A program made the translations under genes and the position numbers. From assembly GCF_029581195.1 (NCBI RefSeq), contig NZ_CP120737.1:6735001-6799000 (forward strand): 64,000 nucleotides of DNA, written 5' to 3'. Shown here piece after piece: positions 1 through 64,000 of this stretch. This stretch comes from Solwaraspora sp. WMMD791 (lineage in GTDB: Bacteria > Actinomycetota > Actinomycetes > Mycobacteriales > Micromonosporaceae). The notes under the pieces are model-generated. The model was not told the origin of the DNA. It worked only from the letters and a program-made list of their open reading frames with translations, and searched no databases. Each line of letters begins with the position of its first letter. The stretch's first letter is position 1.

Positions 1-1857
1 CACACCTGTCCGGAGAGCGGACGCATCACCGCGTCTAATCCATGCAGTGAATACCTTCATTTGGACAATTCTTCGTGCAATCTTGCGTCGCTGAATCTGA
101 TGAAGTTCCTGCGAGCCGACGGCGGCTTCGAGGTCGAGAAGTTCGTCCGCTCCGTCGAGTTCGTCATCACCGCGATGGACATCTCCATCTGCTTCGCCGA
201 CTTCCCGACCGAGAAGATCGGTGAGACCACCCGGGCGTACCGGCAGCTCGGCATCGGCTACGCCAACCTCGGCGCCCTGCTGATGGCCTCCGGTATGCCG
301 TACGACTCGGAGGCGGGCCGGTCCTACGCCGCCGCCATCACGTCGGTGATGACCGGTACGGCGTACCGCCGCTCGGCCGAACTCGCCGGCGTCGTCGGCG
401 CCTACGACGGCTACGCCCGCAACGCCGAGGGCCACAAGCGGGTGATGCGCAAGCACGCGGCCGCCAGCGACGAGATCCGCCCGACCGGCCCGACCGCCAC
501 CGCCCTGGCCCGCGAGGCCGCCCGCCAGTGGGAGATCGGCAACAAGCTCGGCGAGAAGAACGGCTGGCGCAATTCACAGGCAAGTGTATTGGCGCCCACC
601 GGGACCATCGGTCTGATGATGGACTGCGACACCACCGGGGTGGAGCCGGACCTGGCGCTGGTCAAGTTCAAGAAGCTGGTCGGCGGCGGCTCGATGCAGA
701 TCGTCAACCAGACGGTGCCGCGGGCGCTGCGCAGCCTCGGCTACCCGGAGGAGCAGGTCGAGGCGATCGTCGAGCACATCGCACACCACGGCCACGTGGT
801 CGACGCGCCGGGTCTGCGCACCGAGCACTACCCGGTGTTCGACTGCGCGATGGGGGAGCGGTCGATCGCGCCGATGGGGCACGTGCGGATGATGGCGGCG
901 GTGCAGCCGTTCATCTCCGGAGCGATCTCCAAGACGGTCAACATGCCGGAGGCGGCGACCGTCGCCGACGTCGAGAAGATCTACTACGAGGGCTGGAAGC
1001 TGGGCCTGAAGGCGCTGGCGATCTACCGGGACAACTGCAAGGTGGGTCAGCCGCTGTCGGTGGCCAAGTCCAACAAGGCGGACAAGGCCGAGAAGGCCGC
1101 CGCCGAGCAGGCCGCCGCCGTCGAGAAGATCGTCGAGAAGGTCGTCGAGTACCGGCCGGTGCGCAAGCGGCTGCCGAAGAAGCGCCCGTCGGAGACGGTG
1201 TCGTTCTCGGTCGGCGGTGCCGAGGGTTACCTGACCGCGTCGTCGTACCCGGACGACGGCCTCGGTGAGGTCTTCCTGAAGATGTCGAAGCAGGGTTCGA
1301 CGTTGGCCGGGGTGATGGACGCCTTCTCGGTGGCCATCTCGATCGGCCTGCAGTACGGCGTACCGCTGGAGACGTTCGTCGCGAAGTTCACCAACATGCG
1401 CTTCGAGCCGGCCGGCATGACCGACGACCCGGACGTGCGGATGGCGGCGTCGGTGATGGACTACATCTTCCGGCGGCTGGCGTTGGACTTCCTGCCCTAC
1501 GACCGTCGTGCCGAGCTGGGCATCTTCACCGCCGCCGAGCGGACCGCGCAGATGCGGGCCGAGGCGGAGGCGGAGAGCACGGCGTCGGAGCTGTCGGCGA
1601 TGGCGGTGTCCGCGCCGGTCGAGCCGAAGCCGGAGCCGAAGGCGTCGTCGTCGGCAGAGCCGGTCAGCGGTACGGCGGACGCGCCGGCCGCCGCCGCCCC
1701 GGCTCCGGCGTCGGTGCACTCGTCGACGGAGCTGCTGGAGGCGGTGATCGGCAAGGCGGCCGACGCGCCGCTCTGCTTCACCTGCGGGACGAAGATGCGC
1801 CCGGCGGGTAGCTGCTACGTCTGCGAAGGCTGCGGATCCACGTCCGGCTGCAGCTGA
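1..1857 (+). CDS. nrdJ: Adenosylcobalamin-dependent (class II) ribonucleotide reductase, 5' end outside window
   Basis: Reduces ribonucleotides to deoxyribonucleotides in the cytoplasm using adenosylcobalamin. The frame is open from base 1, so the gene begins upstream; the TTG at 61 lies inside the conserved catalytic region and is not the start. Visible in the 618 remaining residues are NPCSE, LDNSSCNLASLN and APTGTIGLMMDCDTTG, an Ala/Glu/Lys-rich linker (about residues 350-385) and a C-terminal cysteine-rich tail (CFTCG, CEGCGSTSGC) that serves redox recycling in this family. Two short stretches, about 34-84 and 571-590, use A/T-ending codons unlike the rest of the gene. A strong hairpin terminator follows. 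Identification is firm; only the N-terminal part is missing. Confidence 0.96.
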   Translation, partial: HTCPESGRITASNPCSEYLHLDNSSCNLASLNLMKFLRADGGFEVEKFVRSVEFVITAMDISICFADFPTEKIGETTRAYRQLGIGYANLGALLMASGMPYDSEAGRSYAAAITSVMTGTAYRRSAELAGVVGAYDGYARNAEGHKRVMRKHAAASDEIRPTGPTATALAREAARQWEIGNKLGEKNGWRNSQASVLAPTGTIGLMMDCDTTGVEPDLALVKFKKLVGGGSMQIVNQTVPRALRSLGYPEEQVEAIVEHIAHHGHVVDAPGLRTEHYPVFDCAMGERSIAPMGHVRMMAAVQPFISGAISKTVNMPEAATVADVEKIYYEGWKLGLKALAIYRDNCKVGQPLSVAKSNKADKAEKAAAEQAAAVEKIVEKVVEYRPVRKRLPKKRPSETVSFSVGGAEGYLTASSYPDDGLGEVFLKMSKQGSTLAGVMDAFSVAISIGLQYGVPLETFVAKFTNMRFEPAGMTDDPDVRMAASVMDYIFRRLALDFLPYDRRAELGIFTAAERTAQMRAEAEAESTASELSAMAVSAPVEPKPEPKASSSAEPVSGTADAPAAAAPAPASVHSSTELLEAVIGKAADAPLCFTCGTKMRPAGSCYVCEGCGSTSGCS

Positions 1858-1866
1858 CACCAGTGG

Positions 1867-1908
1867 ACACCGGAGGGGTTCGGCCAGTGGGCCGGACCCC
1901 TCCGGTGT
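1867..1908 (+). terminator. Intrinsic-type hairpin after nrdJ
   Basis: A 13-bp perfect inverted repeat (1867-1879 with 1896-1908) continues through CGGCC/GGCCG to a four-base loop, giving a stem of nearly 19 bp only nine bases after the nrdJ stop. There is no U-run, as is common for actinomycete terminators. Confidence 0.8.
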
Positions 1909-1960
1909 GTCCGGTGACCATGGTCGCGGTGCCGGTCCTGAGTCGAGGTGTGCTGATATC

Positions 1961-3067
1961 GTGCCGCTCGTGACTGATGAAGCGGCCCGGTCAGGGCAGC
2001 AGTGGCCGGGCGGTGGGCACGGGCCCGGCGAGCCGGTCCAGCCGGGTCACGCAGGCGAGCCGACCCAGCCAGGTCACGCAGGACACCCGGTCCAGCCGGG
2101 TCAACCTGGCCATCCGGTCCAGCCGGCACAGCCGGGCGCGGTGCCGACGTCGTCGCCACCGGGTCCGTGGTCACCGCAGGCCGGACCGCCGGTGCCCACG
2201 TCGCCGGCGGCTGCCGCACCGTACGGTCGGGACGAGTTCGGCCTCGACGTCGCGCCGGCGTCCGGTGGGTTTCCCGCCGCACCCACCACCGGCGGCTACC
2301 CCGGTCCGTCGGCCGCTGGCGGCTATCCGCCGGTGCCGGTCTCCGGTGGCTACCCGGCGCAGCCGGGCGCGGGAGACTACTTCGCGTCGTACCCGCCGAT
2401 CGAGCCGTCGCCGCCGCCGCAGCGCCGGATCCTGCCGTTGCCGGCCCCACCGCCCCGGCGGATCTGGCCCAGCCTGGTCGGTGGCCTGCTCGCCGGTGCC
2501 CTGGTGGCGGGCACGGCGGCGTTCTTCGTCGGTCGGGCCACTGTGGATTCCGCTGACCCGGCGCCGGTGGTCGCGGCGCAGCCACCGGCGGTCACCGAGT
2601 TGATCGAGGCCAACCGGGCGAGTTTCCCCGAAGACCTGCTTCCGGTGGCGCAGCCGTGGCTGGCGGACATGAGCGACTGCGTCGCCGACACCGACAGCGA
2701 CGGTCCGACGTTGGACCCCGGCCAGCGGTCCCATGTGCTGTGCCGCGACGGTGGCATGTACCTGCACTTCGTGGCCTACGCCTCGGCCGAGGCCAAGGCC
2801 GCCGACCTGAGCTTCCGGCGGCAGATCGCGTTGAACTCGTCGAGTGTGCTGCCCGGTGCCGATCAGCCGGACCGCAAACTGGGTGGGGTCACCGGCGTCG
2901 GCGGCACCTACGTGGAGTACGCGGTGCAGGCCGGCGAGGACCCGGCGTTGTGCGGGGTGTGGTGGAGTCCGGACGGCACCGACACGGCCGTCTACGTCGA
3001 CGTGCTGTGTGACAGCCTCGGTGGTGAGTGGGAGCCGCTGCGCGCGGTGTGGCAGCGGCACAGTTGA
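1961..3067 (+). CDS. Hypothetical membrane-anchored protein with Pro/Gly/Gln-rich N-terminus
   Basis: Function unknown. The first ~150 residues are low-complexity Pro/Gly/Gln with degenerate repeats of the type QPGHAGEP and GGYP, predicted disordered and cytoplasmic. One membrane segment follows (around LVGGLLAGALVAGTAAFFVG), then an extracytoplasmic domain of ~180 residues with four or more cysteines (DCVAD, LCRDGG, ALCGVWW, LCDSL). The open frame extends upstream to 1907; GTG 1961 is chosen because GAGG lies about 10 bases before it, and GTG 1970 is an alternative. The stop overlaps the next ATG by one base (TGATG), so it probably leads the polysaccharide operon. The layout resembles actinomycete septum or surface proteins, but no family is recognised. 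Confidence 0.75.
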   Translation: MPLVTDEAARSGQQWPGGGHGPGEPVQPGHAGEPTQPGHAGHPVQPGQPGHPVQPAQPGAVPTSSPPGPWSPQAGPPVPTSPAAAAPYGRDEFGLDVAPASGGFPAAPTTGGYPGPSAAGGYPPVPVSGGYPAQPGAGDYFASYPPIEPSPPPQRRILPLPAPPPRRIWPSLVGGLLAGALVAGTAAFFVGRATVDSADPAPVVAAQPPAVTELIEANRASFPEDLLPVAQPWLADMSDCVADTDSDGPTLDPGQRSHVLCRDGGMYLHFVAYASAEAKAADLSFRRQIALNSSSVLPGADQPDRKLGGVTGVGGTYVEYAVQAGEDPALCGVWWSPDGTDTAVYVDVLCDSLGGEWEPLRAVWQRHS

Positions 3068-4137
3068 TGGCGGATCTGCTGGCCGACCGGTCGGTGGCGG
3101 TGGTGCACGAGTGGTTCAGCGCCGTCGGCGGCTCGGAGAACGTCTTCCTGGCCATCGCCGACCTGGTGCCGCACGCCTCCCGGCACGTGCTGTGGGCCGA
3201 GCCGGACGCCGACCCGACCGGGCTGCGGCAGACGTGGCTGGCCCGTACGCCGCTGCGTCGGTCGAAGGCGTTGGCGTTGCCGGTGATGCCGCTGGTGTGG
3301 CGTACGGCGGGCCGGCCGGCGCCGGACGTGGTGATCTCGTCGAGTCACGCGTTCGCGCACACGGTGAAGTTCGGTGACCCGGCGCGGACCCGGCACCTGA
3401 GTTACGTGCACACCCCGGCCCGGTACCTGTGGTCGCCCGATTTCGACGGTCGGGGGGCGAATCCGCTGCTCGGGCTGCCCCGGGCGGCGTTGCGCCGGGT
3501 CGACCGGTGGGGTGGGCGGCACGTGCACGCGTACGCGGCCAACTCCGTCGAGGTCCGGGACCGGATCCGGCGGTTCTGGCGCCGTGACGCGGTGGTGGTC
3601 AACCCGCCGGTGGACGTGGAGTTCTTCGGCGCCGGGCCGGACGGTGCCCGGGACTACCTGCTCGGTGTGGGGCGGTGGATTCCGTACAAGCGGTTCGACC
3701 TGATGATCGACGTGGCCGAGCAGGCCGGGATGCCGCTGGTGCTCGCCGGGTCCGGCCCGGCCGAGGCGCAGCTGCGCCGGCGGGCCGGGTCCGCCGTACG
3801 GTTCGAGGTGCGTCCGTCGCGGGCGCGGCTGCGCGAGCTGTACGCCGGGGCGGCGGCGCTGCTGTTTCCCGCGCACGAGGACTTCGGCATCGTGCCGGTC
3901 GAGGCGCAGGCCGCCGGTACCCCGGTGGTGGGGCTGGCCCGGGGTGGTCTACTGGAGACGGTGGTGCACGGGGAGACCGGGATGCTGGCCGATTCGACCG
4001 ACCCGCGGGTCCTCGCCGGGCTGCTGGCCGAGGTGCCCCGGCTGGACCGGGCGCGGATCCGGGCGCAGGCGGCCCGGTTCAGCCATGCCCGGTTCGCCGA
4101 GCGGATGACGAGGTGGGTCGACGATGCCGTCGGATGA
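3067..4137 (+). CDS. Glycosyltransferase family 4 (GT-B)
   Basis: Likely transfers a sugar from a nucleotide donor to a lipid-linked glycan on the cytoplasmic face of the membrane. The N-terminal Rossmann half begins VAVVHEWFSAVGGSENV. The donor-binding half shows GVGRWIPYKRFDLMI, HEDFGIVPVEAQAAGTPVVG and GETG, with the E-x7-E-type motif of GT4 enzymes (EDFGIVPVE). Length 356 is normal. ATG 3067 overlaps the preceding stop, and the end overlaps the next gene by 14 bases. Donor and acceptor cannot be read from sequence. First of three tandem GT4 genes in the surface-polysaccharide operon. Confidence 0.9.
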   Translation: MADLLADRSVAVVHEWFSAVGGSENVFLAIADLVPHASRHVLWAEPDADPTGLRQTWLARTPLRRSKALALPVMPLVWRTAGRPAPDVVISSSHAFAHTVKFGDPARTRHLSYVHTPARYLWSPDFDGRGANPLLGLPRAALRRVDRWGGRHVHAYAANSVEVRDRIRRFWRRDAVVVNPPVDVEFFGAGPDGARDYLLGVGRWIPYKRFDLMIDVAEQAGMPLVLAGSGPAEAQLRRRAGSAVRFEVRPSRARLRELYAGAAALLFPAHEDFGIVPVEAQAAGTPVVGLARGGLLETVVHGETGMLADSTDPRVLAGLLAEVPRLDRARIRAQAARFSHARFAERMTRWVDDAVG

Positions 4138-5119
4138 GCGCCGGGTGACGGTGCTGGACGCCAGCGGGGTCGGCCCGGGTGGGATCGCCCGGATGTTGCG
4201 GGAGGTGGTGCGGCACTGGCCGACCGATCACGACCTGCGGGTCGTGGCCGCGCCACCGGGGTTCGAGGCGGCCAGCGGGATCGTGGTGAGTCACCAGTCC
4301 GGCGGCCGGGCGGGGACCATCGCCGCCGCGACCGCCGCCCTGCGCCGGCAGCGGTCCGGGCGGATTCTGTCGCTGAGCCCGTCGATCGCGGTCGCCGGTG
4401 CCCGGCTGCCGGTGACGACGATCGTGCACGATCTCGCGTTCCGGCTCTGGCCGGCGGGCCTGTCGCGGTCCGTGCGGGCCTACCGGCGGTGCAGCTACGC
4501 GACGGCGCTGCGCCGCTCCTCGGCGCTGCTGTGCGTCAGCGACCGGACCCGCCATGATCTGTTCGGCCTCTACGGGGTGGCCGGTGACCGGGCCACGGTC
4601 TGGCATCCGGGCAGTGACCTGGCCGGGCCCGGGGCGGCACCGCCGCTGCCGGCCGAGTACGTGCTGGTCGCCGGACACGCCCCGCACAAGGGGGTCGAGC
4701 TGGCGATCGAGGCGGTCCGCGCGGTTCCCCGGTACACGTTGGTGGTGCTGACCGGCGGGACCCGGCACTTCCACGACGAGACCGGCCGTACGGTGTTCCT
4801 GGACCGGTTGGACGACGCCGCGTACGCCGCGACCGTGGCCGGTGCCGCCGCGTTCCTGATGCCGAGCCATTTCGAAGGGTTCGGCCTGCCGGCGGCGGAG
4901 GCGCTGGCCCTGGGCGTTCCCACGATCATCTCGCCGGATCCGGCGCTGCACGAGGCGACGGCCGGGGCGGCGGTCCGGATGCGGGACTGGTCGGTCGGGG
5001 CGCTGGTCGAGGCGTTGGCGCGGGTCGACGCGTCGACGGAGGTCGGGCGACCGGGGCCGGTGGCGGTACGTAGCTGGCGGCAGGCCACGACGGATCTCGT
5101 CGAACGGCTGTGGCGCTGA
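4124..5119 (+). CDS. Glycosyltransferase family 4 (GT-B)
   Basis: Second of three tandem glycosyltransferases. The acceptor half starts VTVLDASGVGPGGIARML. The donor half has VAGHAPHKGVELAIEAV and MPSHFEGFGLPAAEALALGVP, the EGFG...E nucleotide-sugar motif of GT4. At 331 residues it is compact but complete. It starts 14 bases inside the previous gene and its stop overlaps the ATG of the third transferase (TGATG), which implies translational coupling. The sugar transferred is unknown. Confidence 0.88.
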   Translation: MPSDERRVTVLDASGVGPGGIARMLREVVRHWPTDHDLRVVAAPPGFEAASGIVVSHQSGGRAGTIAAATAALRRQRSGRILSLSPSIAVAGARLPVTTIVHDLAFRLWPAGLSRSVRAYRRCSYATALRRSSALLCVSDRTRHDLFGLYGVAGDRATVWHPGSDLAGPGAAPPLPAEYVLVAGHAPHKGVELAIEAVRAVPRYTLVVLTGGTRHFHDETGRTVFLDRLDDAAYAATVAGAAAFLMPSHFEGFGLPAAEALALGVPTIISPDPALHEATAGAAVRMRDWSVGALVEALARVDASTEVGRPGPVAVRSWRQATTDLVERLWR

Positions 5120-6177
5120 TGCGCATCGCGATGGTGCACGCCTCGTTCGCGGTCCGGGGCGGGGCGGAGCGCTACGTCGACGATCTGGTCGCCAGCCTGG
5201 TCGCCCGGGGCCACCAGATGCGGGTCTTCACCGCCGGTGACCGTCCACGGTGGTCGGCGCGGCTGCCCGGTAGCGTCGCCGTGCACCTGGGTGACCTGCT
5301 GGACCCGACCGGTCTGCGGCCGGCGCACCTGCGGGACTTCGCTCCCGACGTGGTGCACGTGCACAACTGGCAGGGGCTGGGGGTGCCGGTGGTGGCCCGG
5401 CTGGCGGCCGCGTACCCGACGGTGCACACCGTGCACGACCACGCGGTGGTCGATCCGAACAACACGATGCGCAACGTGGGACGTTCCCGGCTGCTGGACG
5501 CGCTGCTGCGGGCCCGCTCGGCGTGGATCCTGCGGCGGTTCGCGCGGCTGCGGCTGCTGTGCGCCACCGAACGGGTCCGCGACACGGTGCTGCGCGCCGC
5601 GTCGGGTACCCGGCGGCCGGCCAGCCGGGTCGTGCCGCTGGCGGTGGCGACCGACTGGAACCGGCGGGCCTGGCCGGCCGGCGACCAGCGGACCTTCCTT
5701 TTCCTTGGCGCGTTGAGCGCCCACAAGGGCCTCGATCTGCTGCTGGACGCCTGGGACGGGCCGGGCACCCTGCTGGTGGCCGGCGACGGGCCGTTGCGGG
5801 CCCGCGTCGAACGGGCCGGTCCGGGCGTGCAGGCGCTGGGCTACCTCGACGAGGCCGCGAAACGGGCGGCGGTCGGCCGGGCCGGCTGGCTGGTGTTCCC
5901 CAGCCCGGGGGCCGAGACGTACGGTCTGGCCTGCGCCGAGGCGCTGATGGCCGGCCGGCCGGTCATCGCCGGCGCGCACGCGCCCCCGCCGATGGCGGCC
6001 GGAACGTCCACGCTGCTCTACACCGGTGTCGACGGGCTGCGCGCCGCCCTGCGGCGGGCCGCCGCGATGCCGCCCGACGAGTATGCCGCGATGGCGGCGT
6101 CGGCGGCGGCCGACGGCCGGAAACTGGACTGGGACGACCACGTCAGTGCCGTACTCGACGCCTACGAGGAGAGATGA
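5119..6177 (+). CDS. Glycosyltransferase family 4 (GT-B)
   Basis: Third glycosyltransferase. The N-terminus MRIAMVHASFAVRGGAERYVDDL has the glycine/Glu-Arg acceptor loop typical of GT4. The C-terminal half shows FLGALSAHKGLDLLLDAW and SPGAETYGLACAEALMAGRPV, the E-x7-E donor site. ATG 5119 is chosen over GTG 5110 because it starts right at the conserved MRI... strand and overlaps the preceding stop. Its own stop overlaps the next ATG (ATGA). With its neighbours it probably builds the repeat unit on undecaprenyl phosphate. Confidence 0.9.
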   Translation: MRIAMVHASFAVRGGAERYVDDLVASLVARGHQMRVFTAGDRPRWSARLPGSVAVHLGDLLDPTGLRPAHLRDFAPDVVHVHNWQGLGVPVVARLAAAYPTVHTVHDHAVVDPNNTMRNVGRSRLLDALLRARSAWILRRFARLRLLCATERVRDTVLRAASGTRRPASRVVPLAVATDWNRRAWPAGDQRTFLFLGALSAHKGLDLLLDAWDGPGTLLVAGDGPLRARVERAGPGVQALGYLDEAAKRAAVGRAGWLVFPSPGAETYGLACAEALMAGRPVIAGAHAPPPMAAGTSTLLYTGVDGLRAALRRAAAMPPDEYAAMAASAAADGRKLDWDDHVSAVLDAYEER

Positions 6178-7418
6178 TCACCGCGCAGCCGCAGGGCACG
6201 ATGTCACGTTGGGACCGCGTCGACGAGTACGGGCTGCTGTTCGTCCTGGTGGCGAGCACCGCGCCGCTGGCCCTGTCCGGGCTGTCGTGGCTGCTGTTCG
6301 GCGGCCGGTCCTGGGTGATCAACCTGGCCGCTGCCGTGGTCACCTGCGCGCTCGCGGCCGGCGTGGTGCTGCGCCGGGGCGGTGACCTGCCGGTGCGGTG
6401 GGTGGCGGTCGGCGCGGTCGCCACCGGGGTGGCGGTGACGTGGAGCGTCATCGGCATCGCCCACCACGGGGCGGCCCAGACCGTCACCGGGCTGCGGCTG
6501 ATCCTGATCCCGGTGGCGCTCGCCGTGGTCGTCGCCGCGCTCGCCCCGGACGCGGTACAGCGCCTGCTCACCGCACTGTCCTGGATGGTCGTGGCGAACG
6601 CGGTGGCCGGGGTGGCGCAGGTGCTGATCGGCCCGGCGACCCTGGTCGAATGGGGGTTCAGCCCGCACCACAACGTCCGCTACATCGACGGGGTGTTCCG
6701 GGTGCCCGGCCTGACCGAGTTCAACGCCGAACTGGGCCTGCTGGCCGGGGCGTACCTGCTCGGCTACGTGGCCTGCTGGCTGACCCCGAAACGCCGGCCA
6801 CGGTCGGTGCTGTGGCACGTGGCCGCCACGGCGGCGGTGCTGTGCCTGGTGTTGAGCACCAGCCGCTCCGGTGCGTTGCTGGTGGTGGCCGGCGTGACCG
6901 GTGCGCTGCTGCTGCCGTACAGCCGTTCCCGGGGCCGGCGGCTGCTCGCCGTCGCGATCGCCGGGTCGATCGCGGTCGGTGTCGCGGCGACGTTCGTGAT
7001 GATCGGCGCGGGCGGCACCGCCAGCCTGTTCGAGCGGTTCGGTGTCTGGGGGGACCTGCTGGCGACGGTGCCGCTGGCCGGCGACGGCATCGGCGCGGCC
7101 GGTGGTGCCTCGTACTCGCGGGTGGCCAGCTCACCGCCGCGGTTCGTGGACAACTACTTCCTCAACGTCGGCCTGCAGTTCGGTCCGGTGGTGATGGTGC
7201 TGCTGCTGGCCGCCACGGTGTACGCCCTGGTGCGCCTGGCCCGGGCGTCGGCCGACCGGCCCGAACTGGTCCTGCCGATCGCGCTGCTCAGCGGTCTGGC
7301 CGGGGCGAGCCTGACGGTGGACACCTGGGAGTTCGCCTCGACGATGCTGACGCTGATCCTGTTCGGCTACCACGGCCTGCGGCCCGACCCGACAGCGTCC
7401 GATCCGGCCCGGCGATGA
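6174..7418 (+). CDS. O-antigen ligase / Wzy-type polysaccharide polymerase-like membrane protein
   Basis: A polytopic membrane protein of 414 residues with about ten to twelve hydrophobic segments and a larger loop around residues 155-190. The pattern RVPGLTEFNAELGLLAGAYLLGY followed by LVLSTSRSGALLVV is typical of the O-antigen ligase/polymerase superfamily, where an STSRS-like Arg/Ser strand lies near the active site. It likely joins repeat units outside the membrane. It starts in an ATGA overlap with the third glycosyltransferase and ends within a 16-bp tandem repeat. Sequence alone does not separate polymerase from ligase. Confidence 0.8.
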   Translation: MITAQPQGTMSRWDRVDEYGLLFVLVASTAPLALSGLSWLLFGGRSWVINLAAAVVTCALAAGVVLRRGGDLPVRWVAVGAVATGVAVTWSVIGIAHHGAAQTVTGLRLILIPVALAVVVAALAPDAVQRLLTALSWMVVANAVAGVAQVLIGPATLVEWGFSPHHNVRYIDGVFRVPGLTEFNAELGLLAGAYLLGYVACWLTPKRRPRSVLWHVAATAAVLCLVLSTSRSGALLVVAGVTGALLLPYSRSRGRRLLAVAIAGSIAVGVAATFVMIGAGGTASLFERFGVWGDLLATVPLAGDGIGAAGGASYSRVASSPPRFVDNYFLNVGLQFGPVVMVLLLAATVYALVRLARASADRPELVLPIALLSGLAGASLTVDTWEFASTMLTLILFGYHGLRPDPTASDPARR

Positions 7419-7460
7419 CACGGCCCGGCGATGACACGGCCCGGCGATGACACGGCCCGG
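7412..7460 (+). repeat. Triple 16-bp tandem repeat spanning a stop and three ATGs
   Basis: The unit ATGACACGGCCCGGCG starts at 7415, 7431 and 7447. The first copy contains the stop of the polymerase gene (7416-7418). Because 16 is not a multiple of three, the three ATGs lie in three different frames; only 7431 is in frame with the downstream flippase-like gene. Confidence 0.9.
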
Positions 7461-8726
7461 CACGTCATGATCCGGCGTGGGACGGTGCTGGTCGGGCGGC
7501 TGCAGCGGTCGCAGCTGTCCGTGCAGGCGTCGACCCGGTCGGCCAGCATCGCGGTGTTCCTGCTGGCGTCCTGGGCCGACCATGGTCACGTCGCGCTGGT
7601 GGCGTTCCAGGGTGCCCTGCTCGCCGTCCCGTACACCCTGATCGAGGCACTGGTCGGCCGTCCGCAGTCGGCCGAAGTGGTGCCGGTCGGGTGGGACCGG
7701 CAGGCGTGGGCGACCCGGGTGGCGGCGGTGGTCACGCTGCCGGTCGCCGTGGTCGGCGTCGCGGCGGTCTCGGTGGCGCTGCCGCAGTCCAGCGTCGCCG
7801 ACCGGCTGCTGGTCGTGGCACCGGTGCTGCTGCAGCTGCCGCTGGAGGCGCTGTTCTGGTCGATGGCCGCCGACCGGGGGCGGCGGCGGGCGAACCTCGT
7901 ACCGCAGCTGGTCGCGGCCGGCACCATCGGGACCGCTGTCGTCTTCTTCGCCGTCGGTGCCCGGCTGGAGATCGCGGCGGTGCCCGGCCAGCTCGCCGTA
8001 CTGGCCTGGGCACTTGGCACTCGGCGCCGCGCCCCTGGACGGACCCGGCCGGGCCTGCTGGCCGGGCTCCGACCCGGCCTGACCTACTGCCTGGCGGCGG
8101 CGGTCGACCTCGGATACGTCGTGGCGTTGCCGGCGGTCGCCGCCGTGGTGGCCGGCCCGGCCGCGATCGTGGTGCTGCGGGCGATGGACCTGGCGTTCGG
8201 TCCGTTCCATGTGGCGTTGGCCGCGACCACCCGTGAGGACCTGGTGGCCGGGCGGGCCGCCCGGTTGCGCACCGGGACCCGGCTGCTCACCGTGGTCCTG
8301 CTGGCCGGGGTCAGCGGGGTGCTGCTGGCCAGCGCCGGGGTCCGGGGGCTGCTGGCCGCCGAGTTGGCCGCTGCGGGTCTGGTCCCAGTGGCGCTGTACG
8401 GCGCGTACAAGGCCGCCGTCATGGTGTCGACCTGGCTGTCGGTGCGGCACATGGTCCGGGCGGCACCTCGGACGTTCCTCGTCTCGGCGGTCGGATCACG
8501 GACGATCGCGGTCGTCGGGCTGGTTGCCGCGCTGCTGTGGGTGGACGCTGTCGGTGGCCTGTTCGGGCTGCTCGCCCTGGGGGAGACGCTGGTCGCCCTC
8601 TGGTACGCGGTGCGGCTGGCGGTGACCACGGCCCCGCCGCCCACCGCACCGGCTGGGGAGATTGTCCGGCCGCGCGATCCATCGACTACTCTCGTCACGT
8701 CCCGCCAGCCGCAGGAGACGTCATGA
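7431..8726 (+). CDS. Polysaccharide flippase-like (Wzx/MATE-type) membrane protein
   Basis: A 431-residue polytopic membrane protein with about 12 hydrophobic segments and short basic loops, placed between a Wzy-like protein and an exported glycan-active protein. By position and topology it is the best candidate for moving the lipid-linked repeat unit across the membrane; no diagnostic motif is visible. Two in-frame ATGs exist, 7431 in the middle copy of a 16-bp tandem repeat and 7467 just after the repeat (MIRRGTVLVGRLQRS), and the second may be the true start. The end overlaps the next gene by ATGA. Confidence 0.65.
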   Translation: MTRPGDDTARHVMIRRGTVLVGRLQRSQLSVQASTRSASIAVFLLASWADHGHVALVAFQGALLAVPYTLIEALVGRPQSAEVVPVGWDRQAWATRVAAVVTLPVAVVGVAAVSVALPQSSVADRLLVVAPVLLQLPLEALFWSMAADRGRRRANLVPQLVAAGTIGTAVVFFAVGARLEIAAVPGQLAVLAWALGTRRRAPGRTRPGLLAGLRPGLTYCLAAAVDLGYVVALPAVAAVVAGPAAIVVLRAMDLAFGPFHVALAATTREDLVAGRAARLRTGTRLLTVVLLAGVSGVLLASAGVRGLLAAELAAAGLVPVALYGAYKAAVMVSTWLSVRHMVRAAPRTFLVSAVGSRTIAVVGLVAALLWVDAVGGLFGLLALGETLVALWYAVRLAVTTAPPPTAPAGEIVRPRDPSTTLVTSRQPQETS

Positions 8727-10105
8727 GACCGCAGCCGCCCGGCGAGCGAGCGCAGCCGTCCGGCGAGGCGAATGCGCGTCGGGCCGTGCCGCGTCGGCGG
8801 GCGATCGCCACCACCGCCGCGCTGCTCGCCGGCACCGGGGTCGGCGGGATCGGTGCCGCCGCGTACGGCAGTGGGCTGGCCGCGCCGGCCGAGCGGGACT
8901 ACGACGTACGGGAGTTCGGCGCCGCCGGCGACGGCAGCACCGACGACACCCACAGCCTGCAACGCGCCCTGGACGCCGCCCGCGCCACCGGCGGCATCGT
9001 GTTCCTGCCACCGGGCGTCTACCTGACCCGCCGGCTCACCCTCTACTCCCGGGTCCACCTGCGTGGCTCCGGCGGCGACGCGACGATTCTGCGGCTGGCC
9101 CCCGACAGCAACACCGCCGTCGTCGAATCCGACGACTACGAGGCGCAGTCGCGGGCCGGCAGCGACGCCGGGATCACCCTGTTCAGCGTCCGCGACCTGA
9201 CCGTCGACGGAAACCAGGGGCAGGGCAACCCGGTCAGCTGCGGGCTGCGGCTGTACGGGTACGGCTACGAACTGACCGACCTGACGGTGTTCAACTGCGG
9301 TGCCGACGGGGTGGCCAGCGGCTGGGGGACCGCCGGGCACCTGCCGGCGCCGTCGCACCAGATGGAGTCACGGATCACCGGTCTGCGTACCCACGACAAC
9401 GGCGGCCACGGGGTGAACTTCGCCGGGCCGCACGACTCGATGTTCCTCAACTGCCTGTCGTTTCAGAACGCCGGCACCGGGTTCCACCTGGCCGGCAACT
9501 CGTACGGCACCCTGATGGTCAACTGCCACGCGTGGGGGGTCCGGCAGAACGTCTCGTTCGAGCTGGCCGCCTCCGGTATCGGCTGCGTGAACTGCTACGC
9601 CGACCTCGACGGCGGGGTCGGCGTCCGGATCTCCCGCAACGACTGCCGTTGGCTGGCCGGCTACGTCCAGGGGGCCAACCACCCCGGCCCGGCCACCGAG
9701 ATCGGCGTCCAGTTCGTGCCCGGTGCCGTCGCGGCGGAGCCGGCCTGCATCACCGTCGACACGTTGATCCGCAACTGCGCGACCGCCGCCGTCGACTTCG
9801 GCGCCGACCGGGGCATGTCGAGCGTACGGGCCGTGCTGTCCCAGCCGGGGGTGGCCGGCGCCGCCGACACCGGGCTCGGCTGGATCGGACGGCCCGCGCC
9901 GGACACCCAGGTGGAGATCACCCACGGCCTCGGACATCCGAAGAACCTGGTCGTGCGGCCCGCGTTCGACCTGCGGGCCGAGCCGACGCCGCCGGCCCCG
10001 GACGACAGCCAGGTCCGGGTGTTCGCCCGCGAGGTCGACGGCCGTACGCAACTGTGCGCCCGGTTCGCCAACGGCGAGGTACGGGTGCTGGCCAGCGACA
10101 CCTGA
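8723..10105 (+). CDS. Exported right-handed beta-helix (pectate-lyase-superfamily) protein
   Basis: The N-terminus has a twin-arginine-like signal (PRRRAIATTAALLAG, residues about 28-42), so the 460-residue protein is probably exported folded. The mature part opens with YDVREFGAAGDGSTDDTHSLQRAL, the entry strand of pectate lyase 3/epimerase-type beta-helices, then VFLPPGVYLTRRLTL and a series of repeated strands (DLTVDGNQGQG, THDNGGHGVNFAG). Such proteins cleave, epimerise or deacetylate polysaccharides or bind them; the activity here is open. As last gene of the glycosyltransferase/Wzy/Wzx run (ATGA overlap) it probably trims or modifies the exported polymer. Confidence 0.82.
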   Translation: MRPQPPGERAQPSGEANARRAVPRRRAIATTAALLAGTGVGGIGAAAYGSGLAAPAERDYDVREFGAAGDGSTDDTHSLQRALDAARATGGIVFLPPGVYLTRRLTLYSRVHLRGSGGDATILRLAPDSNTAVVESDDYEAQSRAGSDAGITLFSVRDLTVDGNQGQGNPVSCGLRLYGYGYELTDLTVFNCGADGVASGWGTAGHLPAPSHQMESRITGLRTHDNGGHGVNFAGPHDSMFLNCLSFQNAGTGFHLAGNSYGTLMVNCHAWGVRQNVSFELAASGIGCVNCYADLDGGVGVRISRNDCRWLAGYVQGANHPGPATEIGVQFVPGAVAAEPACITVDTLIRNCATAAVDFGADRGMSSVRAVLSQPGVAGAADTGLGWIGRPAPDTQVEITHGLGHPKNLVVRPAFDLRAEPTPPAPDDSQVRVFAREVDGRTQLCARFANGEVRVLASDT

Positions 10106-10151
10106 CACCTGACACCTGACGTCGGTCGGCCGAGGTGCCGCGCTGGTGCGG

Positions 10152-11213
10152 CTACCCGGCGGCGGTGCCGGTGGCCGCGATGGCCGCCGTGTCGTCGCGG
10201 CGGACCGCGTCGAAGAACGCCTCGGCCCGGACCGTGTCGGGCAGTACCACGCTCTGGTCGCCACGCATCCCGGTGCCCGAGGTGGGGCTGGTGTAGAAGC
10301 TGAGGTTCCCGCTGCGCAGATGCCGCAGGTCGGTGGCGACGCCGACGATGTTGAGGGTGTCGTCGACGGCGACGGCGTCGGCCGTGGCCCGCAGGAACGC
10401 GTTGAGCCGGCCCGGGTTGGTGAGGATTCCACCCGACGACGCCTTGTCGATGATCGCCCGGATCACCTGCTGCTGGTGGCGGATCCGGGCGAAGTCGCCG
10501 TCGGCGAACGCGTACCGCTCCCGGGCGTAGTCCAGCGCGGCGGCGCCGTCCATGGTCTGCGGTCCGGCCTCGAACCGGCGGATGCTGTCCGGGTTCAGCG
10601 AATGCGTCGAGGTGAACGCCTCCTCGACGTCGATCTCCACCCCGTCGAGGGCGTCCACGATGTCCTTGAAGCCGGCGAAGTCGACCATCACCACATGGTC
10701 GATCCGTACGCCCGTGTAGTTCTCGACGGTCTGCACCATCAGCGGCGCACCACCCCAGGCGTACGCCGCGTTGATCTTCGCGTCGGTGTCGCCGTACCGG
10801 CCGTCGGCGCTGCGCGGCACGTGAATCCAGGTGTCCCGGGGGATGGAGACCAGCTGCGCGCCGGAGCGGTCCGCCGGCACGTGCATCAGGATGATGGTGT
10901 CGGCGCGGGATCCGCCGGTCGACCCGGGGTCGCGCGTGTCGCTGCCCAGGATCAGCAGGTTCATCGCGTTCGCCGCCACCTCCTCACGTACCGGACGCTC
11001 CTCCTGCGGCACCTCGTCGAACGCCTCGATGCGGACGATGTCGGCGCCGATGTCCCGGGCGTACCACCACGCCGCGAGCGCGCCGCCACCGCCCAGCAGG
11101 GCCACGACGACCAGGGTGACCAGCATCGTCCGCAGCCACCGCCGCCGTCGGGTCGGGGCGGCCGGCGGCCGGGACGGCGCGGCGGCGTCGGTGGGAGTCG
11201 TGTCGGCGGGCAT
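10152..11213 (-). CDS. LytR-CpsA-Psr (LCP) family phosphotransferase
   Basis: LCP enzymes transfer lipid-linked glycopolymers onto cell-wall peptidoglycan outside the membrane. The 353-residue protein has a basic, Pro-rich cytoplasmic tail, one membrane helix (about residues 28-50) and the LCP domain: LLILGSDTRDPG, RADTIILMHVP, SIPRDTWIHVP with the conserved Arg-Asp, KINAAYAWGG, NYTGVRIDHVVMVDFAGF and YARERYAFADGDFARIRHQQQ with its conserved arginines. It is opposite in direction to both flanking polysaccharide genes and diverges from the glycosylphosphotransferase at 11295 across about 80 bases. Context suggests it anchors the polymer made by this locus. Confidence 0.93.
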   Translation of the reverse strand: MPADTTPTDAAAPSRPPAAPTRRRRWLRTMLVTLVVVALLGGGGALAAWWYARDIGADIVRIEAFDEVPQEERPVREEVAANAMNLLILGSDTRDPGSTGGSRADTIILMHVPADRSGAQLVSIPRDTWIHVPRSADGRYGDTDAKINAAYAWGGAPLMVQTVENYTGVRIDHVVMVDFAGFKDIVDALDGVEIDVEEAFTSTHSLNPDSIRRFEAGPQTMDGAAALDYARERYAFADGDFARIRHQQQVIRAIIDKASSGGILTNPGRLNAFLRATADAVAVDDTLNIVGVATDLRHLRSGNLSFYTSPTSGTGMRGDQSVVLPDTVRAEAFFDAVRRDDTAAIAATGTAAG

Positions 11214-11294
11214 GCCCGGATGGTAGCGGCTGCACGGGCATCGACGGCCGCCGTATCATCTGGACGGCTGGTCAGCTACTCGGGGGACGTCGTC

Positions 11295-12773
11295 ATGACA
11301 CAGGTGGAGGCCGTACCGCGGCAGCGTTCGGTGTCGACGGTCGCACCGCCGGGCCCGGCGGTGCCGCCGCCGGCCGGGCACCGCAGTGCGCTACGGGCCT
11401 GGATGCTCACGCTCCCCGTCGACCTGGGCGCGTTCCTGCTGCCGCTGGCCTGGAACCGGGACCACTGGAAAGGCGTCATCGCCGCCAGCCTGGTCACTGT
11501 GGTCATCTTCGCCCTGGGTGGACTGTACGCCGGCCGTCGGCACGTCAGTTTCCTCGACGAACTGCCCCAGCTGTGCGTGCGGCTGCTGGCCGCCGCCGCC
11601 GTGGTCGCGATCGTCGCCGCCGAGCGGCACGACTCGGTGGACTACGTGGCCGGGTTCATGCGGGTCGTCGCGGTCAGCGCCGGGCTGGTGCTGCTCGGGC
11701 GGCTGGTGACCCGGCTGGCCGTGGTGCTGGCGCGCCGCCGTCGCTGGGTCGAGCATGCCGCCGTCATCGTCGGCGGCGGCCCGGTCGCCATCGAGCTCGC
11801 CCGGCTGCTGCACCGCTACCCCGAGTACGGCCTGCACGTCGTCGGGTTCGTCGACGTGGCGGCCACCGGGCACCGGGCCACCGACGTGGCCACGACCGGG
11901 CACCGGGGCATCGACGTGGCCACGACCGGGCACGGCGTCGTCGACGGCCCGCCGCTGCTCGGCGGCCTCGACCAGATCGAGGAGCTGATCCGCCGGGTAC
12001 GGTGCGAAGTGGTGCTGATCGCCGACGTCGACTGCACCGACGAGGAGCTGCTGCGCGTCGCCCGGCTGCCCGGGGTCGCCGCCTGCGACCTGTGGGTGGT
12101 GCCCCGCCTGCGGGAGTTCCACGCCCGCAACGGCATCCCCGACCACATCGGCGCGATCGGGGTCAGCCGGGTCACCCCGCCGTCGCTGACCGGCCCCCAG
12201 TTCGCGGTGAAACGCGCCTTCGACATCGTCGCCGCCGGCATCGCACTGGTGCTGCTCAGCCCGGTGCTGCTGGTGTGCGCGGTGGCGACGCGCGTCGAGG
12301 GCGGCCCCGGGGTGCTGTTCCGGCAGGTCCGCGTCGGGCGGCACGGCCGGCCGTTCGAGCTGCTGAAGTTCCGGTCGATGCGGCCCGCCGACGAGACCGA
12401 GTCGCAGACCACCTGGTCGGTGGCGGACGACCCCCGGCTACGTCCGGTCGGCCGGTTCCTGCGCCGTACGTCGTTGGACGAGCTGCCCCAGCTGTGGAAC
12501 ATCCTGCGCGGCGACATGACCATGGTCGGCCCCCGCCCGGAACGCCCCTACTTCGTCGACCAGTTCTCGGTCGACTATCCCGAGTACGCGATGCGCCACC
12601 GCGTACCGGTCGGGCTGACCGGGTTGGCGCAGGTCAGCGGGTTGCGCGGCGACACACCCATCTCCGACCGGGCCCGGTTCGACAACTACTACATCGAGAA
12701 CTGGTCGCTCTGGCTGGACGTGAAGGTGATCCTGCGGACAATGATGGAGGTCGTCCGGGGCGGCGGCCGCTGA
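11295..12773 (+). CDS. Polyprenyl-phosphate glycosylphosphotransferase (WcaJ/WbaP type)
   Basis: Starts repeat-unit synthesis by moving a sugar-1-phosphate from UDP-sugar to undecaprenyl phosphate. The 492 residues show four membrane segments (about 35-145), a CoA-binding-like Rossmann domain (AAVIVGGGPVAIELARLLHRYP) and the C-terminal catalytic domain: KRAFDIVAAGIALVLLSP, LLKFRSM, RRTSLDELPQLWNILRGDM and MVGPRPERP, all hallmarks of the bacterial sugar transferase family. ATG 11295 follows GGGGGA. Residues about 186-215 carry a three-copy ten-residue tandem repeat unusual for the family. Confidence 0.95.
   Translation: MTQVEAVPRQRSVSTVAPPGPAVPPPAGHRSALRAWMLTLPVDLGAFLLPLAWNRDHWKGVIAASLVTVVIFALGGLYAGRRHVSFLDELPQLCVRLLAAAAVVAIVAAERHDSVDYVAGFMRVVAVSAGLVLLGRLVTRLAVVLARRRRWVEHAAVIVGGGPVAIELARLLHRYPEYGLHVVGFVDVAATGHRATDVATTGHRGIDVATTGHGVVDGPPLLGGLDQIEELIRRVRCEVVLIADVDCTDEELLRVARLPGVAACDLWVVPRLREFHARNGIPDHIGAIGVSRVTPPSLTGPQFAVKRAFDIVAAGIALVLLSPVLLVCAVATRVEGGPGVLFRQVRVGRHGRPFELLKFRSMRPADETESQTTWSVADDPRLRPVGRFLRRTSLDELPQLWNILRGDMTMVGPRPERPYFVDQFSVDYPEYAMRHRVPVGLTGLAQVSGLRGDTPISDRARFDNYYIENWSLWLDVKVILRTMMEVVRGGGR
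11851..11940 (+). repeat. Three-copy 30-bp tandem repeat inside the glycosylphosphotransferase gene
   Basis: Units at 11851-11880, 11881-11910 and 11911-11940 share GACGTGGC(C/G) and ACCGGGCAC and encode the residue repeats VDVAATGHRA, TDVATTGHRG and IDVATTGHGV. The period is a whole number of codons, so copy-number change keeps the frame. Confidence 0.9.
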
Positions 12774-12791
12774 CGCGGCGATCATCAGGCG

Positions 12792-13757
12792 GTGAGCACC
12801 GCAGACCCGACGCCGAGGCTGTCGACCGCCCAGTGGTACGCCGACTTCGCCCGCCGGCAGGCGTCCGGGGTGTCGCCCAGCTACGAGCGGCTGGCGTACG
12901 CGGTCGCCCGCGACGACGATCTGTTGGCGCTGCTGGACTCGTTGCCGCCGCCGACCCGGCAACCCAACCTGCTGTTCGGGGTGGTCCGGCTGCTCGGCGG
13001 GCCGGTCGACGACCCAGCCGCGTTCCACGACTTCACGGTCGCGCGCTGGCCGGAGGTCGAGGCGCAGATGCGTCGCCGGTTGACTCAGACCAACGAGGCC
13101 GGGCGGTGCGCCGTACTGCTGCCGGTGCTGGCGGCGTTGCCGCAGCCGCTGGCGTTGCTCGAAGTCGGCGCGTCGGCGGGCCTGTGTCTCTACCCGGACC
13201 GGTACGCCTACCGCTACGACGGCGGCCCGACCGTGGGTCAGGGCGAGCCGCTGCTCGACTGTGTGACGACCGGGCTGACGCCGCCGCGTACCCGGCCGAA
13301 GGTGGTGTGGCGGGCCGGGTTGGACCTGACCCCGCTGGACGTCACCGACGCCGCCGACATCGCCTGGCTGGACGCGTTGATCTGGCCGGAGCAGGAGCAT
13401 CGGCGGGCCCGGCTGGCGGCCGCTGCGGCGGTGGCGGCGGCCGATCCGCCGCTGCTGGTCAGGGGCGACCTGGTCGACGATCTGCCGGCGCTGGCCGCGT
13501 CGGCGCCGCCGGACGCGACGCTGGTCGTGTTCCACACCGCCGTGCTCTACCACGTGCCGGCACCGCGCCGGTCGGCCTTCGTCGACCTGGTACGCGGCCT
13601 ACCCGGCCACTGGCTGGCGAACGAGGGGCCGGACATTCTGTGCCACGACGCGTTGCCGCCGCCACCGGACGACACCCTGCACAACGTGCTGGCCCTGGAC
13701 GGCCGACCACTGGCCTGGACCCGCCCACACGGCCAGGGGATCGTCTGGTTCGGTTGA
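12792..13757 (+). CDS. DUF2332 family protein
   Basis: Function unknown. The 321-residue protein matches the DUF2332 pattern: an early YADFARRQASGVSPSYERLA segment, EVGASAGLCLYPDRYAY, TEAVVFHTAVL-like VVFHTAVLYHVP, and a C-terminal WTRPHGQGIVWFG. The glycine-containing EVGASAG strand suggests a Rossmann-like fold, but no catalytic residues can be assigned. GTG 12792 is 18 bases after the glycosylphosphotransferase stop, so it may be cotranscribed with it. It converges with the acetyltransferase gene on the other strand, leaving only 13 bases between stops. Confidence 0.85.
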   Translation: MSTADPTPRLSTAQWYADFARRQASGVSPSYERLAYAVARDDDLLALLDSLPPPTRQPNLLFGVVRLLGGPVDDPAAFHDFTVARWPEVEAQMRRRLTQTNEAGRCAVLLPVLAALPQPLALLEVGASAGLCLYPDRYAYRYDGGPTVGQGEPLLDCVTTGLTPPRTRPKVVWRAGLDLTPLDVTDAADIAWLDALIWPEQEHRRARLAAAAAVAAADPPLLVRGDLVDDLPALAASAPPDATLVVFHTAVLYHVPAPRRSAFVDLVRGLPGHWLANEGPDILCHDALPPPPDDTLHNVLALDGRPLAWTRPHGQGIVWFG

Positions 13758-13770
13758 CCCGTCGACGGGG

Positions 13771-14502
13771 TCAGGGCTGGTGCAACCAGACCCGCAGGGC
13801 ACCGATCGGGCGGAAACCGTGCGTACGGGCGAGGGACAGGTCGTCGCCCTGCTCGTAGCCGACCAGGGGCAGCCCCGGGAAGTTGGTGGGTGCCTCGTTG
13901 ATGGCGGCCGCCCAGACGTCGGACCGGTGGACGCTGTCGGTGGCGAACAGGTTGGACAGGCCGACGACGCCCTCGGCACAGGTCAGGACGAATCCACCAG
14001 CAACCCTGTCGCCGTCGGCCCTCAACGAGAAGATCCGTACCGACGGTTCGCGCAGCAGCGCCGGCCGGAAGACATCGACCGGGCTGTCGTCGCCGTGCCA
14101 GGCGGCCTGCCACTCGTGCAGCTCGGCGGCGGTGGTGACCTGCCGGACCGTCAGGACCGTCAGAGTCGGCGTCGTCGGTACGGGCAACCCCGCTGGGCGG
14201 TGGATCCAGTCGGCGGTGAACAGCTCGACGAAGCCGTCCGGGCCGAGGTCCAGGGTGGCGAAGCTGTCCTTGACCGAGCATCCCGGTGACGTCGTGTCGA
14301 TCCGGCCGAGGAGGTCGGCGGGTGTCGCGTCGGGGCGCAGGGTGACCGCGTCGGGGTAGTACGGCGGTGTCCGGCGGGCGCTGCACCACGCGGCGTCGTC
14401 GACGGTGTCGGGGCAGCCGTGTGAGCGTGAGACGGCCGCGCACCAGGCGGCATTGTTACAGGCCGCCGCGCTACGCATCGCGGCCGTGGTGCTCGGGTCC
14501 AC
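13771..14502 (-). CDS. GNAT-like N-acetyltransferase
   Basis: Probably a GNAT-fold acyltransferase of unknown substrate. The C-terminal half (about 115-243) has a GNAT-like order: VRIFSLRADGDRVAGGFVLTC (central strands), VVGLSNLFATDSVHRSDVWAAAINEA, and GYEQGDDLSLARTHGFRPIGALRVWL, a typical last strand where a ...GF...G.. motif follows the acetyl-CoA helix. The R-x-x-G-x-G/A pyrophosphate loop is not clear. The first 60 residues contain five cysteines (ACNNAAWC, HGC, AWCSA), unusual for the family and possibly metal-binding. The start is the outermost in-frame ATG at 14502; later starts are possible. Confidence 0.6.
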   Translation of the reverse strand: MDPSTTAAMRSAAACNNAAWCAAVSRSHGCPDTVDDAAWCSARRTPPYYPDAVTLRPDATPADLLGRIDTTSPGCSVKDSFATLDLGPDGFVELFTADWIHRPAGLPVPTTPTLTVLTVRQVTTAAELHEWQAAWHGDDSPVDVFRPALLREPSVRIFSLRADGDRVAGGFVLTCAEGVVGLSNLFATDSVHRSDVWAAAINEAPTNFPGLPLVGYEQGDDLSLARTHGFRPIGALRVWLHQP

Positions 14503-14631
14503 ATGGACAGTCTGTCACGCGCGGGCGTCCGGCAGCTGACCGACGCGATCCGGGTGACCGTTCACGACGACGTGGCGTCACTCGGTGGCCTATATTCGCG
14601 GCAGGCACACAGACAGTAGAAGCGGACATCG

Positions 14632-15597
14632 ATGCCGTACGTTCTCGACACCACGGACATGCCGCAACCGGACCGCATCGACGCCGTCTACCTGGCGATG
14701 ATGTACGCTTCGGCACCCTGTCACGTCATCCACGAGGACCCCGATGGGGACATCCACTGCCGGATGGAGCTGTGGGATCTCGGCAACGCCAACATCTTCA
14801 TCAGCCGATCCTCCGGCATCCGGCTGCTGCGTACCGCCAGACAGGCCAAACAGGACGCGATGCCGGTCGTCGCCCTTTCCGTCCAGCGGCGGGCCCACGG
14901 GCACCTCGATCAGTACCGGCACCTGCAGGTCGTCCCACCGGGCGGGCTGCTCGCCGTCGACCTGTCCGGCCCGTACGACTACTCGTGGTCCGGCGACGGG
15001 GCCGCCGGCTGCATCCAGGTCCCCAGCGACCAGCTCGGCCTGCCGATCGACGTCATCCGCCAGGCCGTCCACCGGCTGCGGGCCAGCCCGCTGTACGGCA
15101 TGGTCACCGCCCACATCGCGAACCTCACCCGGGACCCGGCGCGGATCACCGCCGACCTGGCCGCCGGGTCCGTCGCCACCGCCAGCATCGAGCTGGTCCG
15201 GGCGCTGCTGGCCTCGGCCGCCCACACCGACCGGCTGACCAGCCAGGTGCTCGCCGAAACGCTGCTCACCCGGGTCCGCGCGTACGTCCGGCAGCACCTG
15301 GCCGACCCGGACCTCACCGCCCGGCGCATCGCGGCGGCGCACAACGTCTCGCTGCGGCACCTGTACAAGGTGTGTGCGCAGGCCGACATCAGCCTCGAAC
15401 AGTGGATCATCAGCGAGCGGCTGCACCACGCGTGGCACGACCTGCGGCGGCCGGAGAACCGGCACCGACCGGTCGCGGTGATCGCCCACCGCTGGGGGTT
15501 CCGCGACCCGACGCACTTCACCCGGCGGTTCAAGGCCCGCTACGGACTCTCCCCGGGGGAGCTGCGGCGGTCGTCGCAGGAGGCACCCGACGCCTGA
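14632..15597 (+). CDS. AraC-family transcriptional regulator (paralogue 1)
   Basis: A 321-residue DNA-binding regulator. The N-terminal ~200 residues form an AraC-binding-like sensor domain (RMELWDLGNANIFISRSSG), and the C-terminal ~110 residues carry two helix-turn-helices: LTARRIAAAHNVSLRHLYKV and IAHRWGFRDPTHFTRRFKARYGLSPGE. It is clearly related in order and sequence to the next gene, pointing to a tandem duplication. A TATATT -10-like box at about 14591 precedes it. Its likely targets are itself, its neighbour and the hydrolase operon, judged only from position. Confidence 0.9.
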   Translation: MPYVLDTTDMPQPDRIDAVYLAMMYASAPCHVIHEDPDGDIHCRMELWDLGNANIFISRSSGIRLLRTARQAKQDAMPVVALSVQRRAHGHLDQYRHLQVVPPGGLLAVDLSGPYDYSWSGDGAAGCIQVPSDQLGLPIDVIRQAVHRLRASPLYGMVTAHIANLTRDPARITADLAAGSVATASIELVRALLASAAHTDRLTSQVLAETLLTRVRAYVRQHLADPDLTARRIAAAHNVSLRHLYKVCAQADISLEQWIISERLHHAWHDLRRPENRHRPVAVIAHRWGFRDPTHFTRRFKARYGLSPGELRRSSQEAPDA

Positions 15598-15599
15598 CC

Positions 15600-15626
15600 G
15601 TGCACTGTGGGCAACACTGGTGCACT
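15600..15626 (+). promoter_or_regulatory. GTGCACT direct repeats upstream of AraC paralogue 2
   Basis: GTGCACT occurs at 15600-15606 and 15620-15626, a 20-bp period (two helical turns), the spacing expected for the two half-sites of an AraC-type regulator. It lies between the two araC-like genes. Confidence 0.5.
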
Positions 15627-15693
15627 CAGGGCCCCTCAGCGACGTCGAACTCCGGCGCTATTTTCACACCGTCAGCGCCAGATAGGGGCAATC

Positions 15694-16689
15694 ATGCTCG
15701 TTCTCGACACCCAGTCGCTGCCGGTCGCCGACCGCGCCGAGGCGTTCCAGGCCACGGTCAGCGCGAACTGCTCCTCCAGCATGGCGACGTTCGAGGACCC
15801 GTCAGCGATCCAGGCGAGGATGACGGTCTCCGACTTCGGCGCGGCGAAGGTCTTCAACATCGACGCCTCCGGCACCACGCTGCGCCGTACGCCGTACATG
15901 TCCCGGTCCATCCCGGAGACGTCGATCGTGCTGGCCCTGCCGATGCGTACCGACAACCATCTGAGCTGGGCCCGGGAGGAACGGCTGTACGGCCCCCGGG
16001 ACCTGATGCTGGTCGACCTGTCGCTGCCCTATGTCTACGGCTGGCAGGGCGGTGGTGCCTCGTACGCCCTGCATGTCGACGTCGACCAGCTCGGCGTCCC
16101 CCGCGACATGATCCACGACGCCGCCCGGGAACCCCGCCGCAGCCCGCTCTACGACCTGGTACGCGACCACGTCGCCCGGGTGACCGCGCAGGCGGAGCAG
16201 TTGGCCGACGGCCCCGGCGCGGCCGAACTCGGGGCCGCCTCCGCCGAGCTGATGCGGGCGCTGGTGGTCTCCGCCGCTGGCGACGGCCGGCGGCTCAGCG
16301 ACGCCATGCACTCGTCGATGCAGGCCCGGGTCCAGGCGTACGTCCGCAACAACCTGCGCGACCCCGACCTGACGCCGGCCCGGATCGCGGCGGCGAACGC
16401 CATGTCGCTGCGCGCCCTCTACAAGCTGTACGAGGCGATGGGGCAGAGCCTGGAGCAGTCCATCATCGAGCAACGCCTGCAGGGAGCCCGGACCGACCTG
16501 ACGGCGTCACACCGGCGGTACACCTCCATCGCCGCCGTCGCCCGTGCCTGGGGTTTCGCCAACCCGAGCTTCTTCGCCACCAAGTTTCGCCAGGCGTTCG
16601 GCGTCACACCCCGGCAACTGGTGGCGGCCAGCGACCCATCCAGAGGCCGTGACCTCGCCAGATCGGCAGCCGACGGCGGCTCCGGCTGA
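15694..16689 (+). CDS. AraC-family transcriptional regulator (paralogue 2)
   Basis: A 331-residue regulator with the same layout as the gene before it: an N-terminal sensor domain (ARMTVSDFGAAKVFNIDAS) and a C-terminal pair of helix-turn-helices (LTPARIAAANAMSLRALYKL and VARAWGFANPSFFATKFRQAFGVTPRQ). ATG 15694 is chosen because it aligns with the start of paralogue 1 and follows ATAGGGGCA. Direct GTGCACT repeats precede it and GTGCAAC repeats follow it, in front of the hydrolase operon it may control. The inducer is unknown. Confidence 0.9.
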   Translation: MLVLDTQSLPVADRAEAFQATVSANCSSSMATFEDPSAIQARMTVSDFGAAKVFNIDASGTTLRRTPYMSRSIPETSIVLALPMRTDNHLSWAREERLYGPRDLMLVDLSLPYVYGWQGGGASYALHVDVDQLGVPRDMIHDAAREPRRSPLYDLVRDHVARVTAQAEQLADGPGAAELGAASAELMRALVVSAAGDGRRLSDAMHSSMQARVQAYVRNNLRDPDLTPARIAAANAMSLRALYKLYEAMGQSLEQSIIEQRLQGARTDLTASHRRYTSIAAVARAWGFANPSFFATKFRQAFGVTPRQLVAASDPSRGRDLARSAADGGSG

Positions 16690-16698
16690 CACCGACCG

Positions 16699-16723
16699 GT
16701 GCAACCACAGCAAAGTGTGCAAC
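16699..16723 (+). promoter_or_regulatory. GTGCAAC direct repeats upstream of the hydrolase operon
   Basis: GTGCAAC at 16699-16705 and 16717-16723 (18-bp period), about 100 bases before the first hydrolase gene. They share GTGCA with the repeats before AraC paralogue 2, so one or both regulators may bind here. Confidence 0.45.
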
Positions 16724-16827
16724 GAGACGAAAATGCTGTGCGTCGTCAGAAAACTCCGAGCGTCGCCACGGTGCGACATTTTTTCGCATCGCCGGCCCGA
16801 ACGCGGCCGGCGCCGTGAGGAGTTTCG

Positions 16828-17631
16828 ATGTTCAGTTCCCTACGGAGCTGGCGGTTGCCGCGTCTGGCGTTGGCGATCGCCGTACTGCTCGGGGTGAGCG
16901 CCACGGCGGCGGTGGCTGCTGGCCCGCACGGCCCCAAGCCGACCGTCGTGCTCGTGCACGGCGCGTTCGCCGACGCGTCCGGCTGGACCGACGTGACCCG
17001 TAACCTGCTGCGCAAGGGCTACCCGGTGATCGCCCCGGCCAACCCACTCCGCGGCGTCGACTCCGACGCCGCGTACCTGCGCAGTGTGCTGGCCACCATC
17101 GACGGCCCGATCGTGCTGGTCGGCCATTCGTACGGCGGTTTCGTCATGACCACCGCCGCGACCGGCGACCCGGACGTCAAAGCACTGGTCTACGTCGCGG
17201 CGTTCGCCCCGGACGCGGGCGACACCGTCGGCGGCCTGGCCAGCCAGTTCCCTGGCAGCCGGCTCGACCCGACCGCCCTCGACATCCGCCCCTACCCGGG
17301 CGGCAACGACGGTTACATCAAGACCTCGGTGTTCCGCTCGGTGTTCGCCGCCGACGTGCCGGCCGGCACCGCTGCGGTCATGGCCGCCACCCAGCGTCCG
17401 GCCGAACTCGCCACCCTTGGCCAGCCCGCCGGCGAACCCGCCTGGGCGACCATTCCGACATGGACGCTGGTCGCCACCGACGACCAGGTGATCCCGGCTG
17501 CCGCCCAACGGTTCATGGCACAGCGGGCGGGCGCCCGAGTCACCGAGGTCAAGGCCTCGCACGCCGTCATGGTCGCCAAGCCCGGCCCGACCACCGACGT
17601 CATCCTCGCCGCCATCAAGGGAGTGTCCTGA
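16828..17631 (+). CDS. Exported alpha/beta hydrolase
   Basis: A 267-residue alpha/beta hydrolase with a Sec-type signal peptide (residues 1-31, [19 protein letters not shown]), so it acts outside the membrane. Catalytic features are [10 protein letters not shown] (oxyanion region), the nucleophile elbow GHSYGG (Ser101), an Asp in TDDQVIP and a His in KASHAVM. The family (RsbQ/EstA-like, AB hydrolase 6) includes esterases and lactonases; the substrate is unknown. First gene of a four-gene operon; its stop overlaps the next ATG. A short inverted repeat with a T6 loop at about 16768-16790 sits in the leader. Confidence 0.9.
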
Positions 17632-18467
17632 TGCCGTACGTGACCACCGCCGACGGCGCCGAAATCTTCTACAAGGACTGGGGCCCCGGCACGGGCCGCC
17701 CGGTCGTGCTCAGCCACGGCTGGCCGCTGAACTCCGACAGCTGGCAGATCCAGGCGCTGTTCCTTGCGGAGCACGGGTTCCGGGTGATCGCCCACGACCG
17801 GCGCGGCCACGGCAGGTCGACCCAGACGTGGGACGGCAACGAGATGGACACCTACGCCGACGACCTGGCCACCCTGATCGACACCCTGGACCTGCGGGAC
17901 GTCACGCTGGTCGGCTTCTCCACCGGCGGTGGAGAGGTGGCCCGGTACGTGGGTCGGCACGGCACCGGCCGGGTCGCCCAGGTCGTCCTCGTCTCGGCGG
18001 TGCCGCCGATGATGCTGCAGACCCCGGACAACCCGGGCGGCGTACCGATCGAGGTCTTCGACGGCATCCGGGCGGGCTCGCTGGCCGACCGCTCCCAGAC
18101 CTACCGGGACCTGGCCGACGGGCCGTTCTTTGGTAACAACCGGCCCGGCGCGGTCGTGTCGCAGGGCATCCGGGACGCGTTCTGGCTGCAGAGCATGGCC
18201 TCCGGGCACCGCAACGCCTACGAGTGCATCGCCGCGTTCTCGGCCACCGACTTCCGGCCCGACCTGGACGCGATCGACGTACCCACCCTGGTCATCCACG
18301 GCGACGACGACCAGGTCGTGCCGTTCGCGGTGGGCGGCCAGGCATCGGCGGCCCGGATCAAGAACGCCCGCCTCCTCGTTTACCCCGGTGCGCCGCACGG
18401 CATCACCGACACGCATCCCGAGCAGCTCGGCCGGGACCTGCTCGACTTCGTGACCTCGACTGCCTGA
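17631..18467 (+). CDS. Alpha/beta hydrolase of the non-haem chloroperoxidase/arylesterase type
   Basis: A 278-residue cytoplasmic hydrolase without signal peptide. It shows [19 protein letters not shown] and the elbow GFSTGGGE (Ser97), then HGDDDQVVP (Asp near 226) and GAPHG (His256), a complete triad. This order, with DRRGHGRS and GFSTGGGE, is typical of cofactor-free haloperoxidases/arylesterases, whose physiological role is usually ester or lactone hydrolysis. ATG 17631 overlaps the stop of the exported hydrolase by one base, and 18 bases separate it from the third hydrolase. Confidence 0.92.
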
Positions 18468-18485
18468 CCGGAGAGGACGTCTGAC

Positions 18486-19280
18486 ATGGCACCCGACACC
18501 ATCGTGCTGATCCACGGATTCTGGGTCACCCCGCGCAGCTGGGAACACTGGATCAGCCACTACGAGGCCAAGGGCTTCCGGGTCCTGGCACCCGCCTACC
18601 CTGGGTACGAGGTAGAGGTGGAGGCGCTCAACGCCGACCCGACCCCGATCCTGCAGTCCACCGTGCCGCAGATCATCAGCCACTACGAGGCGATCATCGG
18701 CGAGCTGGAGAACCCGCCGATCATCATCGGCCACTCGGCCGGCGGCGCGTTCACCCAGATCCTGCTCGACCACGGCTTCGGCGCGGCGGGGGTGGCGATG
18801 AACTCCGCTCCGACCGAGGGCGTCCGGGTGGTGCCGTTGTCGCAGGTGAAGTCGACGTTCCCGGTGCTGAAGAGCCCGGCGAACCGGCACAAGGCGGTGC
18901 CGTTGACGTTCGAGCAGTGGCAGTACGCCTTCACCAACACGTTCACCGAGGAGGAAGGCCGGGCACTGTGGCAGCGGTACGCCATCCCGGCCAGCGGCGG
19001 CATCCTGTGGGGCAGCGTGCTGGCGAACTTCCAGCCGGGCCACCAGGACATCTGGGTCGACTACCACAACGACGACCGGGCGCCGCTGCTGTTCGTCTCC
19101 GGCAGTGAGGACCACATCATGCCGCCGACGATCCAGGCGTCCAACGCCAAGCACTACAAGTCGAACACCATCACCGATCGGATCGAGTACGAGGGATACG
19201 CCCATCTGCTGCCGGCCCAGAAGGGCTGGGAGGCCATCGCCGACGAAGTCCTCGACTGGGCGCTGCGGCACGCGCGGTGA
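18486..19280 (+). CDS. Alpha/beta hydrolase
   Basis: The third hydrolase of the operon (264 residues), divergent from the other two. LIHGFWVTPRSWEHW gives the oxyanion loop, IGHSAGGAFT the nucleophile elbow (Ser84), SGSEDHIMPP the acid residue and YEGYAHLL the histidine. No signal peptide. GAGAGGA precedes the ATG by six bases, and the stop overlaps the GTG of the following metallo-hydrolase gene. The substrate is not predictable. Three non-redundant alpha/beta hydrolases in one operon suggests stepwise breakdown or detoxification of an ester or lactone. Confidence 0.9.
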   Translation: MAPDTIVLIHGFWVTPRSWEHWISHYEAKGFRVLAPAYPGYEVEVEALNADPTPILQSTVPQIISHYEAIIGELENPPIIIGHSAGGAFTQILLDHGFGAAGVAMNSAPTEGVRVVPLSQVKSTFPVLKSPANRHKAVPLTFEQWQYAFTNTFTEEEGRALWQRYAIPASGGILWGSVLANFQPGHQDIWVDYHNDDRAPLLFVSGSEDHIMPPTIQASNAKHYKSNTITDRIEYEGYAHLLPAQKGWEAIADEVLDWALRHAR

Positions 19281-20086
19281 GCGACGTCCGGATCACCCAC
19301 ATCGGCGGTCCCACCGCGTTGATCGAGGTGGCAGGCTGGCGGATCCTGACCGATCCGACGTTCGACGGCCCCGGCCGGACATACCGGTTCGGCTGGGGCA
19401 CGGCGTCACGCAAACTGGCCGGTCCGGCGGTGCCGCCGGACACCCTGGGCCACATCGACGTGGTCCTGTTGACCCACGACCACCACGCCGACAACCTCGA
19501 CGACGCCGGCCGGGCGCTGCTGCCGTCGGCCGACCGGATTGTCACCACGATGGCCGGCAGCCGCCGCCTCGGGGCCGCCGCCCTCGGCTCCGCGTCGATT
19601 GTCGGGCTCGCGCCGTGGGGTGGCACCGAGTTGACCGCGCCGGGCCGTCCGACGGTCGAGGTGACCGCGACTCCGTGTCGGCACGGGCCGCCGCTGAGCC
19701 GCCCGGTCTCGGGTGAGGTGACCGGGTTCGCGCTGCGCTGGCCAGGTCAGCGGTACGGCGTACTGTGGATCACCGGTGACACGGTCCTCTACCCCGGGGT
19801 ACGGCAGGTGGCGCAGCGGTTCACCGTGGGCACGATGGTGCTGCATCTGGGGGCGGTGCGGTTCGGTCTGACCGGTCCGCTGCGGTACACGATGACAGCC
19901 GCCGATGGTGTGGAGCTGTGCACCCTGGTCGAGGCGCGGACGGTGGTGCCGGTGCACTACGAGGGCTGGGGCCACTTCACCGAGGGCCGCGCGGCGGTCG
20001 AGGCCGCGTTCACCGATGCCCCGGAGCCGGTACGGCGCAGCCTGCACTGGCTGACACCCGGCACGGCCACGTCTCTGCCGGTCTGA
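19277..20086 (+). CDS. Metallo-beta-lactamase-fold (UlaG-like) hydrolase
   Basis: A 269-residue MBL-fold protein. Metal-binding residues are THDHHADN (66-73), CRHGPP, the bridging Asp in ITGDTVL and the His in VPVHYEGW. The early GGPTALIEVAGWRILTDPTF is the entry seen in UlaG-like/L-ascorbate-lactonase and phosphodiesterase relatives. It starts with GTG overlapping the third hydrolase stop, so it closes the operon. A 14-bp stem hairpin follows. A lactonase role would fit the preceding esterases, but this is inference. Confidence 0.9.
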   Translation: MSDVRITHIGGPTALIEVAGWRILTDPTFDGPGRTYRFGWGTASRKLAGPAVPPDTLGHIDVVLLTHDHHADNLDDAGRALLPSADRIVTTMAGSRRLGAAALGSASIVGLAPWGGTELTAPGRPTVEVTATPCRHGPPLSRPVSGEVTGFALRWPGQRYGVLWITGDTVLYPGVRQVAQRFTVGTMVLHLGAVRFGLTGPLRYTMTAADGVELCTLVEARTVVPVHYEGWGHFTEGRAAVEAAFTDAPEPVRRSLHWLTPGTATSLPV

Positions 20087-20094
20087 CCTGGGCT

Positions 20095-20127
20095 CCCGGT
20101 GCCGGTGGTACCTCCACCGGCACCGGG
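20095..20127 (+). terminator. Hairpin terminator of the hydrolase operon
   Basis: A perfect 14-bp inverted repeat (20095-20108 with 20114-20127) with a five-base loop, eight bases after the MBL gene stop. No U-run. Confidence 0.8.
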
Positions 20128-20147
20128 ATCGGGCGCGCCTCTGATCT

Positions 20148-20164
20148 TGCGGCTGCGGTCGGTC
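20148..20164 (+). repeat. Left copy of a 17-bp direct repeat flanking the dioxygenase/ABC block
   Basis: TGCGGCTGCGGTCGGTC is found here and again, identical, at 26055-26071, on either side of a coherent gene block. It is G+C-rich, so a chance match is possible. Confidence 0.6.
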
Positions 20165-20241
20165 GGCTCCCCGGTGACGGGTTTTCGCACCCGTACCCGT
20201 CACCCCTGAGACGGGACACGGCGAGGCGGAAGGATGACGTG

Positions 20242-20462
20242 ATGAGTGCGGACAGCGGCTGGCGGAGCTGGACGGCAGCGGGCTGAGCGAGGTCGACGAG
20301 CCGGCGTTCGCGAAACTGACGCAGCGGCACCGGCGCGAGCTGCGCGTACGCCTCAGCGGGCCCGCCGGAATGCGGGCCCACCTTCCGTCGAGCGGCAGGA
20401 CCGGACCGGCGGGCAGGACGACGCCGGTACGGGCGAACTGGTGCGCCGCTACACCGAGTATC
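20242..20462 (+). pseudogene. Remnant of an ECF sigma factor (SigJ/SnoaL-tailed type) with internal deletion
   Basis: A good ribosome site (GGAAGGATGACGTG) precedes ATG 20242. One frame away the sequence reads GQRLAELDGSG and DEPAFAKLTQRHRRELRVRL, the sigma-2 entry of large ECF sigma factors. It then jumps directly to MRAHLPSS and, in another frame, GTGELVRRYTEY, which resembles the sigma-4 exit (LREHLPS) and start of the SnoaL-like tail. About 150-200 residues in between are missing, frames do not agree, and similarity stops at about 20460, where the dioxygenase gene ends. Evidence is by-eye resemblance to the family; I am fairly but not fully sure. Confidence 0.6.
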
Positions 20463-21543
20463 AGACGCCCCAGTCGCGTCGGGGTACCGCCGCCTTCGTG
20501 ATCGTGAAGTGTCCCGACCCGCTCGAGGTCGCGTCGCCTCGGGTCTCGGTGCGGTCCATCACCACGTGCCGTCCGAAGTTCGGCACGAGTGGGCGGCCGG
20601 TCTCCCGCTTGAGCCACAGCCGGAGCAGGTGGCGCTGCCTCCCCGGCTCGGGATGGTCGATGAACTCGGTCCGTGAGTGCAGCGCGGCGTAGTTCAGGAG
20701 CCACTGGATGTCACCTGGCTGGAAGTCCATGTCCAGGGCCACGCCGGGCTCCTGGCTGATGTCGTCGAGCAGGGTCAGCACCTCGAGCTGCTCCGGGGTC
20801 AACGGCGGTACGTCCGGGTAGTCCTGAGCCGCCTTGATCATGCCGCTGCCCGCGTACATGCTGAACACGCCCTCGGTCCAGCTGACGATGGGCGAGGTGT
20901 ACCAGTCGGCCGGCGCGTCGGGGTCCTGCCGACGCCAGTCGAAGTACCACGGCTCCAGCAGCAGTGGCGCCAGGTTGGGTCGCCGACGCAGCACCTCGTT
21001 GAACAGGGTGGCCCCGCTGACCAGGCTGCTCGCGCCGCCTTCCTTCGCGGGCCGCAGACACATCAGGGCGACCACGTCGGAGCTGTCGGAGTGGAAGGGC
21101 AGCCGGTCCCGCACCCGCGACGGTAGGGCGGTACGGTCCTGCAGGGTCTTGTCGGACGTGGCGATCACGTGATCGACGAGGTCGCCGAGCTCGTTCTGCC
21201 GCATCGGCACGCCGAGGTGCAGGCCCATCAGGTAGAAGATGGCTGCGGCGAGTGTGTCGTCGTAGTCGTTCATCCGCAGGCCTCGCACCAGGACGAAGCC
21301 CCGGCCGCTGTCCATCTCCCGGCCGAACCCGGTGATCGCGTCGGCGGTGACCGGGAGCGGGTATTCGGCTGCGGTGACGGTGCGCAGATCGGGATCGTCG
21401 GCTACGAAACGGCGACCGACCTGCTCAAGCTCATTGATCTGTGCGTCGTCCAGGTGGTAGATCCACTCTCGGCTGGTGGAGAGCTGGTCGCCCCGCCAGG
21501 CACACGGGGCGGTGACGGGGCTGAGTACGGGGACAGTGGTCAT
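20461..21543 (-). CDS. TauD/TfdA-family Fe(II)/2-oxoglutarate dioxygenase (clavaminate-synthase-like)
   Basis: A 360-residue cytoplasmic oxygenase that should use Fe(II), O2 and 2-oxoglutarate. The iron facial triad is visible: His151 and Asp153 in PFHSDSSD and His289 in ALHSRTEF, followed by RQRHLLRLWL whose Arg would bind 2-oxoglutarate. DFQPGDIQWLLNY and the long spacing between triad parts match the clavaminate-synthase/TauD group, which hydroxylates amino acids, peptides or sulfonates. ATG 21543 has AGAGAGGA ten bases upstream. It lies downstream of the 42-residue peptide gene, same strand, and diverges from a NitT/TauT-type transporter. The substrate is unknown. Confidence 0.92.
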   Translation of the reverse strand: MTTVPVLSPVTAPCAWRGDQLSTSREWIYHLDDAQINELEQVGRRFVADDPDLRTVTAAEYPLPVTADAITGFGREMDSGRGFVLVRGLRMNDYDDTLAAAIFYLMGLHLGVPMRQNELGDLVDHVIATSDKTLQDRTALPSRVRDRLPFHSDSSDVVALMCLRPAKEGGASSLVSGATLFNEVLRRRPNLAPLLLEPWYFDWRRQDPDAPADWYTSPIVSWTEGVFSMYAGSGMIKAAQDYPDVPPLTPEQLEVLTLLDDISQEPGVALDMDFQPGDIQWLLNYAALHSRTEFIDHPEPGRQRHLLRLWLKRETGRPLVPNFGRHVVMDRTETRGDATSSGSGHFTITKAAVPRRDWGV

Positions 21544-21833
21544 CGTCAGGTGTGTCCTCTCTGATGCCCGGACAGGCGCTCCGCCGAGGCCGGCTGCCAC
21601 GCGCTGGGGTACGAGCGTCGCTTCATCTGCCCGGCTGGGGTGCGGGAGTGAGGTCGAGCTCGCGCGTCGGAGCCGTCTCGGACTGGAGGAGACAGGGATG
21701 GGGCTTGCCGCGTCACGCGGGCCTTCGGCCACCATCGATGAACGGGTCGCTGCCCGTGGATGAGCCGAACGCCATCGCGCCACACCACCGTGCCCGTTTT
21801 TGGGCAGAGTGGTGCCAAAGGCGGGGTCGCGGC
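21544..21833 (-). other. 290-base spacer between peptide gene and dioxygenase gene
   Basis: Apart from the hairpin at 21783-21814 I see no convincing gene. A 20-codon frame (21775-21713) begins ATG and encodes MAFGSSTGSDPFIDGG..., but it has no clear ribosome site. Confidence 0.5.
21783..21814 (-). terminator. Hairpin between peptide gene and dioxygenase gene
   Basis: CACCAC and GTGGTG outer arms, a two-base internal mismatch, and TGCCC/GGGCA inner arms around a six-base loop, 20 bases past the peptide stop. It could end most transcripts after the peptide gene and let some read into the dioxygenase, giving more peptide than enzyme. Confidence 0.55.
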
Positions 21834-21962
21834 TTAGAAGGGTACGAGGGCCTTGCCGGCACCGGTGCCGGGGCGGATCGCGGGGAACTCCGGGCCCTTC
21901 CAGTGTCCGATCGGCGCACGGGTGATGGCTGGTACGGCCGCGACGGGCTTCTCCCAGCTCAT
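21834..21962 (-). CDS. 42-residue Pro-rich peptide gene, possible precursor peptide
   Basis: Not a recognised family. Support for a real gene is unusually good: a TTGACA-N17-TAGCTT promoter upstream, a ~38-base leader, GGGAG five bases before ATG 21962, and a TAA stop followed by a hairpin. The peptide starts MSWEKPVAAVPAITRAP and ends AGKALVPF. It has seven prolines, two tryptophans, three glycines in the last third and no cysteine; hydrophobicity is low, so it is no signal peptide or membrane helix. It heads the dioxygenase gene. It may be a ribosomally made substrate, a small partner protein, or a regulatory leader; I cannot decide. Confidence 0.6.
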   Translation of the reverse strand: MSWEKPVAAVPAITRAPIGHWKGPEFPAIRPGTGAGKALVPF

Positions 21963-22005
21963 GTCCACTCCCGGGTCGACGGATTCACGGGGCAATCTGT
22001 TGGCG

Positions 22006-22034
22006 AAGCTAGCCGCCGCTGTACGTCTTGTCAA
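22006..22034 (-). promoter_or_regulatory. Promoter of the peptide/dioxygenase unit
   Basis: On the minus strand TTGACA (22034-22029), a 17-base spacer and TAGCTT (22011-22006) match the actinomycete housekeeping consensus. Transcription would start near 22000. Confidence 0.75.
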
Positions 22035-22130
22035 CAGGGATGGCGTATCGTCATGTGACCCGCGTGTTAACTGATCACGGTGGTTCTCTCGGCCTTGTGG
22101 ACACCACTACGCGAGATCACATCCCGCATC

Positions 22131-22159
22131 TTGACATGGGATTTGTCGGCCCGTACCTT
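22131..22159 (+). promoter_or_regulatory. Promoter of the ABC transporter operon
   Basis: TTGACA (22131-22136), 17 bases, TACCTT (22154-22159). It diverges from the peptide promoter about 100 bases away. Start near 22166 would give a leader of about 280 bases before the first gene. Confidence 0.7.
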
Positions 22160-22165
22160 CGCTGC

Positions 22166-22444
22166 AAGTCGGTGAGAGCGTCAGGCGCTGCTGGGGTGCA
22201 GCCGGACGCCGGGCCGGACCGAGTGACGGCCCACGCCAGCTCGCGATGCCATGAACCTGCGTGCCAGACCGATCCCGTCGGCAGAGCCGGCGAGACGATT
22301 TTTCCGGGCTCCGGGCGGATCAGTCCGCGACGGTGGGCTCGCGTGAACACCCCATAAACCATCTACTTCCTTCGCTGTACAGCCCTGTCACCGGTTTCGG
22401 TGTCAGGCGACCTCAGCTGCATACACAAGATCAGGAGTGGTGAC
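22166..22444 (+). promoter_or_regulatory. Long structured 5' leader of the ABC operon, candidate attenuator or riboswitch
   Basis: No gene is evident in these ~280 bases, but several hairpins are: GCGTC/GACGC enclosing GCTGC/GCAGC (22178-22209); CGTCGGC/GCCGGCG (22276-22292) followed at 22299 by a run of five T, a terminator-like element inside the leader; GCGGA/TCCGC (22315-22328); and CCTG-CACCG/CGGTG-CAGG (22384-22407) just before the ribosome site. It matches no riboswitch class I know. Confidence 0.5.
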
Positions 22445-23410
22445 ATGAGCACACGACGCTTGGGCGCGGTGGCGGTCTCCGCCGCGCTGCTCCTCGTGAG
22501 CGCCTGCGGTGGCAACGACGACTCCGCCGACGCCGCAGGAGGCGACACCAAGGTTTCCGTCACCAGTTTCGGGTGCGAGATCTGGAACACCTGGGCGATC
22601 GACAAGGGCATCTACGCCAAGCACGGACTGGACGTCGAACTGGTCCGGGCCGGGGGCGGATCGGCGGCGGTGGCCGCCGTTCTCTCCGGGGCAGCCGATT
22701 TCGGTTACGTCAACGGCTACACGGCGATCAACGCCTACAACACCGGTTTCCCGATCCAGATGGTCTCCGGCGCGAACGTCAACGCACTGCCGCCGGCCGA
22801 GCCCGCGCAGGGCGTCTTCGTCGGCAACGACTCACCGATCGACGCTCCCGCCGATCTCGTCGGCAAGAAGATCGCCGTCAACGAGATCAACGGGATCAAC
22901 CAGATCGTCACCTCGAACTGGCTGAAAGCCAACGGGGTGGAGCCGGACAGCGTCAGCTTCGTGGCGTTGCCGTTCGCCGAGCAGATCCCGGCGGTGCTCA
23001 ACGGCCGGGTGGACGCGGCGCAGCTGGGCTACTCGCTGCTGGGCGACAACAACGACACCGTACGGAGCCTGGCCGACCCGTTCGCCAGCATCGACAAGGT
23101 CTACATCGCCACGTACGTCTCCTCGAAGGAATTCGTGGCCGACAGCGACGCGGCCAAGCGCTTCCACGAGGCCCTCACCGAGACCATGGAGCAGCTCGAG
23201 GACCCGGCGAACACCGACGAGTCGTTCCGGCTGCTGTCGGAATGCCAGAAGGTCCCGGCGGAGACCCTGGCCGCCCAGCCACAGAACGCGCTGGAGCCGG
23301 CCGTCGACATGGCCGCCCTGGAGCAGATGGCCCAGCAGATGGTCGACCTCAAGCTGATGCCGGAGACGCCCGACCTCGAGTCCCTCGTCGCCGACTTCGC
23401 CCGGTCCTGA
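22445..23410 (+). CDS. NitT/TauT-family (NMT1-like) ABC transporter substrate-binding lipoprotein
   Basis: A 321-residue lipoprotein anchored outside the membrane: signal with lipobox LLLVSAC (Cys at about 21), then an NMT1/SsuA-like fold beginning VSVTSFGCEIWNTWAIDKGIYAKHG split by KHGLDVELVRAGGGSA, ADFGYVNGYTAINAY and LVGKKIAVNEINGINQ. Relatives bind taurine, alkanesulfonates, nitrate or thiamine-precursor pyrimidine. ATG 22445 has AGGAG nine bases upstream. First gene of a four-gene transporter operon with a dedicated leader; the neighbouring TauD-type enzyme makes a sulfonate-like substrate plausible but not proven. Confidence 0.9.
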   Translation: MSTRRLGAVAVSAALLLVSACGGNDDSADAAGGDTKVSVTSFGCEIWNTWAIDKGIYAKHGLDVELVRAGGGSAAVAAVLSGAADFGYVNGYTAINAYNTGFPIQMVSGANVNALPPAEPAQGVFVGNDSPIDAPADLVGKKIAVNEINGINQIVTSNWLKANGVEPDSVSFVALPFAEQIPAVLNGRVDAAQLGYSLLGDNNDTVRSLADPFASIDKVYIATYVSSKEFVADSDAAKRFHEALTETMEQLEDPANTDESFRLLSECQKVPAETLAAQPQNALEPAVDMAALEQMAQQMVDLKLMPETPDLESLVADFARS

Positions 23411-23456
23411 GCCGGGTTTCCAGGCAAGGACGCAGCGTGCGGAAGGGAGACGTGAC

Positions 23457-24317
23457 ATGGCGCCTGGCGTCGGTGTGACCCAGACAGTCGAGTCGACGGT
23501 CCGTCCTACGCCGCCCTCCGGCGGGCCGACCACGGCCCGCCGGAGGCGCCCCGTACCCGATTGGGTCATCGGGCTGGCCGGCGCGGCGACGATGCTCGTG
23601 CTGTGGGACCTGGTGGTCCGCAGCGGTGCGGTGTCCCCGGACTCCCTGCCGTACCCCGGCACCACCCTGCTGCGGGTCGGCGAGCTCCTCGTCGACGTCA
23701 CCTTCCTGACGGAGGTGGCGCACACCCTGTGGGCCTGGCTGATCGCCATGGTCGCCGCCAGCGCCGTCGGGATCCCACTGGGCCTGACGCTGGGCTACTT
23801 CTCCGCCCTGAACCGGCCCGCGTCCTCGGTCGTGCACGCCGGCAGGTCGATCCCCTCCTCGGCGTTCCTCCCGATCGCCATCCTGCTGTTCGGGCTGGGC
23901 ACGCAGATGAAGGTCTCGCTGGCGATCTACGCGATCTTCTGGCCGATCCTGCTGAACGCCATGTACGGCGTCCGGGACACCGAACCGCTGATGCTGGCCA
24001 CGGGACGCAGCATGGGCTGGGGACGGCTGCGGCTGCTGCGCCGGGTGGTGCTGCCGTCGGCGGCCCCCGCCATCGCCACCGGCCTGCGGGTCGCCAGCTC
24101 GACGGCGCTGATCGTGGTGCTCTCGGCCGAGCTGCTCGGTGCCACCAGCGGCGTGGGAAACGTGATCACCACATACCAGCAGGCGCAACGCCCGGACTTC
24201 GTCTACGCGGGGATTCTCCTCGTAGGAGTGCTCGGAATGCTGCTCTATTACGGCTTCAACCTGGCCGAACGCCTCATCGTGCCGTGGGGCCAGGCGCAAC
24301 GGGAGGGCGGGAAGTGA
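23457..24317 (+). CDS. ABC transporter permease, NitT/TauT type (SsuC-like) 1
   Basis: An inner-membrane permease of 286 residues with six predicted helices after a ~40-residue cytoplasmic Pro/Thr/Arg-rich tail. The family loop LMLATGRSMGWGRLRLLRRVVLPSAAP (EAA-type coupling loop, split here as GRSMGWGRLRLLRRVVLPS) contacts the ATPase. It shares the SIPSSAFLPIAILLFGLG stretch of SsuC/TauC proteins. 46 bases after the binding protein; its stop overlaps the GTG of the second permease. Confidence 0.92.
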   Translation: MAPGVGVTQTVESTVRPTPPSGGPTTARRRRPVPDWVIGLAGAATMLVLWDLVVRSGAVSPDSLPYPGTTLLRVGELLVDVTFLTEVAHTLWAWLIAMVAASAVGIPLGLTLGYFSALNRPASSVVHAGRSIPSSAFLPIAILLFGLGTQMKVSLAIYAIFWPILLNAMYGVRDTEPLMLATGRSMGWGRLRLLRRVVLPSAAPAIATGLRVASSTALIVVLSAELLGATSGVGNVITTYQQAQRPDFVYAGILLVGVLGMLLYYGFNLAERLIVPWGQAQREGGK

Positions 24318-25159
24318 GCACCAACGACGCGACGCGGCCGAGCCTGGTCGGCTCGGCGCTGGCGGTGGGGCGGGGCGTGCAGTCACTGTGGCTGCTCGCG
24401 CTGCTCCTGGTGGTCTGGGAGATCGCCGCCCGGCTCGCCGGCTCCCTGTTCATCCCGCCGGTGTCGCAGATCTTCGTCGCGTTCGTCGACACCTGGCTCT
24501 CCGCCTCGCCCACCTCGCTGTTCCTCAGTGAACAGTTCCGCACCGACGTGCTGCCCAGCCTGGCGCGACTCGGCCTCGGCTACGGCACGGCCGCCACGGT
24601 CGGCATCTGCGCCGGCATCCTGATCGGCGTGTGGCGACCCGCCGGCGCGTTCTTCAACCCGCTGATCCGGCTCGGCATGTCGGTGCCGGTGACCGCGCTG
24701 CTGCCCATCGCGATCGTGGTCTTCGGCATCACCAGCGGCATGAACGTCTTCCTGATCGCGCTCGGCTGCCTGTGGCCGATCCTCATCAACACCTACGACG
24801 GGGTACGGGGCCTGGACCGCACCGCGGTCACCGCCGCGAAGAGCCTGCGGTTGACCCGGCGTCGCTACTTCCTCCAGGTGCTGCTGCCCGGTGCCAGTCC
24901 GGCGATCTTCGCCGGCCTGCGGATCAGCATCGGCATCGCCCTGGTCCTCATGGTGATCTCCGAGCTCTACGCCGCGACCGCCGGGCTCGGCTTCTACATC
25001 GTCAACCAGCAGCGGCTGTTCCGGTTCCCGGAGCTGTGGTCGGCGATCGTGCTACTGGCGCTGTTGGGGATCCTCTTCAACGCCATCTTCGCCCTGGTCG
25101 AACGCCTGCTGCTCGGCTGGCACCGCAACGTGCGGCCGGACGGCGCGGAACGCCACTGA
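24314..25159 (+). CDS. ABC transporter permease, NitT/TauT type (SsuC-like) 2
   Basis: A second, non-identical permease (281 residues, six helices), with MSVPVTALLPIAIVVFGI and the coupling loop KSLRLTRRRYFLQVLLPGA. GTG 24314 overlaps the previous stop (GTGA). Most TauC/SsuC systems use a homodimer of one permease, so two distinct permeases imply a heterodimeric channel, as in a minority of NMT1-type systems. Confidence 0.92.
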   Translation: MSTNDATRPSLVGSALAVGRGVQSLWLLALLLVVWEIAARLAGSLFIPPVSQIFVAFVDTWLSASPTSLFLSEQFRTDVLPSLARLGLGYGTAATVGICAGILIGVWRPAGAFFNPLIRLGMSVPVTALLPIAIVVFGITSGMNVFLIALGCLWPILINTYDGVRGLDRTAVTAAKSLRLTRRRYFLQVLLPGASPAIFAGLRISIGIALVLMVISELYAATAGLGFYIVNQQRLFRFPELWSAIVLLALLGILFNAIFALVERLLLGWHRNVRPDGAERH

Positions 25160-25203
25160 CCCGTCGGCCGACCACACCAGGCACAAACGCAGAGGAGGAC
25201 CGG

Positions 25204-26049
25204 ATGGAACCGGTGACGATCCCGCACCACCAGCAGGACCCGGCCAGCGCGACGCCCGTGCTCGACGTCCGCAAGGCGGGCAAGTCCTACCCCTCCCGCA
25301 AGGGGGAGGTGCTGGCCGTACGCAGCATCGAGTTCGCCGTACACGCCGGCCAGTTCGTCTCGGTCGTCGGCCCCTCCGGCTGCGGCAAGACGACACTCAT
25401 GATGTGCATCGCCGGCCTGCTGCCCATCTCCACCGGGGAGGTCGTCTTCCGGGGAGAGACCATGTCCGGCCCCCGCGACGGCGTCGCGGTCGTCTTCCAG
25501 GACTACAGCCGGTCGCTGTTTCCCTGGCTGACGGTCGAAAAGAACGTCACTCTTCCGCTGCGCGACCGGCGGCTGCCGCGCGCCGAGATCCGCGACCGGG
25601 TGCGGCAGTCGCTGGAGATGGTGGGACTGGCCCACGCCGCCGGCCTGTATCCGTGGCAGCTCTCCGGCGGTATGCAACAGCGGGTGGCGATCGCGCGCGG
25701 GCTCGCCGTACGGCCGGAGATGCTGATCATGGACGAGCCGTTCGCCTCGGTCGACGCCCAGACCCGGGCGAGCCTGGAGGATCTGCTGCTCAAGATCTGG
25801 GCGGAGACGGGGACGACGGTGCTCTTCGTGACCCACGACATCGACGAGGCCGTGTACCTGTCCGACCGGGTGATCGTCCTGTCGCAGGGGCCGTCCACCG
25901 TCGTCGCCGACCTGCCGGTCCCACTCGACCGGCCCCGGGACCAGATCGCGACCAAACAGACGTCGACCTTCGGCGAACTTCGGGAAGAGGTCTACTCGCT
26001 CGTCATGTCCTCCCAACGGCGCACCTCCCTGTCGGCCGAACCGACCTGA
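25204..26049 (+). CDS. ABC transporter ATP-binding protein, NitT/TauT type
   Basis: The 281-residue ATPase that powers uptake. It has Walker A GPSGCGKTT, Q-loop VFQDYSRSLFPW, signature LSGGMQQRVAIARGLA, Walker B MLIMDEPF and the switch His in VTHDIDEA. VFQDYSRSLFPWLTVEKNV is characteristic of SsuB/TauB relatives. ATG 25204 follows AGAGGAGGACC. Last gene of the operon; it ends just before the right copy of the 17-bp repeat. Confidence 0.95.
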   Translation: MEPVTIPHHQQDPASATPVLDVRKAGKSYPSRKGEVLAVRSIEFAVHAGQFVSVVGPSGCGKTTLMMCIAGLLPISTGEVVFRGETMSGPRDGVAVVFQDYSRSLFPWLTVEKNVTLPLRDRRLPRAEIRDRVRQSLEMVGLAHAAGLYPWQLSGGMQQRVAIARGLAVRPEMLIMDEPFASVDAQTRASLEDLLLKIWAETGTTVLFVTHDIDEAVYLSDRVIVLSQGPSTVVADLPVPLDRPRDQIATKQTSTFGELREEVYSLVMSSQRRTSLSAEPT

Positions 26050-26054
26050 CCACC

Positions 26055-26071
26055 TGCGGCTGCGGTCGGTC
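26055..26071 (+). repeat. Right copy of the 17-bp direct repeat
   Basis: Identical to 20148-20164. It begins six bases after the ATPase stop and touches the stop of the FtsX-type permease gene on the other strand. Confidence 0.6.
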
Positions 26072-28019
26072 AGGCCGGGTCGTCGGCACGGTGCGGTGAC
26101 TTACGCGTACGGATGCCGGCTGTCGCCGCCGCTGCGGTGAGCAGCAGGCAGGTGACGCCGATGCCGAGCAGCGGGAGCCACGGAATCGTGATGGGCGCGT
26201 CGATGCCGGCGGCCAGGTCCGCCGTGGTGGCGCGGCGTACGAGCCAGCCCATTAGCGCCATGGTGGCACCGCCCAGCAGCAGACCGGTGCCGCAGACGAG
26301 AGCCGCCTGCCAGATGGCGGCTCGTCTGACCTGGTCGGGGCTCGCGCCGAGAAGCTGGATCAGGTCGCGTTGCCGGCGCCGTTGGGAGGCGCCGATGAGG
26401 GTGGCGTTGACCATCGCGATGGCGGCGTACAGGCCGGCCGGGCCGAGCAGGATGATGAGGCCGAAATTGTTGGACTCGCGGGTCCGCGCCGCGATGGCGT
26501 CGACCCAGTCGCCGGAGTCGACGATCCGGCTGTCGGTGCCGGCGAGCGTGCGCCGCAGGGATTCCCGTGTCGCGGCGACGTCGGCGCGCGGGACGACGAA
26601 GACCGTCCCGGTGGCCCGGACGCTGTCCGGCGGGAGCAGTTCGGCCGGGACGACGAGTTCGGCGTACAGGCCGGGTGCGTCGGGGAGGACGGCGACGACC
26701 CGCAACGGGACCCGCTTGCCGTCGATCCAGACCGGGAGGGTGCCGCCCAGGTCGACGCCGGCGTCGGTGACCCAGGTGGCGGTGACCGCGACCGCGTTCC
26801 CGTGGAAGTCGTCGAGGGTGCCGCGCGTGGCGGCCAGGCCCCGGGCTGCGGACGCGGTGGCCAGGTCGACGACCTCGACCCGGTCGGGTTCGCCGGGGCT
26901 GCCGTCGTCGTCGTGCGCGAGCGTGGCCTGCCGGCGTACGTCGGCAGTCGCGACGGTCCGGTCGGCCGCGACCGACGAGGCCGCATCCGACGCGGCTGTG
27001 GCCGGGCTGCCCACCTCGACGACCAGCGGCGCGTGCAGCCGGGCCCGGTTCTGCGCGGTCGCCCAGTCGGCGGTCAAACTGAGGGTCAGCAGCAGCGACC
27101 CGGCGATAGCCGAAATGGCCAGCACCGGGGCGGCGACCGCAGCGGTGGTGCGGGCAGCGGCGCGTACCTCGTCGCGGGCCATCCGAGCCGTCACGTCCCG
27201 CCCGATGAACGGGCGGGCGAGCAGGGCAGCGAGCCGAGGGATGACGGCGGGTCCGATGCACATCAGGCCGATCACGACCACCTCGGGCAGCAGGATGGAG
27301 GCGAGCATCGACAACAGCGGCGGCTCGTCGGCGGCGGCCACGACGGTGGCCACCAGGCCACCGAAGCAGAGCGCCGCGACGACGAACTGAACGACGCTGG
27401 GCCGGGTCCGCTCGACCGCGGCCTCCCGCAGCGCGGCACTGGGGCTGATCCGGGCGGCCCGGCGCGAGGACCGCCAGGCCCCGAGGAGCGCGACCGCCGC
27501 GCCGGTGGGTGCGGCGACGACCCAGGCGATCCACGGGCTAGGGGCCTGCAGGTCGAGAGTGGTGATCCCGACCGCCCGGACCAGCCGGAGAACGGCCGGA
27601 GCCGACACCGTGCCGAGTAGGCAGCCCACCGTGGTGGCCGCGGCCGCGACGACGACGGACTCGCCCAGCAGGAGCCGGCGTACCTGTCGTGGTGTCGCGC
27701 CGACCAGACGCAGCAGGCCGAGCTCACGACGGCGGCCGGCCACGACGAAGCCGAACGTGCTACCGACCACGAAGAGAGCCATGAACGCCGAGATCGTCGA
27801 CATCATCCCGAACATCGCGGCCAGGCCGTCGAGCTGGGCCCGTTCGTCGGCGCTCGTGCCGGGCCGGCCGTCGGTGGCGTCGATGCTCCCGATGAGCGTC
27901 ACGGTGACGGAGATCAGGACGACCCCGAACAGCAGAGCGACGAAGGCCCCGAGGTAGCCGCGCCAGGAGTGGTGCACGGTCTGCCGGGCCAGGGCCAGCG
28001 TCGTCGGGCCGCGCATCAT
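26070..28019 (-). CDS. FtsX/MacB-type ABC transporter permease
   Basis: A 649-residue membrane protein with the duplicated FtsX layout: an N-terminal helix, an extracytoplasmic portion, and two blocks of three helices (about 60-190 and 520-640), each with the typical GRRRELGLLRLVGATPRQVRRLLLGES-like loop, here seen as LRLVGATPRQVRRLLLGE and again as RDLIQLLGASPDQVRRA. Such permeases export peptides or antibiotics or signal cell-wall stress. The start overlaps the end of its ATPase gene (28016). The divergent two-component system suggests regulated expression of this exporter. Confidence 0.9.
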   Translation of the reverse strand: MMRGPTTLALARQTVHHSWRGYLGAFVALLFGVVLISVTVTLIGSIDATDGRPGTSADERAQLDGLAAMFGMMSTISAFMALFVVGSTFGFVVAGRRRELGLLRLVGATPRQVRRLLLGESVVVAAAATTVGCLLGTVSAPAVLRLVRAVGITTLDLQAPSPWIAWVVAAPTGAAVALLGAWRSSRRAARISPSAALREAAVERTRPSVVQFVVAALCFGGLVATVVAAADEPPLLSMLASILLPEVVVIGLMCIGPAVIPRLAALLARPFIGRDVTARMARDEVRAAARTTAAVAAPVLAISAIAGSLLLTLSLTADWATAQNRARLHAPLVVEVGSPATAASDAASSVAADRTVATADVRRQATLAHDDDGSPGEPDRVEVVDLATASAARGLAATRGTLDDFHGNAVAVTATWVTDAGVDLGGTLPVWIDGKRVPLRVVAVLPDAPGLYAELVVPAELLPPDSVRATGTVFVVPRADVAATRESLRRTLAGTDSRIVDSGDWVDAIAARTRESNNFGLIILLGPAGLYAAIAMVNATLIGASQRRRQRDLIQLLGASPDQVRRAAIWQAALVCGTGLLLGGATMALMGWLVRRATTADLAAGIDAPITIPWLPLLGIGVTCLLLTAAAATAGIRTRKSPHRADDPA

Positions 28020-28753
28020 CGCCGCTCCAGGTCGTTCATCGTCTCGGCGATCTGGCCGGCGTCAGCGCGGGCGAGATGCCCGACGATCTGCCCGTCGGCG
28101 AGGAACAACACCCCGTCCGCGTACGAGGCGGCCAGCGGATCGTGGGTCACCATGACGACGCTCTGGCCGCCGTCGGCCAGCGACCGCAGCAGCCCGAGCA
28201 CGTCGCGTCCGGTGCCACGATCCAGCGCGCCGGTCGGCTCGTCGGCGAACAACACGTCGGGTCGGCCGTGCAGCGCCCGGGCGATCGCGACCCGCTGCTG
28301 CTGACCGCCGGACAGCTCCGACGGCCGGCGTCGGGCATGCTCGGCGAGGCCGACGTGGGCCAGCGCGGTCCGTACCGTGGTCGGATCGGCACGGCGCCCG
28401 GCCAGCCGGGCCGGAAGCGCGACGTTGTCGAACGCGGTGAGTGCGTCGAGCAGGTTGTACGACTGGAAGACGAACGCCATCGCCGTACGCCGGAAGCGGG
28501 TCAACTGGGTCTCGTTCAACGTGTCGAGCCGGGTCCCGCCGACGGTCACCCGCCCCCCGGTCGGCCGGTCGAGACCGGCGGCGAGCTGGAGCAGGGTGGA
28601 CTTGCCGGAGCCGGACGGCCCCATGATCGCGGTGAACGTGCCGCGCTGGAACACGTGGGTCACGCCGCGCAGTGCATGCACCGAGCCGGCGCGGGAGCGG
28701 TAGGTGCGGCTGAGACCGTCGAGTGTGACGGCCGCCGGAGTTGCCTGGGTCAT
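28016..28753 (-). CDS. MacB/LolD-type ABC transporter ATP-binding protein
   Basis: A 245-residue ATPase: Walker A GPSGSGKST, Q-loop FVFQSYNLL, signature LSGGQQQRVAIARAL, Walker B VLFADEPTGALD and switch VTHDP. FVFQSYNLLDALTAFDNV and DEPTGALD are typical of the antimicrobial-peptide/lipoprotein exporter class that pairs with FtsX permeases. ATG 28753 follows the strand-entry region common to the class. First gene of a two-gene operon, about 110 bases from the divergent histidine kinase. Confidence 0.95.
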   Translation of the reverse strand: MTQATPAAVTLDGLSRTYRSRAGSVHALRGVTHVFQRGTFTAIMGPSGSGKSTLLQLAAGLDRPTGGRVTVGGTRLDTLNETQLTRFRRTAMAFVFQSYNLLDALTAFDNVALPARLAGRRADPTTVRTALAHVGLAEHARRRPSELSGGQQQRVAIARALHGRPDVLFADEPTGALDRGTGRDVLGLLRSLADGGQSVVMVTHDPLAASYADGVLFLADGQIVGHLARADAGQIAETMNDLERR

Positions 28754-28862
28754 GCCTCCAGTGGACCCGGCGGGCACGGTCCGGCACACGGGCCCGGACG
28801 CGACTTGCGGGGTAGCGCGTGCGCCACCCCGCACGGCCGATGCGATCCGTAGGGTTTGACCC

Positions 28863-30131
28863 GTGAGCGACGCCTGGACCGCCGTACGCGGACACCCCGC
28901 ACGGTTCCTGGCCTCGGTGTGGCCGTGGCGCTCCCTGGCGTACCTGGCCTCCACCGTGCCGGTCGGTCTGGCCTGGCTGACCGTCCTGGCCGTGGTGGTC
29001 GCGGTGGGTGCGGCCACGGTCGTGCTGATCGCGGGACTCCTCGTGCTGGCCGGGATTCCGGTGCTGGTCCACCTGGCCGCCGCCGGTGAGCGGCGTCGGC
29101 TCCGGCTGATCTACCCCGGGCGGCCGGTGCGCCAGCCACCAGCGCCACGCGACCCGGCGCATCCCCGGGCGTCCTGGCCGCGTCGCCGGGCGTTCTGGCC
29201 GCCTCGCCAAGCGTCGTGGCCGGAGGCGGGCGTCACGGTCCTGCTCACGACGGTGTTCTGGATCGCCGACGCTGTGCTGCTGCTCCTGCTGACGGTCCCG
29301 GTGCTGCTGCTCATCGCCCCGGTGCTGGTCCGTTCCGGCACCATCGACATCGCCGGCTGGCGGGTCGACACCGCCGGTGAGGCATGGGCCGTGGCACCCG
29401 CCGGCCTCGTCACCCTGGTCCTGCTGACGTACGCGGCCACCGCGCTGGCCTGTGGCCAGGCGGCACTGGTCCGGCACCTGCTGGACCCGCCCGAGGCCCA
29501 GCTGGCCGAAGCGGTCCAGCAGCTGCGCAGGTCCCGCACCGGGCTGGTCGACGCGTTCGAAACCGAACGCCGCCGGATCGAGCGCGATCTCCACGACGGC
29601 GTCCAGCAACGTCTCGTCGCCCTGACCATGACACTGGGCAGCGCCGAACTGGACCTGCCCGCCGGCCCCGGCCTCGACCTCGTCCGCGAAGCGCACCAGC
29701 AGGCCGAACAGGCCCTCGCCGACCTGCGCACCACGATCCGGGGCATCCATCCCCGGGTACTGACCGACCACGGCCTCGCCGCAGCCGTGCACGAGATCGC
29801 CGGCCGGTCACCCGTCCCGGTCGACCTCCAGCTCGCCGTCGACGGCCGGCTCCCGCCCACAGTCGAGGCCGCAGCCTACTTCTTCGTCAGCGAGAACCTG
29901 ACCAACGTCGCCCGCCACGCCCGCGCCCGATCGGCACAGGTGCACGCGTGGATCGAGGACCACACGCTGATCGTCTCCGTCGTCGACGACGGCGTCGGCG
30001 GCGCCGACCCACGGGCCGGCACCGGTCTCGCCGGACTGCACGCCCGGCTCGACGCCCTCGACGGCGAACTCGACATCACCAGCCCCACCGGGGGCCCGAC
30101 CCAGGTCAGGATGACGTGCCCGATCCACTGA
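28863..30131 (+). CDS. Sensor histidine kinase, NarL-partner (HisKA_3) type
   Basis: A 422-residue membrane kinase. Hydrophobic segments at about 25-75 and 125-200 form four helices with no large external domain, as in intramembrane-sensing kinases near ABC exporters. The phosphoacceptor is His244 in ERRRIERDLHDGVQQRL. ATP-binding boxes are ENLTNVARHA (N-box) and DDGVGGADPRAGTGLAGL (G-boxes). GTG 28863 is chosen from the divergent spacing. Its last 16 bases overlap the response regulator, so the two are translationally coupled. It probably senses a cell-envelope signal and controls the divergent exporter. Confidence 0.93.
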   Translation: MSDAWTAVRGHPARFLASVWPWRSLAYLASTVPVGLAWLTVLAVVVAVGAATVVLIAGLLVLAGIPVLVHLAAAGERRRLRLIYPGRPVRQPPAPRDPAHPRASWPRRRAFWPPRQASWPEAGVTVLLTTVFWIADAVLLLLLTVPVLLLIAPVLVRSGTIDIAGWRVDTAGEAWAVAPAGLVTLVLLTYAATALACGQAALVRHLLDPPEAQLAEAVQQLRRSRTGLVDAFETERRRIERDLHDGVQQRLVALTMTLGSAELDLPAGPGLDLVREAHQQAEQALADLRTTIRGIHPRVLTDHGLAAAVHEIAGRSPVPVDLQLAVDGRLPPTVEAAAYFFVSENLTNVARHARARSAQVHAWIEDHTLIVSVVDDGVGGADPRAGTGLAGLHARLDALDGELDITSPTGGPTQVRMTCPIH

Positions 30132-30802
30132 CCCCGCCACAGAACCCGCTGCGGATCGTGGTCGCCGAGGACGCGGCCCTGCTCCGGGAAGGGCTGGTGC
30201 GGATCCTCGAACGCGCCGGCCACGAGGTCGTCGCGGCCGTCGCCGACGCGCACGCCCTGCTCACGTACGCCGGAAACTGCCACCCCGACCTCGTCATCAC
30301 CGACATCCGCATGCCACCCACCCACACCGACGAGGGACTGCGCGCGGCGGCGACCATCCGGGCCGCTCAACCCGGCGTCGCGATCATGTTGCTGTCGGCC
30401 TACGTCGCCGACGCCTACGTCGGCGAGCTGCTCGACTCGACCCCCGGCGGCGGCATCGGCTACCTGCTCAAGGACCGGGTCGGCCACGTACGCGACTTCC
30501 TGGACAGCATCGACCGGGTCGCCGCCGGCGGTACGGTCGTCGACGCCGAGGTCGTCCGCCAACTCGTCAGGCTGCGGCGGGCCGACGGCCCACTCGCCGG
30601 CCTCACCGAACGCGAACGCGAAGTGCTCGCGCTCATGGCCGAAGGCCACACCAACCGCGCGATCGCCGGCAAACTGTTCGTGAGCGAGGCAGCGGTACGC
30701 AAGCACATCGGCAACATCTTCACCAAGCTTCCGCTCGACCCGCATTCGGATCGCCGGGTCTCCGCCGTCCTCACCTACCTGCGCGGCTCACCGAGCGCGT
30801 GA
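30116..30802 (+). CDS. LuxR/NarL-family response regulator
   Basis: A 228-residue regulator partnered with the preceding kinase. The receiver domain has VVAEDAALLREGL (acidic pocket), phosphoacceptor Asp63 in PDLVITDIRMPP and the Lys in LLKDRV. The C-terminal LuxR helix-turn-helix is LTEREREVLALMAEGHTNRAIA with VRKHIGNIFTKL. GTG 30116 lies inside the kinase gene; a start further in would remove the first beta strand. A FtsX-type exporter operon is the likely target. Confidence 0.92.
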   Translation: MPDPLTPPQNPLRIVVAEDAALLREGLVRILERAGHEVVAAVADAHALLTYAGNCHPDLVITDIRMPPTHTDEGLRAAATIRAAQPGVAIMLLSAYVADAYVGELLDSTPGGGIGYLLKDRVGHVRDFLDSIDRVAAGGTVVDAEVVRQLVRLRRADGPLAGLTEREREVLALMAEGHTNRAIAGKLFVSEAAVRKHIGNIFTKLPLDPHSDRRVSAVLTYLRGSPSA

Positions 30803-30876
30803 CACCTCACACGAGATCATGATCGGTGAAGGCTCGGGTGCGGTCACTCAACCGGATAGGATGATTCGTATAAGAG

Positions 30877-30898
30877 GACTTGCCTTTTCCAGCAAGTC
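30877..30898. terminator. Hairpin between response regulator and AraC gene
   Basis: GACTTGC (30877-30883) and GCAAGTC (30892-30898) around an eight-base T/C-rich loop, between two convergent genes. The surrounding 220 bases have no gene I trust and mark the start of a lower-G+C stretch. Confidence 0.45.
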
Positions 30899-31023
30899 AT
30901 TACCTAGATCCACGTTGCCGATGGCAACGCCGGCTAGTAGCCACATGAGTCGGCGAGGGAGGATGAACCGGACTTCGACTTGGATGTGTTGGGCGCGTGG
31001 TTCACTGGTCTCTGTATCGAGGG

Positions 31024-32088
31024 TCATGTCGCCGGCCCGTTATTGGGGTTAGGCTCCGGCGAGCTTGTGGGGATCGCTGCAGGTCTGGCGATCTGCAGTT
31101 CTCCGTGGCGTCTGGTTCTCGGTTGGGAAGCAGGACTGCGTACCTCTGTCGGGGAGACGCCGAAATGCTGTTTGAAGTCCCGGGCGAACTGGTCAGGGCG
31201 GAGGTAGCCGTGCATAGCCATTATGGCCTTGATGGGTGTGCTGGCCAGCGAGGGGTCGCGTAGGCTTCGGTGGGATGCTTCGAGACGCACCTTCTTGAGC
31301 AGTTGCATTGGAGTGAATCCAGTGTTCTGGAATATCTTGAACAGGTAGCGCGGTGACACGTTGGCTATCTGCGCAAGCTTCTCGGGACCGAATGCCGGGT
31401 CGTTGAGGTGTCGGTGAAGGATGGCGCGGATACGTGCCCTATGTAGCAGTCGTCGAGTGCGCGGTGTGATTCCGTTCGGTTGGTTGAGTCGCTGACGGAT
31501 CAGCCCGACCGCACACTCGCGTAGGGTGTTTGCGAGATCCGGTTCGTCTCCCTGTTCAGTGGCTGCATTGGTCAGCTCGATAAGGAACTGTGCGATCAGG
31601 CTGCGCCCGGGAAGGTTTCGTGGAATTGCGGTGCCGGCGAGTGACGTTATCGCCGATCGGCGCATTGGTATCAACTTTCGCGAGAATGTCAGCATGACCA
31701 GATGCATCGGTTTGGTTCCCATCGGGTGTATAGCCCGCCATGGCTGAGATAGGTCATACAATGCAATGTCCCGAGCGCGGAAGGACACCTGGGTGCCTGC
31801 CTGCTCCATCTGGGCGTTGCCGTTGACGCTCAGGAATAGGCGGTAGCACCCTGGGTCGCAGGCCCTGATGAGGCGGCCGGTTCGGTTTCCGATAATCTCG
31901 GAGTCTGCAGCCCACGTCACTTCCTCGATTTTGAAGTCGCCGATCTCGGCGACCGACATCACTGCGAGCAACTTGTCTGGTGCGCGTCCGTGGATGGCAA
32001 CTGGGGCCAGCTCGGCAGCAGCGCCCTCGCGGGCATATTCGTACCGCTCGAGCGGGTGAACAGATCTGGTGTCATACAGCACGTACAT
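31024..32088 (-). CDS. AraC-family transcriptional regulator with low-G+C codon use
   Basis: A 354-residue regulator: N-terminal AraC-binding-like sensor (CYRLFLSVNGNAQMEQAG, FRARDIALYDLSQPW) and C-terminal helix-turn-helices (LAQIANVSPRYLFKIFQNTG and AIMAMHGYLRPDQFARDFKQHFGVSPTE), followed by a ~40-residue basic tail. GAGGGA precedes ATG 32088. Codons ending in A/T are much more common than in neighbouring genes and G+C is clearly lower across 30830-32240, suggesting acquisition from another source. Unlike the pair at 14.6-16.7 kb it stands alone; target unknown. Confidence 0.9.
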   Translation of the reverse strand: MYVLYDTRSVHPLERYEYAREGAAAELAPVAIHGRAPDKLLAVMSVAEIGDFKIEEVTWAADSEIIGNRTGRLIRACDPGCYRLFLSVNGNAQMEQAGTQVSFRARDIALYDLSQPWRAIHPMGTKPMHLVMLTFSRKLIPMRRSAITSLAGTAIPRNLPGRSLIAQFLIELTNAATEQGDEPDLANTLRECAVGLIRQRLNQPNGITPRTRRLLHRARIRAILHRHLNDPAFGPEKLAQIANVSPRYLFKIFQNTGFTPMQLLKKVRLEASHRSLRDPSLASTPIKAIMAMHGYLRPDQFARDFKQHFGVSPTEVRSPASQPRTRRHGELQIARPAAIPTSSPEPNPNNGPAT

Positions 32089-32107
32089 GGCCGTCCCTCT
32101 ACTCCAA

Positions 32108-32122
32108 AGACGATTGACGTCT
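32108..32122 (-). promoter_or_regulatory. Inverted repeat upstream of the low-G+C AraC gene
   Basis: AGACG-attga-CGTCT, 20 bases before the start codon. It may be an operator. The rest of the ~250 bases up to 32340 shows nothing else I can name. Confidence 0.3.
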
Positions 32123-32340
32123 ACCCATTGTCCGCTGGAGAGACCAGTCCGGAGTTGGCTGTGGACGCACCTCTGGCGATGATCAGCAAGATCGCTCCGT
32201 TGCTCACCGGCGGCACCTGGCCTGTCCCCCAGTCCTCATCGTGAATCTCGTGAACCTCGGCGGCCCGCCGGATTAGGACAGCGGTCGTCGCAGCTCAATC
32301 GGTAGGTTGCGATGGGGAGCACCGACACGCGGAGGTTCGG

Positions 32341-33762
32341 GTGGACAGAGCGTCGACATCGCTGGCGGAGTTGCTGCATGTCGCGGAGTGGGGGCCACGT
32401 CAGCTTGTGGTAGCGATCAACGCCAGGCTGTCCAGTCAGGGGCGGGACCGGCTCAGACTCGATCCGACGGCTGGGTACGCCTGGGTGCGACGTGGGTTCT
32501 GCCCTCGGCAGCCCATCCCGGACCTGGCCGCTGCTGTGCTCTCCGAACGGCTCGGCTATCCGGTTTCCGTAGATCAACTGTGGCCAGGGCGAGGCGGCGC
32601 GGCGACCGGGCAACAGTCGGCAGTCGATGACCTCGGCTCCATGGCGCACCTCGACGATCTGCTGCGCGAACTCGGCAGGCTCGCCGTCACCACATCTGCG
32701 CCGAGCAGCCCCATCGGCGATGCGTCCGGCGCTGACCTGACGGCTACGATCCATGACCAACTCCGGAGTGCTGTCCTCGTGGCGCGCAATCGGGCTGGTC
32801 ATGAGTACGTGCTTCCGGAGCAGGTGGACCTGATCGCAGCTCACGTCGCGGCGTTGCGCCAACTCGACGATCGCCAGGGCGGCGGCACGCTGAGTCTCCG
32901 ATACGTCACCGCAGAGCTACGCAACGTCGTCGATCTCGTCAACCACGCGAACTATGACGCGGCGACCGGCCGGCGTCTGCTGGCTATCGTGGCCGACCTG
33001 TCTCAGCTTCTCGGATGGCTGCACTTTGACTCCAGTCGTTACGGCTCCGCCGAGCGGTATCTGCTGCTGAGCGTCGGCGTGTGTCGGGCATCCGGTGCGA
33101 GCGACCGGGCAGCCAACGCCATCGGGATGCTGAGCTACGTGTCGGCCTTCGCGGGCCACGGCGCGGATGCCGTTCGCCTGGCGGAGGCAGCGGCCGCTGA
33201 GGGGCGTTCCCCATACCGACGGTTGCGGGCTCGGCTGTTGGGACGAGAAGCTACCGCTGCGGCGGCTGACGGGGACCTGTCTCGATTCCGCAGGTCGGCT
33301 GATCAGGCCATCGATGCGCTCGATCATAGTCAGGATTCGGCGGAGACCTCGTTCCTTTACTACCTGAGTCCGGAGCAGCTCAGTGCGGAAACCGGGCAGG
33401 GACTGGTCGTTCTCGCGGAGCGGACCACCGCGAACCGCAGCCGGCTCCTCGACGAGGGGATCAACCTGCTCGCGGGTGCCGTCGCCACCATGATCGCCCC
33501 GCACCGGGCCGGTGGTGCACCTCCGTACGCACGATCCGGCCTGCTGCACCTCACGTTCCTCGCGAGGGCGCACCTGCTACGCGGCGACGTGCCGGAAGCC
33601 GTGGCGGTCATGCGGGCCGGCCTGGGCCTGCTGCCGCTTGTGCAGTCGCCACGCGGGCGGAGCTACCTCCGAGGGCTTCGCCCGATGCTGGCCCGGCGGT
33701 CCCGCTCCGCCACCGTCGCCGAGTTCCTTCCGGAGTTCGATGCGGCATTATCGAGGATGTGA
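32341..33762 (+). CDS. Transcriptional-regulator-like protein with helical (TPR-type) repeats
   Basis: A 473-residue protein of the kind found in actinomycetes with an N-terminal DNA-binding-like region (1-90, LAELLHVAEWGPRQLVVAIN, then WVRRGFCPRQPIPDLAAAVLSERLGYPVS split as GFCPRQPIPDLAAAV) and a long C-terminal array of helix pairs (about 190-460) resembling tetratricopeptide repeats (YGSAERYLLLSVGVCRASG, HGADAVRLAEAAAAEG, GDVPEAVAVMRAGLGLLP). No enzymatic motif. It probably acts in signalling or gene control. The stop overlaps the GTG of the following acetyltransferase (GTGA). Confidence 0.7.
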   Translation: MDRASTSLAELLHVAEWGPRQLVVAINARLSSQGRDRLRLDPTAGYAWVRRGFCPRQPIPDLAAAVLSERLGYPVSVDQLWPGRGGAATGQQSAVDDLGSMAHLDDLLRELGRLAVTTSAPSSPIGDASGADLTATIHDQLRSAVLVARNRAGHEYVLPEQVDLIAAHVAALRQLDDRQGGGTLSLRYVTAELRNVVDLVNHANYDAATGRRLLAIVADLSQLLGWLHFDSSRYGSAERYLLLSVGVCRASGASDRAANAIGMLSYVSAFAGHGADAVRLAEAAAAEGRSPYRRLRARLLGREATAAAADGDLSRFRRSADQAIDALDHSQDSAETSFLYYLSPEQLSAETGQGLVVLAERTTANRSRLLDEGINLLAGAVATMIAPHRAGGAPPYARSGLLHLTFLARAHLLRGDVPEAVAVMRAGLGLLPLVQSPRGRSYLRGLRPMLARRSRSATVAEFLPEFDAALSRM

Positions 33763-34289
33763 GGAACAGTCACACCGCCCTCCCTGACGGGTTTGCGCTG
33801 CTCGAACGCGGCGTGCGGCACCCGGACGCGGCGCTCCTGCTGCGCAACTTCTACCAGGAGCAGGTTGGCCGGTACGGCTTCGCTGAGCCGGCCGCTCTCG
33901 ACCCAGCGGCGTTCGCGGCTCCAAACGGAATCTTCCTCGTCGCCTACCGACAGGGCGGCCCGGTAGGTTGCGGTGGCTGCCGCTGGTACGAACGGGAGAC
34001 CGGCACGGTCGAGATAAAGAAGACGTTCCTCCTTCCCGAGGCACGCAGCCTCGGGGTCGGACGTGCGATGCTAGAACGCCTCGAAGATCAGGCGGCCAGG
34101 TGGGGTGCGCGGCGAGCAGTCCTCGAAACCGGAGTCCGCAACACCGCCGCGCTCGCGTTCTTCGCTGAGAACGGCTATCAGCCGATCGACGCCTACGTCC
34201 CCGGCCGTGATCCGGCGATCAACCGTGCATTTATGAAGTGGTTGTCTCCGGTCTCTGAGTCAGTGGTCGAGCAGGTCAGCGCCCGATAG
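33759..34289 (+). CDS. GNAT-family N-acetyltransferase
   Basis: A 176-residue GNAT enzyme that should acetylate a small amine or protein using acetyl-CoA. Conserved parts are IFLVAYRQGGPVGCGGCRWY (central strands), IKKTFLLPEARSLGVGRAML with the LGVGRA pyrophosphate loop, and ETGVRNTAALAFFAENGY. Translationally coupled to the TPR regulator by a four-base overlap, so its activity may be tied to that protein. Substrate unknown. Confidence 0.9.
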   Translation: MRNSHTALPDGFALLERGVRHPDAALLLRNFYQEQVGRYGFAEPAALDPAAFAAPNGIFLVAYRQGGPVGCGGCRWYERETGTVEIKKTFLLPEARSLGVGRAMLERLEDQAARWGARRAVLETGVRNTAALAFFAENGYQPIDAYVPGRDPAINRAFMKWLSPVSESVVEQVSAR

Positions 34290-34334
34290 CGTTACTCGCT
34301 ACCTTCGCGGTTCGATTGAATCGCCGCGTTGGAA

Positions 34335-34380
34335 GTTCATGTAGTTCACGCATTGCTCCTGCCGTTCACGGCATTCACGG
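34335..34380 (+). promoter_or_regulatory. Four TTCA(C/T)G repeats upstream of the zinc-ribbon/GPP34 operon
   Basis: GTTCATG (34335), GTTCACG (34344), GTTCACG (34364) and ATTCACG (34373) form two pairs, each with 9-base spacing, the pairs 29 bases apart. The arrangement suggests cooperative binding of a regulator about 135-180 bases before the operon. Confidence 0.45.
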
Positions 34381-34513
34381 TTGGCGTGCATTCCCGTAGC
34401 CACTTGGTGCTGGTCAACTGGATCTGCGATCCGCTCTCACGTCATGGCGGCCCGTTGTCGGGCCGACGGATCGCACCCTCGGACGCCTCACTCGTGTCTG
34501 CTTTGGAGGAGCG

Positions 34514-34741
34514 TTGTGGATTTTGCTTGCAGCCGTGGCCGGTCTGCTGGTTGGCGTGGTGGGTGGGTTCGTGTTGTGCCGATGTCGGCACCGGTGGTGT
34601 CCAGTGTGCGGGCAGACGTTGACCTGCCCGGACTGCACCGCACCAATCGAGCGGACCTGGGGCACCGCGCCACCGCCTCAGTCGCAGTCGAGCGTGCGCG
34701 GGCGGCGGTGGCGCAACCAGGCCGGGGTGCAGCACCGGTGA
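34514..34741 (+). CDS. Small membrane protein with double-CxxC zinc-ribbon tail
   Basis: A 75-residue protein: one N-terminal membrane helix (WILLAAVAGLLVGVVGGFVL), then CRCRHRWCPVCGQTLTCPDC, giving two CxxC knuckles likely to bind zinc in the cytoplasm, and a basic tail. The start is TTG 34514, with GGAGGA four bases upstream; a GTG two bases later opens a different frame with no membrane helix. Its end overlaps the next small gene. No family name is known to me. Confidence 0.65.
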   Translation: MWILLAAVAGLLVGVVGGFVLCRCRHRWCPVCGQTLTCPDCTAPIERTWGTAPPPQSQSSVRGRRWRNQAGVQHR

Positions 34742-34986
34742 CCGGCCGAGACGACGTGCTGCACGTGCCCGTACGGCCGGTCTGGTCCTGCTCGGGGTGC
34801 GGGCCGCAGGTCGACTGGCCGTGTGAGTACGCGCGGGCCGAGTTGACCGCGAACCTGGACCCGATCTCGCGCAGCATGTACGCGGCCGAGCGGATGGTGG
34901 AGGCGATCGCCGACCTGCCGGAGGAGGCGACGCCGGGGGAGCTGTTCACCCGGTTCCTGGCGTGGACGAGGCGGGCCGGCCGGTGA
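34738..34986 (+). CDS. Small conserved-type protein with CSGCG motif
   Basis: An 82-residue soluble protein starting GTG 34738, overlapping the preceding stop by GTGA, and ending in a GTGA overlap with the GPP34 gene, so three genes are coupled. WSCSGCGPQVDWPCEYARAEL contains three cysteines of a possible zinc site, followed by helical text (MYAAERMVEAIADLPEEATPGELFTRFL). Proteins with this pattern are frequent as small orphan genes in Micromonosporaceae; the function is unknown. Confidence 0.65.
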   Translation: MTGRDDVLHVPVRPVWSCSGCGPQVDWPCEYARAELTANLDPISRSMYAAERMVEAIADLPEEATPGELFTRFLAWTRRAGR

Positions 34987-35738
34987 CCGTCTACCGCACC
35001 TGCACCCGCGACTGGTCCACCACGACACCCGCAGCGGCACCGCTGGCGGAGCCGGCCGTACCGTTTCCGCCGGCCGGTTGGCTCGCCGACGAGCTGTTCC
35101 TGATCGCCCACGACGACGTGACCGGCCGACTGCGCGCCCCAGCCGGAGTCGTCGGGCGTGGGCTGGCCGCCGCGATGCTCGCCGACCTGGCCTTCGTCGG
35201 CGCGGTCACGGTCGCCGCGACCGGCAGCGTCGTCACCGGTACGGCCCCGCCAGGTGCGGTCGACTCGTGGGGCCGTACGGTGCTGCGCTGGATCGACACC
35301 GACACACCGCACCCGCCGCCCGCCTGGATCGACCGGCTCGCCGGGCACGCGTACCGCAGTGTCGCCGACCGGCTCACGGTTGCCGGGCTGGTGCGGCCGT
35401 GCACGGTCCGCCGCTGGTGGCGTCGGGACACCGTCTACCCGCCGGTCGACACGAACGTCGCGGCCTGGCCGTGGGCGCGGCTGTCGATGCGCGTACGCCG
35501 CCGCACCCGCCTCAGCGTGCACGACAGCACGTTGGCCCGACTCTGTGTGGCGACCGGACTCGGCGGCCACATCCTCGGCGTGGACACGTTGACCGCCCGT
35601 CGGCAGCTGCGGCAGCTGCTCACCCCCGTACCACCGGGGGTCGACCAGCTGGTGCGACACGTTGCCGCCGCCGACGGACGAAGCCGGCACAGCCGGCATG
35701 ACCGACGGAGCCGGCACGACCGACGGGGCCGGCGGTGA
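34983..35738 (+). CDS. GPP34 (GOLPH3/VPS74-like) family protein
   Basis: A 251-residue protein with the GOLPH3/VPS74 fold signature: LADELFLIAHDDVTGRLR near residue 30, AAAMLADLAFVGAVTV, and LCVATGLGGHILGV near the C-terminus. Eukaryotic relatives bind phosphatidylinositol-4-phosphate and glycosyltransferases; bacterial members are common in actinomycetes with no settled role. The last 20 residues are a His/Arg/Ser-rich repeat (SRHSRHDRRSRHDRRGRR), which is basic and may bind membrane or nucleic acid. GTG 34983 overlaps the previous stop. Confidence 0.85.
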   Translation: MTVYRTCTRDWSTTTPAAAPLAEPAVPFPPAGWLADELFLIAHDDVTGRLRAPAGVVGRGLAAAMLADLAFVGAVTVAATGSVVTGTAPPGAVDSWGRTVLRWIDTDTPHPPPAWIDRLAGHAYRSVADRLTVAGLVRPCTVRRWWRRDTVYPPVDTNVAAWPWARLSMRVRRRTRLSVHDSTLARLCVATGLGGHILGVDTLTARRQLRQLLTPVPPGVDQLVRHVAAADGRSRHSRHDRRSRHDRRGRR

Positions 35739-35771
35739 CCACGACCGCCGGCGCCGCCGGCCCAGACACCT

Positions 35772-35809
35772 GCCTCGGGGCCAGACCCGTCAGTGCCTGG
35801 CCCCGAGGC
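35772..35809. terminator. Bidirectional hairpin between GPP34 and xylanase genes
   Basis: A 13-bp perfect inverted repeat (35772-35784 with 35797-35809) with a 12-base loop between convergent genes. Confidence 0.75.
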
Positions 35810-35815
35810 GAGCGG

Positions 35816-37459
<1,644 letters not shown>

Positions 37460-37611
37460 TCACCGCCTGATCATCGGCCATCGCAGCAATGTGATCGCTA
37501 ACCACGTCCCGGCTGCCGGACCCGGAGGGCGGGTCACGGGGCCGGCACCGGGCGGAAACAGTTCGGCGACGGCACGAACCGGTTCTGCCCGATGCGAGCG
37601 AGGGTAGCTCA

Positions 37612-37648
37612 TTTACAGGTACCGATGTCAGCGTTAACATTGCTGACA
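37612..37648 (+). promoter_or_regulatory. Alpha-galactosidase promoter with LacI-type operator over the -10 box
   Basis: TTTACA (37612-37617), 17 bases, TAACAT (37635-37640). TGTCAGCGTTAACA (37626-37639) matches the LacI-family operator TGTTAACGTTAACA at 12 of 14 positions and covers the -10 box. It also sits in a wider TGTCAGC/GCTGACA palindrome (37626-37648). A sugar-responsive repressor would block this promoter; its gene is not in the window. Confidence 0.65.
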
Positions 37649-37852
37649 CCTTCGTGACGTCGCCCGGTATCCGCACCACGGAAGCAGGCCGGACCCGACC
37701 CGACGGCCTGCAGATCACCGGCCGCACCACCCGGCCGAGCACCGGTGATCGGCTGTCCGCCCCCGGTGACGGCCGACCCGACCGCCGTGGCGATGTTCCG
37801 TCCGCCACCGGTCGACGCCGGTAGACGTCGACCGGTAGACAAGGAGACGCAC

Positions 37853-39505
37853 GTGTGGAAACCCAAGAAGTGGCTGACCGCGGTCCTGGGCGTGCTCGCG
37901 ATGACGCTGGCGACGACCGTGGCGAGTGAAGGCGTGGCCCCCACCCCGGCACAGGCGCTGGACAACGGGGTCGCCCGTACGCCGCCGATGGGCTGGAACA
38001 CCTGGAACACCTTCGGCTGCAACATCAACGAGACGCTGATCCGCCAGATGGCCGACGCCATCGTCAACCACGGACTGCGCGATCTCGGCTACAAGTACGT
38101 CGTCGTCGACGACTGCTGGTTCAACCCGAACCGCGACGCGCAGGGCAACCTGCAGGCCCACCCGGAGCGGTTCCCGAGCGGTATGAAGGCCCTCGGCGAC
38201 TACCTGCACTCACGTGGCCTGCTGTTCGGCATCTACCAGGTGCCGTTGGACCGGACCTGCGCCCAGTACTTCGGCTCCTTCCCCGGCGCCACCGGCAGCC
38301 TCAACCATGAATATCAGGACGCCCGGCAGTTCGCCGCCTGGGGCGTGGACTACCTGAAGTACGACTGGTGCTCGCCGACCGGCACCATCAACGACCAGGT
38401 GGCCCGGTTCAGCATCATGCGCGACGCGCTGGCCTCCACCGGCCGGCCGATCGTCTACAGCATCAACTCCAACAGCATCCACGAGAAGACCGGGCCGCAG
38501 CGCAACTGGAGCGACGTGGCGAACCTCTGGCGCACCACAGAGGACATCACCAACACCTGGGACAGCGGCCAGACCAACGGCTACCCGATGGGCATCCAGA
38601 ACATCGTCAACGTCAACGTGCCCCTGGCCGGGTACGCCGGACCGGGCGGGTTCAACGACCCGGACATGCTGGAAGTCGGCAACGGCGGCATGACCGACAC
38701 CGAGATGCGCAGCCACTTCGCGCTCTGGGCGATCATGGCCGCGCCGCTGATGATGGGCAACGACCTGCGCTCGGCCAGCACGGCGACGCTGAACATCCTG
38801 CGTAACCAGCACCTGATCGCGATCAACCAGGACTCGCTGGGCCGCCAGGCGGTGCAGGTCTCCAACGACGGCACCCGCCGGGTGCTGGCCAAGCGGCTGG
38901 CCAACGGCGACGTCGCGGTCGCCCTGTTCAACCAGGGCAACTCGACCACGACGGTCTCCACCACGGCGGCGGCGATCGGCAAGTCCGGCTCCTCGTTCAC
39001 CCTGCTCGACGCCTGGACCAACGGCACCTCGACCACCTCCGGCAACATCTCGGCGAGCGTCCCGGCACACGGCACGGTGGTCTACCGGGTCAGCGGCGGT
39101 GGCACCGTCGACCCGCCGCCCGCGACCACGTTCCGGCTGCGCAGCGAGTCGTCCGGCCGCTGCCTCGACCTGGACAACTCCAACACCGCCAACGGCACCG
39201 GGACGTTGATCTGGGACTGTCACAGCAACCCCAACCAGCAGATCACCCAGAACGGCCAGACGCTGCGGGTCCTCGGCAAGTGCCTGGACATCCCGAGCAA
39301 CGCGACCAACGGCTCCCGGGTCGTGGTCTGGGACTGCCACGGCGGCGCCAACCAGCAGTGGACCCTCAACGGCAACGGCACGGTGAGCAGCGTCCAGTTC
39401 CCGTCATTGTGCCTCGACGTCAACGGCAACGGGACCGCCAACGGCACAGCGGTGATCGTCTGGTCCTGCCACGGCAACTCCAACCAGCGCTGGAGCCGTG
39501 CGTAG
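37853..39505 (+). CDS. Secreted GH27 alpha-galactosidase with ricin-type lectin domain
   Basis: Releases terminal alpha-galactose from plant galacto-oligosaccharides or galactomannan outside the cell. Signal peptide 1-36 (APTPAQA). The GH27 barrel starts RTPPMGWNTWNTFGC and shows VVVDDCW, YLKYDWC (nucleophile Asp), SDVANLWRTTEDI (acid/base Asp region) and GGFNDPDMLEVGNGGM. A beta domain and short Pro linker lead to a CBM13/ricin domain (about 425-550) with QxW repeats (NQQI, NQQW, NQRW). GTG 37853 has AAGGAG about seven bases upstream. 550 residues, complete. Confidence 0.96.
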   Translation: MWKPKKWLTAVLGVLAMTLATTVASEGVAPTPAQALDNGVARTPPMGWNTWNTFGCNINETLIRQMADAIVNHGLRDLGYKYVVVDDCWFNPNRDAQGNLQAHPERFPSGMKALGDYLHSRGLLFGIYQVPLDRTCAQYFGSFPGATGSLNHEYQDARQFAAWGVDYLKYDWCSPTGTINDQVARFSIMRDALASTGRPIVYSINSNSIHEKTGPQRNWSDVANLWRTTEDITNTWDSGQTNGYPMGIQNIVNVNVPLAGYAGPGGFNDPDMLEVGNGGMTDTEMRSHFALWAIMAAPLMMGNDLRSASTATLNILRNQHLIAINQDSLGRQAVQVSNDGTRRVLAKRLANGDVAVALFNQGNSTTTVSTTAAAIGKSGSSFTLLDAWTNGTSTTSGNISASVPAHGTVVYRVSGGGTVDPPPATTFRLRSESSGRCLDLDNSNTANGTGTLIWDCHSNPNQQITQNGQTLRVLGKCLDIPSNATNGSRVVVWDCHGGANQQWTLNGNGTVSSVQFPSLCLDVNGNGTANGTAVIVWSCHGNSNQRWSRA

Positions 39506-39549
39506 CCGACGCGTCCGTGTCCACTCACCGCGTCACTGGGAGATTCCTG

Positions 39550-40884
39550 ATGCGTAGACCCAGATCCTTGTTCCGACCGGTCGGAGTCGCGGCGCTGCTG
39601 GTCGCGGCGCTCACCGTCACGACGGTGGGTGCGGCGGCCGCCGACACCCGTACATCCGCCGCCGACACCAGTACGGCCAGCACCGCCGCGTCCGGCGACG
39701 CCGTCGGCATCACCGCTGCGACGGCCGGTTGCGGTCGCGCGCCGGGGCTGGCCAGCGGCACCCGTACGGTCCAGAGCGGCGGCCGGACCCGCAGCTACAT
39801 TCTGCGGCTGCCGGACAACTACAACCAGAATCAGCCGTACCGCCTGGTCCTTGGTTTCCACTGGTGGGGCGGTACGGCGGTCGACGTCGACACCGGACAG
39901 ACGGTGCAGCGGGACGTCTGGTCCTACTACGGGCTGCGCCGGCTGGCCGACAACAGCACGATTTTCGTCGCCCCGCAGGGCATCGACAACGGCTGGGCCA
40001 ACACCGGCGGTTCCGACGTCACGTTCGTCGACGACCTGCTGCGGCAACTCGACGCGAACCTGTGCATCGAGACGACGCAGCGGTTCGCGCTCGGGTTCAG
40101 CTACGGCGCGGCGATGAGCTACGCCCTGGCCTGTGCCCGGGCCGACGTGTTCCGCGCGGTGGCGCTCTACGGTCCGCCCCGGGAGCTCAGCGGGTGCAGC
40201 GGCGGCACCCAGCCGATCGCGTACTTCGGGGCGCACGGCGTCAGCGACGTCATCGCCAGCGGCCGGTCCATGCGGGACCGGTTCGTCCGCAACAATGGCT
40301 GTACGCCGCAGAACCCGCCAGAGCCGGCGGTCGGCAGCCTGACCCACATCACCACCACGTACTCGGGTTGCCGGGCCGGTTACCCGGTGGTGTGGGCGGC
40401 ATTCGACGGCGGCCACATCGCCGCACCGCAGGACGGCGCTCCCGGTGACAGCGGCACCCGGACCTGGCTGCCGGGGGAGACCTGGGACTTCTTCACCCAG
40501 TTCGGTGCCACGCCGGGTCCGGACCCGACGACTCCGCCGCCGGGGCCGACCACTCCGCCGCCGGGGCCGACGACCCCGCCGCCCGCGACCGGTGCGTGCA
40601 CCGCGACGTACCAGACCATCGGCTCGTGGCCGGGTGGGTTCCAGGGCGAGGTGACCGTCCGGGCCGGCAACGCGGCGATCAACGGCTGGACCACCCGGTG
40701 GACCCTCGCCGGTGGTCAGGGCATCAGCCAGAGCTGGAACGGTGCGCTGAGCGTCAGCGGGTCGACCGTGACCGTCCGTAACGTCGACTACAACGGAGCA
40801 CTGCCGGCCGGCGGTACGGCGACCTTCGGGTTCATCGGCAGCGGTGCCCCGTCGAGCCCGGCGGTGAGCTGCTCCAGCCCGTAA
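39550..40884 (+). CDS. Secreted PHB-depolymerase/feruloyl-esterase-type hydrolase with CBM2
   Basis: An exported esterase of 444 residues: signal peptide (1-32, ending VGAAAA), alpha/beta hydrolase domain with LVLGFHWWGG (oxyanion), GFSYGAAMSYALACA (nucleophile Ser) and AAFDGGHIAAPQ (His), two or more disulfide-type cysteines, then three PGPTTPP linker repeats and a C-terminal cellulose-binding CBM2 (CTATYQTIGSWPGGFQGEV, WTLAGGQGISQSWNG). This LpqC/feruloyl esterase type removes ferulate or acetyl groups from xylan, which fits the adjacent xylanase. 44 bases after the alpha-galactosidase; GGGAG precedes ATG 39550. Confidence 0.92.
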   Translation: MRRPRSLFRPVGVAALLVAALTVTTVGAAAADTRTSAADTSTASTAASGDAVGITAATAGCGRAPGLASGTRTVQSGGRTRSYILRLPDNYNQNQPYRLVLGFHWWGGTAVDVDTGQTVQRDVWSYYGLRRLADNSTIFVAPQGIDNGWANTGGSDVTFVDDLLRQLDANLCIETTQRFALGFSYGAAMSYALACARADVFRAVALYGPPRELSGCSGGTQPIAYFGAHGVSDVIASGRSMRDRFVRNNGCTPQNPPEPAVGSLTHITTTYSGCRAGYPVVWAAFDGGHIAAPQDGAPGDSGTRTWLPGETWDFFTQFGATPGPDPTTPPPGPTTPPPGPTTPPPATGACTATYQTIGSWPGGFQGEVTVRAGNAAINGWTTRWTLAGGQGISQSWNGALSVSGSTVTVRNVDYNGALPAGGTATFGFIGSGAPSSPAVSCSSP

Positions 40885-40900
40885 CCGCACCCCGCTGCCC

Positions 40901-40975
40901 GCGACTGGCGGCGGATCCCTCACCTGTCGACGCGTCCTGCGCGTGCGACGGGTGGGTGGGTCCGCCGCCAGTCGC
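40901..40975 (+). terminator. Long hairpin after the esterase gene
   Basis: A 15-bp perfect inverted repeat (40901-40915 with 40961-40975) with partial pairing extending inward. Confidence 0.7.
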
Positions 40976-40989
40976 ATGTCCGGGCCACT

Positions 40990-41045
40990 GAGCTGGCCAA
41001 ATAAAAAAAATTAAGATCAACATCAAGAAAATCAAGATCAAGATG
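40990..41045 (+). repeat. A+T-rich island with AATCAAG/GATCAA direct repeats
   Basis: An A8 run and iterated GATCAA, CATCAAG, AATCAAG and GATCAAG words in a strand-biased purine-rich stretch, far below the local G+C. It lies about 70 bases before the DUF2089 operon and may be its promoter or a nucleoid-protein site. Confidence 0.6.
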
Positions 41046-41073
41046 TGGTACGGACGAGAAAAGTGAGGTACAA

Positions 41074-41133
41074 ATGAGTGGCGAGCACATCGCCGAGAGC
41101 AGGGGAGCCGAGCAGTGGACTGGCAGGAGTTGA
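41074..41133 (+). CDS. Possible 19-codon leader ORF overlapping the DUF2089 start
   Basis: ATG 41074 follows GTGAGG at five-base spacing. The frame encodes MSGEHIAESRGAEQWTGRS and stops at 41131-41133, 17 bases inside the DUF2089 gene. It may couple translation of the operon. No similarity can be claimed for so short a peptide. Confidence 0.35.
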   Translation: MSGEHIAESRGAEQWTGRS

Positions 41134-41495
41134 CCGACCTGACGCGCGGGCAGCCGTTCGTGGTCGAGCGGGTGCGGCTGGTCGGCAGCGGCGTCGCCGT
41201 CGAGGGCCAGTTCGAGCCGCCACAGCTGGCGCAGCTCAGCGCCGACGATCAGGTCTTCGTCGCCGCGTTCGTCCGGTCGCACGGGTCGATCAAGGAGATG
41301 GAGCGGATCTTCGGGGTGAGCTACCCGACGGTCAAGTCCCGGCTGAACCGGATCGCCGAGCAGCTCGATTTCGTCGAGCAGCTCGACATCGCCGACACCG
41401 GCCCGACGTCGGCCAGCGCCGACGTCGTCGACCGGCTGCGTCGCGGCGAGATCGACGTCCAGCAGGCGTTGGCCGAGCTGGAGGGGCCCCGATGA
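41115..41495 (+). CDS. DUF2089 family protein (regulator-like)
   Basis: A 126-residue protein: a beta-rich first part (VVERVRLVGSGVAVEGQFEPP), then FVRSHGSIKEMERIFGVSYPTVKSRLNRIAEQL, a sigma-4-like helix-turn-helix (seen as ERIFGVSYPTVKSRLNRI), and a SHOCT-like end DRLRRGEIDVQQALAEL. DUF2089 proteins in other bacteria keep a zinc ribbon at the front; here it is absent. GTG 41115 has GGGGAG upstream. First of three linked genes; likely a local regulator of the operon. Confidence 0.85.
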   Translation: MDWQELTDLTRGQPFVVERVRLVGSGVAVEGQFEPPQLAQLSADDQVFVAAFVRSHGSIKEMERIFGVSYPTVKSRLNRIAEQLDFVEQLDIADTGPTSASADVVDRLRRGEIDVQQALAELEGPR

Positions 41496-41752
41496 TGCCG
41501 CAGCTGGTGACGGTGCGCTGGCGTCAGGGCGACGGCCGCCGACGGCGGCTGTGGGTCCCGGTTCTGCCGGTGCTGCTGGTGCTGTCGCCACTGCTGACGA
41601 TCGCCGTCCTGGGTGGACTGATCGCCTGCCTGGTCTACCGGGTCAGCCCGACCGGTGCGCTGCGCGCCGCCGGAGGTCTGCTGTGGGCGCTGCCCGGCGC
41701 CCGCATCGAGTTCGCGCAGGGTCGCACGGCCCTGCTGGTCAGTGTCAGCTGA
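41492..41752 (+). CDS. Small hypothetical membrane protein
   Basis: An 86-residue protein with a basic front (RWRQGDGRRRRLW), one long hydrophobic segment (VPVLPVLLVLSPLLTIAVLGG and on to LVY) and a short tail RIEFAQGRTALLVSVS. Its ATG overlaps the DUF2089 stop (ATGA). Positioned between a regulator and a SHOCT-like protein, it resembles the small membrane partner in yvl/lia-type envelope-stress operons, by layout only. Confidence 0.75.
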   Translation: MMPQLVTVRWRQGDGRRRRLWVPVLPVLLVLSPLLTIAVLGGLIACLVYRVSPTGALRAAGGLLWALPGARIEFAQGRTALLVSVS

Positions 41753-41783
41753 GCCGAGAACGACAGCGAAGGAGAAGAACGAG

Positions 41784-42215
41784 ATGAACGAGCAACGCCG
41801 CCAGATCCTGGAGATGCTGGCCGAAGGCAAGATCACCGCCGCCGAGGCCGAGCAGCTGATGGACGCCCTCGACCGGGAGCAGCCTGGGCCGGCAGCCAGC
41901 GACCCGCCCCGCCCGAAGACCAGACCGAAGTATCTGCGCGTCGTCGTGGACTCGGCCGAGGAAGCCGGCGGCGACGGACCGGCCCGGATCAACGTACGGG
42001 TCCCACTGCAGCTGCTGCGCGCCGGTGTCCGGCTCACCAGCCTGATCCCGCCGCAGGCGCTCGCCCACGTCAACGCCGAGCTGGGCAAGTCGGGGGTGCC
42101 GATCGACCTGACCCAGCTCAAGCCGCAGCACATCGAGGATCTGGTCGAGCAGCTCGACGACCTCACCGTCGACGTCGACCAAACCGACGTCAAGGTGAAG
42201 GTCTTCTGCGAATGA
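41784..42215 (+). CDS. SHOCT-like domain protein (YvlB/LiaX-N type)
   Basis: A 143-residue protein. Residues 1-35 (RRQILEMLAEGKITAAEAEQLMDAL) form the short SHOCT-like helical pair found at the front of YvlB-type stress proteins. The rest (KYLRVVVDSAEEAGG, INVRVPLQLLRAGVRL, IPPQALAHVNAELG) resembles the strand-and-helix region seen in similar actinomycete proteins. AAGGAGAAGAACGAG precedes ATG 41784. Last gene of the three-gene unit; probably an envelope-stress response factor, by analogy. Confidence 0.8.
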   Translation: MNEQRRQILEMLAEGKITAAEAEQLMDALDREQPGPAASDPPRPKTRPKYLRVVVDSAEEAGGDGPARINVRVPLQLLRAGVRLTSLIPPQALAHVNAELGKSGVPIDLTQLKPQHIEDLVEQLDDLTVDVDQTDVKVKVFCE

Positions 42216-42289
42216 CCTCGCCGCGACCGCGTCGGCTGCCCGCGCGGACCACGGGGCCGGGCGGGCAGCCGTAGTAGCCGGCGTGAACC

Positions 42290-42356
42290 CGCGTCGAGGT
42301 GACGGCTACGCACGTCATCCTTGCGGTTTGAGGTGTGTGTACGTCACCTCGACGCG
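42290..42356. terminator. Large bidirectional hairpin
   Basis: A 15-bp perfect inverted repeat (42290-42304 with 42342-42356), with a further TACGCAC/GTGTGTA partial stem inside, ending in TTTT. It separates two convergent genes. Confidence 0.75.
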
Positions 42357-42389
42357 TTTTGCCGCGATAACGCAAGCCAGCCCGGGCGG

Positions 42390-43100
42390 TCAGGCCGTTC
42401 CGGCGAGGTACGCCGCGCGGCGCTGCGGCTCGAACTTCTCGATGGCGTACCGCAGCATCACTCTCGGCATGTCGCGTTGGTGGCGGGTCAGGAACGACTC
42501 GGCCACCGTACGGTCGCGGTTGCCGACCTCGCGCAGCATCCAGCCGACGGCCTTGTGGATCAGGTCGTGCGGGTCGTGCAGCAGCCGCTCGGCGAGTCGC
42601 AACGTCCAGTCGAAGTCCCCGGCCCGGATGAAGGCGAACGTCGCCATGATCGCGATCCGTCGGTCCCAGAGCAGGTCGGAGGCGGCCAGCCGGTCCAGCA
42701 CCGTCCGATCCTTGTCGATCAACCAGGGACCGACGATGTACGGGGCGCACGAGTCGACCAGGTCCCAGTTGTCGATCCGGTCGGTGTGGGCCAGCACGGT
42801 GTCGACGATGGCGGCCCGCTGCCGTTGCCTGCCCTTGTCGAACATCCGCACCAGGATGAAGATCGCGGTCAGCCGCTCCTCGTGCACCTGGCTGGTCAGC
42901 AGCCGGGTCGTCTCGGCCAACGACAGGTCACGCCAGTACCGGCCGGCCACCCGACGCTGGTCCGGCACCGGTACGCCGATCGTCCGGTCGCCCTCGCCGT
43001 ACCCGCCGGGTCGGATCTGCAGGAACCGGCGCGTCTGCTCGGCGCGACCCGGGTCGGCGAGGGCGGCGAGTTCCCGGCGGACATCGTCACTGGTGGCCAT
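42390..43100 (-). CDS. AlkD-like DNA alkylation repair protein
   Basis: A 236-residue all-helical HEAT-like repeat protein of the AlkD family, DNA glycosylases that remove positively charged alkylated bases. Typical parts are GVPVPDQRRVAGRYW, RLTAIFILVRMFDKG, DNWDLVDSCAPYIVGPWL (catalytic Asp/Trp region), RRIAIMATFAFIRAGDF and HDLIHKAVGWMLREVG with RYAIEKF at the end. Complete length, single gene, convergent with the SHOCT-like gene. Confidence 0.92.
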   Translation of the reverse strand: MATSDDVRRELAALADPGRAEQTRRFLQIRPGGYGEGDRTIGVPVPDQRRVAGRYWRDLSLAETTRLLTSQVHEERLTAIFILVRMFDKGRQRQRAAIVDTVLAHTDRIDNWDLVDSCAPYIVGPWLIDKDRTVLDRLAASDLLWDRRIAIMATFAFIRAGDFDWTLRLAERLLHDPHDLIHKAVGWMLREVGNRDRTVAESFLTRHQRDMPRVMLRYAIEKFEPQRRAAYLAGTA

Positions 43101-43134
43101 CGACCGCCGAATCTACCGCTGGTCGGCGGTGGTC

Positions 43135-44085
43135 TCACCCGTCGGGGGTGAACACGATGCGGGTGCTGCTGTCGGCGGGCAGCGGCCAGGTCTGCTCCAC
43201 CTGGTGCAGCGGTACGACGGTGGCGGGCACGGCGAAGGTACCGCGGGCGATCTCCGCGGCCACGGCGGGCAGATCGGCGGCTATCTCGGCGGTGCTCAAC
43301 GACCCTTGACCGCTACCGATCAGCTCCAGCCGCGACGATCGCAGGAGCCCGGCCGGCACCGGCGTCTCGTGGCCGGCCATCTCACCGAGGTTGATCCAGG
43401 TGAGGGCTCTGCCGGGCGGGTCGGCGCGCCCGGCGACGAGGGCAGCCATCGTGGTGGTTGCCGGGGCTCCCCAGAGGAAGTCGAGGACGACGTCGACCTC
43501 GGCGCCGACGCGGCGAATCTGCTCGGGGTCGTCGAGGAGCGCGGTGGCGGTGGCACCGGGGACGGCGGCCAGGCGTCCGGCGTCCCGGCCGACGGCGACC
43601 ACCTGGTCCGCACCGAACAGCCGGGCCACCTGGACCGCCATCTGTCCGGTGCCCCCGGTGGCGCCCATGACCATGACGTTGCGGCCCTGGTGAAAGGTGA
43701 TCCGTCGGCTCAGCGCGAGCCAGGACGCGATGGCACAGTTCAGCGTGGCGGCCACGGTCACCGGGTCGGCGCCGTTGGGCAGCGGGATGCTGCGCCTGGT
43801 GTCGATCAGTGCGCGCTCGGCCATCGAGCCGGGTGCGGCACCGAGCGTGAGGAAGTACCACAGCGTGCCGTCCGGTCCACGTCCCACTCCGTCGATGCCT
43901 GGCACCAGGGGCAGGTGCTCGTCGGAGCTGGTGTAGTGGGAACCGTTGGCCTGCATCCGGACGCGGGGGTGCAGGCCGGCGGCGAGTACGTCGACCACCA
44001 GTTCGTGCTCGCCGGTCGCTCGCGGGTCGACATGGTCCTGATAACGCGGTGGTGCGCTGTAGCTGGTGACGACTGCTGCTTTCAT
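43135..44085 (-). CDS. Zinc-independent NADPH:quinone reductase-like MDR oxidoreductase
   Basis: A 316-residue medium-chain dehydrogenase/reductase. The N-terminal GroES-like half runs KAAVVTSYSAPPRYQDHV to LPLVPGIDGVG; no zinc-ligand cysteines are present. The cofactor half has NVMVMGATGGTGQMAVQVARLFGA, a variant of the AxxGxxG NADPH loop. Probably reduces quinones or enals. It follows the NAD(P)-binding gene after 27 bases on the same strand, forming a two-gene unit opposite a TetR gene. Confidence 0.9.
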   Translation of the reverse strand: MKAAVVTSYSAPPRYQDHVDPRATGEHELVVDVLAAGLHPRVRMQANGSHYTSSDEHLPLVPGIDGVGRGPDGTLWYFLTLGAAPGSMAERALIDTRRSIPLPNGADPVTVAATLNCAIASWLALSRRITFHQGRNVMVMGATGGTGQMAVQVARLFGADQVVAVGRDAGRLAAVPGATATALLDDPEQIRRVGAEVDVVLDFLWGAPATTTMAALVAGRADPPGRALTWINLGEMAGHETPVPAGLLRSSRLELIGSGQGSLSTAEIAADLPAVAAEIARGTFAVPATVVPLHQVEQTWPLPADSSTRIVFTPDG

Positions 44086-44112
44086 CTGGGCTCCGTAGCG
44101 GCTGGTGGCCGG

Positions 44113-44781
44113 TCAGAAGCTGTCGAGGAGTTCGGCGAGCCGGGCCGCGCTGGCCGGCCGGCCGGGGGCGGCGAACATGCCGTCCGGGTCGAGGTAGGCG
44201 TGGTAGGCCGGCGTACCGGGGCCGAACCGGCGGTTGTCGGCGAGGGCACCCGCGTCGTGGACGTCGTAGCCGAGGGTGTCGATGAGGGCGGCGACGGTGG
44301 CCTTCGCGGCGCGGTCGTCACCGGCGATGGCGATGGCGCTGCGGTCGGCGGCGCCAGCGGGCCGGGCGAGCGTGGCCAGGTGTTTGAAGAAGATGTTGCT
44401 GAACGCCTTCACGACGAACGACTCGGGCAGGTGGGCCTGGAGCAGTTCGCTTGCGGTGGTCCGGCCGGCGTCGAGCTCGGGGAAGTGGCCGTCGCGTTCC
44501 GGGTGGTAGTTGAGGGTGTCGATGACGACCGTGCCGCGCAGCGGCGCGACGGGGACATCGCGGTAGGCCCTGAGCGGGATCGTCACCACGACGGCGTCCC
44601 CGGCCCGAGCAGCCTCGCCGGGCGTGGCGGCGCGCGCCTGCGGCCCGAGCCGGGCGACCAGGTCCCGCAGGGTGTCCGGGCCCCGGCTGTTGCTGAGGAC
44701 GACGTCGTGTCCGGCGTCCACGGCGAGCCGGGCGAGTGCGCCGCCGATCCTGCCGCTGCCGATGAAACCGATCGTGCTCAT
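44113..44781 (-). CDS. F420-dependent-reductase-like NAD(P)-binding protein
   Basis: A 222-residue protein with an N-terminal dinucleotide fold (IGFIGSGRIGGALARLAVDAG), SNSRGPDTL after the second strand (basic residues suggest NADP), then VVIDTLNYHPERDGHFPELD and VVKAFSNIFFKHL, the pattern of NADPH:F420 oxidoreductase-like reductases (NAD_binding F420). It probably moves hydride between NADPH and an unknown partner. First gene of a two-gene unit divergent from tetR. Confidence 0.88.
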   Translation of the reverse strand: MSTIGFIGSGRIGGALARLAVDAGHDVVLSNSRGPDTLRDLVARLGPQARAATPGEAARAGDAVVVTIPLRAYRDVPVAPLRGTVVIDTLNYHPERDGHFPELDAGRTTASELLQAHLPESFVVKAFSNIFFKHLATLARPAGAADRSAIAIAGDDRAAKATVAALIDTLGYDVHDAGALADNRRFGPGTPAYHAYLDPDGMFAAPGRPASAARLAELLDSF

Positions 44782-44877
44782 CGTGGCTCCTGACTGTCGG
44801 GGAGCTGCGGGGTCGGGTGACCACCGCTGGCTAGAGTGGGGACAGCCCCGCGTACCGAAGGGGTTCCTTGACTTTAG

Positions 44878-44893
44878 CGCAGGGATGCCTGCG
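44878..44893. promoter_or_regulatory. Inverted repeat between divergent tetR and reductase genes
   Basis: CGCAGG-GATG-CCTGCG, preceded by TTGACT (44868). Position and symmetry fit a TetR operator. Confidence 0.5.
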
Positions 44894-44922
44894 TTTCGCT
44901 ACTGCGTACCGCCGAAGGGACT

Positions 44923-45498
44923 GTGATGGCCGCCACCGGGTCCGAGCCGCGCATGACCGTGCGTCGGCCGCAGCGGGCCGACGCACGCCGCAACTTCGAC
45001 GCCCTCCTGGCGGCCGCCCGCGAGGCGTTCGCCACCGACGGCTCCGGGGCCTCCCTGGAGGGCATCGCCCGACGCGCCGGCGTCAACATCGCCACCCTCT
45101 ACCGCAACTTTCCGACCCGCCAGCACCTGTTCGAGGCCGCGTACCTCGACGAGGTGCAGACCCTGGCCCGGACCGCCGCCGACCTCGCGCACCTTGACCC
45201 CTGGGCGGCGCTGGAGAGCTGGCTGCGCCAGTTCGTCAGCTACGCCACGACCAAGAAGGCCGTGTACGACGCGATCGCCCACAACGAGGCGATGTTCGTC
45301 TCCGGCCGGGAGATCATCCACGCCGCCGGTCGGCCGCTGCTCGAACGCGCCCAGCGCGCCGGAGCGGCCCGCGCCGACGTCACCTTCGACGACGTGCTGT
45401 TCCTGGTCAACGGCGTCAGCGGGGCCAACTTCGTGCAGGAGGCCCAGCGCGACCGGGTCCTGACCATGGCCCTGGACGGCATCAGAGCAAGGGCCTGA
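44923..45498 (+). CDS. TetR-family transcriptional regulator
   Basis: A 191-residue repressor-type regulator: N-terminal helix-turn-helix DALLAAAREAFATDGSGAS and LEGIARRAGVNIATLYRNFPTRQHLFEAAY (seen as GVNIATLYRNFPTRQHL), then a helical ligand-binding domain (WAALESWLRQFVSYATTKKAVYD in part). GTG 44923 and ATG 44926 are both possible. It likely controls the divergent two oxidoreductase genes through the inverted repeat upstream. Confidence 0.93.
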   Translation: MMAATGSEPRMTVRRPQRADARRNFDALLAAAREAFATDGSGASLEGIARRAGVNIATLYRNFPTRQHLFEAAYLDEVQTLARTAADLAHLDPWAALESWLRQFVSYATTKKAVYDAIAHNEAMFVSGREIIHAAGRPLLERAQRAGAARADVTFDDVLFLVNGVSGANFVQEAQRDRVLTMALDGIRARA

Positions 45499-45513
45499 CC
45501 TGCGGCGCAGGCC

Positions 45514-46440
45514 TCAGCGGGTGACGAAGCCGGCGACGAGATCGGCGACTCCCGCCGGGTCCTCGGCGATCATGGCGTGACTGGCGCCGTCGAGCGGCTG
45601 TACGCGTACCAGTGGATTGTCGGCCGCGACGGCGCGCGACGTGTCGATCTGCCAGCGCCGGTACGCGGCGTAGAGCGCGGCGTACGGCTGCTGCTCGGGC
45701 AGGTCGACGGTGGCGAGCACCAGCAGCAGCGGGCAGCGGGCCGCCCGGTGGACGGTCGGCAGGTCGAGGGAGTCCATCGCCGGGCGCAGCGTGGCCAGGG
45801 TCGCCGGCAGCGGCCGGAGCCAGGTGTCGCCGGCCACGGCCGTCTCGTTGCGGGTGACCGCTTCGGTCCAGTCGGCGGCGGTGCCGCCGTGCCGGGTCAG
45901 GCCGGCGAGCTGGGCCTGGCGGATCGGGGCGAGCTGGTCGGGCGGGACCGGCCGGGCCATCGCCTCGGTCATCGCGGTGAACGCGGCGTGCAGCCGGTCC
46001 AGTTCGGCGGCGGCGTCCGCCGGTGCGAGGCCGGTCAACTGCTCGGGGCGGGTCGGTGCCGGGTTGCCGTCCAGGCTGACCACGCCGGGGCAGGTCGGGT
46101 GGCGGGTGGCCCAGAGCGTGGCGATCATGCCGCCGAGCGACGAGCCGGCCACCGCCGGGTCGGTCAGCCCCAGCGTGTCGACGACGGCGTCGAGCCCGTC
46201 GAGGACGGCGTCCCAGTCCCAGGCCGGAAGCTCACCGGAGTGGCCGTGGCCTGGCAGGTCGACGGTGACCACCCGGTGCCGGTCGGCGAGGTGCCGGGTG
46301 AGCACCGACAGCCAGGCGAGGTTGCCGCCGGCGCCGTGCAGCAGGATCAGCGGCGGATGGTCGCCGCCGGTGTCCCGTACGGCGATCGTGGTGTGTCCGG
46401 TGTCGACGAAGTGGTCGATCGTGGTCGGCGCGGGTCGCAT
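45514..46440 (-). CDS. Alpha/beta hydrolase
   Basis: A 308-residue hydrolase with LILLHGAGGNLAWL (oxyanion loop), DLPGHGHSG, the elbow GSSLGGMIA (Ser in a GSSLGG variant of GxSxG), and DGASHAMIAEDP (His). No signal peptide. ATG 46440 is one base after the stop of the HTH gene, so it is cotranscribed with it from the operator-bearing promoter. The substrate is unknown. Confidence 0.9.
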   Translation of the reverse strand: MRPAPTTIDHFVDTGHTTIAVRDTGGDHPPLILLHGAGGNLAWLSVLTRHLADRHRVVTVDLPGHGHSGELPAWDWDAVLDGLDAVVDTLGLTDPAVAGSSLGGMIATLWATRHPTCPGVVSLDGNPAPTRPEQLTGLAPADAAAELDRLHAAFTAMTEAMARPVPPDQLAPIRQAQLAGLTRHGGTAADWTEAVTRNETAVAGDTWLRPLPATLATLRPAMDSLDLPTVHRAARCPLLLVLATVDLPEQQPYAALYAAYRRWQIDTSRAVAADNPLVRVQPLDGASHAMIAEDPAGVADLVAGFVTR

Positions 46441-46441
46441 G

Positions 46442-46915
46442 TCAGCTCCGGGTGGCGGGTGGGGCCGGCTGCGCGCGGAGCCGGTCGCGGATCGAGGCGG
46501 AGGTGACGCCACCGTCCGGGTGGCGGTCGAGCTTGCCGCGTCGGACCAGGTCGTGCACGCCCTGGCGGCTGATGCCGAGCATCGCCCCGGCGACCGGCAG
46601 TGAGACGCCGGCCGCCGTCGGGTGGCCGAACCGGGCGGCGACGACCTGGCCGAGCGGGGTGCGCCACCACTGGGCGGGCGGGTCGAACGGTCCGTCGCCG
46701 GGGTGCAGGCTGCTGTAGAGCCGGATCGCGGTGTGCAGCGCGGCGGTGTCGTCGCCGTCGAGCAGTGCGGTGGCGAGGGCGCCCGCGCGGTGGTGAACGC
46801 GGCCGCGCAGGTCGTCGAGCGGGTCGTCGAGCAGGATCTCCAGCGGGTCGACCAGCCTGACGTCGATCTGTCGCACCAGGTGGTCGGCGAGTTCGGTGTG
46901 GGTCGGTACGGCCAC
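46442..46915 (-). CDS. Helix-turn-helix regulator paired with the hydrolase
   Basis: A 157-residue protein. The first half is helical (THTELADHLVRQIDVRLVD, HTAIRLYSSLHPGDGP) and the second has a MerR/excisionase-like helix-turn-helix, LPVAGAMLGISRQGVHDLVR with RGKLDRHPDGGVTSASI. GTG 46915 is supported by AAGGAGGTG eight bases upstream. A palindromic pair lies just before it, so it probably represses its own two-gene operon. Its DNA-binding half resembles antitoxin regulators, but the partner here is a hydrolase. Confidence 0.75.
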   Translation of the reverse strand: MAVPTHTELADHLVRQIDVRLVDPLEILLDDPLDDLRGRVHHRAGALATALLDGDDTAALHTAIRLYSSLHPGDGPFDPPAQWWRTPLGQVVAARFGHPTAAGVSLPVAGAMLGISRQGVHDLVRRGKLDRHPDGGVTSASIRDRLRAQPAPPATRS

Positions 46916-46927
46916 GACGGCACCTCC

Positions 46928-46965
46928 TTGACGACTATCGTCAAGTACCTGACGATGGCTGTCAA
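46928..46965 (-). promoter_or_regulatory. Twin palindromic operator before the HTH/hydrolase operon
   Basis: TTGACGA-CTA-TCGTCAA (46928-46944) is a perfect palindrome; a second related one, TGAC...GTCA (46950-46965), starts 22 bases later, two helical turns. On the minus strand TTGACA (46965-46960) could be the -35 box. Confidence 0.65.
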
Positions 46966-47043
46966 CCAGAGCCCGGACCGGACAAACCCTAGGATCGTGA
47001 TCAGTGCGCGTCGGGGAGCTGGGGCATCCCCGCTCTTGTCTGT

Positions 47044-49017
47044 GTGGACGATCAGCGATGCGACGACAAGGACATCGGCCGTTGGGCATCCCAGACCGGC
47101 CGCCACCGCCGGACTGCTCGCTACCGGGCCACCGACCGCAAGCTGGCCCTGCTCTGGCGGCGCAACAGATGGTGGCGGGTGCTGTGCCGAACCACCGGGG
47201 TGCTGGTGACCGGGGCGATCGCCGCCGGCATCGCCGTGGCGGTCTACGTACACTCGGTCGATCTGCCGGCCGACCCGGTCGAACCGCAGGCGTCGACGCT
47301 CTACTACAGCGACGGGCAGACGGTGCTGGCCCGGATCGGGGTCACCAGCCGCACAGACGCCCCCCTCGACGAGGTTCCCGAGCCGGTCCGGCGGATCGTG
47401 CTCGCCGCCGAGGACCGCGCCTTCTACACGCACTCCGGCGTCTCGATCCGGGGCGTGCTGCGCGCGCTGGTGGCGAACGTCGAAGGCCGTCGGGAGGGGG
47501 CCTCCACGATCACCCAGCAGTACGCCCGCAACGCGTTCCTGACCCAGGACGTCTCGCTGGACCGCAAGGCCCGCGAGTTCGCGATGGCCATCAAGCTGGA
47601 GCGCCGACACAGCAAGGACGAGATCCTCGAGCGGTACCTCAACACGATCTACTTCGGGCGGGGCGCCTACGGGATCACCGCCGCCGCACACGCCTACTTC
47701 AGGGTGCCGACCCGCGAACTGACCGCTGCCCAGGGCGCGGTACTCGCAGCGGTGATCAAAGATCCGTACGGCTTCGACCCGGCCAACGACGCCGAGGCCG
47801 CCCGGGACCGCTGGGATTGGGTGATCGGGGCCGCCCGAGACGCCGGATGGCTCGCCGACACCCCGGAGTATCCGCCGGTCCAGCCGCCGTCGATGCTGCA
47901 CATCGGCCCGAACGGCATCGTGCTCGACCAGGTGGAGCAGGAACTGTCCCGCCGGGGCGTCGCGGCGACGTCGCTGTACACGGCGGGTCTGTCCGTCGTG
48001 ACCACGCTGGACGCCGCCGCCCAGCCGGCGGCGCTCGCCCAGATCGAGGCCCACCTCGACGGCCAACCGGAGAACCTGCGGGCGGCGCTGGTCGCGGTGG
48101 ATCCGGGCAGCGGCGCGGTGCGCGCCTACTACGGCTCGCAGGAGCAGGGGCAGTACGACTTCGCCGTCGCCCCACGTCCACCGGCGGCGACCTTCGCACC
48201 GGTCGTGCTGGCACTGGCGACGCTCCACGGATTCGGGCCGAACTCCCGGTGGGACGGCACCTCGCCGCAGAACTTCCCGGGGCGACTCGGCGTGCCGCTG
48301 TACAACCGGGACGACATCCAGTGCCCCGACTGCACCCTTGAGCAGGCCATGATGGAGTCGCTGAGCACCCCGTTCTACGCCGTGACCGAGAAGATCGGTG
48401 CCGAGCAGGTGCGGGAACTGGCGTACCAGCTCGGCGTCCCGCAACGGTACGGCGACCACCGCGCGCTGGTCGACGTCGAGGGCGAACCCCTGCCGGGGGA
48501 GACCCGCTCGGACATCTCGATCGGCCGTTACCCGGTCGCACCGGTGGATCTCGCTACCGTCTACGGAACCTTCGCCAGCGGCGGCGTCCGGTACGAGCGG
48601 CACTTCATCGAGTCGGTCGCCGCGGCGACCGGCGCGAGCCTGCTGACGAACAGCGCGCGCGAGGGGCGCCCGGTGCTACCGCCGCTCCCGGCTCGGATGG
48701 TCAACCGGACCCTCGCCGTCACACTGCTGCGCAACGGCCACTCGCCGGGCCGACCTGCCGCCGGCAAGACCGGAAACCAGCTGTGGGCCGACACCAGCGA
48801 CTACCAGGACGCCTGGATGGCGGGTTACACCGCCGAACTCGCCACCGTGGTCTGGATCGGTGGTGCCGAACCTGGGCCGCTGCGCGACCGCGACGACAAC
48901 CGGATCGAGGGCTCCTCGATGCCGGCCGCCATCTGGCGGGACTTCACCCGTGACGCCCTTGCCGGCCACCCCGTGCAGCAGCTGCCAGGTATGGGGGCGG
49001 CCGGTCGTCCGGAGTAG
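47044..49017 (+). CDS. Class A penicillin-binding protein with degenerate transpeptidase domain
   Basis: A 657-residue membrane protein: basic tail, one helix (about 50-70), then a GT51 peptidoglycan glycosyltransferase domain with catalytic Glu123 (AAEDRAFYTHSGVS), GASTITQQYARN, KLERRHSKDEILERYLNTIYFG and GAYGITAAAHAYF, all intact. The transpeptidase domain keeps KTG (AGKTGNQLW) but the SxxK motif reads P-A-A-T-F-A-P (380-386), so both the Ser nucleophile (Ala382) and the Lys (Ala385) are gone, and the SxN motif appears as S-T-P. It should polymerise glycan but not cross-link or bind beta-lactams. The start is TTG/GTG-poor; GTG 47044 is the upstream choice. Confidence 0.9.
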   Translation: MDDQRCDDKDIGRWASQTGRHRRTARYRATDRKLALLWRRNRWWRVLCRTTGVLVTGAIAAGIAVAVYVHSVDLPADPVEPQASTLYYSDGQTVLARIGVTSRTDAPLDEVPEPVRRIVLAAEDRAFYTHSGVSIRGVLRALVANVEGRREGASTITQQYARNAFLTQDVSLDRKAREFAMAIKLERRHSKDEILERYLNTIYFGRGAYGITAAAHAYFRVPTRELTAAQGAVLAAVIKDPYGFDPANDAEAARDRWDWVIGAARDAGWLADTPEYPPVQPPSMLHIGPNGIVLDQVEQELSRRGVAATSLYTAGLSVVTTLDAAAQPAALAQIEAHLDGQPENLRAALVAVDPGSGAVRAYYGSQEQGQYDFAVAPRPPAATFAPVVLALATLHGFGPNSRWDGTSPQNFPGRLGVPLYNRDDIQCPDCTLEQAMMESLSTPFYAVTEKIGAEQVRELAYQLGVPQRYGDHRALVDVEGEPLPGETRSDISIGRYPVAPVDLATVYGTFASGGVRYERHFIESVAAATGASLLTNSAREGRPVLPPLPARMVNRTLAVTLLRNGHSPGRPAAGKTGNQLWADTSDYQDAWMAGYTAELATVVWIGGAEPGPLRDRDDNRIEGSSMPAAIWRDFTRDALAGHPVQQLPGMGAAGRPE

Positions 49018-49047
49018 GCAACCCGGGGCAGACAGCCCGGTTCGCGC

Positions 49048-51285
49048 TCACCGGTCGCGGTCGGTCAGCACGACGAGTTGACCGGTGGCGCGGGTCATCG
49101 CCACGTACCGGTCGACCGCGCCGGTGATCCCGTCGCCGAACGACGCCGGGTCGACCACCACCACCAGGTCGAACTCGAGCCCCTTGGCCAGCTCCGGGGT
49201 CAGCGACCGGACCCGGGGCGTCGCCGGCAGGGCGTCGGCGTCGACCGGTGGTACGCCGATGACGCAGACCGTACCGTCGGTCTGCCCGGCCAGCCAGGTC
49301 TCCAGGATCCGCCCCAGGTCGGCGACGGGCCGGTGCGTGACCGGGACGCCGCCGTGCCGGATCGAGGTCGGCACGTTGGCGTCCGGCAGCGCGGCGCGGA
49401 TCACCGGTTCGGCGTACGCCATGATCTCCGCCGGGGTCCGGTAGTTGACCGTCAACGTGGCGACGTCGACCCGGTCCAGGCCGACCCGGGCGAGCCGCTC
49501 CGACCACGCCTGCGTGAAGCCGTGCCGGGCCTGGGCACGGTCACCGACGATGGTGAAACTGCGCGACGGACAGCGGCGCAGCAGCATCTGCCACTGCGCG
49601 TCGGTCAACTCCTGCGCCTCGTCGACCACGACGTGCGCGAACGGGCCGGCCAGCGTGTCCGGGTCGGTGGCCGGCCCGCCCGCCTCGTCGATCAGGGTCT
49701 CCCGCAGGTCCTGGTGGTACAGCATCGCCAGGACACCTTCGCCGTCGTCGTAACTGTGCGCCTCCAGCAGATCGTCGATCACCCGGGCCCGGTGGACCCG
49801 TTCGACGGCCACCTCGGCCCGGTGCCGCCGCTCGCGCTCGGACGCCTGCGCGTCGCCGAGGCGCAGTCGGGCCGCGTCCAGCAGCGGCAGGTCGGCGACC
49901 GTCCAGGCCCGAGGGTCGGCGCGCTGCAGCGTACGGATCTCGGCCGGGTCGAGCCACGGCGCGCACCGGCGCAGATAGGCCGGTACCGACCACAGGTCGG
50001 CGACGATGTCGGCCGCGTTCAGCAGCGGCCAGGCCCGGTGCACCGCCGTACGCAGCGCCTGGTTCTGCTCCAGCGCGGCCCGGACCCGGTCGTCCGGCTC
50101 GTCGCCGTCGTAGCGGCCGACTCCGATGGTGAGCAACTCCTCCATGATCTGCTCACGGGCCTCGTTGTGCGGCACACCCGGCCCGGGCGCGGCGAACGCG
50201 TCCGCCCAGTCGTCCGGGGTGAGGGTCCACTCGAACCAGCCGGTCGCCACCGTCGTCGCGGTTGGCGGCGGCTCCTCGTAGAACCGGACCGCCGCCTCGA
50301 CCGCCGCCTCCCACCGCGCCGACGACTTGAGCCGGGCCACCTCGGGGTCGGGTTCGGCCGTCGCGGAGGCACCCTCGGGCACCAGGTCGGCCAGGGTGCA
50401 GGGCTGCACGTCGTCCTCACCGAGGTGGGGCAGCACGTCGGCGACGTACGCCAGATAGGGCCGGTGCGGGCCGACGAACAGCACCCCGCCGCGACGCTGG
50501 CCGAGCCGGGGATCGTGGTAGCGCAGGTACGCGGTGCGGTGCAGGGCGACGACGGTCTTGCCGGTGCCGGGTCCGCCGTCGACGACGAGGGCACCCGACG
50601 AACCGGCGCGGATGATGGCGTCCTGGTCGGCGGCGATGGTGGCCAGCACGTCGCGCATCCGGTCCGACCGGTGCCCGCCGAGGCTGGCGATGAAGGCCGA
50701 CTGGTCGTCGAGGGCGGCGTGCCCGTCGAGCGCGTCGGCGCTGAACACCTCGTCCCAGTAGTCGCTGATCCGGCCCAGCGTCCAGCGGTACCGCCGGCGG
50801 CTGGCCAGACCCATCGGGTTGCCGTGGGTGGCACCGAAGAACGGTGCGGCGGCGGGGGAGCGCCAGTCGAGCAGCAGTTGGCGGCCGGCCTCGTCGGTCA
50901 GGCCCTGCCGCCCGACGTACACCGGTCCGACGTCATCGCCAGCGCTGTCGCCGCCGGCACCGGCACGGTCGGCGGCGGCGCCGTGGTCGGGGACCATCCG
51001 GCCGAGACACAGGTCGAGGCCGAAGCGGCGCAGCGCCCGCAGCCGTACGGTGAGCCGGCGGACCTCCTGGTCGCGGTCCACCGCCCGCCGGCCCCTGCCG
51101 GCCGGTGCCTTCCGCGCCGCGTCGAGCCGCTGCGACAGGTCGGCGGAAAGTTGATCCAGGCGGTACGCGATCGCCGCGAAATGCCGTTCGTCGTCGGCGA
51201 TCAGTTTCGGGTCGGCCTTGGCGTGCAGCCGGTCGGGGAGATCGAAAGCGCTGGTGGTCAGCGGGCGCACCTCGATCAGCTCCAT
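49048..51285 (-). CDS. helR: HelR-type RNA polymerase-recycling helicase (UvrD/HelD superfamily)
   Basis: A 745-residue superfamily-1 motor ATPase of the HelD group, which removes stalled or rifamycin-bound RNA polymerase from DNA. Visible are the N-terminal coiled-coil (HFAAIAYRLDQLSADLSQRL), VYVGRQGL and DWRSPAAAPFF, Walker A GGPGTGKTVV (Lys243), VVVDEAQELTDAQW (motif II), VNYRTPAEIM, and C-terminal KGLEFDLVVVVDP with YVAMTRA. A perfect rifamycin-associated element lies about 90-105 bases upstream, which supports the HelR assignment and rifamycin induction. ATG 51285 is chosen; TTG 51327 would add 14 residues. Confidence 0.93.
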   Translation of the reverse strand: MELIEVRPLTTSAFDLPDRLHAKADPKLIADDERHFAAIAYRLDQLSADLSQRLDAARKAPAGRGRRAVDRDQEVRRLTVRLRALRRFGLDLCLGRMVPDHGAAADRAGAGGDSAGDDVGPVYVGRQGLTDEAGRQLLLDWRSPAAAPFFGATHGNPMGLASRRRYRWTLGRISDYWDEVFSADALDGHAALDDQSAFIASLGGHRSDRMRDVLATIAADQDAIIRAGSSGALVVDGGPGTGKTVVALHRTAYLRYHDPRLGQRRGGVLFVGPHRPYLAYVADVLPHLGEDDVQPCTLADLVPEGASATAEPDPEVARLKSSARWEAAVEAAVRFYEEPPPTATTVATGWFEWTLTPDDWADAFAAPGPGVPHNEAREQIMEELLTIGVGRYDGDEPDDRVRAALEQNQALRTAVHRAWPLLNAADIVADLWSVPAYLRRCAPWLDPAEIRTLQRADPRAWTVADLPLLDAARLRLGDAQASERERRHRAEVAVERVHRARVIDDLLEAHSYDDGEGVLAMLYHQDLRETLIDEAGGPATDPDTLAGPFAHVVVDEAQELTDAQWQMLLRRCPSRSFTIVGDRAQARHGFTQAWSERLARVGLDRVDVATLTVNYRTPAEIMAYAEPVIRAALPDANVPTSIRHGGVPVTHRPVADLGRILETWLAGQTDGTVCVIGVPPVDADALPATPRVRSLTPELAKGLEFDLVVVVDPASFGDGITGAVDRYVAMTRATGQLVVLTDRDR

Positions 51286-51371
51286 TCTCGGGTCGGCAGT
51301 ACGAGCGCAGCGTCCAGCGAATGGCAAATGCCAGAGAACTGCCGTAGGAACGCGATTGTGCGCTACGACCC

Positions 51372-51390
51372 GGGTCTTGCCGCAAGACCC
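51372..51390 (-). promoter_or_regulatory. Rifamycin-associated element (RAE)
   Basis: GGGTCTTGCCGCAAGACCC is a perfect 19-bp palindrome (9-bp arms, one central base) matching the rifamycin-associated element known upstream of rifamycin-inactivating and helR genes in actinomycetes. It lies between divergent helR and the toxin-antitoxin genes. Confidence 0.88.
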
Positions 51391-51467
51391 CCTATGCGCT
51401 ATACGTTAATAGTGGCGGGCGACGAGAGTGTCAGCCCGTCATCGTTCTCATCGTGGCGAGATGAAGT

Positions 51468-51484
51468 TGCTACCGCTGGTAGCA
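51468..51484 (+). promoter_or_regulatory. Operator-like palindrome before the antitoxin gene
   Basis: TGCTACC-GCT-GGTAGCA, a perfect 7-bp inverted repeat ending eight bases before GTG 51492. Typical of an autoregulated toxin-antitoxin operon. Confidence 0.65.
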
Positions 51485-51491
51485 TCGTCCT

Positions 51492-51893
51492 GTGGCTGTC
51501 GAACCGCTCCCGCCGAGCCTCGAGGACCCTGCGGACCGCCTGCGCCTGATGCTGCCGGAGGTCCTGGAGGCAATCCGCGACCCCAGGTCGGCGTCGCCCG
51601 GCCTGCTGGCTGAGTTGGCGGCCATTGCGGGTGAGGAACCCAGTCTCGGCCGCCGGCTCCGACTGGCTGGCCGAGCGCGCAAGGTAAGCGTGTCGATGCC
51701 GGAAGATCTCACTACCGCCGTGCAGCGGCGGGTCGGCCGAGGCGAGTTCAGCCAGTACGTGACCGAAGCGGTCGCACGACAGCTTGAGCTGGATTTGATC
51801 GGGGAGCTTTCCGATCTCCTCAGTTCGGAGTACGGACCAGTGCCCGCCGACGCGCTGGACGAGGCGAGGGCGTCATGGCCAGACGGGCGGTAA
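51492..51893 (+). CDS. Type II antitoxin with ribbon-helix-helix-like core
   Basis: A 133-residue protein. An acidic helical front (EDPADRLRLMLPEVLEAIRD) is followed by KVSVSMPEDLTTAVQRRVGRG and FSQYVTEAVARQLELDLI, the strand-helix-helix pattern of RHH DNA-binding antitoxins, and an acidic tail DALDEARASWPD that would block the toxin. The usual antitoxin is ~80 residues, so the 50-residue front is an addition. GTG 51492 follows the palindrome and the end overlaps the toxin gene by 19 bases. Confidence 0.85.
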   Translation: MAVEPLPPSLEDPADRLRLMLPEVLEAIRDPRSASPGLLAELAAIAGEEPSLGRRLRLAGRARKVSVSMPEDLTTAVQRRVGRGEFSQYVTEAVARQLELDLIGELSDLLSSEYGPVPADALDEARASWPDGR

Positions 51894-52309
51894 GCACCGG
51901 CGGCACGCTGGTCCTCGACAGCGAAGGCTTGGTGAAGCTCTCGCTGGGGGACAACAAATCGAGAGCCTTCCTGGAAGCTGCGCGGGAACGTGGTGCCAGG
52001 GTCGTCGTAAGCGCGGTCACCCTGACAGAAGTCCTTCGCGGCGGTCCGCGCGATGCTCGCCTGCACCGGGTCCTGTCGCGGATCGCGGTGCAGCCGGTGA
52101 GCCCGGACATCGGCAGACGGGCAGGTGAACTTCTCGGGGCGACCGGGCTGCCGGGGCACCGTTGTGCCATCGACTCGGTGGTGGCCGTGACCGCCCTGGA
52201 GATGCCCCGTCCTGTCGTGCTGTTGACCAGTGACCCGGACGACATGAACCGGCTGGTCGAGGAACCGGACCGCCCAAAGGAGCAGCGGGTCGTGGTGATC
52301 CACGTGTAG
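51875..52309 (+). CDS. VapC-type PIN-domain toxin
   Basis: A 144-residue PIN-fold ribonuclease toxin. The acidic residues are at LVLDSEGLVKL (first Asp), TLTEVLRGG (Glu), and CAIDSVVAVTAL (Asp) with LLTSDPDDM (last Asp) near the C-terminus, a full PIN set. Starts at ATG 51875, inside the antitoxin gene, so the two are coupled. RNA target unknown. Confidence 0.9.
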   Translation: MARRAVSTGGTLVLDSEGLVKLSLGDNKSRAFLEAARERGARVVVSAVTLTEVLRGGPRDARLHRVLSRIAVQPVSPDIGRRAGELLGATGLPGHRCAIDSVVAVTALEMPRPVVLLTSDPDDMNRLVEEPDRPKEQRVVVIHV

Positions 52310-52345
52310 CGGGCGTCCAACGAGATCTTGTGGCACCAGACGGCA

Positions 52346-53410
52346 CTACGGACGGCGGGCGACGATCAGGTCGCGGACGATCGCCTGATCGACCCGGTGG
52401 GCGAAATCGCCGTACCCCGGACCGTCGGCCACCTCCAGACCGACCTTGACCAGCAGCGCGGCCAGGTCGTCGCGGGCGGCGACCAGAGTGTTCCAGGAGA
52501 TCCCCAGTGCCCCGCCGGGGCGCAGCAGCGCCATCCATACCGGCAGCGCCTCCGCCAGCAGACCCAGCGGATCGCGGGTCAACCGGTCCGCCTGGCCGCG
52601 GGTGCCGTGCGCCACCCCGTACGGGGCGTCGGTGACGATCGCGTCGAAGCTGCCGGCGCGGAAGAAGTCCCGGCCGCGCCGGGTGTCGGCGTGCACCATC
52701 GTCAGATCCAGGGTCCGCCCCGCCTTGTGGTCGTCCTTGCTGGCGGCCAGGGTGATCGCCAGCCGCCGGCCCAGCTGGGTCCGGTTGCGGCGTACTTGAG
52801 CGATGTCGGCCGAGTGCTTGAGCCGCTTGTGCTTCAACCAGGTACGGATGAAGTTGGCGTACACCTCGAAGTCCTTGCCGTCGATCTCTACCCCGGCGGC
52901 GTGCCAGCCGTACATCATCGCCTGGTTGAGAGTGGTGCCCCGGCCACACATCGGATCGAGGATCCGCAGCGGTGGGGAGTCCGGGCCGAGCGGGTCGACA
53001 GCTGTGTCGGCGGCACCGGCCCGGCCGGTAACGGCCAGCGCGGTCACGTTCACCAGCAGTTTGGTGAACTGCTCATTGGTCTTCCCGGCGTACTTCGGGA
53101 TGGTGATCAGGTCACTGTCGAAGCGGTCCCGACCGGTCACCGCGACCGGCCGCAGCAGGTCGCCCTCGCGGGCGAAGAACGCGTACCGGGCGGAGAGGTT
53201 GGCCAGCACCGACAGGTCCCGGTCGGTCAGGTCGACCCCGGTGAAGGTGACGTACGGCAGCCCACCGATCGCGGTGACCGCGACGTCGGTCAGCCGCCCG
53301 CCGAGCGCCCGGTCACCGAAGACGGCCAGCTCGGCGGCGGCCAGCGCGACGGCGGACTCGGCGTACACCCGGTTCGCGGACGGGTGGATCAGCAGGGCGT
53401 ACGCGGTCAT
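52346..53410 (-). CDS. TRM11-like RNA/DNA methyltransferase
   Basis: A 354-residue SAM-dependent methyltransferase. The N-terminal ~130 residues are THUMP-like (AYALLIHPSANRVYAESAVAL, TFTGVDLTDRDLSVLANLS). The catalytic part has motif I LDPMCGRGTTLNQAMMYGW, motif II GVEIDGKD, and motif IV VTDAPYGV, the D-A-P-Y form seen in TRM11-type tRNA guanine methyltransferases. A single gene divergent from DUF5522. The tRNA position modified is not known. Confidence 0.85.
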   Translation of the reverse strand: MTAYALLIHPSANRVYAESAVALAAAELAVFGDRALGGRLTDVAVTAIGGLPYVTFTGVDLTDRDLSVLANLSARYAFFAREGDLLRPVAVTGRDRFDSDLITIPKYAGKTNEQFTKLLVNVTALAVTGRAGAADTAVDPLGPDSPPLRILDPMCGRGTTLNQAMMYGWHAAGVEIDGKDFEVYANFIRTWLKHKRLKHSADIAQVRRNRTQLGRRLAITLAASKDDHKAGRTLDLTMVHADTRRGRDFFRAGSFDAIVTDAPYGVAHGTRGQADRLTRDPLGLLAEALPVWMALLRPGGALGISWNTLVAARDDLAALLVKVGLEVADGPGYGDFAHRVDQAIVRDLIVARRP

Positions 53411-53484
53411 CGGGGTCCGTTCGGGTCGGTGCGTGATGGACCCACGAGTGTTACCACACCGGCGGCCTGCGTAGGGTCACCGGT

Positions 53485-53733
53485 ATGGCGGGTGCACGGG
53501 GGCGACGGTTGCCGCTGGCGGATCGGCCGCTCACCGAGCCGCATCCGGCCCGGCTGGCGCCGGGGCATCCGCATCGGGCGGCGATCCTGGCGGCGCACGC
53601 GGCGGCGCTCGACGCCGGGAACGCCGGCTACCTCGACCCGGGCACCGGACTGTTCGTGCTGACCGCCGCGTTCCTGGCCCGCCGGGGCACCTGCTGCGAC
53701 CAGGGTTGCCGGCACTGCCCGTACCTACCGTGA
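53485..53733 (+). CDS. DUF5522 family protein
   Basis: An 82-residue protein ending in YLDPGTGLFVLTAAFLARRGTCC split from DQGCRHCPYLP; the C-C...C..C cluster (CCDQGCRHCPY) probably binds a metal. This is the DUF5522 signature in many bacteria, of unknown function. ATG 53485 is about 75 bases from the divergent methyltransferase start. Confidence 0.88.
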   Translation: MAGARGRRLPLADRPLTEPHPARLAPGHPHRAAILAAHAAALDAGNAGYLDPGTGLFVLTAAFLARRGTCCDQGCRHCPYLP

Positions 53734-53891
53734 GGCGCCGCCCGCGCCCGAGGTGACCGCCTGCGCAGCGGGCTGCGGCGTCGCGGCCGGGAGTTGCCCG
53801 GGTGGCGGACTTTCGCGCAGGGCCGGGAAGCCGTACGGTGTGCCACGAACAATCCGCCTTTTTCGACCGGCCTGACCCGTGGGAGGCCACT

Positions 53892-54503
53892 GTGGGCGTT
53901 CGTGTGTCCCTGTCCGGCGCCGCTGCGATCCTGCTGCTGCTCGCCACGGGCTGCTCCACCGAGGCGGCGGCGACCGCCGGCACCGAGTCTTCCGAGGCAC
54001 CGCAGGCCAGCCCGTCGCCGAGCCCGGTCGAGCCGTACCCGGAGGTGCCCCGGCCACCGGCAGCCGAAGCCGGCGGCGTCTGCGCGGTGTTCGACTACGA
54101 CGTGGTGGAGAAGATCGTCGGGTTCCGGTTCGAGGTGGCGGCGGCGAGCACCCACGACAAGACGCGCTCCTGCCTGCTGCGTCCGGCGCAGGAGCCGCTG
54201 CCGGACCTGATGCTGTCGATCTCGGACACCAAGGCCAGCGCGTCGGTGTTCGCCGACGACGTCGCGCCGGTCGGCGCCAAGGAGATCCCGGACTTCGCGA
54301 AGGCCGCCTACTGGGTCCCGATCAAACCCGACCCGGACACCGGGTACGGGGCGGCGCTGGAGGTCAACTGGATCACTGCCGACCCGACGCAACTCAGCCT
54401 GCGCTGGACGTTCGCTCCGGGTGACGACGAACAGTCCGCGGTCGAGATGGCACCGAAGATGGTGGAACTGGCCCGGCTGGTGCACGACAACCGGAAGAAG
54501 TGA
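53892..54503 (+). CDS. Lipoprotein of unknown function
   Basis: A 203-residue exported lipoprotein: signal VRVSLSGAAAILLLLATGC with lipobox LATGC, then a Ser/Pro/Glu linker (SSEAPQASPSPSPVEPYPEV) and a ~140-residue globular domain with two cysteines (GVCAVFDYD, RSCLLRPA). This resembles DUF3558-type actinomycete lipoproteins in size and spacing of the cysteines, a weak comparison. GGGAGG lies before GTG 53892; a longer frame to 53802 would push the signal inside. It converges with ideR. Confidence 0.8.
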   Translation: MGVRVSLSGAAAILLLLATGCSTEAAATAGTESSEAPQASPSPSPVEPYPEVPRPPAAEAGGVCAVFDYDVVEKIVGFRFEVAAASTHDKTRSCLLRPAQEPLPDLMLSISDTKASASVFADDVAPVGAKEIPDFAKAAYWVPIKPDPDTGYGAALEVNWITADPTQLSLRWTFAPGDDEQSAVEMAPKMVELARLVHDNRKK

Positions 54504-54535
54504 GCCGGCCCCGGGGTGGTCCCCGGACCCGGCTC
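54502..54535. terminator. Hairpin after the lipoprotein gene
   Basis: GAGCCGG and CCCGGCTC arms enclose a CCCGGGG/CCCCGG-rich inner stem, immediately at the lipoprotein stop. Confidence 0.6.
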
Positions 54536-54564
54536 TCATCGATCAGGGCGCGAACGCCGACGCC

Positions 54565-54611
54565 CGTCGGTCAGGCGGAGGCGCCGTTTCGTCGGTCAGG
54601 CGGAGGCGCCG
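54565..54611. repeat. 22-bp direct repeat duplicating the 3' end of ideR
   Basis: CGTCGGTCAGGCGGAGGCGCCG at 54565-54586 and 54590-54611. The second copy contains the last codons and stop of ideR (reading GASA-stop on the minus strand); the first is an extra copy just outside the gene. Confidence 0.85.
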
Positions 54612-55321
54612 GCGAGTGACCGGCCGTGGTCGCCGACCGCGACGAACACCCGCGAGGCGACCTCCCGGGGCAGGTGGATCTTCTCCCCGGAGCGGTCGAT
54701 GGTCACCCCGTCACGCTCCTGGGCGACCGTGACCGTGGCACCCGGATCCACCCCGGCGGTGTGCAGTTGCCGCAGCACGTCGGCGTTGGTCTGCACGCTC
54801 TCGCAGATCCGCCGGACCACGACCGTGCCGGTCAGGCCGGGGAACGCGAGGTTGCGCTCGGTTTCGGCGGCGATGTCGGGGCTGACCTTGGCCGGCTGCC
54901 CACCGGAGAGCGCCTCCAGGCCGGGGATCGGGTTGCCGTACGGCGACCGCGTCGGCCGGTTGAGCAGGTCGTAGACCTTCTGCTCCACCGCGTCGCTCAT
55001 CACGTGCTCCCAGCGGCAGGCCTCCTCGTGGGCCTCCTCGTAGGGCATCCCGATGACGTTGACCAGCAGCAACTCGGCCAGCCGGTGCTTGCGCATCACG
55101 GACACCGCCTGTGCACGCCCGAGGTCGGTCAGCCGCAGGTTCCGGTCGTCCTCGATGGTGAGCAGCCCGTCGCGCTCCATCCGGGCAACCGTCTGGCTGA
55201 CCGTGGGACCGCTCTGGCGCAGCCGCTCGGCGATCCGGGCGCGCAACGGCGGCACCGACTCCTCTTCGAGCTCGAGGATGGTGCGCAGATACATCTCAGT
55301 GGTATCGACAAGATCGTTCAC
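54596..55321 (-). CDS. ideR: Iron-dependent repressor, DtxR/IdeR family
   Basis: An Fe(II)-sensing repressor of iron uptake and storage genes. The N-terminal winged helix (LVDTTEMYLRTILELEEE to LTIEDDRNLRLTDLGRA) is followed by the metal-binding/dimer domain. With the start at GTG 55321 all DtxR ligands fall on their standard numbers: Met10, His79, Glu83, His98, Cys102, Glu105, His106 (CRWEH at 102-106). A C-terminal SH3-like domain (residues about 150-241) completes the family length of 241. This numbering strongly supports the chosen start. Confidence 0.95.
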   Translation of the reverse strand: MNDLVDTTEMYLRTILELEEESVPPLRARIAERLRQSGPTVSQTVARMERDGLLTIEDDRNLRLTDLGRAQAVSVMRKHRLAELLLVNVIGMPYEEAHEEACRWEHVMSDAVEQKVYDLLNRPTRSPYGNPIPGLEALSGGQPAKVSPDIAAETERNLAFPGLTGTVVVRRICESVQTNADVLRQLHTAGVDPGATVTVAQERDGVTIDRSGEKIHLPREVASRVFVAVGDHGRSLAGASA

Positions 55322-55413
55322 GGTCTGCTGCCCTCCAGTGCTCAATGCTACCCTGCGACGCCGACAACCAGCCGTAACGGACACGTGGCTGCGGGCAGGC
55401 ATCGGCCGACCTG

Positions 55414-56268
55414 GTGTTGAATGGGGCCGTGTTCGCTGCCGACGACCCTACCGTTGCCGTCGCCGCGTTGGCCGACGCGCTCACCCCCGACACGCCGCCG
55501 ACGCTGCTCGACGTGCGGTGGCGGCTCACCGGCCCACCGGGGCGCGACGACTACGCCGCCGGACACCTGCCCGGCGCGGTCTTCGTCGACCTCGACACCC
55601 AGCTCTGCGGCCCACCCGGCCGCGACGGCCGGCACCCGCTGCCCGACCCCGCCGCGCTGCAGACCGTGCTGCGGGCCGCCGGGGTACGGGCCGGGCAGCC
55701 CGTCGTGGTCTACGACGACGGTGACGCGATGGCCGCCGCCCGCGCCTGGTGGACGCTGCGCTGGGCCGGGCACCGGCCGACCTGGGTGCTCGACGGCGGC
55801 TACCGGGCCTGGGCGGCCGCCGGTCTCCCGGTGGTCACCCAGGTGCCGTCCCCGTCGGCCGGCGACATCACCGTACGGCCGGGTGGCCTGCCGGTGCTCG
55901 ACGCCGCCGGCGCCGGTCGGCTGCCCCACGACGGCGGCCTGCTGATCGACGTACGCGCCCCCGAGCGGTACCGGGGCGAATGGGAGCCGGTCGACCCGGT
56001 GGCCGGGCACATCCCGGGCGCGGTCAACCTGCCGACCACCGGGCACACCGACGGCGCCGGCCGGCTGCGCGACGCCGCCGCGCTGCGGGACCGGTTCACC
56101 GCCGCCGGACTGCGCCCGGACACCCCGGTCGCCGCGTACTGCGGATCGGGGGTGACGGCCGCGCACACGGTGCTGGCGCTGCACCGCGCCGGGCGCACCG
56201 ACGCGGCCCTCTACGTCGGCTCCTGGAGTGAGTGGATCACCGATGCGGGCCGGCCCGTGCAACGATGA
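55414..56268 (+). CDS. Rhodanese-type sulfurtransferase (thiosulfate/3-mercaptopyruvate)
   Basis: A 284-residue two-domain sulfurtransferase. The first rhodanese domain (LLDVRWRLTG, DYAAGHLPGAVFVDLD) is non-catalytic; the second has LLIDVRAPERYRGE, GHIPGAVNLP and the active loop AYCGSGVTAAH with the catalytic Cys. The loop CGSGVT is typical for thiosulfate and mercaptopyruvate sulfurtransferases. GTG 55414 is used; GTG 55429 is possible. Four bases separate it from the AcuC gene. Confidence 0.93.
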   Translation: MLNGAVFAADDPTVAVAALADALTPDTPPTLLDVRWRLTGPPGRDDYAAGHLPGAVFVDLDTQLCGPPGRDGRHPLPDPAALQTVLRAAGVRAGQPVVVYDDGDAMAAARAWWTLRWAGHRPTWVLDGGYRAWAAAGLPVVTQVPSPSAGDITVRPGGLPVLDAAGAGRLPHDGGLLIDVRAPERYRGEWEPVDPVAGHIPGAVNLPTTGHTDGAGRLRDAAALRDRFTAAGLRPDTPVAAYCGSGVTAAHTVLALHRAGRTDAALYVGSWSEWITDAGRPVQR

Positions 56269-56272
56269 CCAG

Positions 56273-57496
56273 ATGCCGGACGCGACGGGCGAGACGACAG
56301 GCGGGACGGACCAGCAAGCGGACACGACGCTGGTCGTCTGGGACGACCGGCTGCTGACCTACGACCTGGGTGACCACCCGCTGGACCCGGTACGCGTGGA
56401 GCTGACCATCGCGCTGGCCCGCGAGTACGGCCTGCTCGACCGGGTCGGGGTACGGCTGGCCGCCCCCGAGCCCGCCGACGACGCCGCGTTGACCCGGGTG
56501 CACCGGCCCGACTACCTCGACGCGGTCCGGGTCGCCCACGACGACCCGTTCTTTTCCGGCTACGGCCTGGGCACCCCGGACAATCCGACGTTCGCCGGGA
56601 TGCACGACGCCAGCGCGCTGGTCGCCGGCGCCACGCTGGCCGCCGCCGAGGCGGTCTGGCGGGGCACGGCCCGCCGGGCGGTCAACGTCTCCGGTGGGCT
56701 GCACCACGCGATGCCGGGCCGGGCCGCCGGGTTCTGCGTCTACAACGATCCGGCGGTGGCCATCGCCCGCCTGCTCGACCTCGGTGCCGAGCGGATCGCC
56801 TACGTCGACATCGACGTGCACCACGGCGACGGGGTGCAGGAGATCTTCTACGACGACCCCCGGGTGCTCACCATCAGCCTGCACGAGACCCCGTTGGCGC
56901 TGTTCCCGGGCACCGGCTTCCCCGACGAGGTCGGCGGCCCGACGGCGCGGGGCAGCGCCGTCAACGTGGCGCTGCCCTCCGGTACGGCCGACGCCGGGTG
57001 GTTACGGGCGTTCCACGCGGTCGTGCCGTCGCTGCTGCGGGCCTTCCAGCCACAACTGTTGGTCACCCAGTGCGGGGCCGACGCGCACCGGCTCGACCCG
57101 CTGGCCGACCTGGGCCTGAGCGTGGACTGCCAGCGGGCGGCGTACCTGGCGCTGCGGTCGCTGGCCGACGAACTCTGCGACGGACGCTGGGTGGCCACCG
57201 GCGGCGGCGGGTACGCCCTGGTCGAAGTGGTGCCCCGGGCCTGGACCCACCTGCTGGCGGTCGCCACCGGTGCCCCGCTGCACCCGGCGACGCTGACCCC
57301 GCCGGCGTGGCGGGCGTTGGCCGCCGCCCGCTGTCCCGGCCGGCCGGTGCCGCTGCGGATGACCGACGACGTCGACCTCGACTTCACCGCCTGGCAGCCC
57401 GGCGGCGACCCGGATCCGGTCGATCGGGCGATCATGGCGACCCGCAGCGCGGTGTTCCCGCTGCACGGACTCGACCCGCACGACCCCCGGGACTGA
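56273..57496 (+). CDS. acuC: AcuC-type (class I HDAC-like) lysine deacetylase
   Basis: A 407-residue Zn-dependent deacetylase of the histone-deacetylase/acetoin-utilisation family. Active-site parts are GGLHHAMPGRAAGFCVYND (twin His and charge-relay), YVDIDVHHGDGVQE (Zn Asp and His), CGADAHRLDPLADL (second Zn Asp) and TGGGGYALVEV. The chemistry is removal of acetyl groups from lysine. ATG 56273 is just after the rhodanese stop. The following gene, three bases on, encodes a GNAT/acyl-CoA synthetase fusion, so an acetylating and a deacetylating enzyme are coexpressed. Confidence 0.92.
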   Translation: MPDATGETTGGTDQQADTTLVVWDDRLLTYDLGDHPLDPVRVELTIALAREYGLLDRVGVRLAAPEPADDAALTRVHRPDYLDAVRVAHDDPFFSGYGLGTPDNPTFAGMHDASALVAGATLAAAEAVWRGTARRAVNVSGGLHHAMPGRAAGFCVYNDPAVAIARLLDLGAERIAYVDIDVHHGDGVQEIFYDDPRVLTISLHETPLALFPGTGFPDEVGGPTARGSAVNVALPSGTADAGWLRAFHAVVPSLLRAFQPQLLVTQCGADAHRLDPLADLGLSVDCQRAAYLALRSLADELCDGRWVATGGGGYALVEVVPRAWTHLLAVATGAPLHPATLTPPAWRALAAARCPGRPVPLRMTDDVDLDFTAWQPGGDPDPVDRAIMATRSAVFPLHGLDPHDPRD

Positions 57497-57498
57497 CC

Positions 57499-60111
57499 GT
57501 GGATCCGTCGGCCGTGGACCGTCCAGAGCGGGATCGCTCTGCGCTGGACCGCTCGGCCGACGTCCTGCTGCGCGACGGCACCACCGTCCACCTGCGGCAG
57601 ATCCGGCCCGACGACGCCGACGCGATCGTCGCCATGCACGCCCGCTTCTCCGAACGCACCCGCTACCTGCGCTACTTCTCCCCGTACCCGCGCATCCCCG
57701 AACGCGACCTGCACCGGTTCGTCAACGTCGACCACCACGACCGGGAGGCGTTCGTGGTGGTCTCCGGCGACCGGATCTTCGCCGTCGGCCGGTTCGACCG
57801 CCTCGGCCCGGGCTCCACCGAAGCCGAGGTCGCCTTCGTGGTCGAGGATGCCCACCAGGGCCGCGGCGTCGGCTCGGTGCTGCTGGAGCACCTGGCCGCC
57901 GCCGCCCGCGCCGACGGCATCGACTCGTTCGTGGCGGAGGTGTTGCCGGCCAACGCCCCGATGCTGCGGGTCTTCTCCGACGCCGGCTACCCGGTGCGTC
58001 GCCGCTACGCCGACGGCGTCGTCCACCTGAGTTTCCCGATCGCCCCCACCGAGGCGTCGCTGCAGGTGCAGTGGAGCCGGGAACACAGCGCCGAGGCCCG
58101 GTCGATCGCCCGGCTGCTGACCCCGCGCGGCGTCGCCGTGTACGGGGCCAGCACGACCGGGCAGGGGGTCGGTGCCGCCATCCTCGGGCACCTGCGGGAC
58201 GGCGGATTCACCGGTGACATCGTCGGCGTACATCCCACGGCGCGACGCATCGGCGGGCTGCCCGCGTACCGGCGGGCCGCCGACGCCGACGTCCCGGTCG
58301 ACCTGGCGGTCGTCGCGGTCACCCCGGACGCGGTGCCGGCGGTGGTGGCGGACGCGGCCGCCGCCGGGGCGCACGGCGTGGTGGTCATCTCCGCCGGGTT
58401 CGCCGAGACCGGCCCGGCCGGTGTCGCCGCGCAACGGGAGCTGATCCGCACCGCGCACGTCGCCGGCCTGCGGGTGGTCGGCCCGAACTGCCTCGGGGTG
58501 GCGAACACCGATCCCCGGATCCGGCTCAACGCCACGCTCGCGCCGCAGCTGCCACCGGCCGGTCGGGTCGGGTTCTTCAGCCAGTCCGGGGCGCTCGGGG
58601 TGGCGCTGCTCGCCGAGGCGGACCGGCGTGGCCTGGGGCTGTCCACCTTCGTGTCGGCCGGTAACCGGGCCGACGTCTCCGGCAACGATCTGCTGCAGTA
58701 CTGGCAGGACGACCCCGGCACCGACGTCGTCCTGCTCTACCTGGAGACCTTCGGCAACCCGCGCAAGTTCGCCCGGCTGACCCGGCGCATCGGGCGGACC
58801 AAGCCGGTGGTGGCGCTCGCGCCGGGCAGCCGGCCCGATGGCCGGGAACCCGACGTCGGTGGGCCCGACGTCGGTGGGCCGGACGCCGCAGCGGTGACCC
58901 GGCTGTTCGCCCAGTCCGGGGTGATCCGGGTCGACACCGTCGCGGAACTGTTCGACGTCGGCACCCTGCTGGCCAACCAACCGCTGCCGGTGGGCCGACG
59001 GGTCGGCGTGGTCGGCAACTCGTCGGCGTTGGCGACGCTGGCCGCGGCGGCCTGCCGGACCCACCGGCTGACCGTCGCCGCCGGCTACCCGCGGACGGTC
59101 GCGCCCGAGTCCGGCGCACACGACTTCGCCGACTCACTCGCCGACGCCGCCGTCGACGCCGGGGTGGACGCCCTCGTGGTGGTCTTCGCTCCACCGCTGC
59201 CGGGTCAGCTGGCCGACGAGGACGCCGACTTCACCTCGGCGTTGGCCAGTGTGGCCCTCGCCGGGGACAAGCCGACCGTGGCGACCCTGCTGGCCGGGCA
59301 ACCGCCGGTCGGCGTGCCGACGTACCCGTCGGTGGAGGAGTCGGTGCGGGCGCTGGCCCGGGTCGCCGACTACGCGGACTGGCTGCGCCAGCCGCCCGGC
59401 GCGGTGCCGACGACGGCCGGGGTGGATGCCGCCGCCGGGCTGGCGGCGCTGTCGGCGCAGCCGCCCGACGCGGTCGGCCTGCTCACCGCGTACGGAATCG
59501 AGGTGGTTGGCTCGGTCCCGGCGGCCTGCGTCGAGCAGGCCGTCGCCGCCGCCTGCGACCTCGGTTTCCCGGTGGTGCTCAAGGCGGCGGCCGACGGACT
59601 GCGGCACCGGCTGGACCTGGGTGCGGTTCGTCTCGACCTGGCGTCGGCCGCCGCAGTCGACCAGGCCTACCGGGAGGTGGCGGCGCAGTTCGGCGCCCAG
59701 GTGCTCGTCCAGCCGATGGTGCCACCCGGGGTGGCCTGCGTGGTGGAGCTGGTCACCGACCCGACGTTCGGCCCGGTGGTCGGCTTCGGGCTGGGTGGGG
59801 TGGCGACGGACCTGCTGGGCGACCGGGCGTGGCGGGCGGCGCCGCTGACCGACCGGGACGCGGCCGAGCTGATCGACGAGCCGCGTGCGGCACCGCTGCT
59901 ACGCGGCTACCGGGGCGCCGGCGCGGTCGACCGGGACGCCCTGGTCGACCTTCTGGTCCGGGTCGGTCGCCTCGGCGACGAGCAGCCCCGGGTACACCGG
60001 CTACGGCTCAATCCGGTGCTGGCCCGGTCGGACGGGCTGGCGGTGCTGCACGTCAGCGTCGACGTCGGCCCGGCGGAGGTCCGGCCGGACACCGGCCCAC
60101 GCCGGCTCTGA
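57499..60111 (+). CDS. GNAT acetyltransferase fused to NDP-forming acyl-CoA synthetase (Pat/PatZ-like)
   Basis: An 870-residue fusion. Residues about 20-170 are a GNAT domain (LRQIRPDDADAIVAMHARFSERTRYLRYF in part, VVEDAHQGRGVGSVLLEHL, NAPMLRVFSDAGY). Residues about 190-870 are the acetate-CoA ligase (ADP-forming)-like parts: CoA-binding domain (GVAVYGASTTGQGVGAAILG, VISAGFAETG, VGPNCLGVAN), Succ-CoA ligase-like, and a C-terminal ATP-grasp (VVLKAAADGLRHR, GFGLGGVATDLLGD). Unlike E. coli PatZ the GNAT lies first, as in other actinomycete Pat proteins. Such enzymes acetylate metabolic enzymes; the synthetase part often only senses acyl-CoA. GTG 57499. Confidence 0.9.
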   Translation: MDPSAVDRPERDRSALDRSADVLLRDGTTVHLRQIRPDDADAIVAMHARFSERTRYLRYFSPYPRIPERDLHRFVNVDHHDREAFVVVSGDRIFAVGRFDRLGPGSTEAEVAFVVEDAHQGRGVGSVLLEHLAAAARADGIDSFVAEVLPANAPMLRVFSDAGYPVRRRYADGVVHLSFPIAPTEASLQVQWSREHSAEARSIARLLTPRGVAVYGASTTGQGVGAAILGHLRDGGFTGDIVGVHPTARRIGGLPAYRRAADADVPVDLAVVAVTPDAVPAVVADAAAAGAHGVVVISAGFAETGPAGVAAQRELIRTAHVAGLRVVGPNCLGVANTDPRIRLNATLAPQLPPAGRVGFFSQSGALGVALLAEADRRGLGLSTFVSAGNRADVSGNDLLQYWQDDPGTDVVLLYLETFGNPRKFARLTRRIGRTKPVVALAPGSRPDGREPDVGGPDVGGPDAAAVTRLFAQSGVIRVDTVAELFDVGTLLANQPLPVGRRVGVVGNSSALATLAAAACRTHRLTVAAGYPRTVAPESGAHDFADSLADAAVDAGVDALVVVFAPPLPGQLADEDADFTSALASVALAGDKPTVATLLAGQPPVGVPTYPSVEESVRALARVADYADWLRQPPGAVPTTAGVDAAAGLAALSAQPPDAVGLLTAYGIEVVGSVPAACVEQAVAAACDLGFPVVLKAAADGLRHRLDLGAVRLDLASAAAVDQAYREVAAQFGAQVLVQPMVPPGVACVVELVTDPTFGPVVGFGLGGVATDLLGDRAWRAAPLTDRDAAELIDEPRAAPLLRGYRGAGAVDRDALVDLLVRVGRLGDEQPRVHRLRLNPVLARSDGLAVLHVSVDVGPAEVRPDTGPRRL

Positions 60112-60156
60112 CCGAGCCCGGGCAGCACCGCCGGCTTGTCGTGCCGCCGAACCGCC

Positions 60157-60192
60157 GGTGGCCGGTCGGGTGCGGACACCCGACCGGCCACC
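60157..60192. terminator. Bidirectional hairpin terminator
   Basis: A 16-bp perfect stem (60157-60172 with 60177-60192) with a four-base loop between convergent genes. Confidence 0.85.
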
Positions 60193-60203
60193 GTCCCCCA
60201 CGG

Positions 60204-61208
<1,005 letters not shown>

Positions 61209-61400
61209 TCTCAGTCGCCTCCCCGCGTCGACAAGTGGTAAGCCAGCAGCGGAGTGCCGCTGGTGAAGACCAGCTTGCCGGTCGGGGCGTGAAGTCACGG
61301 TGAGGCGAGGGAGAGGTGGCATGAATCCGGGACCTGGCGACGCCCGGACGCGGCAGTACGGCTTCGCTACGTAGTCATCGGGCGACGGGAAGTCGTCGGC

Positions 61401-61847
61401 TCACAATTCCAGCAGGATGGTCTGCGGGCCAACGTTGACGCTCTCCACCAGCATGTGTGCGCGGAACCGGCCGGTCTGCACCGGCGCGCCCCGCTCGGTC
61501 AGCGCCGCGACGAACGCGCCGACCAACGGCTCGGCGACCTCCGCCGGGGCGGCCGCCGACCAGCTCGGCCGCCGGCCCCGACGGGCGTCTCCGTACAGGG
61601 TGAACTGACTGACCACCAGGATCGGTGCCCCCAGTTGCTCGGCGGACCGTTCGGCGGTGCCGACGGCGTCCGGGTCGGGCGGGAAGATCCGCAGCTCGTG
61701 CACCTTGCGGGCCATCTGGGCCGCGACGGCGGGGGTGTCGGAGCCGGTCACCCCGAGCAGCACCAACAGTCCGTCGTCGATCGCGGCGACGACGTCGCCG
61801 TCGACCGTGACCGATGCCCGGCTGACCGTCTGCACCACCGCCCGCAT
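61401..61847 (-). CDS. dtd: D-aminoacyl-tRNA deacylase
   Basis: Removes D-amino acids wrongly attached to tRNA. The 148 residues match the family end to end: [38 protein letters not shown] (catalytic SQFTLY) and the C-terminal [23 protein letters not shown] (Gly-cisPro loop as VGP). A single gene between the sigma factor and a methyltransferase, all on the minus strand. The ~190 bases between dtd and the sigma gene hold no gene. Confidence 0.95.
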
Positions 61848-61860
61848 GCCGGTCAGCCTG

Positions 61861-63354
61861 TCACACCGGCTGCAGGATGCCGCGCTCGACCAGCCGCGTC
61901 AGGATCGGCAGGGCCGCCTCGGTCAACTCCGCCTCCGGTACGTCGTGTGCGGCCGCCAGCAGAGCGAGCTGCCCACGCATGGCGACCTGACCGTCGCAGC
62001 CGCCGATCAACGCCAGGACCAGCGGGTCGACCTCCTCGGACCAGCGCAGGCCGTCGGTCATCGTGACGATCTGCCGGTCCACCGCCCAGCCGTCGTCGCC
62101 GATGCTGGCCTCCTGCTGCAGGCGCAACCCGGTGGCCGCCCGGTACCGGGCCGCGAGCAGCCCGTCGGAGTCCCGGTCGCGCAGCCAGTCCTGCCGGGCG
62201 AACCACTCGTCGATCCGCTCACCCAGCGGCGGCGTCACCGGCTGGCGCAGCTCCTCGACCCGTACCAGCGGATCGTCGTGTCCGGCCCGGCGCAGCGCGA
62301 CCAGGCCGAAACCGATCGCCTCGACCTTCTGGGCGTCGAACCAGTCGAGCCAGGCCGCAGCCCGGTGCGCGTCGGGCCCCTCGCTGGCGTCGGCGAGCCA
62401 CAGGTTGACGTAGGCCACCGGGTCGGCCACCTCCCGCTGGATCACCCATCCGTCCATACCGGTGCCGGCGATCCAGCCCGCGACCCGCTCGGTCCAGTCC
62501 TCGCCGGCGACGTGCATCCAGTTGGCCAGGTAGAGCATCATGCCGCCGTCGGTGAGCAGCCCGTCGGCCGCCGCCGCCAGCTCGGCGCAGACGCCGTCGC
62601 CGACACGCCCGGAGTCCCGGTAGACGTGGGTGGCGGTGCCCGGCCCGACCACGAACGGCGGGTTGCTCACCACCAGGTCGAACCGTCGGTCGGTGACCGG
62701 AGCGGTCAGATCGCCGTGCAACAGCTCCCACTGCTGACCGTTGAGCGCGGCGGTCGTCGCCGCGAACCGCAGTGCCCGGACGGACAGGTCGGTCGCGGTG
62801 ACCCGGGTAGCGTGCTCGGCCAGGTGCAGCGCCTGCACACCGCAGCCGGTGCCCAGGTCCAGGGCGGCACCGACCGGACGACGGGGGACCGCACCGGCCA
62901 GCGTCGTCGAGGAACCGCCGGCCCCGAGGACATGATCGGCGGCGAGGGGTCGCCCCGCCCGCAGATGCGCAGGTACGTCGGAGATCACCCACCAGGCGTC
63001 GCCGTACGGCTCCAGATCGACGCCCTGCCGCAGCCCCGGGCCGTCCGGGGCCGGCTCCACCAGTCCGGCGGTGAGCGCCTCGGCCAGAGGCAGCGGCGCC
63101 AGCGCGGCGGTGACCGCGTCGACCGGCTCCGTCTGCGCGCAGACGAACAACCGGATCAGAGTGGCGAGCGGGTCACCGTCGGCGGTGACCCGCAGCGCGG
63201 CGCGGTAGTCGTTGCGGGAAACGGCCGCGGTGGCCGAGGGCCCGAGCCGTTGCGCGATTCCGGTCGAGGTGAAGCCGGCCGAGGTCAACGCGGTACGGAG
63301 CTGGTCGATCCCGGTCGCGTCGAGCAGTGCGGGAAAGGCGGTGTCGTCGGTCAC
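61861..63354 (-). CDS. SAM-dependent methyltransferase (HemK/PrmC-like NPPF type)
   Basis: A 497-residue class I methyltransferase. The core has [18 protein letters not shown] (motif I), [14 protein letters not shown] (motif II) and [12 protein letters not shown] (motif IV, NPPF/Y), the set seen in glutamine-N5 and adenine-N6 methyltransferases. About 150 residues precede it and ~200 follow it, the actinomycete DUF7059/DUF7782 arrangement, probably for substrate binding. GTG 63354; the open frame to 63513 is not needed. Substrate unknown. Confidence 0.88.
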
Positions 63355-63485
63355 CCTGTCATCCTGCCCGGTCGCGCCGACGCGGTCCCGGAGGACCCGC
63401 GACCTTCGTACGGCGGGGGCATGGCCGACGGCGTGGCGCCGGTCGGTCCGGCGGTACCGCTGGCCGGTCCGGCAAGATAAGGCCC

Positions 63486-64000
63486 ATGACACTGTCGTTG
63501 CCGATCGAGGCACAAGCCAACGAGCTGCTGGAACGCAGCCCGCTGGCGCTGCTCGTCGGGATGGTCCTGGATCAGCAGGTGCCGCTGGAGCGGGCGTTCT
63601 CCGCCCCGTACGACCTGACCCGCCGGCTGGGACACGAGCCGGACGCCCGCGAGTTGGCCGAGTTCGACCCTGCGGAGCTGGTGGCGGTCTTCGCCCAGCG
63701 CCCGGCCTTGCACCGGTTCCCGAAGGCGATGGCGGCCCGGGTCCAGCAGGTGTGCCGGGTGGTGGTGGAGCGCTACGGCGGCGACCCCGCCCGGATCTGG
63801 ACCGAGGCGCCGGACGGGGCGACCGCGTTGGCCCGGATCGGTGACCTGCCCGGATTCGGCCGGCAGAAGGCGCAGATCTTCCTCGCGCTGCTCGGCAAGC
63901 GGTTCGGGGTGACCCCGAGCGGTTGGCGCGAGGCCGCCGGCCAGTACGGTGCCGCCGGGGTGTACGTCTCGGTGGCCGACATCGTCGACGAGGACTCGTT
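63486..64000 (+). CDS. HhH-GPD base-excision repair protein, 3' end outside window
   Basis: The first 171 residues of a DNA-glycosylase-like protein. LPIEAQANELLERSPLALLVGMVLDQQVPLERAFSAP (in part) is the typical entry with the LDQQV helix, and IGDLPGFGRQKAQIFLALLGKRFG the helix-hairpin-helix (LPGFGRQKA). It belongs to the actinomycete HhH-GPD-type base excision family; the damage recognised is not known. The GPD catalytic Asp may be in DIVDEDS at the edge. ATG 63486 is about 130 bases from the divergent methyltransferase. Confidence 0.9.
   Translation, partial: MTLSLPIEAQANELLERSPLALLVGMVLDQQVPLERAFSAPYDLTRRLGHEPDARELAEFDPAELVAVFAQRPALHRFPKAMAARVQQVCRVVVERYGGDPARIWTEAPDGATALARIGDLPGFGRQKAQIFLALLGKRFGVTPSGWREAAGQYGAAGVYVSVADIVDEDS

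What the first reader, a model, noticed from the sequence alone, without database searches (positions are those of the whole stretch)
21834..21962. Promoter-driven 42-residue peptide gene upstream of a TauD-type oxygenase
The peptide has a near-consensus promoter, a strong ribosome site and a hairpin after it, then a Fe(II)/2-oxoglutarate dioxygenase gene on the same strand. Pro-rich, Trp-containing, Cys-free. Either a new precursor peptide (hydroxylated by the dioxygenase) or a small partner or leader. Nothing like it is known to me.
Basis: partly seen in the sequence, partly recalled or inferred. Interest (0 to 1): 0.7.

Follow-up and report, generated by a model that had tools for sequence, protein, structure and literature searches.

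The report
Small-protein gene with regulatory RNA tail
A real 42-residue protein gene of Micromonospora-type soil bacteria keeps company with a neighbouring nutrient importer rather than with the oxygenase beside it, and is followed by a conserved folded RNA whose exposed loops match a loop at the start of the importer's message, which suggests one small transcript that both makes a peptide and controls the importer.

Summary
The 42-codon gene is real: full-length relatives (88-100% identical, mostly silent changes) occur in 8 of 354 Micromonosporaceae genomes held, with conserved promoter and ribosome site. The dioxygenase reading is weakened: TauD adjoins the peptide only in the three same-genus genomes and recurs beside related importers without the peptide, although every peptide genome has a TauD homologue somewhere. 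The constant neighbour is a divergent Tau/Ssu-like ABC operon, 8 of 8. New here: a conserved, covarying hairpin (element A, 21592-21674) between peptide and TauD at all eight loci, with no other match better than E=0.02 in 300 family genomes. On the peptide strand it exposes two ACCCCAG motifs, complementary over 8-10 nt (wobbles included) to the exposed UGGGGU loop of a hairpin in the binding-protein mRNA leader (element B). Best reading: a dual-function transcript that encodes a 42-aa protein and carries C-rich antisense loops against the adjacent importer, like SgrS/SgrT or VcdRP. Coding and folding are supported; A's strand (evidence mixed), transcript extent and pairing are inferred.

The parts
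21834..21962 (-). 42-codon small-protein gene
   Evidence: conserved in 8 genomes with purifying selection
22006..22034 (-). promoter TTGACA-17-TAGCTT of the peptide gene
   Evidence: conserved in 8 of 8 loci (spacer 14 in L044); not found by the consensus scan
21968..21972 (-). ribosome-binding site GGGAG
   Evidence: present in 8 of 8 loci
21783..21814 (-). hairpin just after the gene, same-genus loci only; possible terminator without U run
   Evidence: 3 of 8 loci
21592..21674 (-). element A: conserved structured RNA with two exposed ACCCCAG motifs (strand inferred)
21635..21641 (-). ACCCCAG motif 1, apical loop of element A
   Evidence: unpaired probability 0.95-1.0 in 8 loci
21604..21610 (-). 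ACCCCAG motif 2, internal loop of element A
   Evidence: unpaired probability 0.71-1.0 in 8 loci
22187..22202 (+). element B: hairpin GCTGC-TGGGGT-GCAGC in the leader of the binding-protein mRNA
22131..22159 (+). promoter TTGACA-17-TACCTT of the ABC operon
   Evidence: -35 TTGACA in 8 of 8 loci; -10 TACCTT in 6 of 8, TACGTT in L043 and L044
22112..22130 (+). stretch with a conserved partial palindrome before the ABC promoter, operator-like
   Evidence: alignment
22445..23410 (+). substrate-binding protein, NMT1/SsuA-like
   Evidence: with the peptide in 8 of 8 loci
23457..24317 (+). ABC permease 1
24314..25159 (+). ABC permease 2 (GTG start)
25204..26049 (+). ABC ATPase
   Evidence: cut by the contig end in L040
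20461..21543 (-). TauD-family dioxygenase, present at this locus only in the window's genus

Best explanation
The peptide gene is the 5' half of a small dual-function transcript. From the conserved - strand promoter an RNA of about 400-450 nt is made; it is translated into a 42-residue, probably unstructured protein, and its 3' part folds into element A, a long hairpin that presents ACCCCAG twice in loops. These C-rich loops kiss the UGGGGU loop of hairpin B at the 5' end of the divergently transcribed mRNA for the binding protein of a Tau/Ssu-like ABC importer and so turn its expression down (or time it). The 42-aa protein probably acts on the same importer or its pathway. Shown: coding, co-inheritance with the importer, conserved RNA fold, exposure of the motifs in silico, complementarity. 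Inferred: that A lies on the - strand and in the peptide transcript, that A and B pair, the sign of regulation, and the target of the protein.
For: Peptide under purifying selection. Peptide and importer together in 8 of 8 loci (ATPase cut by the contig end in L040); in a 200-genome sample the 5 genomes with an 80%-or-better binding protein are all peptide genomes (with 11 and 79). A same-genus genome (G034) has neither: a deletion runs from inside TauD to inside permease 2. Element A at 8 of 8 loci, otherwise only 6 weak matches (E 0.02-0.45) in 300 genomes. Covariation: 22 pairs, 93.1% of cells paired against 86.8% shuffled and 26-45% slid; 15 cells with changes on both sides against 6.9 shuffled, 0 of 500. 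Conservation stops at A: identity between three lineages 0.53-0.73 in A, 0.21-0.43 beyond it, background 0.37. Both motifs unpaired on the - strand in 8 of 8 loci (0.71-1.0; 15 of 16 at least 0.87), B loop unpaired 0.73-0.99; the 8-locus means exceed 150 of 150 shuffles. For both motifs in all 8 loci the best duplex in a 335-nt stretch of leader and early coding sequence is the B loop, -16.0 to -23.6 kcal/mol. B core 14-mer occurs once in each of 8 peptide genomes and in 0 of 8 others tested. No block conserved across the lineages lies just upstream of A on the + strand, where a + strand promoter would be sought.
Against: Strand of A is not settled. RNAalifold prefers the + strand (-36.1 against -13.6 kcal/mol); with the + strand structure G-U pairs favour + by 52 to 7, with the - strand structure 6 to 6; on alignment A3 the - strand structure has 4 G-U against 7 A-C cells. 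Folding energies are unremarkable (z -0.2 to -2.2 on -, -1.1 to +1.1 on +). In one search two measures do not stand out (pairs with both sides changed: 31 of 500 shuffles reach 7; pair types: 435 of 500). Single-locus exposure controls are weak for L041 (21 of 150) and L044 (6 of 150), and no shuffle control was run for A on the + strand. Shuffled leaders reach the loop-1 duplex energy in 10-22 of 500 trials in the five Micromonospora loci (0-1 in the window's genus). Motifs of A and B are the same sequence on one DNA strand, so a shared protein target fits too. In the window's genus a hairpin (21783-21814) could end the peptide transcript before A. Only 8 loci in two genera, some closely related. 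No transcript data. All 8 peptide genomes have a TauD homologue.
Confidence: 0.4

Rival explanations
1. The 42-aa protein is simply a small partner or modulator of the ABC importer, and A and B are RNA elements that carry the same UGGGGU motif on the + strand and are read by a common RNA-binding factor (or A acts as a decoy); they do not pair with each other.
For: RNAalifold and the + strand G-U count favour A on the + strand; A and B then share the same motif in the same sense.
Against: On the + strand the motif is largely paired in A (0.03-0.91; no shuffle control there); no block conserved across lineages lies upstream of A on the + strand; the known conserved promoter points at A from the - strand.
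Confidence: 0.27
2. One reading: a precursor peptide (RiPP) hydroxylated by a TauD-family enzyme, linked or acting in trans.
For: TauD adjacent in the window's genus; a TauD homologue of 68% or more in 8 of 8 peptide genomes; in Micromonospora 5 of 5 peptide genomes are among the 9 of 160 with a close TauD; C-terminal 34 residues almost invariant.
Against: No TauD found near the peptide in 5 of 8 loci; 4 of 4 same-genus genomes without the peptide still have a TauD homologue of 69% or more, partial in one copy of G034; TauD sits beside related importers without peptide in L078, L095, L096; the enzyme's nearest solved relatives are FrbJ and a 'predicted hydroxylase', not named as peptide modifiers; no other enzyme is conserved at the locus. 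The Micromonospora co-occurrence was not corrected for kinship.
Confidence: 0.09
3. A nascent-chain sensor or leader peptide: translation of the 42 codons, whose C-terminus (VPF, then stop) is nearly invariant, controls what follows on the same transcript.
For: The variable part is the N-terminus, the C-terminus nearly invariant, as in arrest peptides (recalled); a structured element lies 3' of the gene.
Against: No same-strand gene is conserved downstream; A starts about 160-220 nt after the stop; stop codons differ between loci (TAA, TAG, TGA).
Confidence: 0.08
4. The three ACCCCAG sites are DNA sites of a transcription factor, and the hairpin is incidental.
For: Same sequence on the same strand three times; the two sites in A are 31 bp apart in 7 of 8 loci.
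Against: The arms around the sites vary but keep pairing by changes on both sides; two sites lie downstream of a gene, where no conserved promoter was seen.
Confidence: 0.08

Closest known systems
VcdRP of Vibrio cholerae (dual-function RNA; passages of PMC8672173 seen)
   Same: small ORF (29 aa there) followed by a conserved base-pairing stretch with four consecutive cytosines that acts on transport mRNAs; ORF and seed both conserved
   Different: targets are several trans-encoded sugar-transporter mRNAs at translation initiation sites; here the candidate target is the divergent neighbour, near the 5' end of a leader of roughly 280 nt; different phylum; the seed occurs twice, in loops of one long hairpin; no homology claimed
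SgrS/SgrT of enteric bacteria (recalled; mentioned in passages of PMC8672173)
   Same: layout: short ORF (SgrT, about 43 aa, recalled), then a pairing region, both aimed at an importer
   Different: PTS sugar importer and trans target; no sequence relation tested
6C RNA of actinobacteria (passages of PMC9569102 seen; Mai et al. 2019 seen only as a title in its reference list)
   Same: actinobacterial RNA with C-rich loops said to bind mRNAs
   Different: no Rfam match at gathering scores in the window, none to 6C up to E=10 at this locus; A has ACCCCAG, one apical and one internal loop, and a coding ORF upstream
TauABCD/SsuABC-type importers with a TauD dioxygenase
   Same: NMT1/SsuA-like binding protein, BPD permeases, ATPase, TauD-family enzyme
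   Different: all scores I checked lie below NCBIfam's Tau/Ssu cut-offs; substrate unknown; two permeases; the peptide and elements A and B are extra

Membership tests
dual-function regulatory RNA (SgrS/SgrT, VcdRP kind) | a translated small ORF | tested here: met
   coding selection; translation itself not observed
dual-function regulatory RNA (SgrS/SgrT, VcdRP kind) | a conserved accessible pairing region on the same transcript | tested here: inconclusive
   accessible and conserved, but strand and transcript extent not shown
dual-function regulatory RNA (SgrS/SgrT, VcdRP kind) | base pairing with a target mRNA | tested here: inconclusive
   8-10 nt complementarity in 8 of 8 loci; no compensatory change between A and B; function untested
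6C RNA (Rfam) | match to the covariance model | tested here: not met
RiPP precursor modified by TauD | co-localisation with the modifying enzyme across relatives | tested here: not met
   3 of 8 loci, one genus
RiPP precursor modified by TauD | modified mature peptide | not testable with these tools
   needs mass spectrometry
taurine or alkanesulfonate importer (TauA/SsuA equivalog) | score above NCBIfam cut-off | tested here: not met
   SsuA_fam 87.4 bits, cut-off 163.5; taurine_ABC_bnd 30.5, cut-off 304.25
TauD/TfdA dioxygenase superfamily (Pfam PF02668) | score above Pfam cut-off | tested here: met
   95.9 bits, cut-off 27

The most novel reading that the evidence does not exclude
A dual-function RNA of actinobacteria: one transcript encodes a 42-aa protein and carries a two-loop C-rich antisense hairpin that kisses a loop in the leader of the divergently transcribed importer mRNA, so that peptide, antisense RNA and target form one self-contained, co-inherited regulatory cassette.
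Probability: 0.35. Interest if true: 0.75.

Novelty: new variant of a known kind. Interest (0 to 1): 0.58.

Why it matters
It also shows that a gene lying beside a tailoring-type enzyme need not be its substrate: comparing relatives moved the partnership from the oxygenase to the importer.

Tried and rejected
TauD as modifying partner: tested by neighbourhood and distribution; weakened, not fully excluded.

Wider relatives of the peptide: class sample of 394 genomes, viral contigs, plasmids, phages, GTDB r220 species by two short patterns (3 Micromonospora loci). The weak hits that I looked at (L048-L051, L016, L018) show no comparable small ORF and I treat them as chance; the other weak hits (E of 0.005 or more) were not inspected one by one.

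Known RNA family: Rfam at gathering scores over the window (none) and up to E=10 at the locus (one below-cut-off match to a Bacteroidales SRP RNA, over the antisense of the peptide gene; taken as chance).

Fold of the peptide: AlphaFold2 on 5 sequences gave mean pLDDT 57.9, no usable fold. No structure search was made.

Literature: the motif GHWKGPEFP is in 0 of 5.39 million papers. Searches gave listings only; I opened none of those papers, so I do not claim that no actinobacterial dual-function RNA is in print.

Full report
What is there. The ORF at 21834-21962 (-) encodes a 42-residue protein. The window lies in a complete 6.93 Mb genome. Among all 354 genomes held for its family, 8 have a full-length relative with E below 1e-19: 3 of 7 in the window's genus and 5 of 160 in a second genus. 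A ninth match (G310, 19 residues, E=9e-4) I treat as chance. Identity is 88-100%. Residues 9-42 are nearly invariant and the first eight vary. Changes are mostly silent. Promoter and ribosome site are conserved.

The neighbour that counts. In all eight loci the gene stands divergent to a four-gene importer operon: an NMT1/SsuA-like binding protein, two permeases and an ATPase (the ATPase is cut by the contig end in L040). In a 200-genome family sample, 6 genomes matched the binding protein at E of 1e-40 or less; the 5 with 80% or more identity are peptide genomes, the sixth (G064) is a 36% paralogue, and G182 also has a second copy at 35%. TauD adjoins the peptide only in the three same-genus genomes; in the five Micromonospora loci other genes follow. 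In G034 of the window's genus, which lacks the peptide, TauD is cut at residue 84-85 and abuts permease 2 at residue 62, so that a deletion removed the peptide, the binding protein and permease 1 together.

TauD. A TauD homologue of 68% or more is present in 8 of 8 peptide genomes and in 4 of 4 same-genus genomes without the peptide (partial for one copy of G034), and in 0 of 6 chosen Micromonospora genomes without the peptide, one of which has a 37% hit. Over all 160 Micromonospora genomes, 9 have a close homologue, including the 5 peptide genomes. This co-occurrence favours some link and was not corrected for kinship. Yet in 3 of the 10 loci examined (L078, L095, L096) TauD homologues lie beside related ABC importers, with no match to the peptide. 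The simplest reading is that TauD is the enzyme of the importer's pathway, as in TauABCD (recalled).

Element A. Aligning the eight loci showed conserved blocks between peptide and TauD that carry ACCCCAG twice, 31 nt apart (32 in L044). They fold into one long hairpin. On the MAFFT alignment A3, 22 pairs are 93.1% standard (shuffled mean 86.8%, 0 of 500 as high; slid versions 26-45%), with 15 cells changed on both sides (shuffled mean 6.9, 0 of 500). Pairs with such a change (7) are reached by 31 of 500 shuffles and pair types by 435 of 500. The structure was derived from the same alignment, which favours it in the slid comparison. Sequence identity is high in A (0.53-0.73 among three lineages) and falls to background (0.21-0.43 against 0.37) beyond it, where the genomic contexts differ. 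A covariance model built from the + strand alignment finds A at the eight loci, which it matches by construction, and otherwise only six weak matches (E 0.02-0.45) in 300 family genomes (strict filters).

Element B and the match. The binding-protein leader starts, after a conserved TTGACA-17-TACNTT promoter, with a conserved stretch that contains the hairpin GCTGC-TGGGGT-GCAGC. Its 14-nt core occurs once in each of the eight peptide genomes and in none of eight others tested; the reversed control pattern occurs once in two of the 16 genomes. On the peptide strand both ACCCC motifs of A are unpaired (0.71-1.0; 15 of 16 values at least 0.87), and the GGGGT of B is unpaired (0.73-0.99) in all eight loci. 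Shuffles that keep the motif reach the locus value for A in 0, 0, 0, 1, 21, 2, 0 and 6 of 150 and for B in 0, 2, 1, 0, 0, 0, 0 and 1 of 150; no shuffle reaches the eight-locus means. On the + strand the motif in A is mostly paired (0.03-0.91), but no shuffle control was run there and G-rich motifs pair more readily. For both motifs in all eight loci the strongest duplex in a 335-nt stretch of leader and early coding sequence is the B loop, 8-10 pairs with wobbles counted, -16.0 to -23.6 kcal/mol. Shuffled leaders do as well for motif 1 in 0, 1, 0, 17, 14, 10, 17 and 22 of 500.

Which strand. This is the weak point. RNAalifold scores the + strand better, and with its own structure G-U cells favour + by 52 to 7; with the - strand structure the count is 6 to 6, and on A3 4 G-U against 7 A-C. 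Energy z-scores lean to -. A double change in L039 (C-G to U-A) supports the outer-helix register that leaves the motif unpaired, on either strand. The conserved promoter that points at A is the peptide's, and no block conserved across the lineages lies where a + strand promoter would be. I put about 0.65 on the - strand.

Mechanism. I therefore favour a dual-function transcript: a 42-aa protein, then a two-loop C-rich RNA that pairs with the leader of the neighbouring importer mRNA. Passages of PMC8672173 describe VcdRP, in which a 29-aa ORF is followed by four consecutive cytosines that act on sugar-transporter mRNAs; SgrS/SgrT has a similar layout (recalled, and mentioned there). Passages of PMC9569102 describe 6C RNA of actinobacteria with C-rich loops. 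A is no match to a known Rfam family. Pairing between A and B, the sign of control and the protein's target are inferred. In the window's genus a strong hairpin after the ORF might end the transcript early; it is absent in Micromonospora.

Noticed in passing
L075:9588-9591: In G034 of the window's genus TauD (from residue 85) directly abuts permease 2 (from residue 62): a deletion scar of the cassette.
   Followed up: partly
window 22112-22130: Partial palindrome with arms of the ATGCG/CGCAT kind, conserved just before the -35 of the ABC promoter in the eight-locus alignment; operator-like.
   Followed up: no
L078:8743-13349; L095:2711-9306; L096:1715-8312: Related ABC importers beside TauD homologues but without the peptide or elements A and B.
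   Followed up: partly
L076 and L077, downstream of TauD: The unlinked TauD paralogue lies near genes that look, by eye only and with no HMM run, like a P450-reductase fusion, an alcohol dehydrogenase (L077) and an aldehyde dehydrogenase.
   Followed up: no
window 21643-21655 and 21968-21974 (approximate), - strand: CACTCCCG in element A is complementary to CGGGAGTG of the peptide's own ribosome site in the window's genus; not exact in the Micromonospora loci. Seen by eye.
   Followed up: no
L042, 4.9-8.7 kb downstream of the peptide: A 1260-aa open frame that looks like DNA gyrase subunit A with an intein-like insertion (by eye).
   Followed up: no
L044:15996-17724: Homologues of the window's metallo-hydrolase-like protein (19277-20086, 69% identical) and alpha/beta-hydrolase-like protein (16828-17631, 59%) lie 6-8 kb downstream of the peptide in G275; names by eye.
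   Followed up: no
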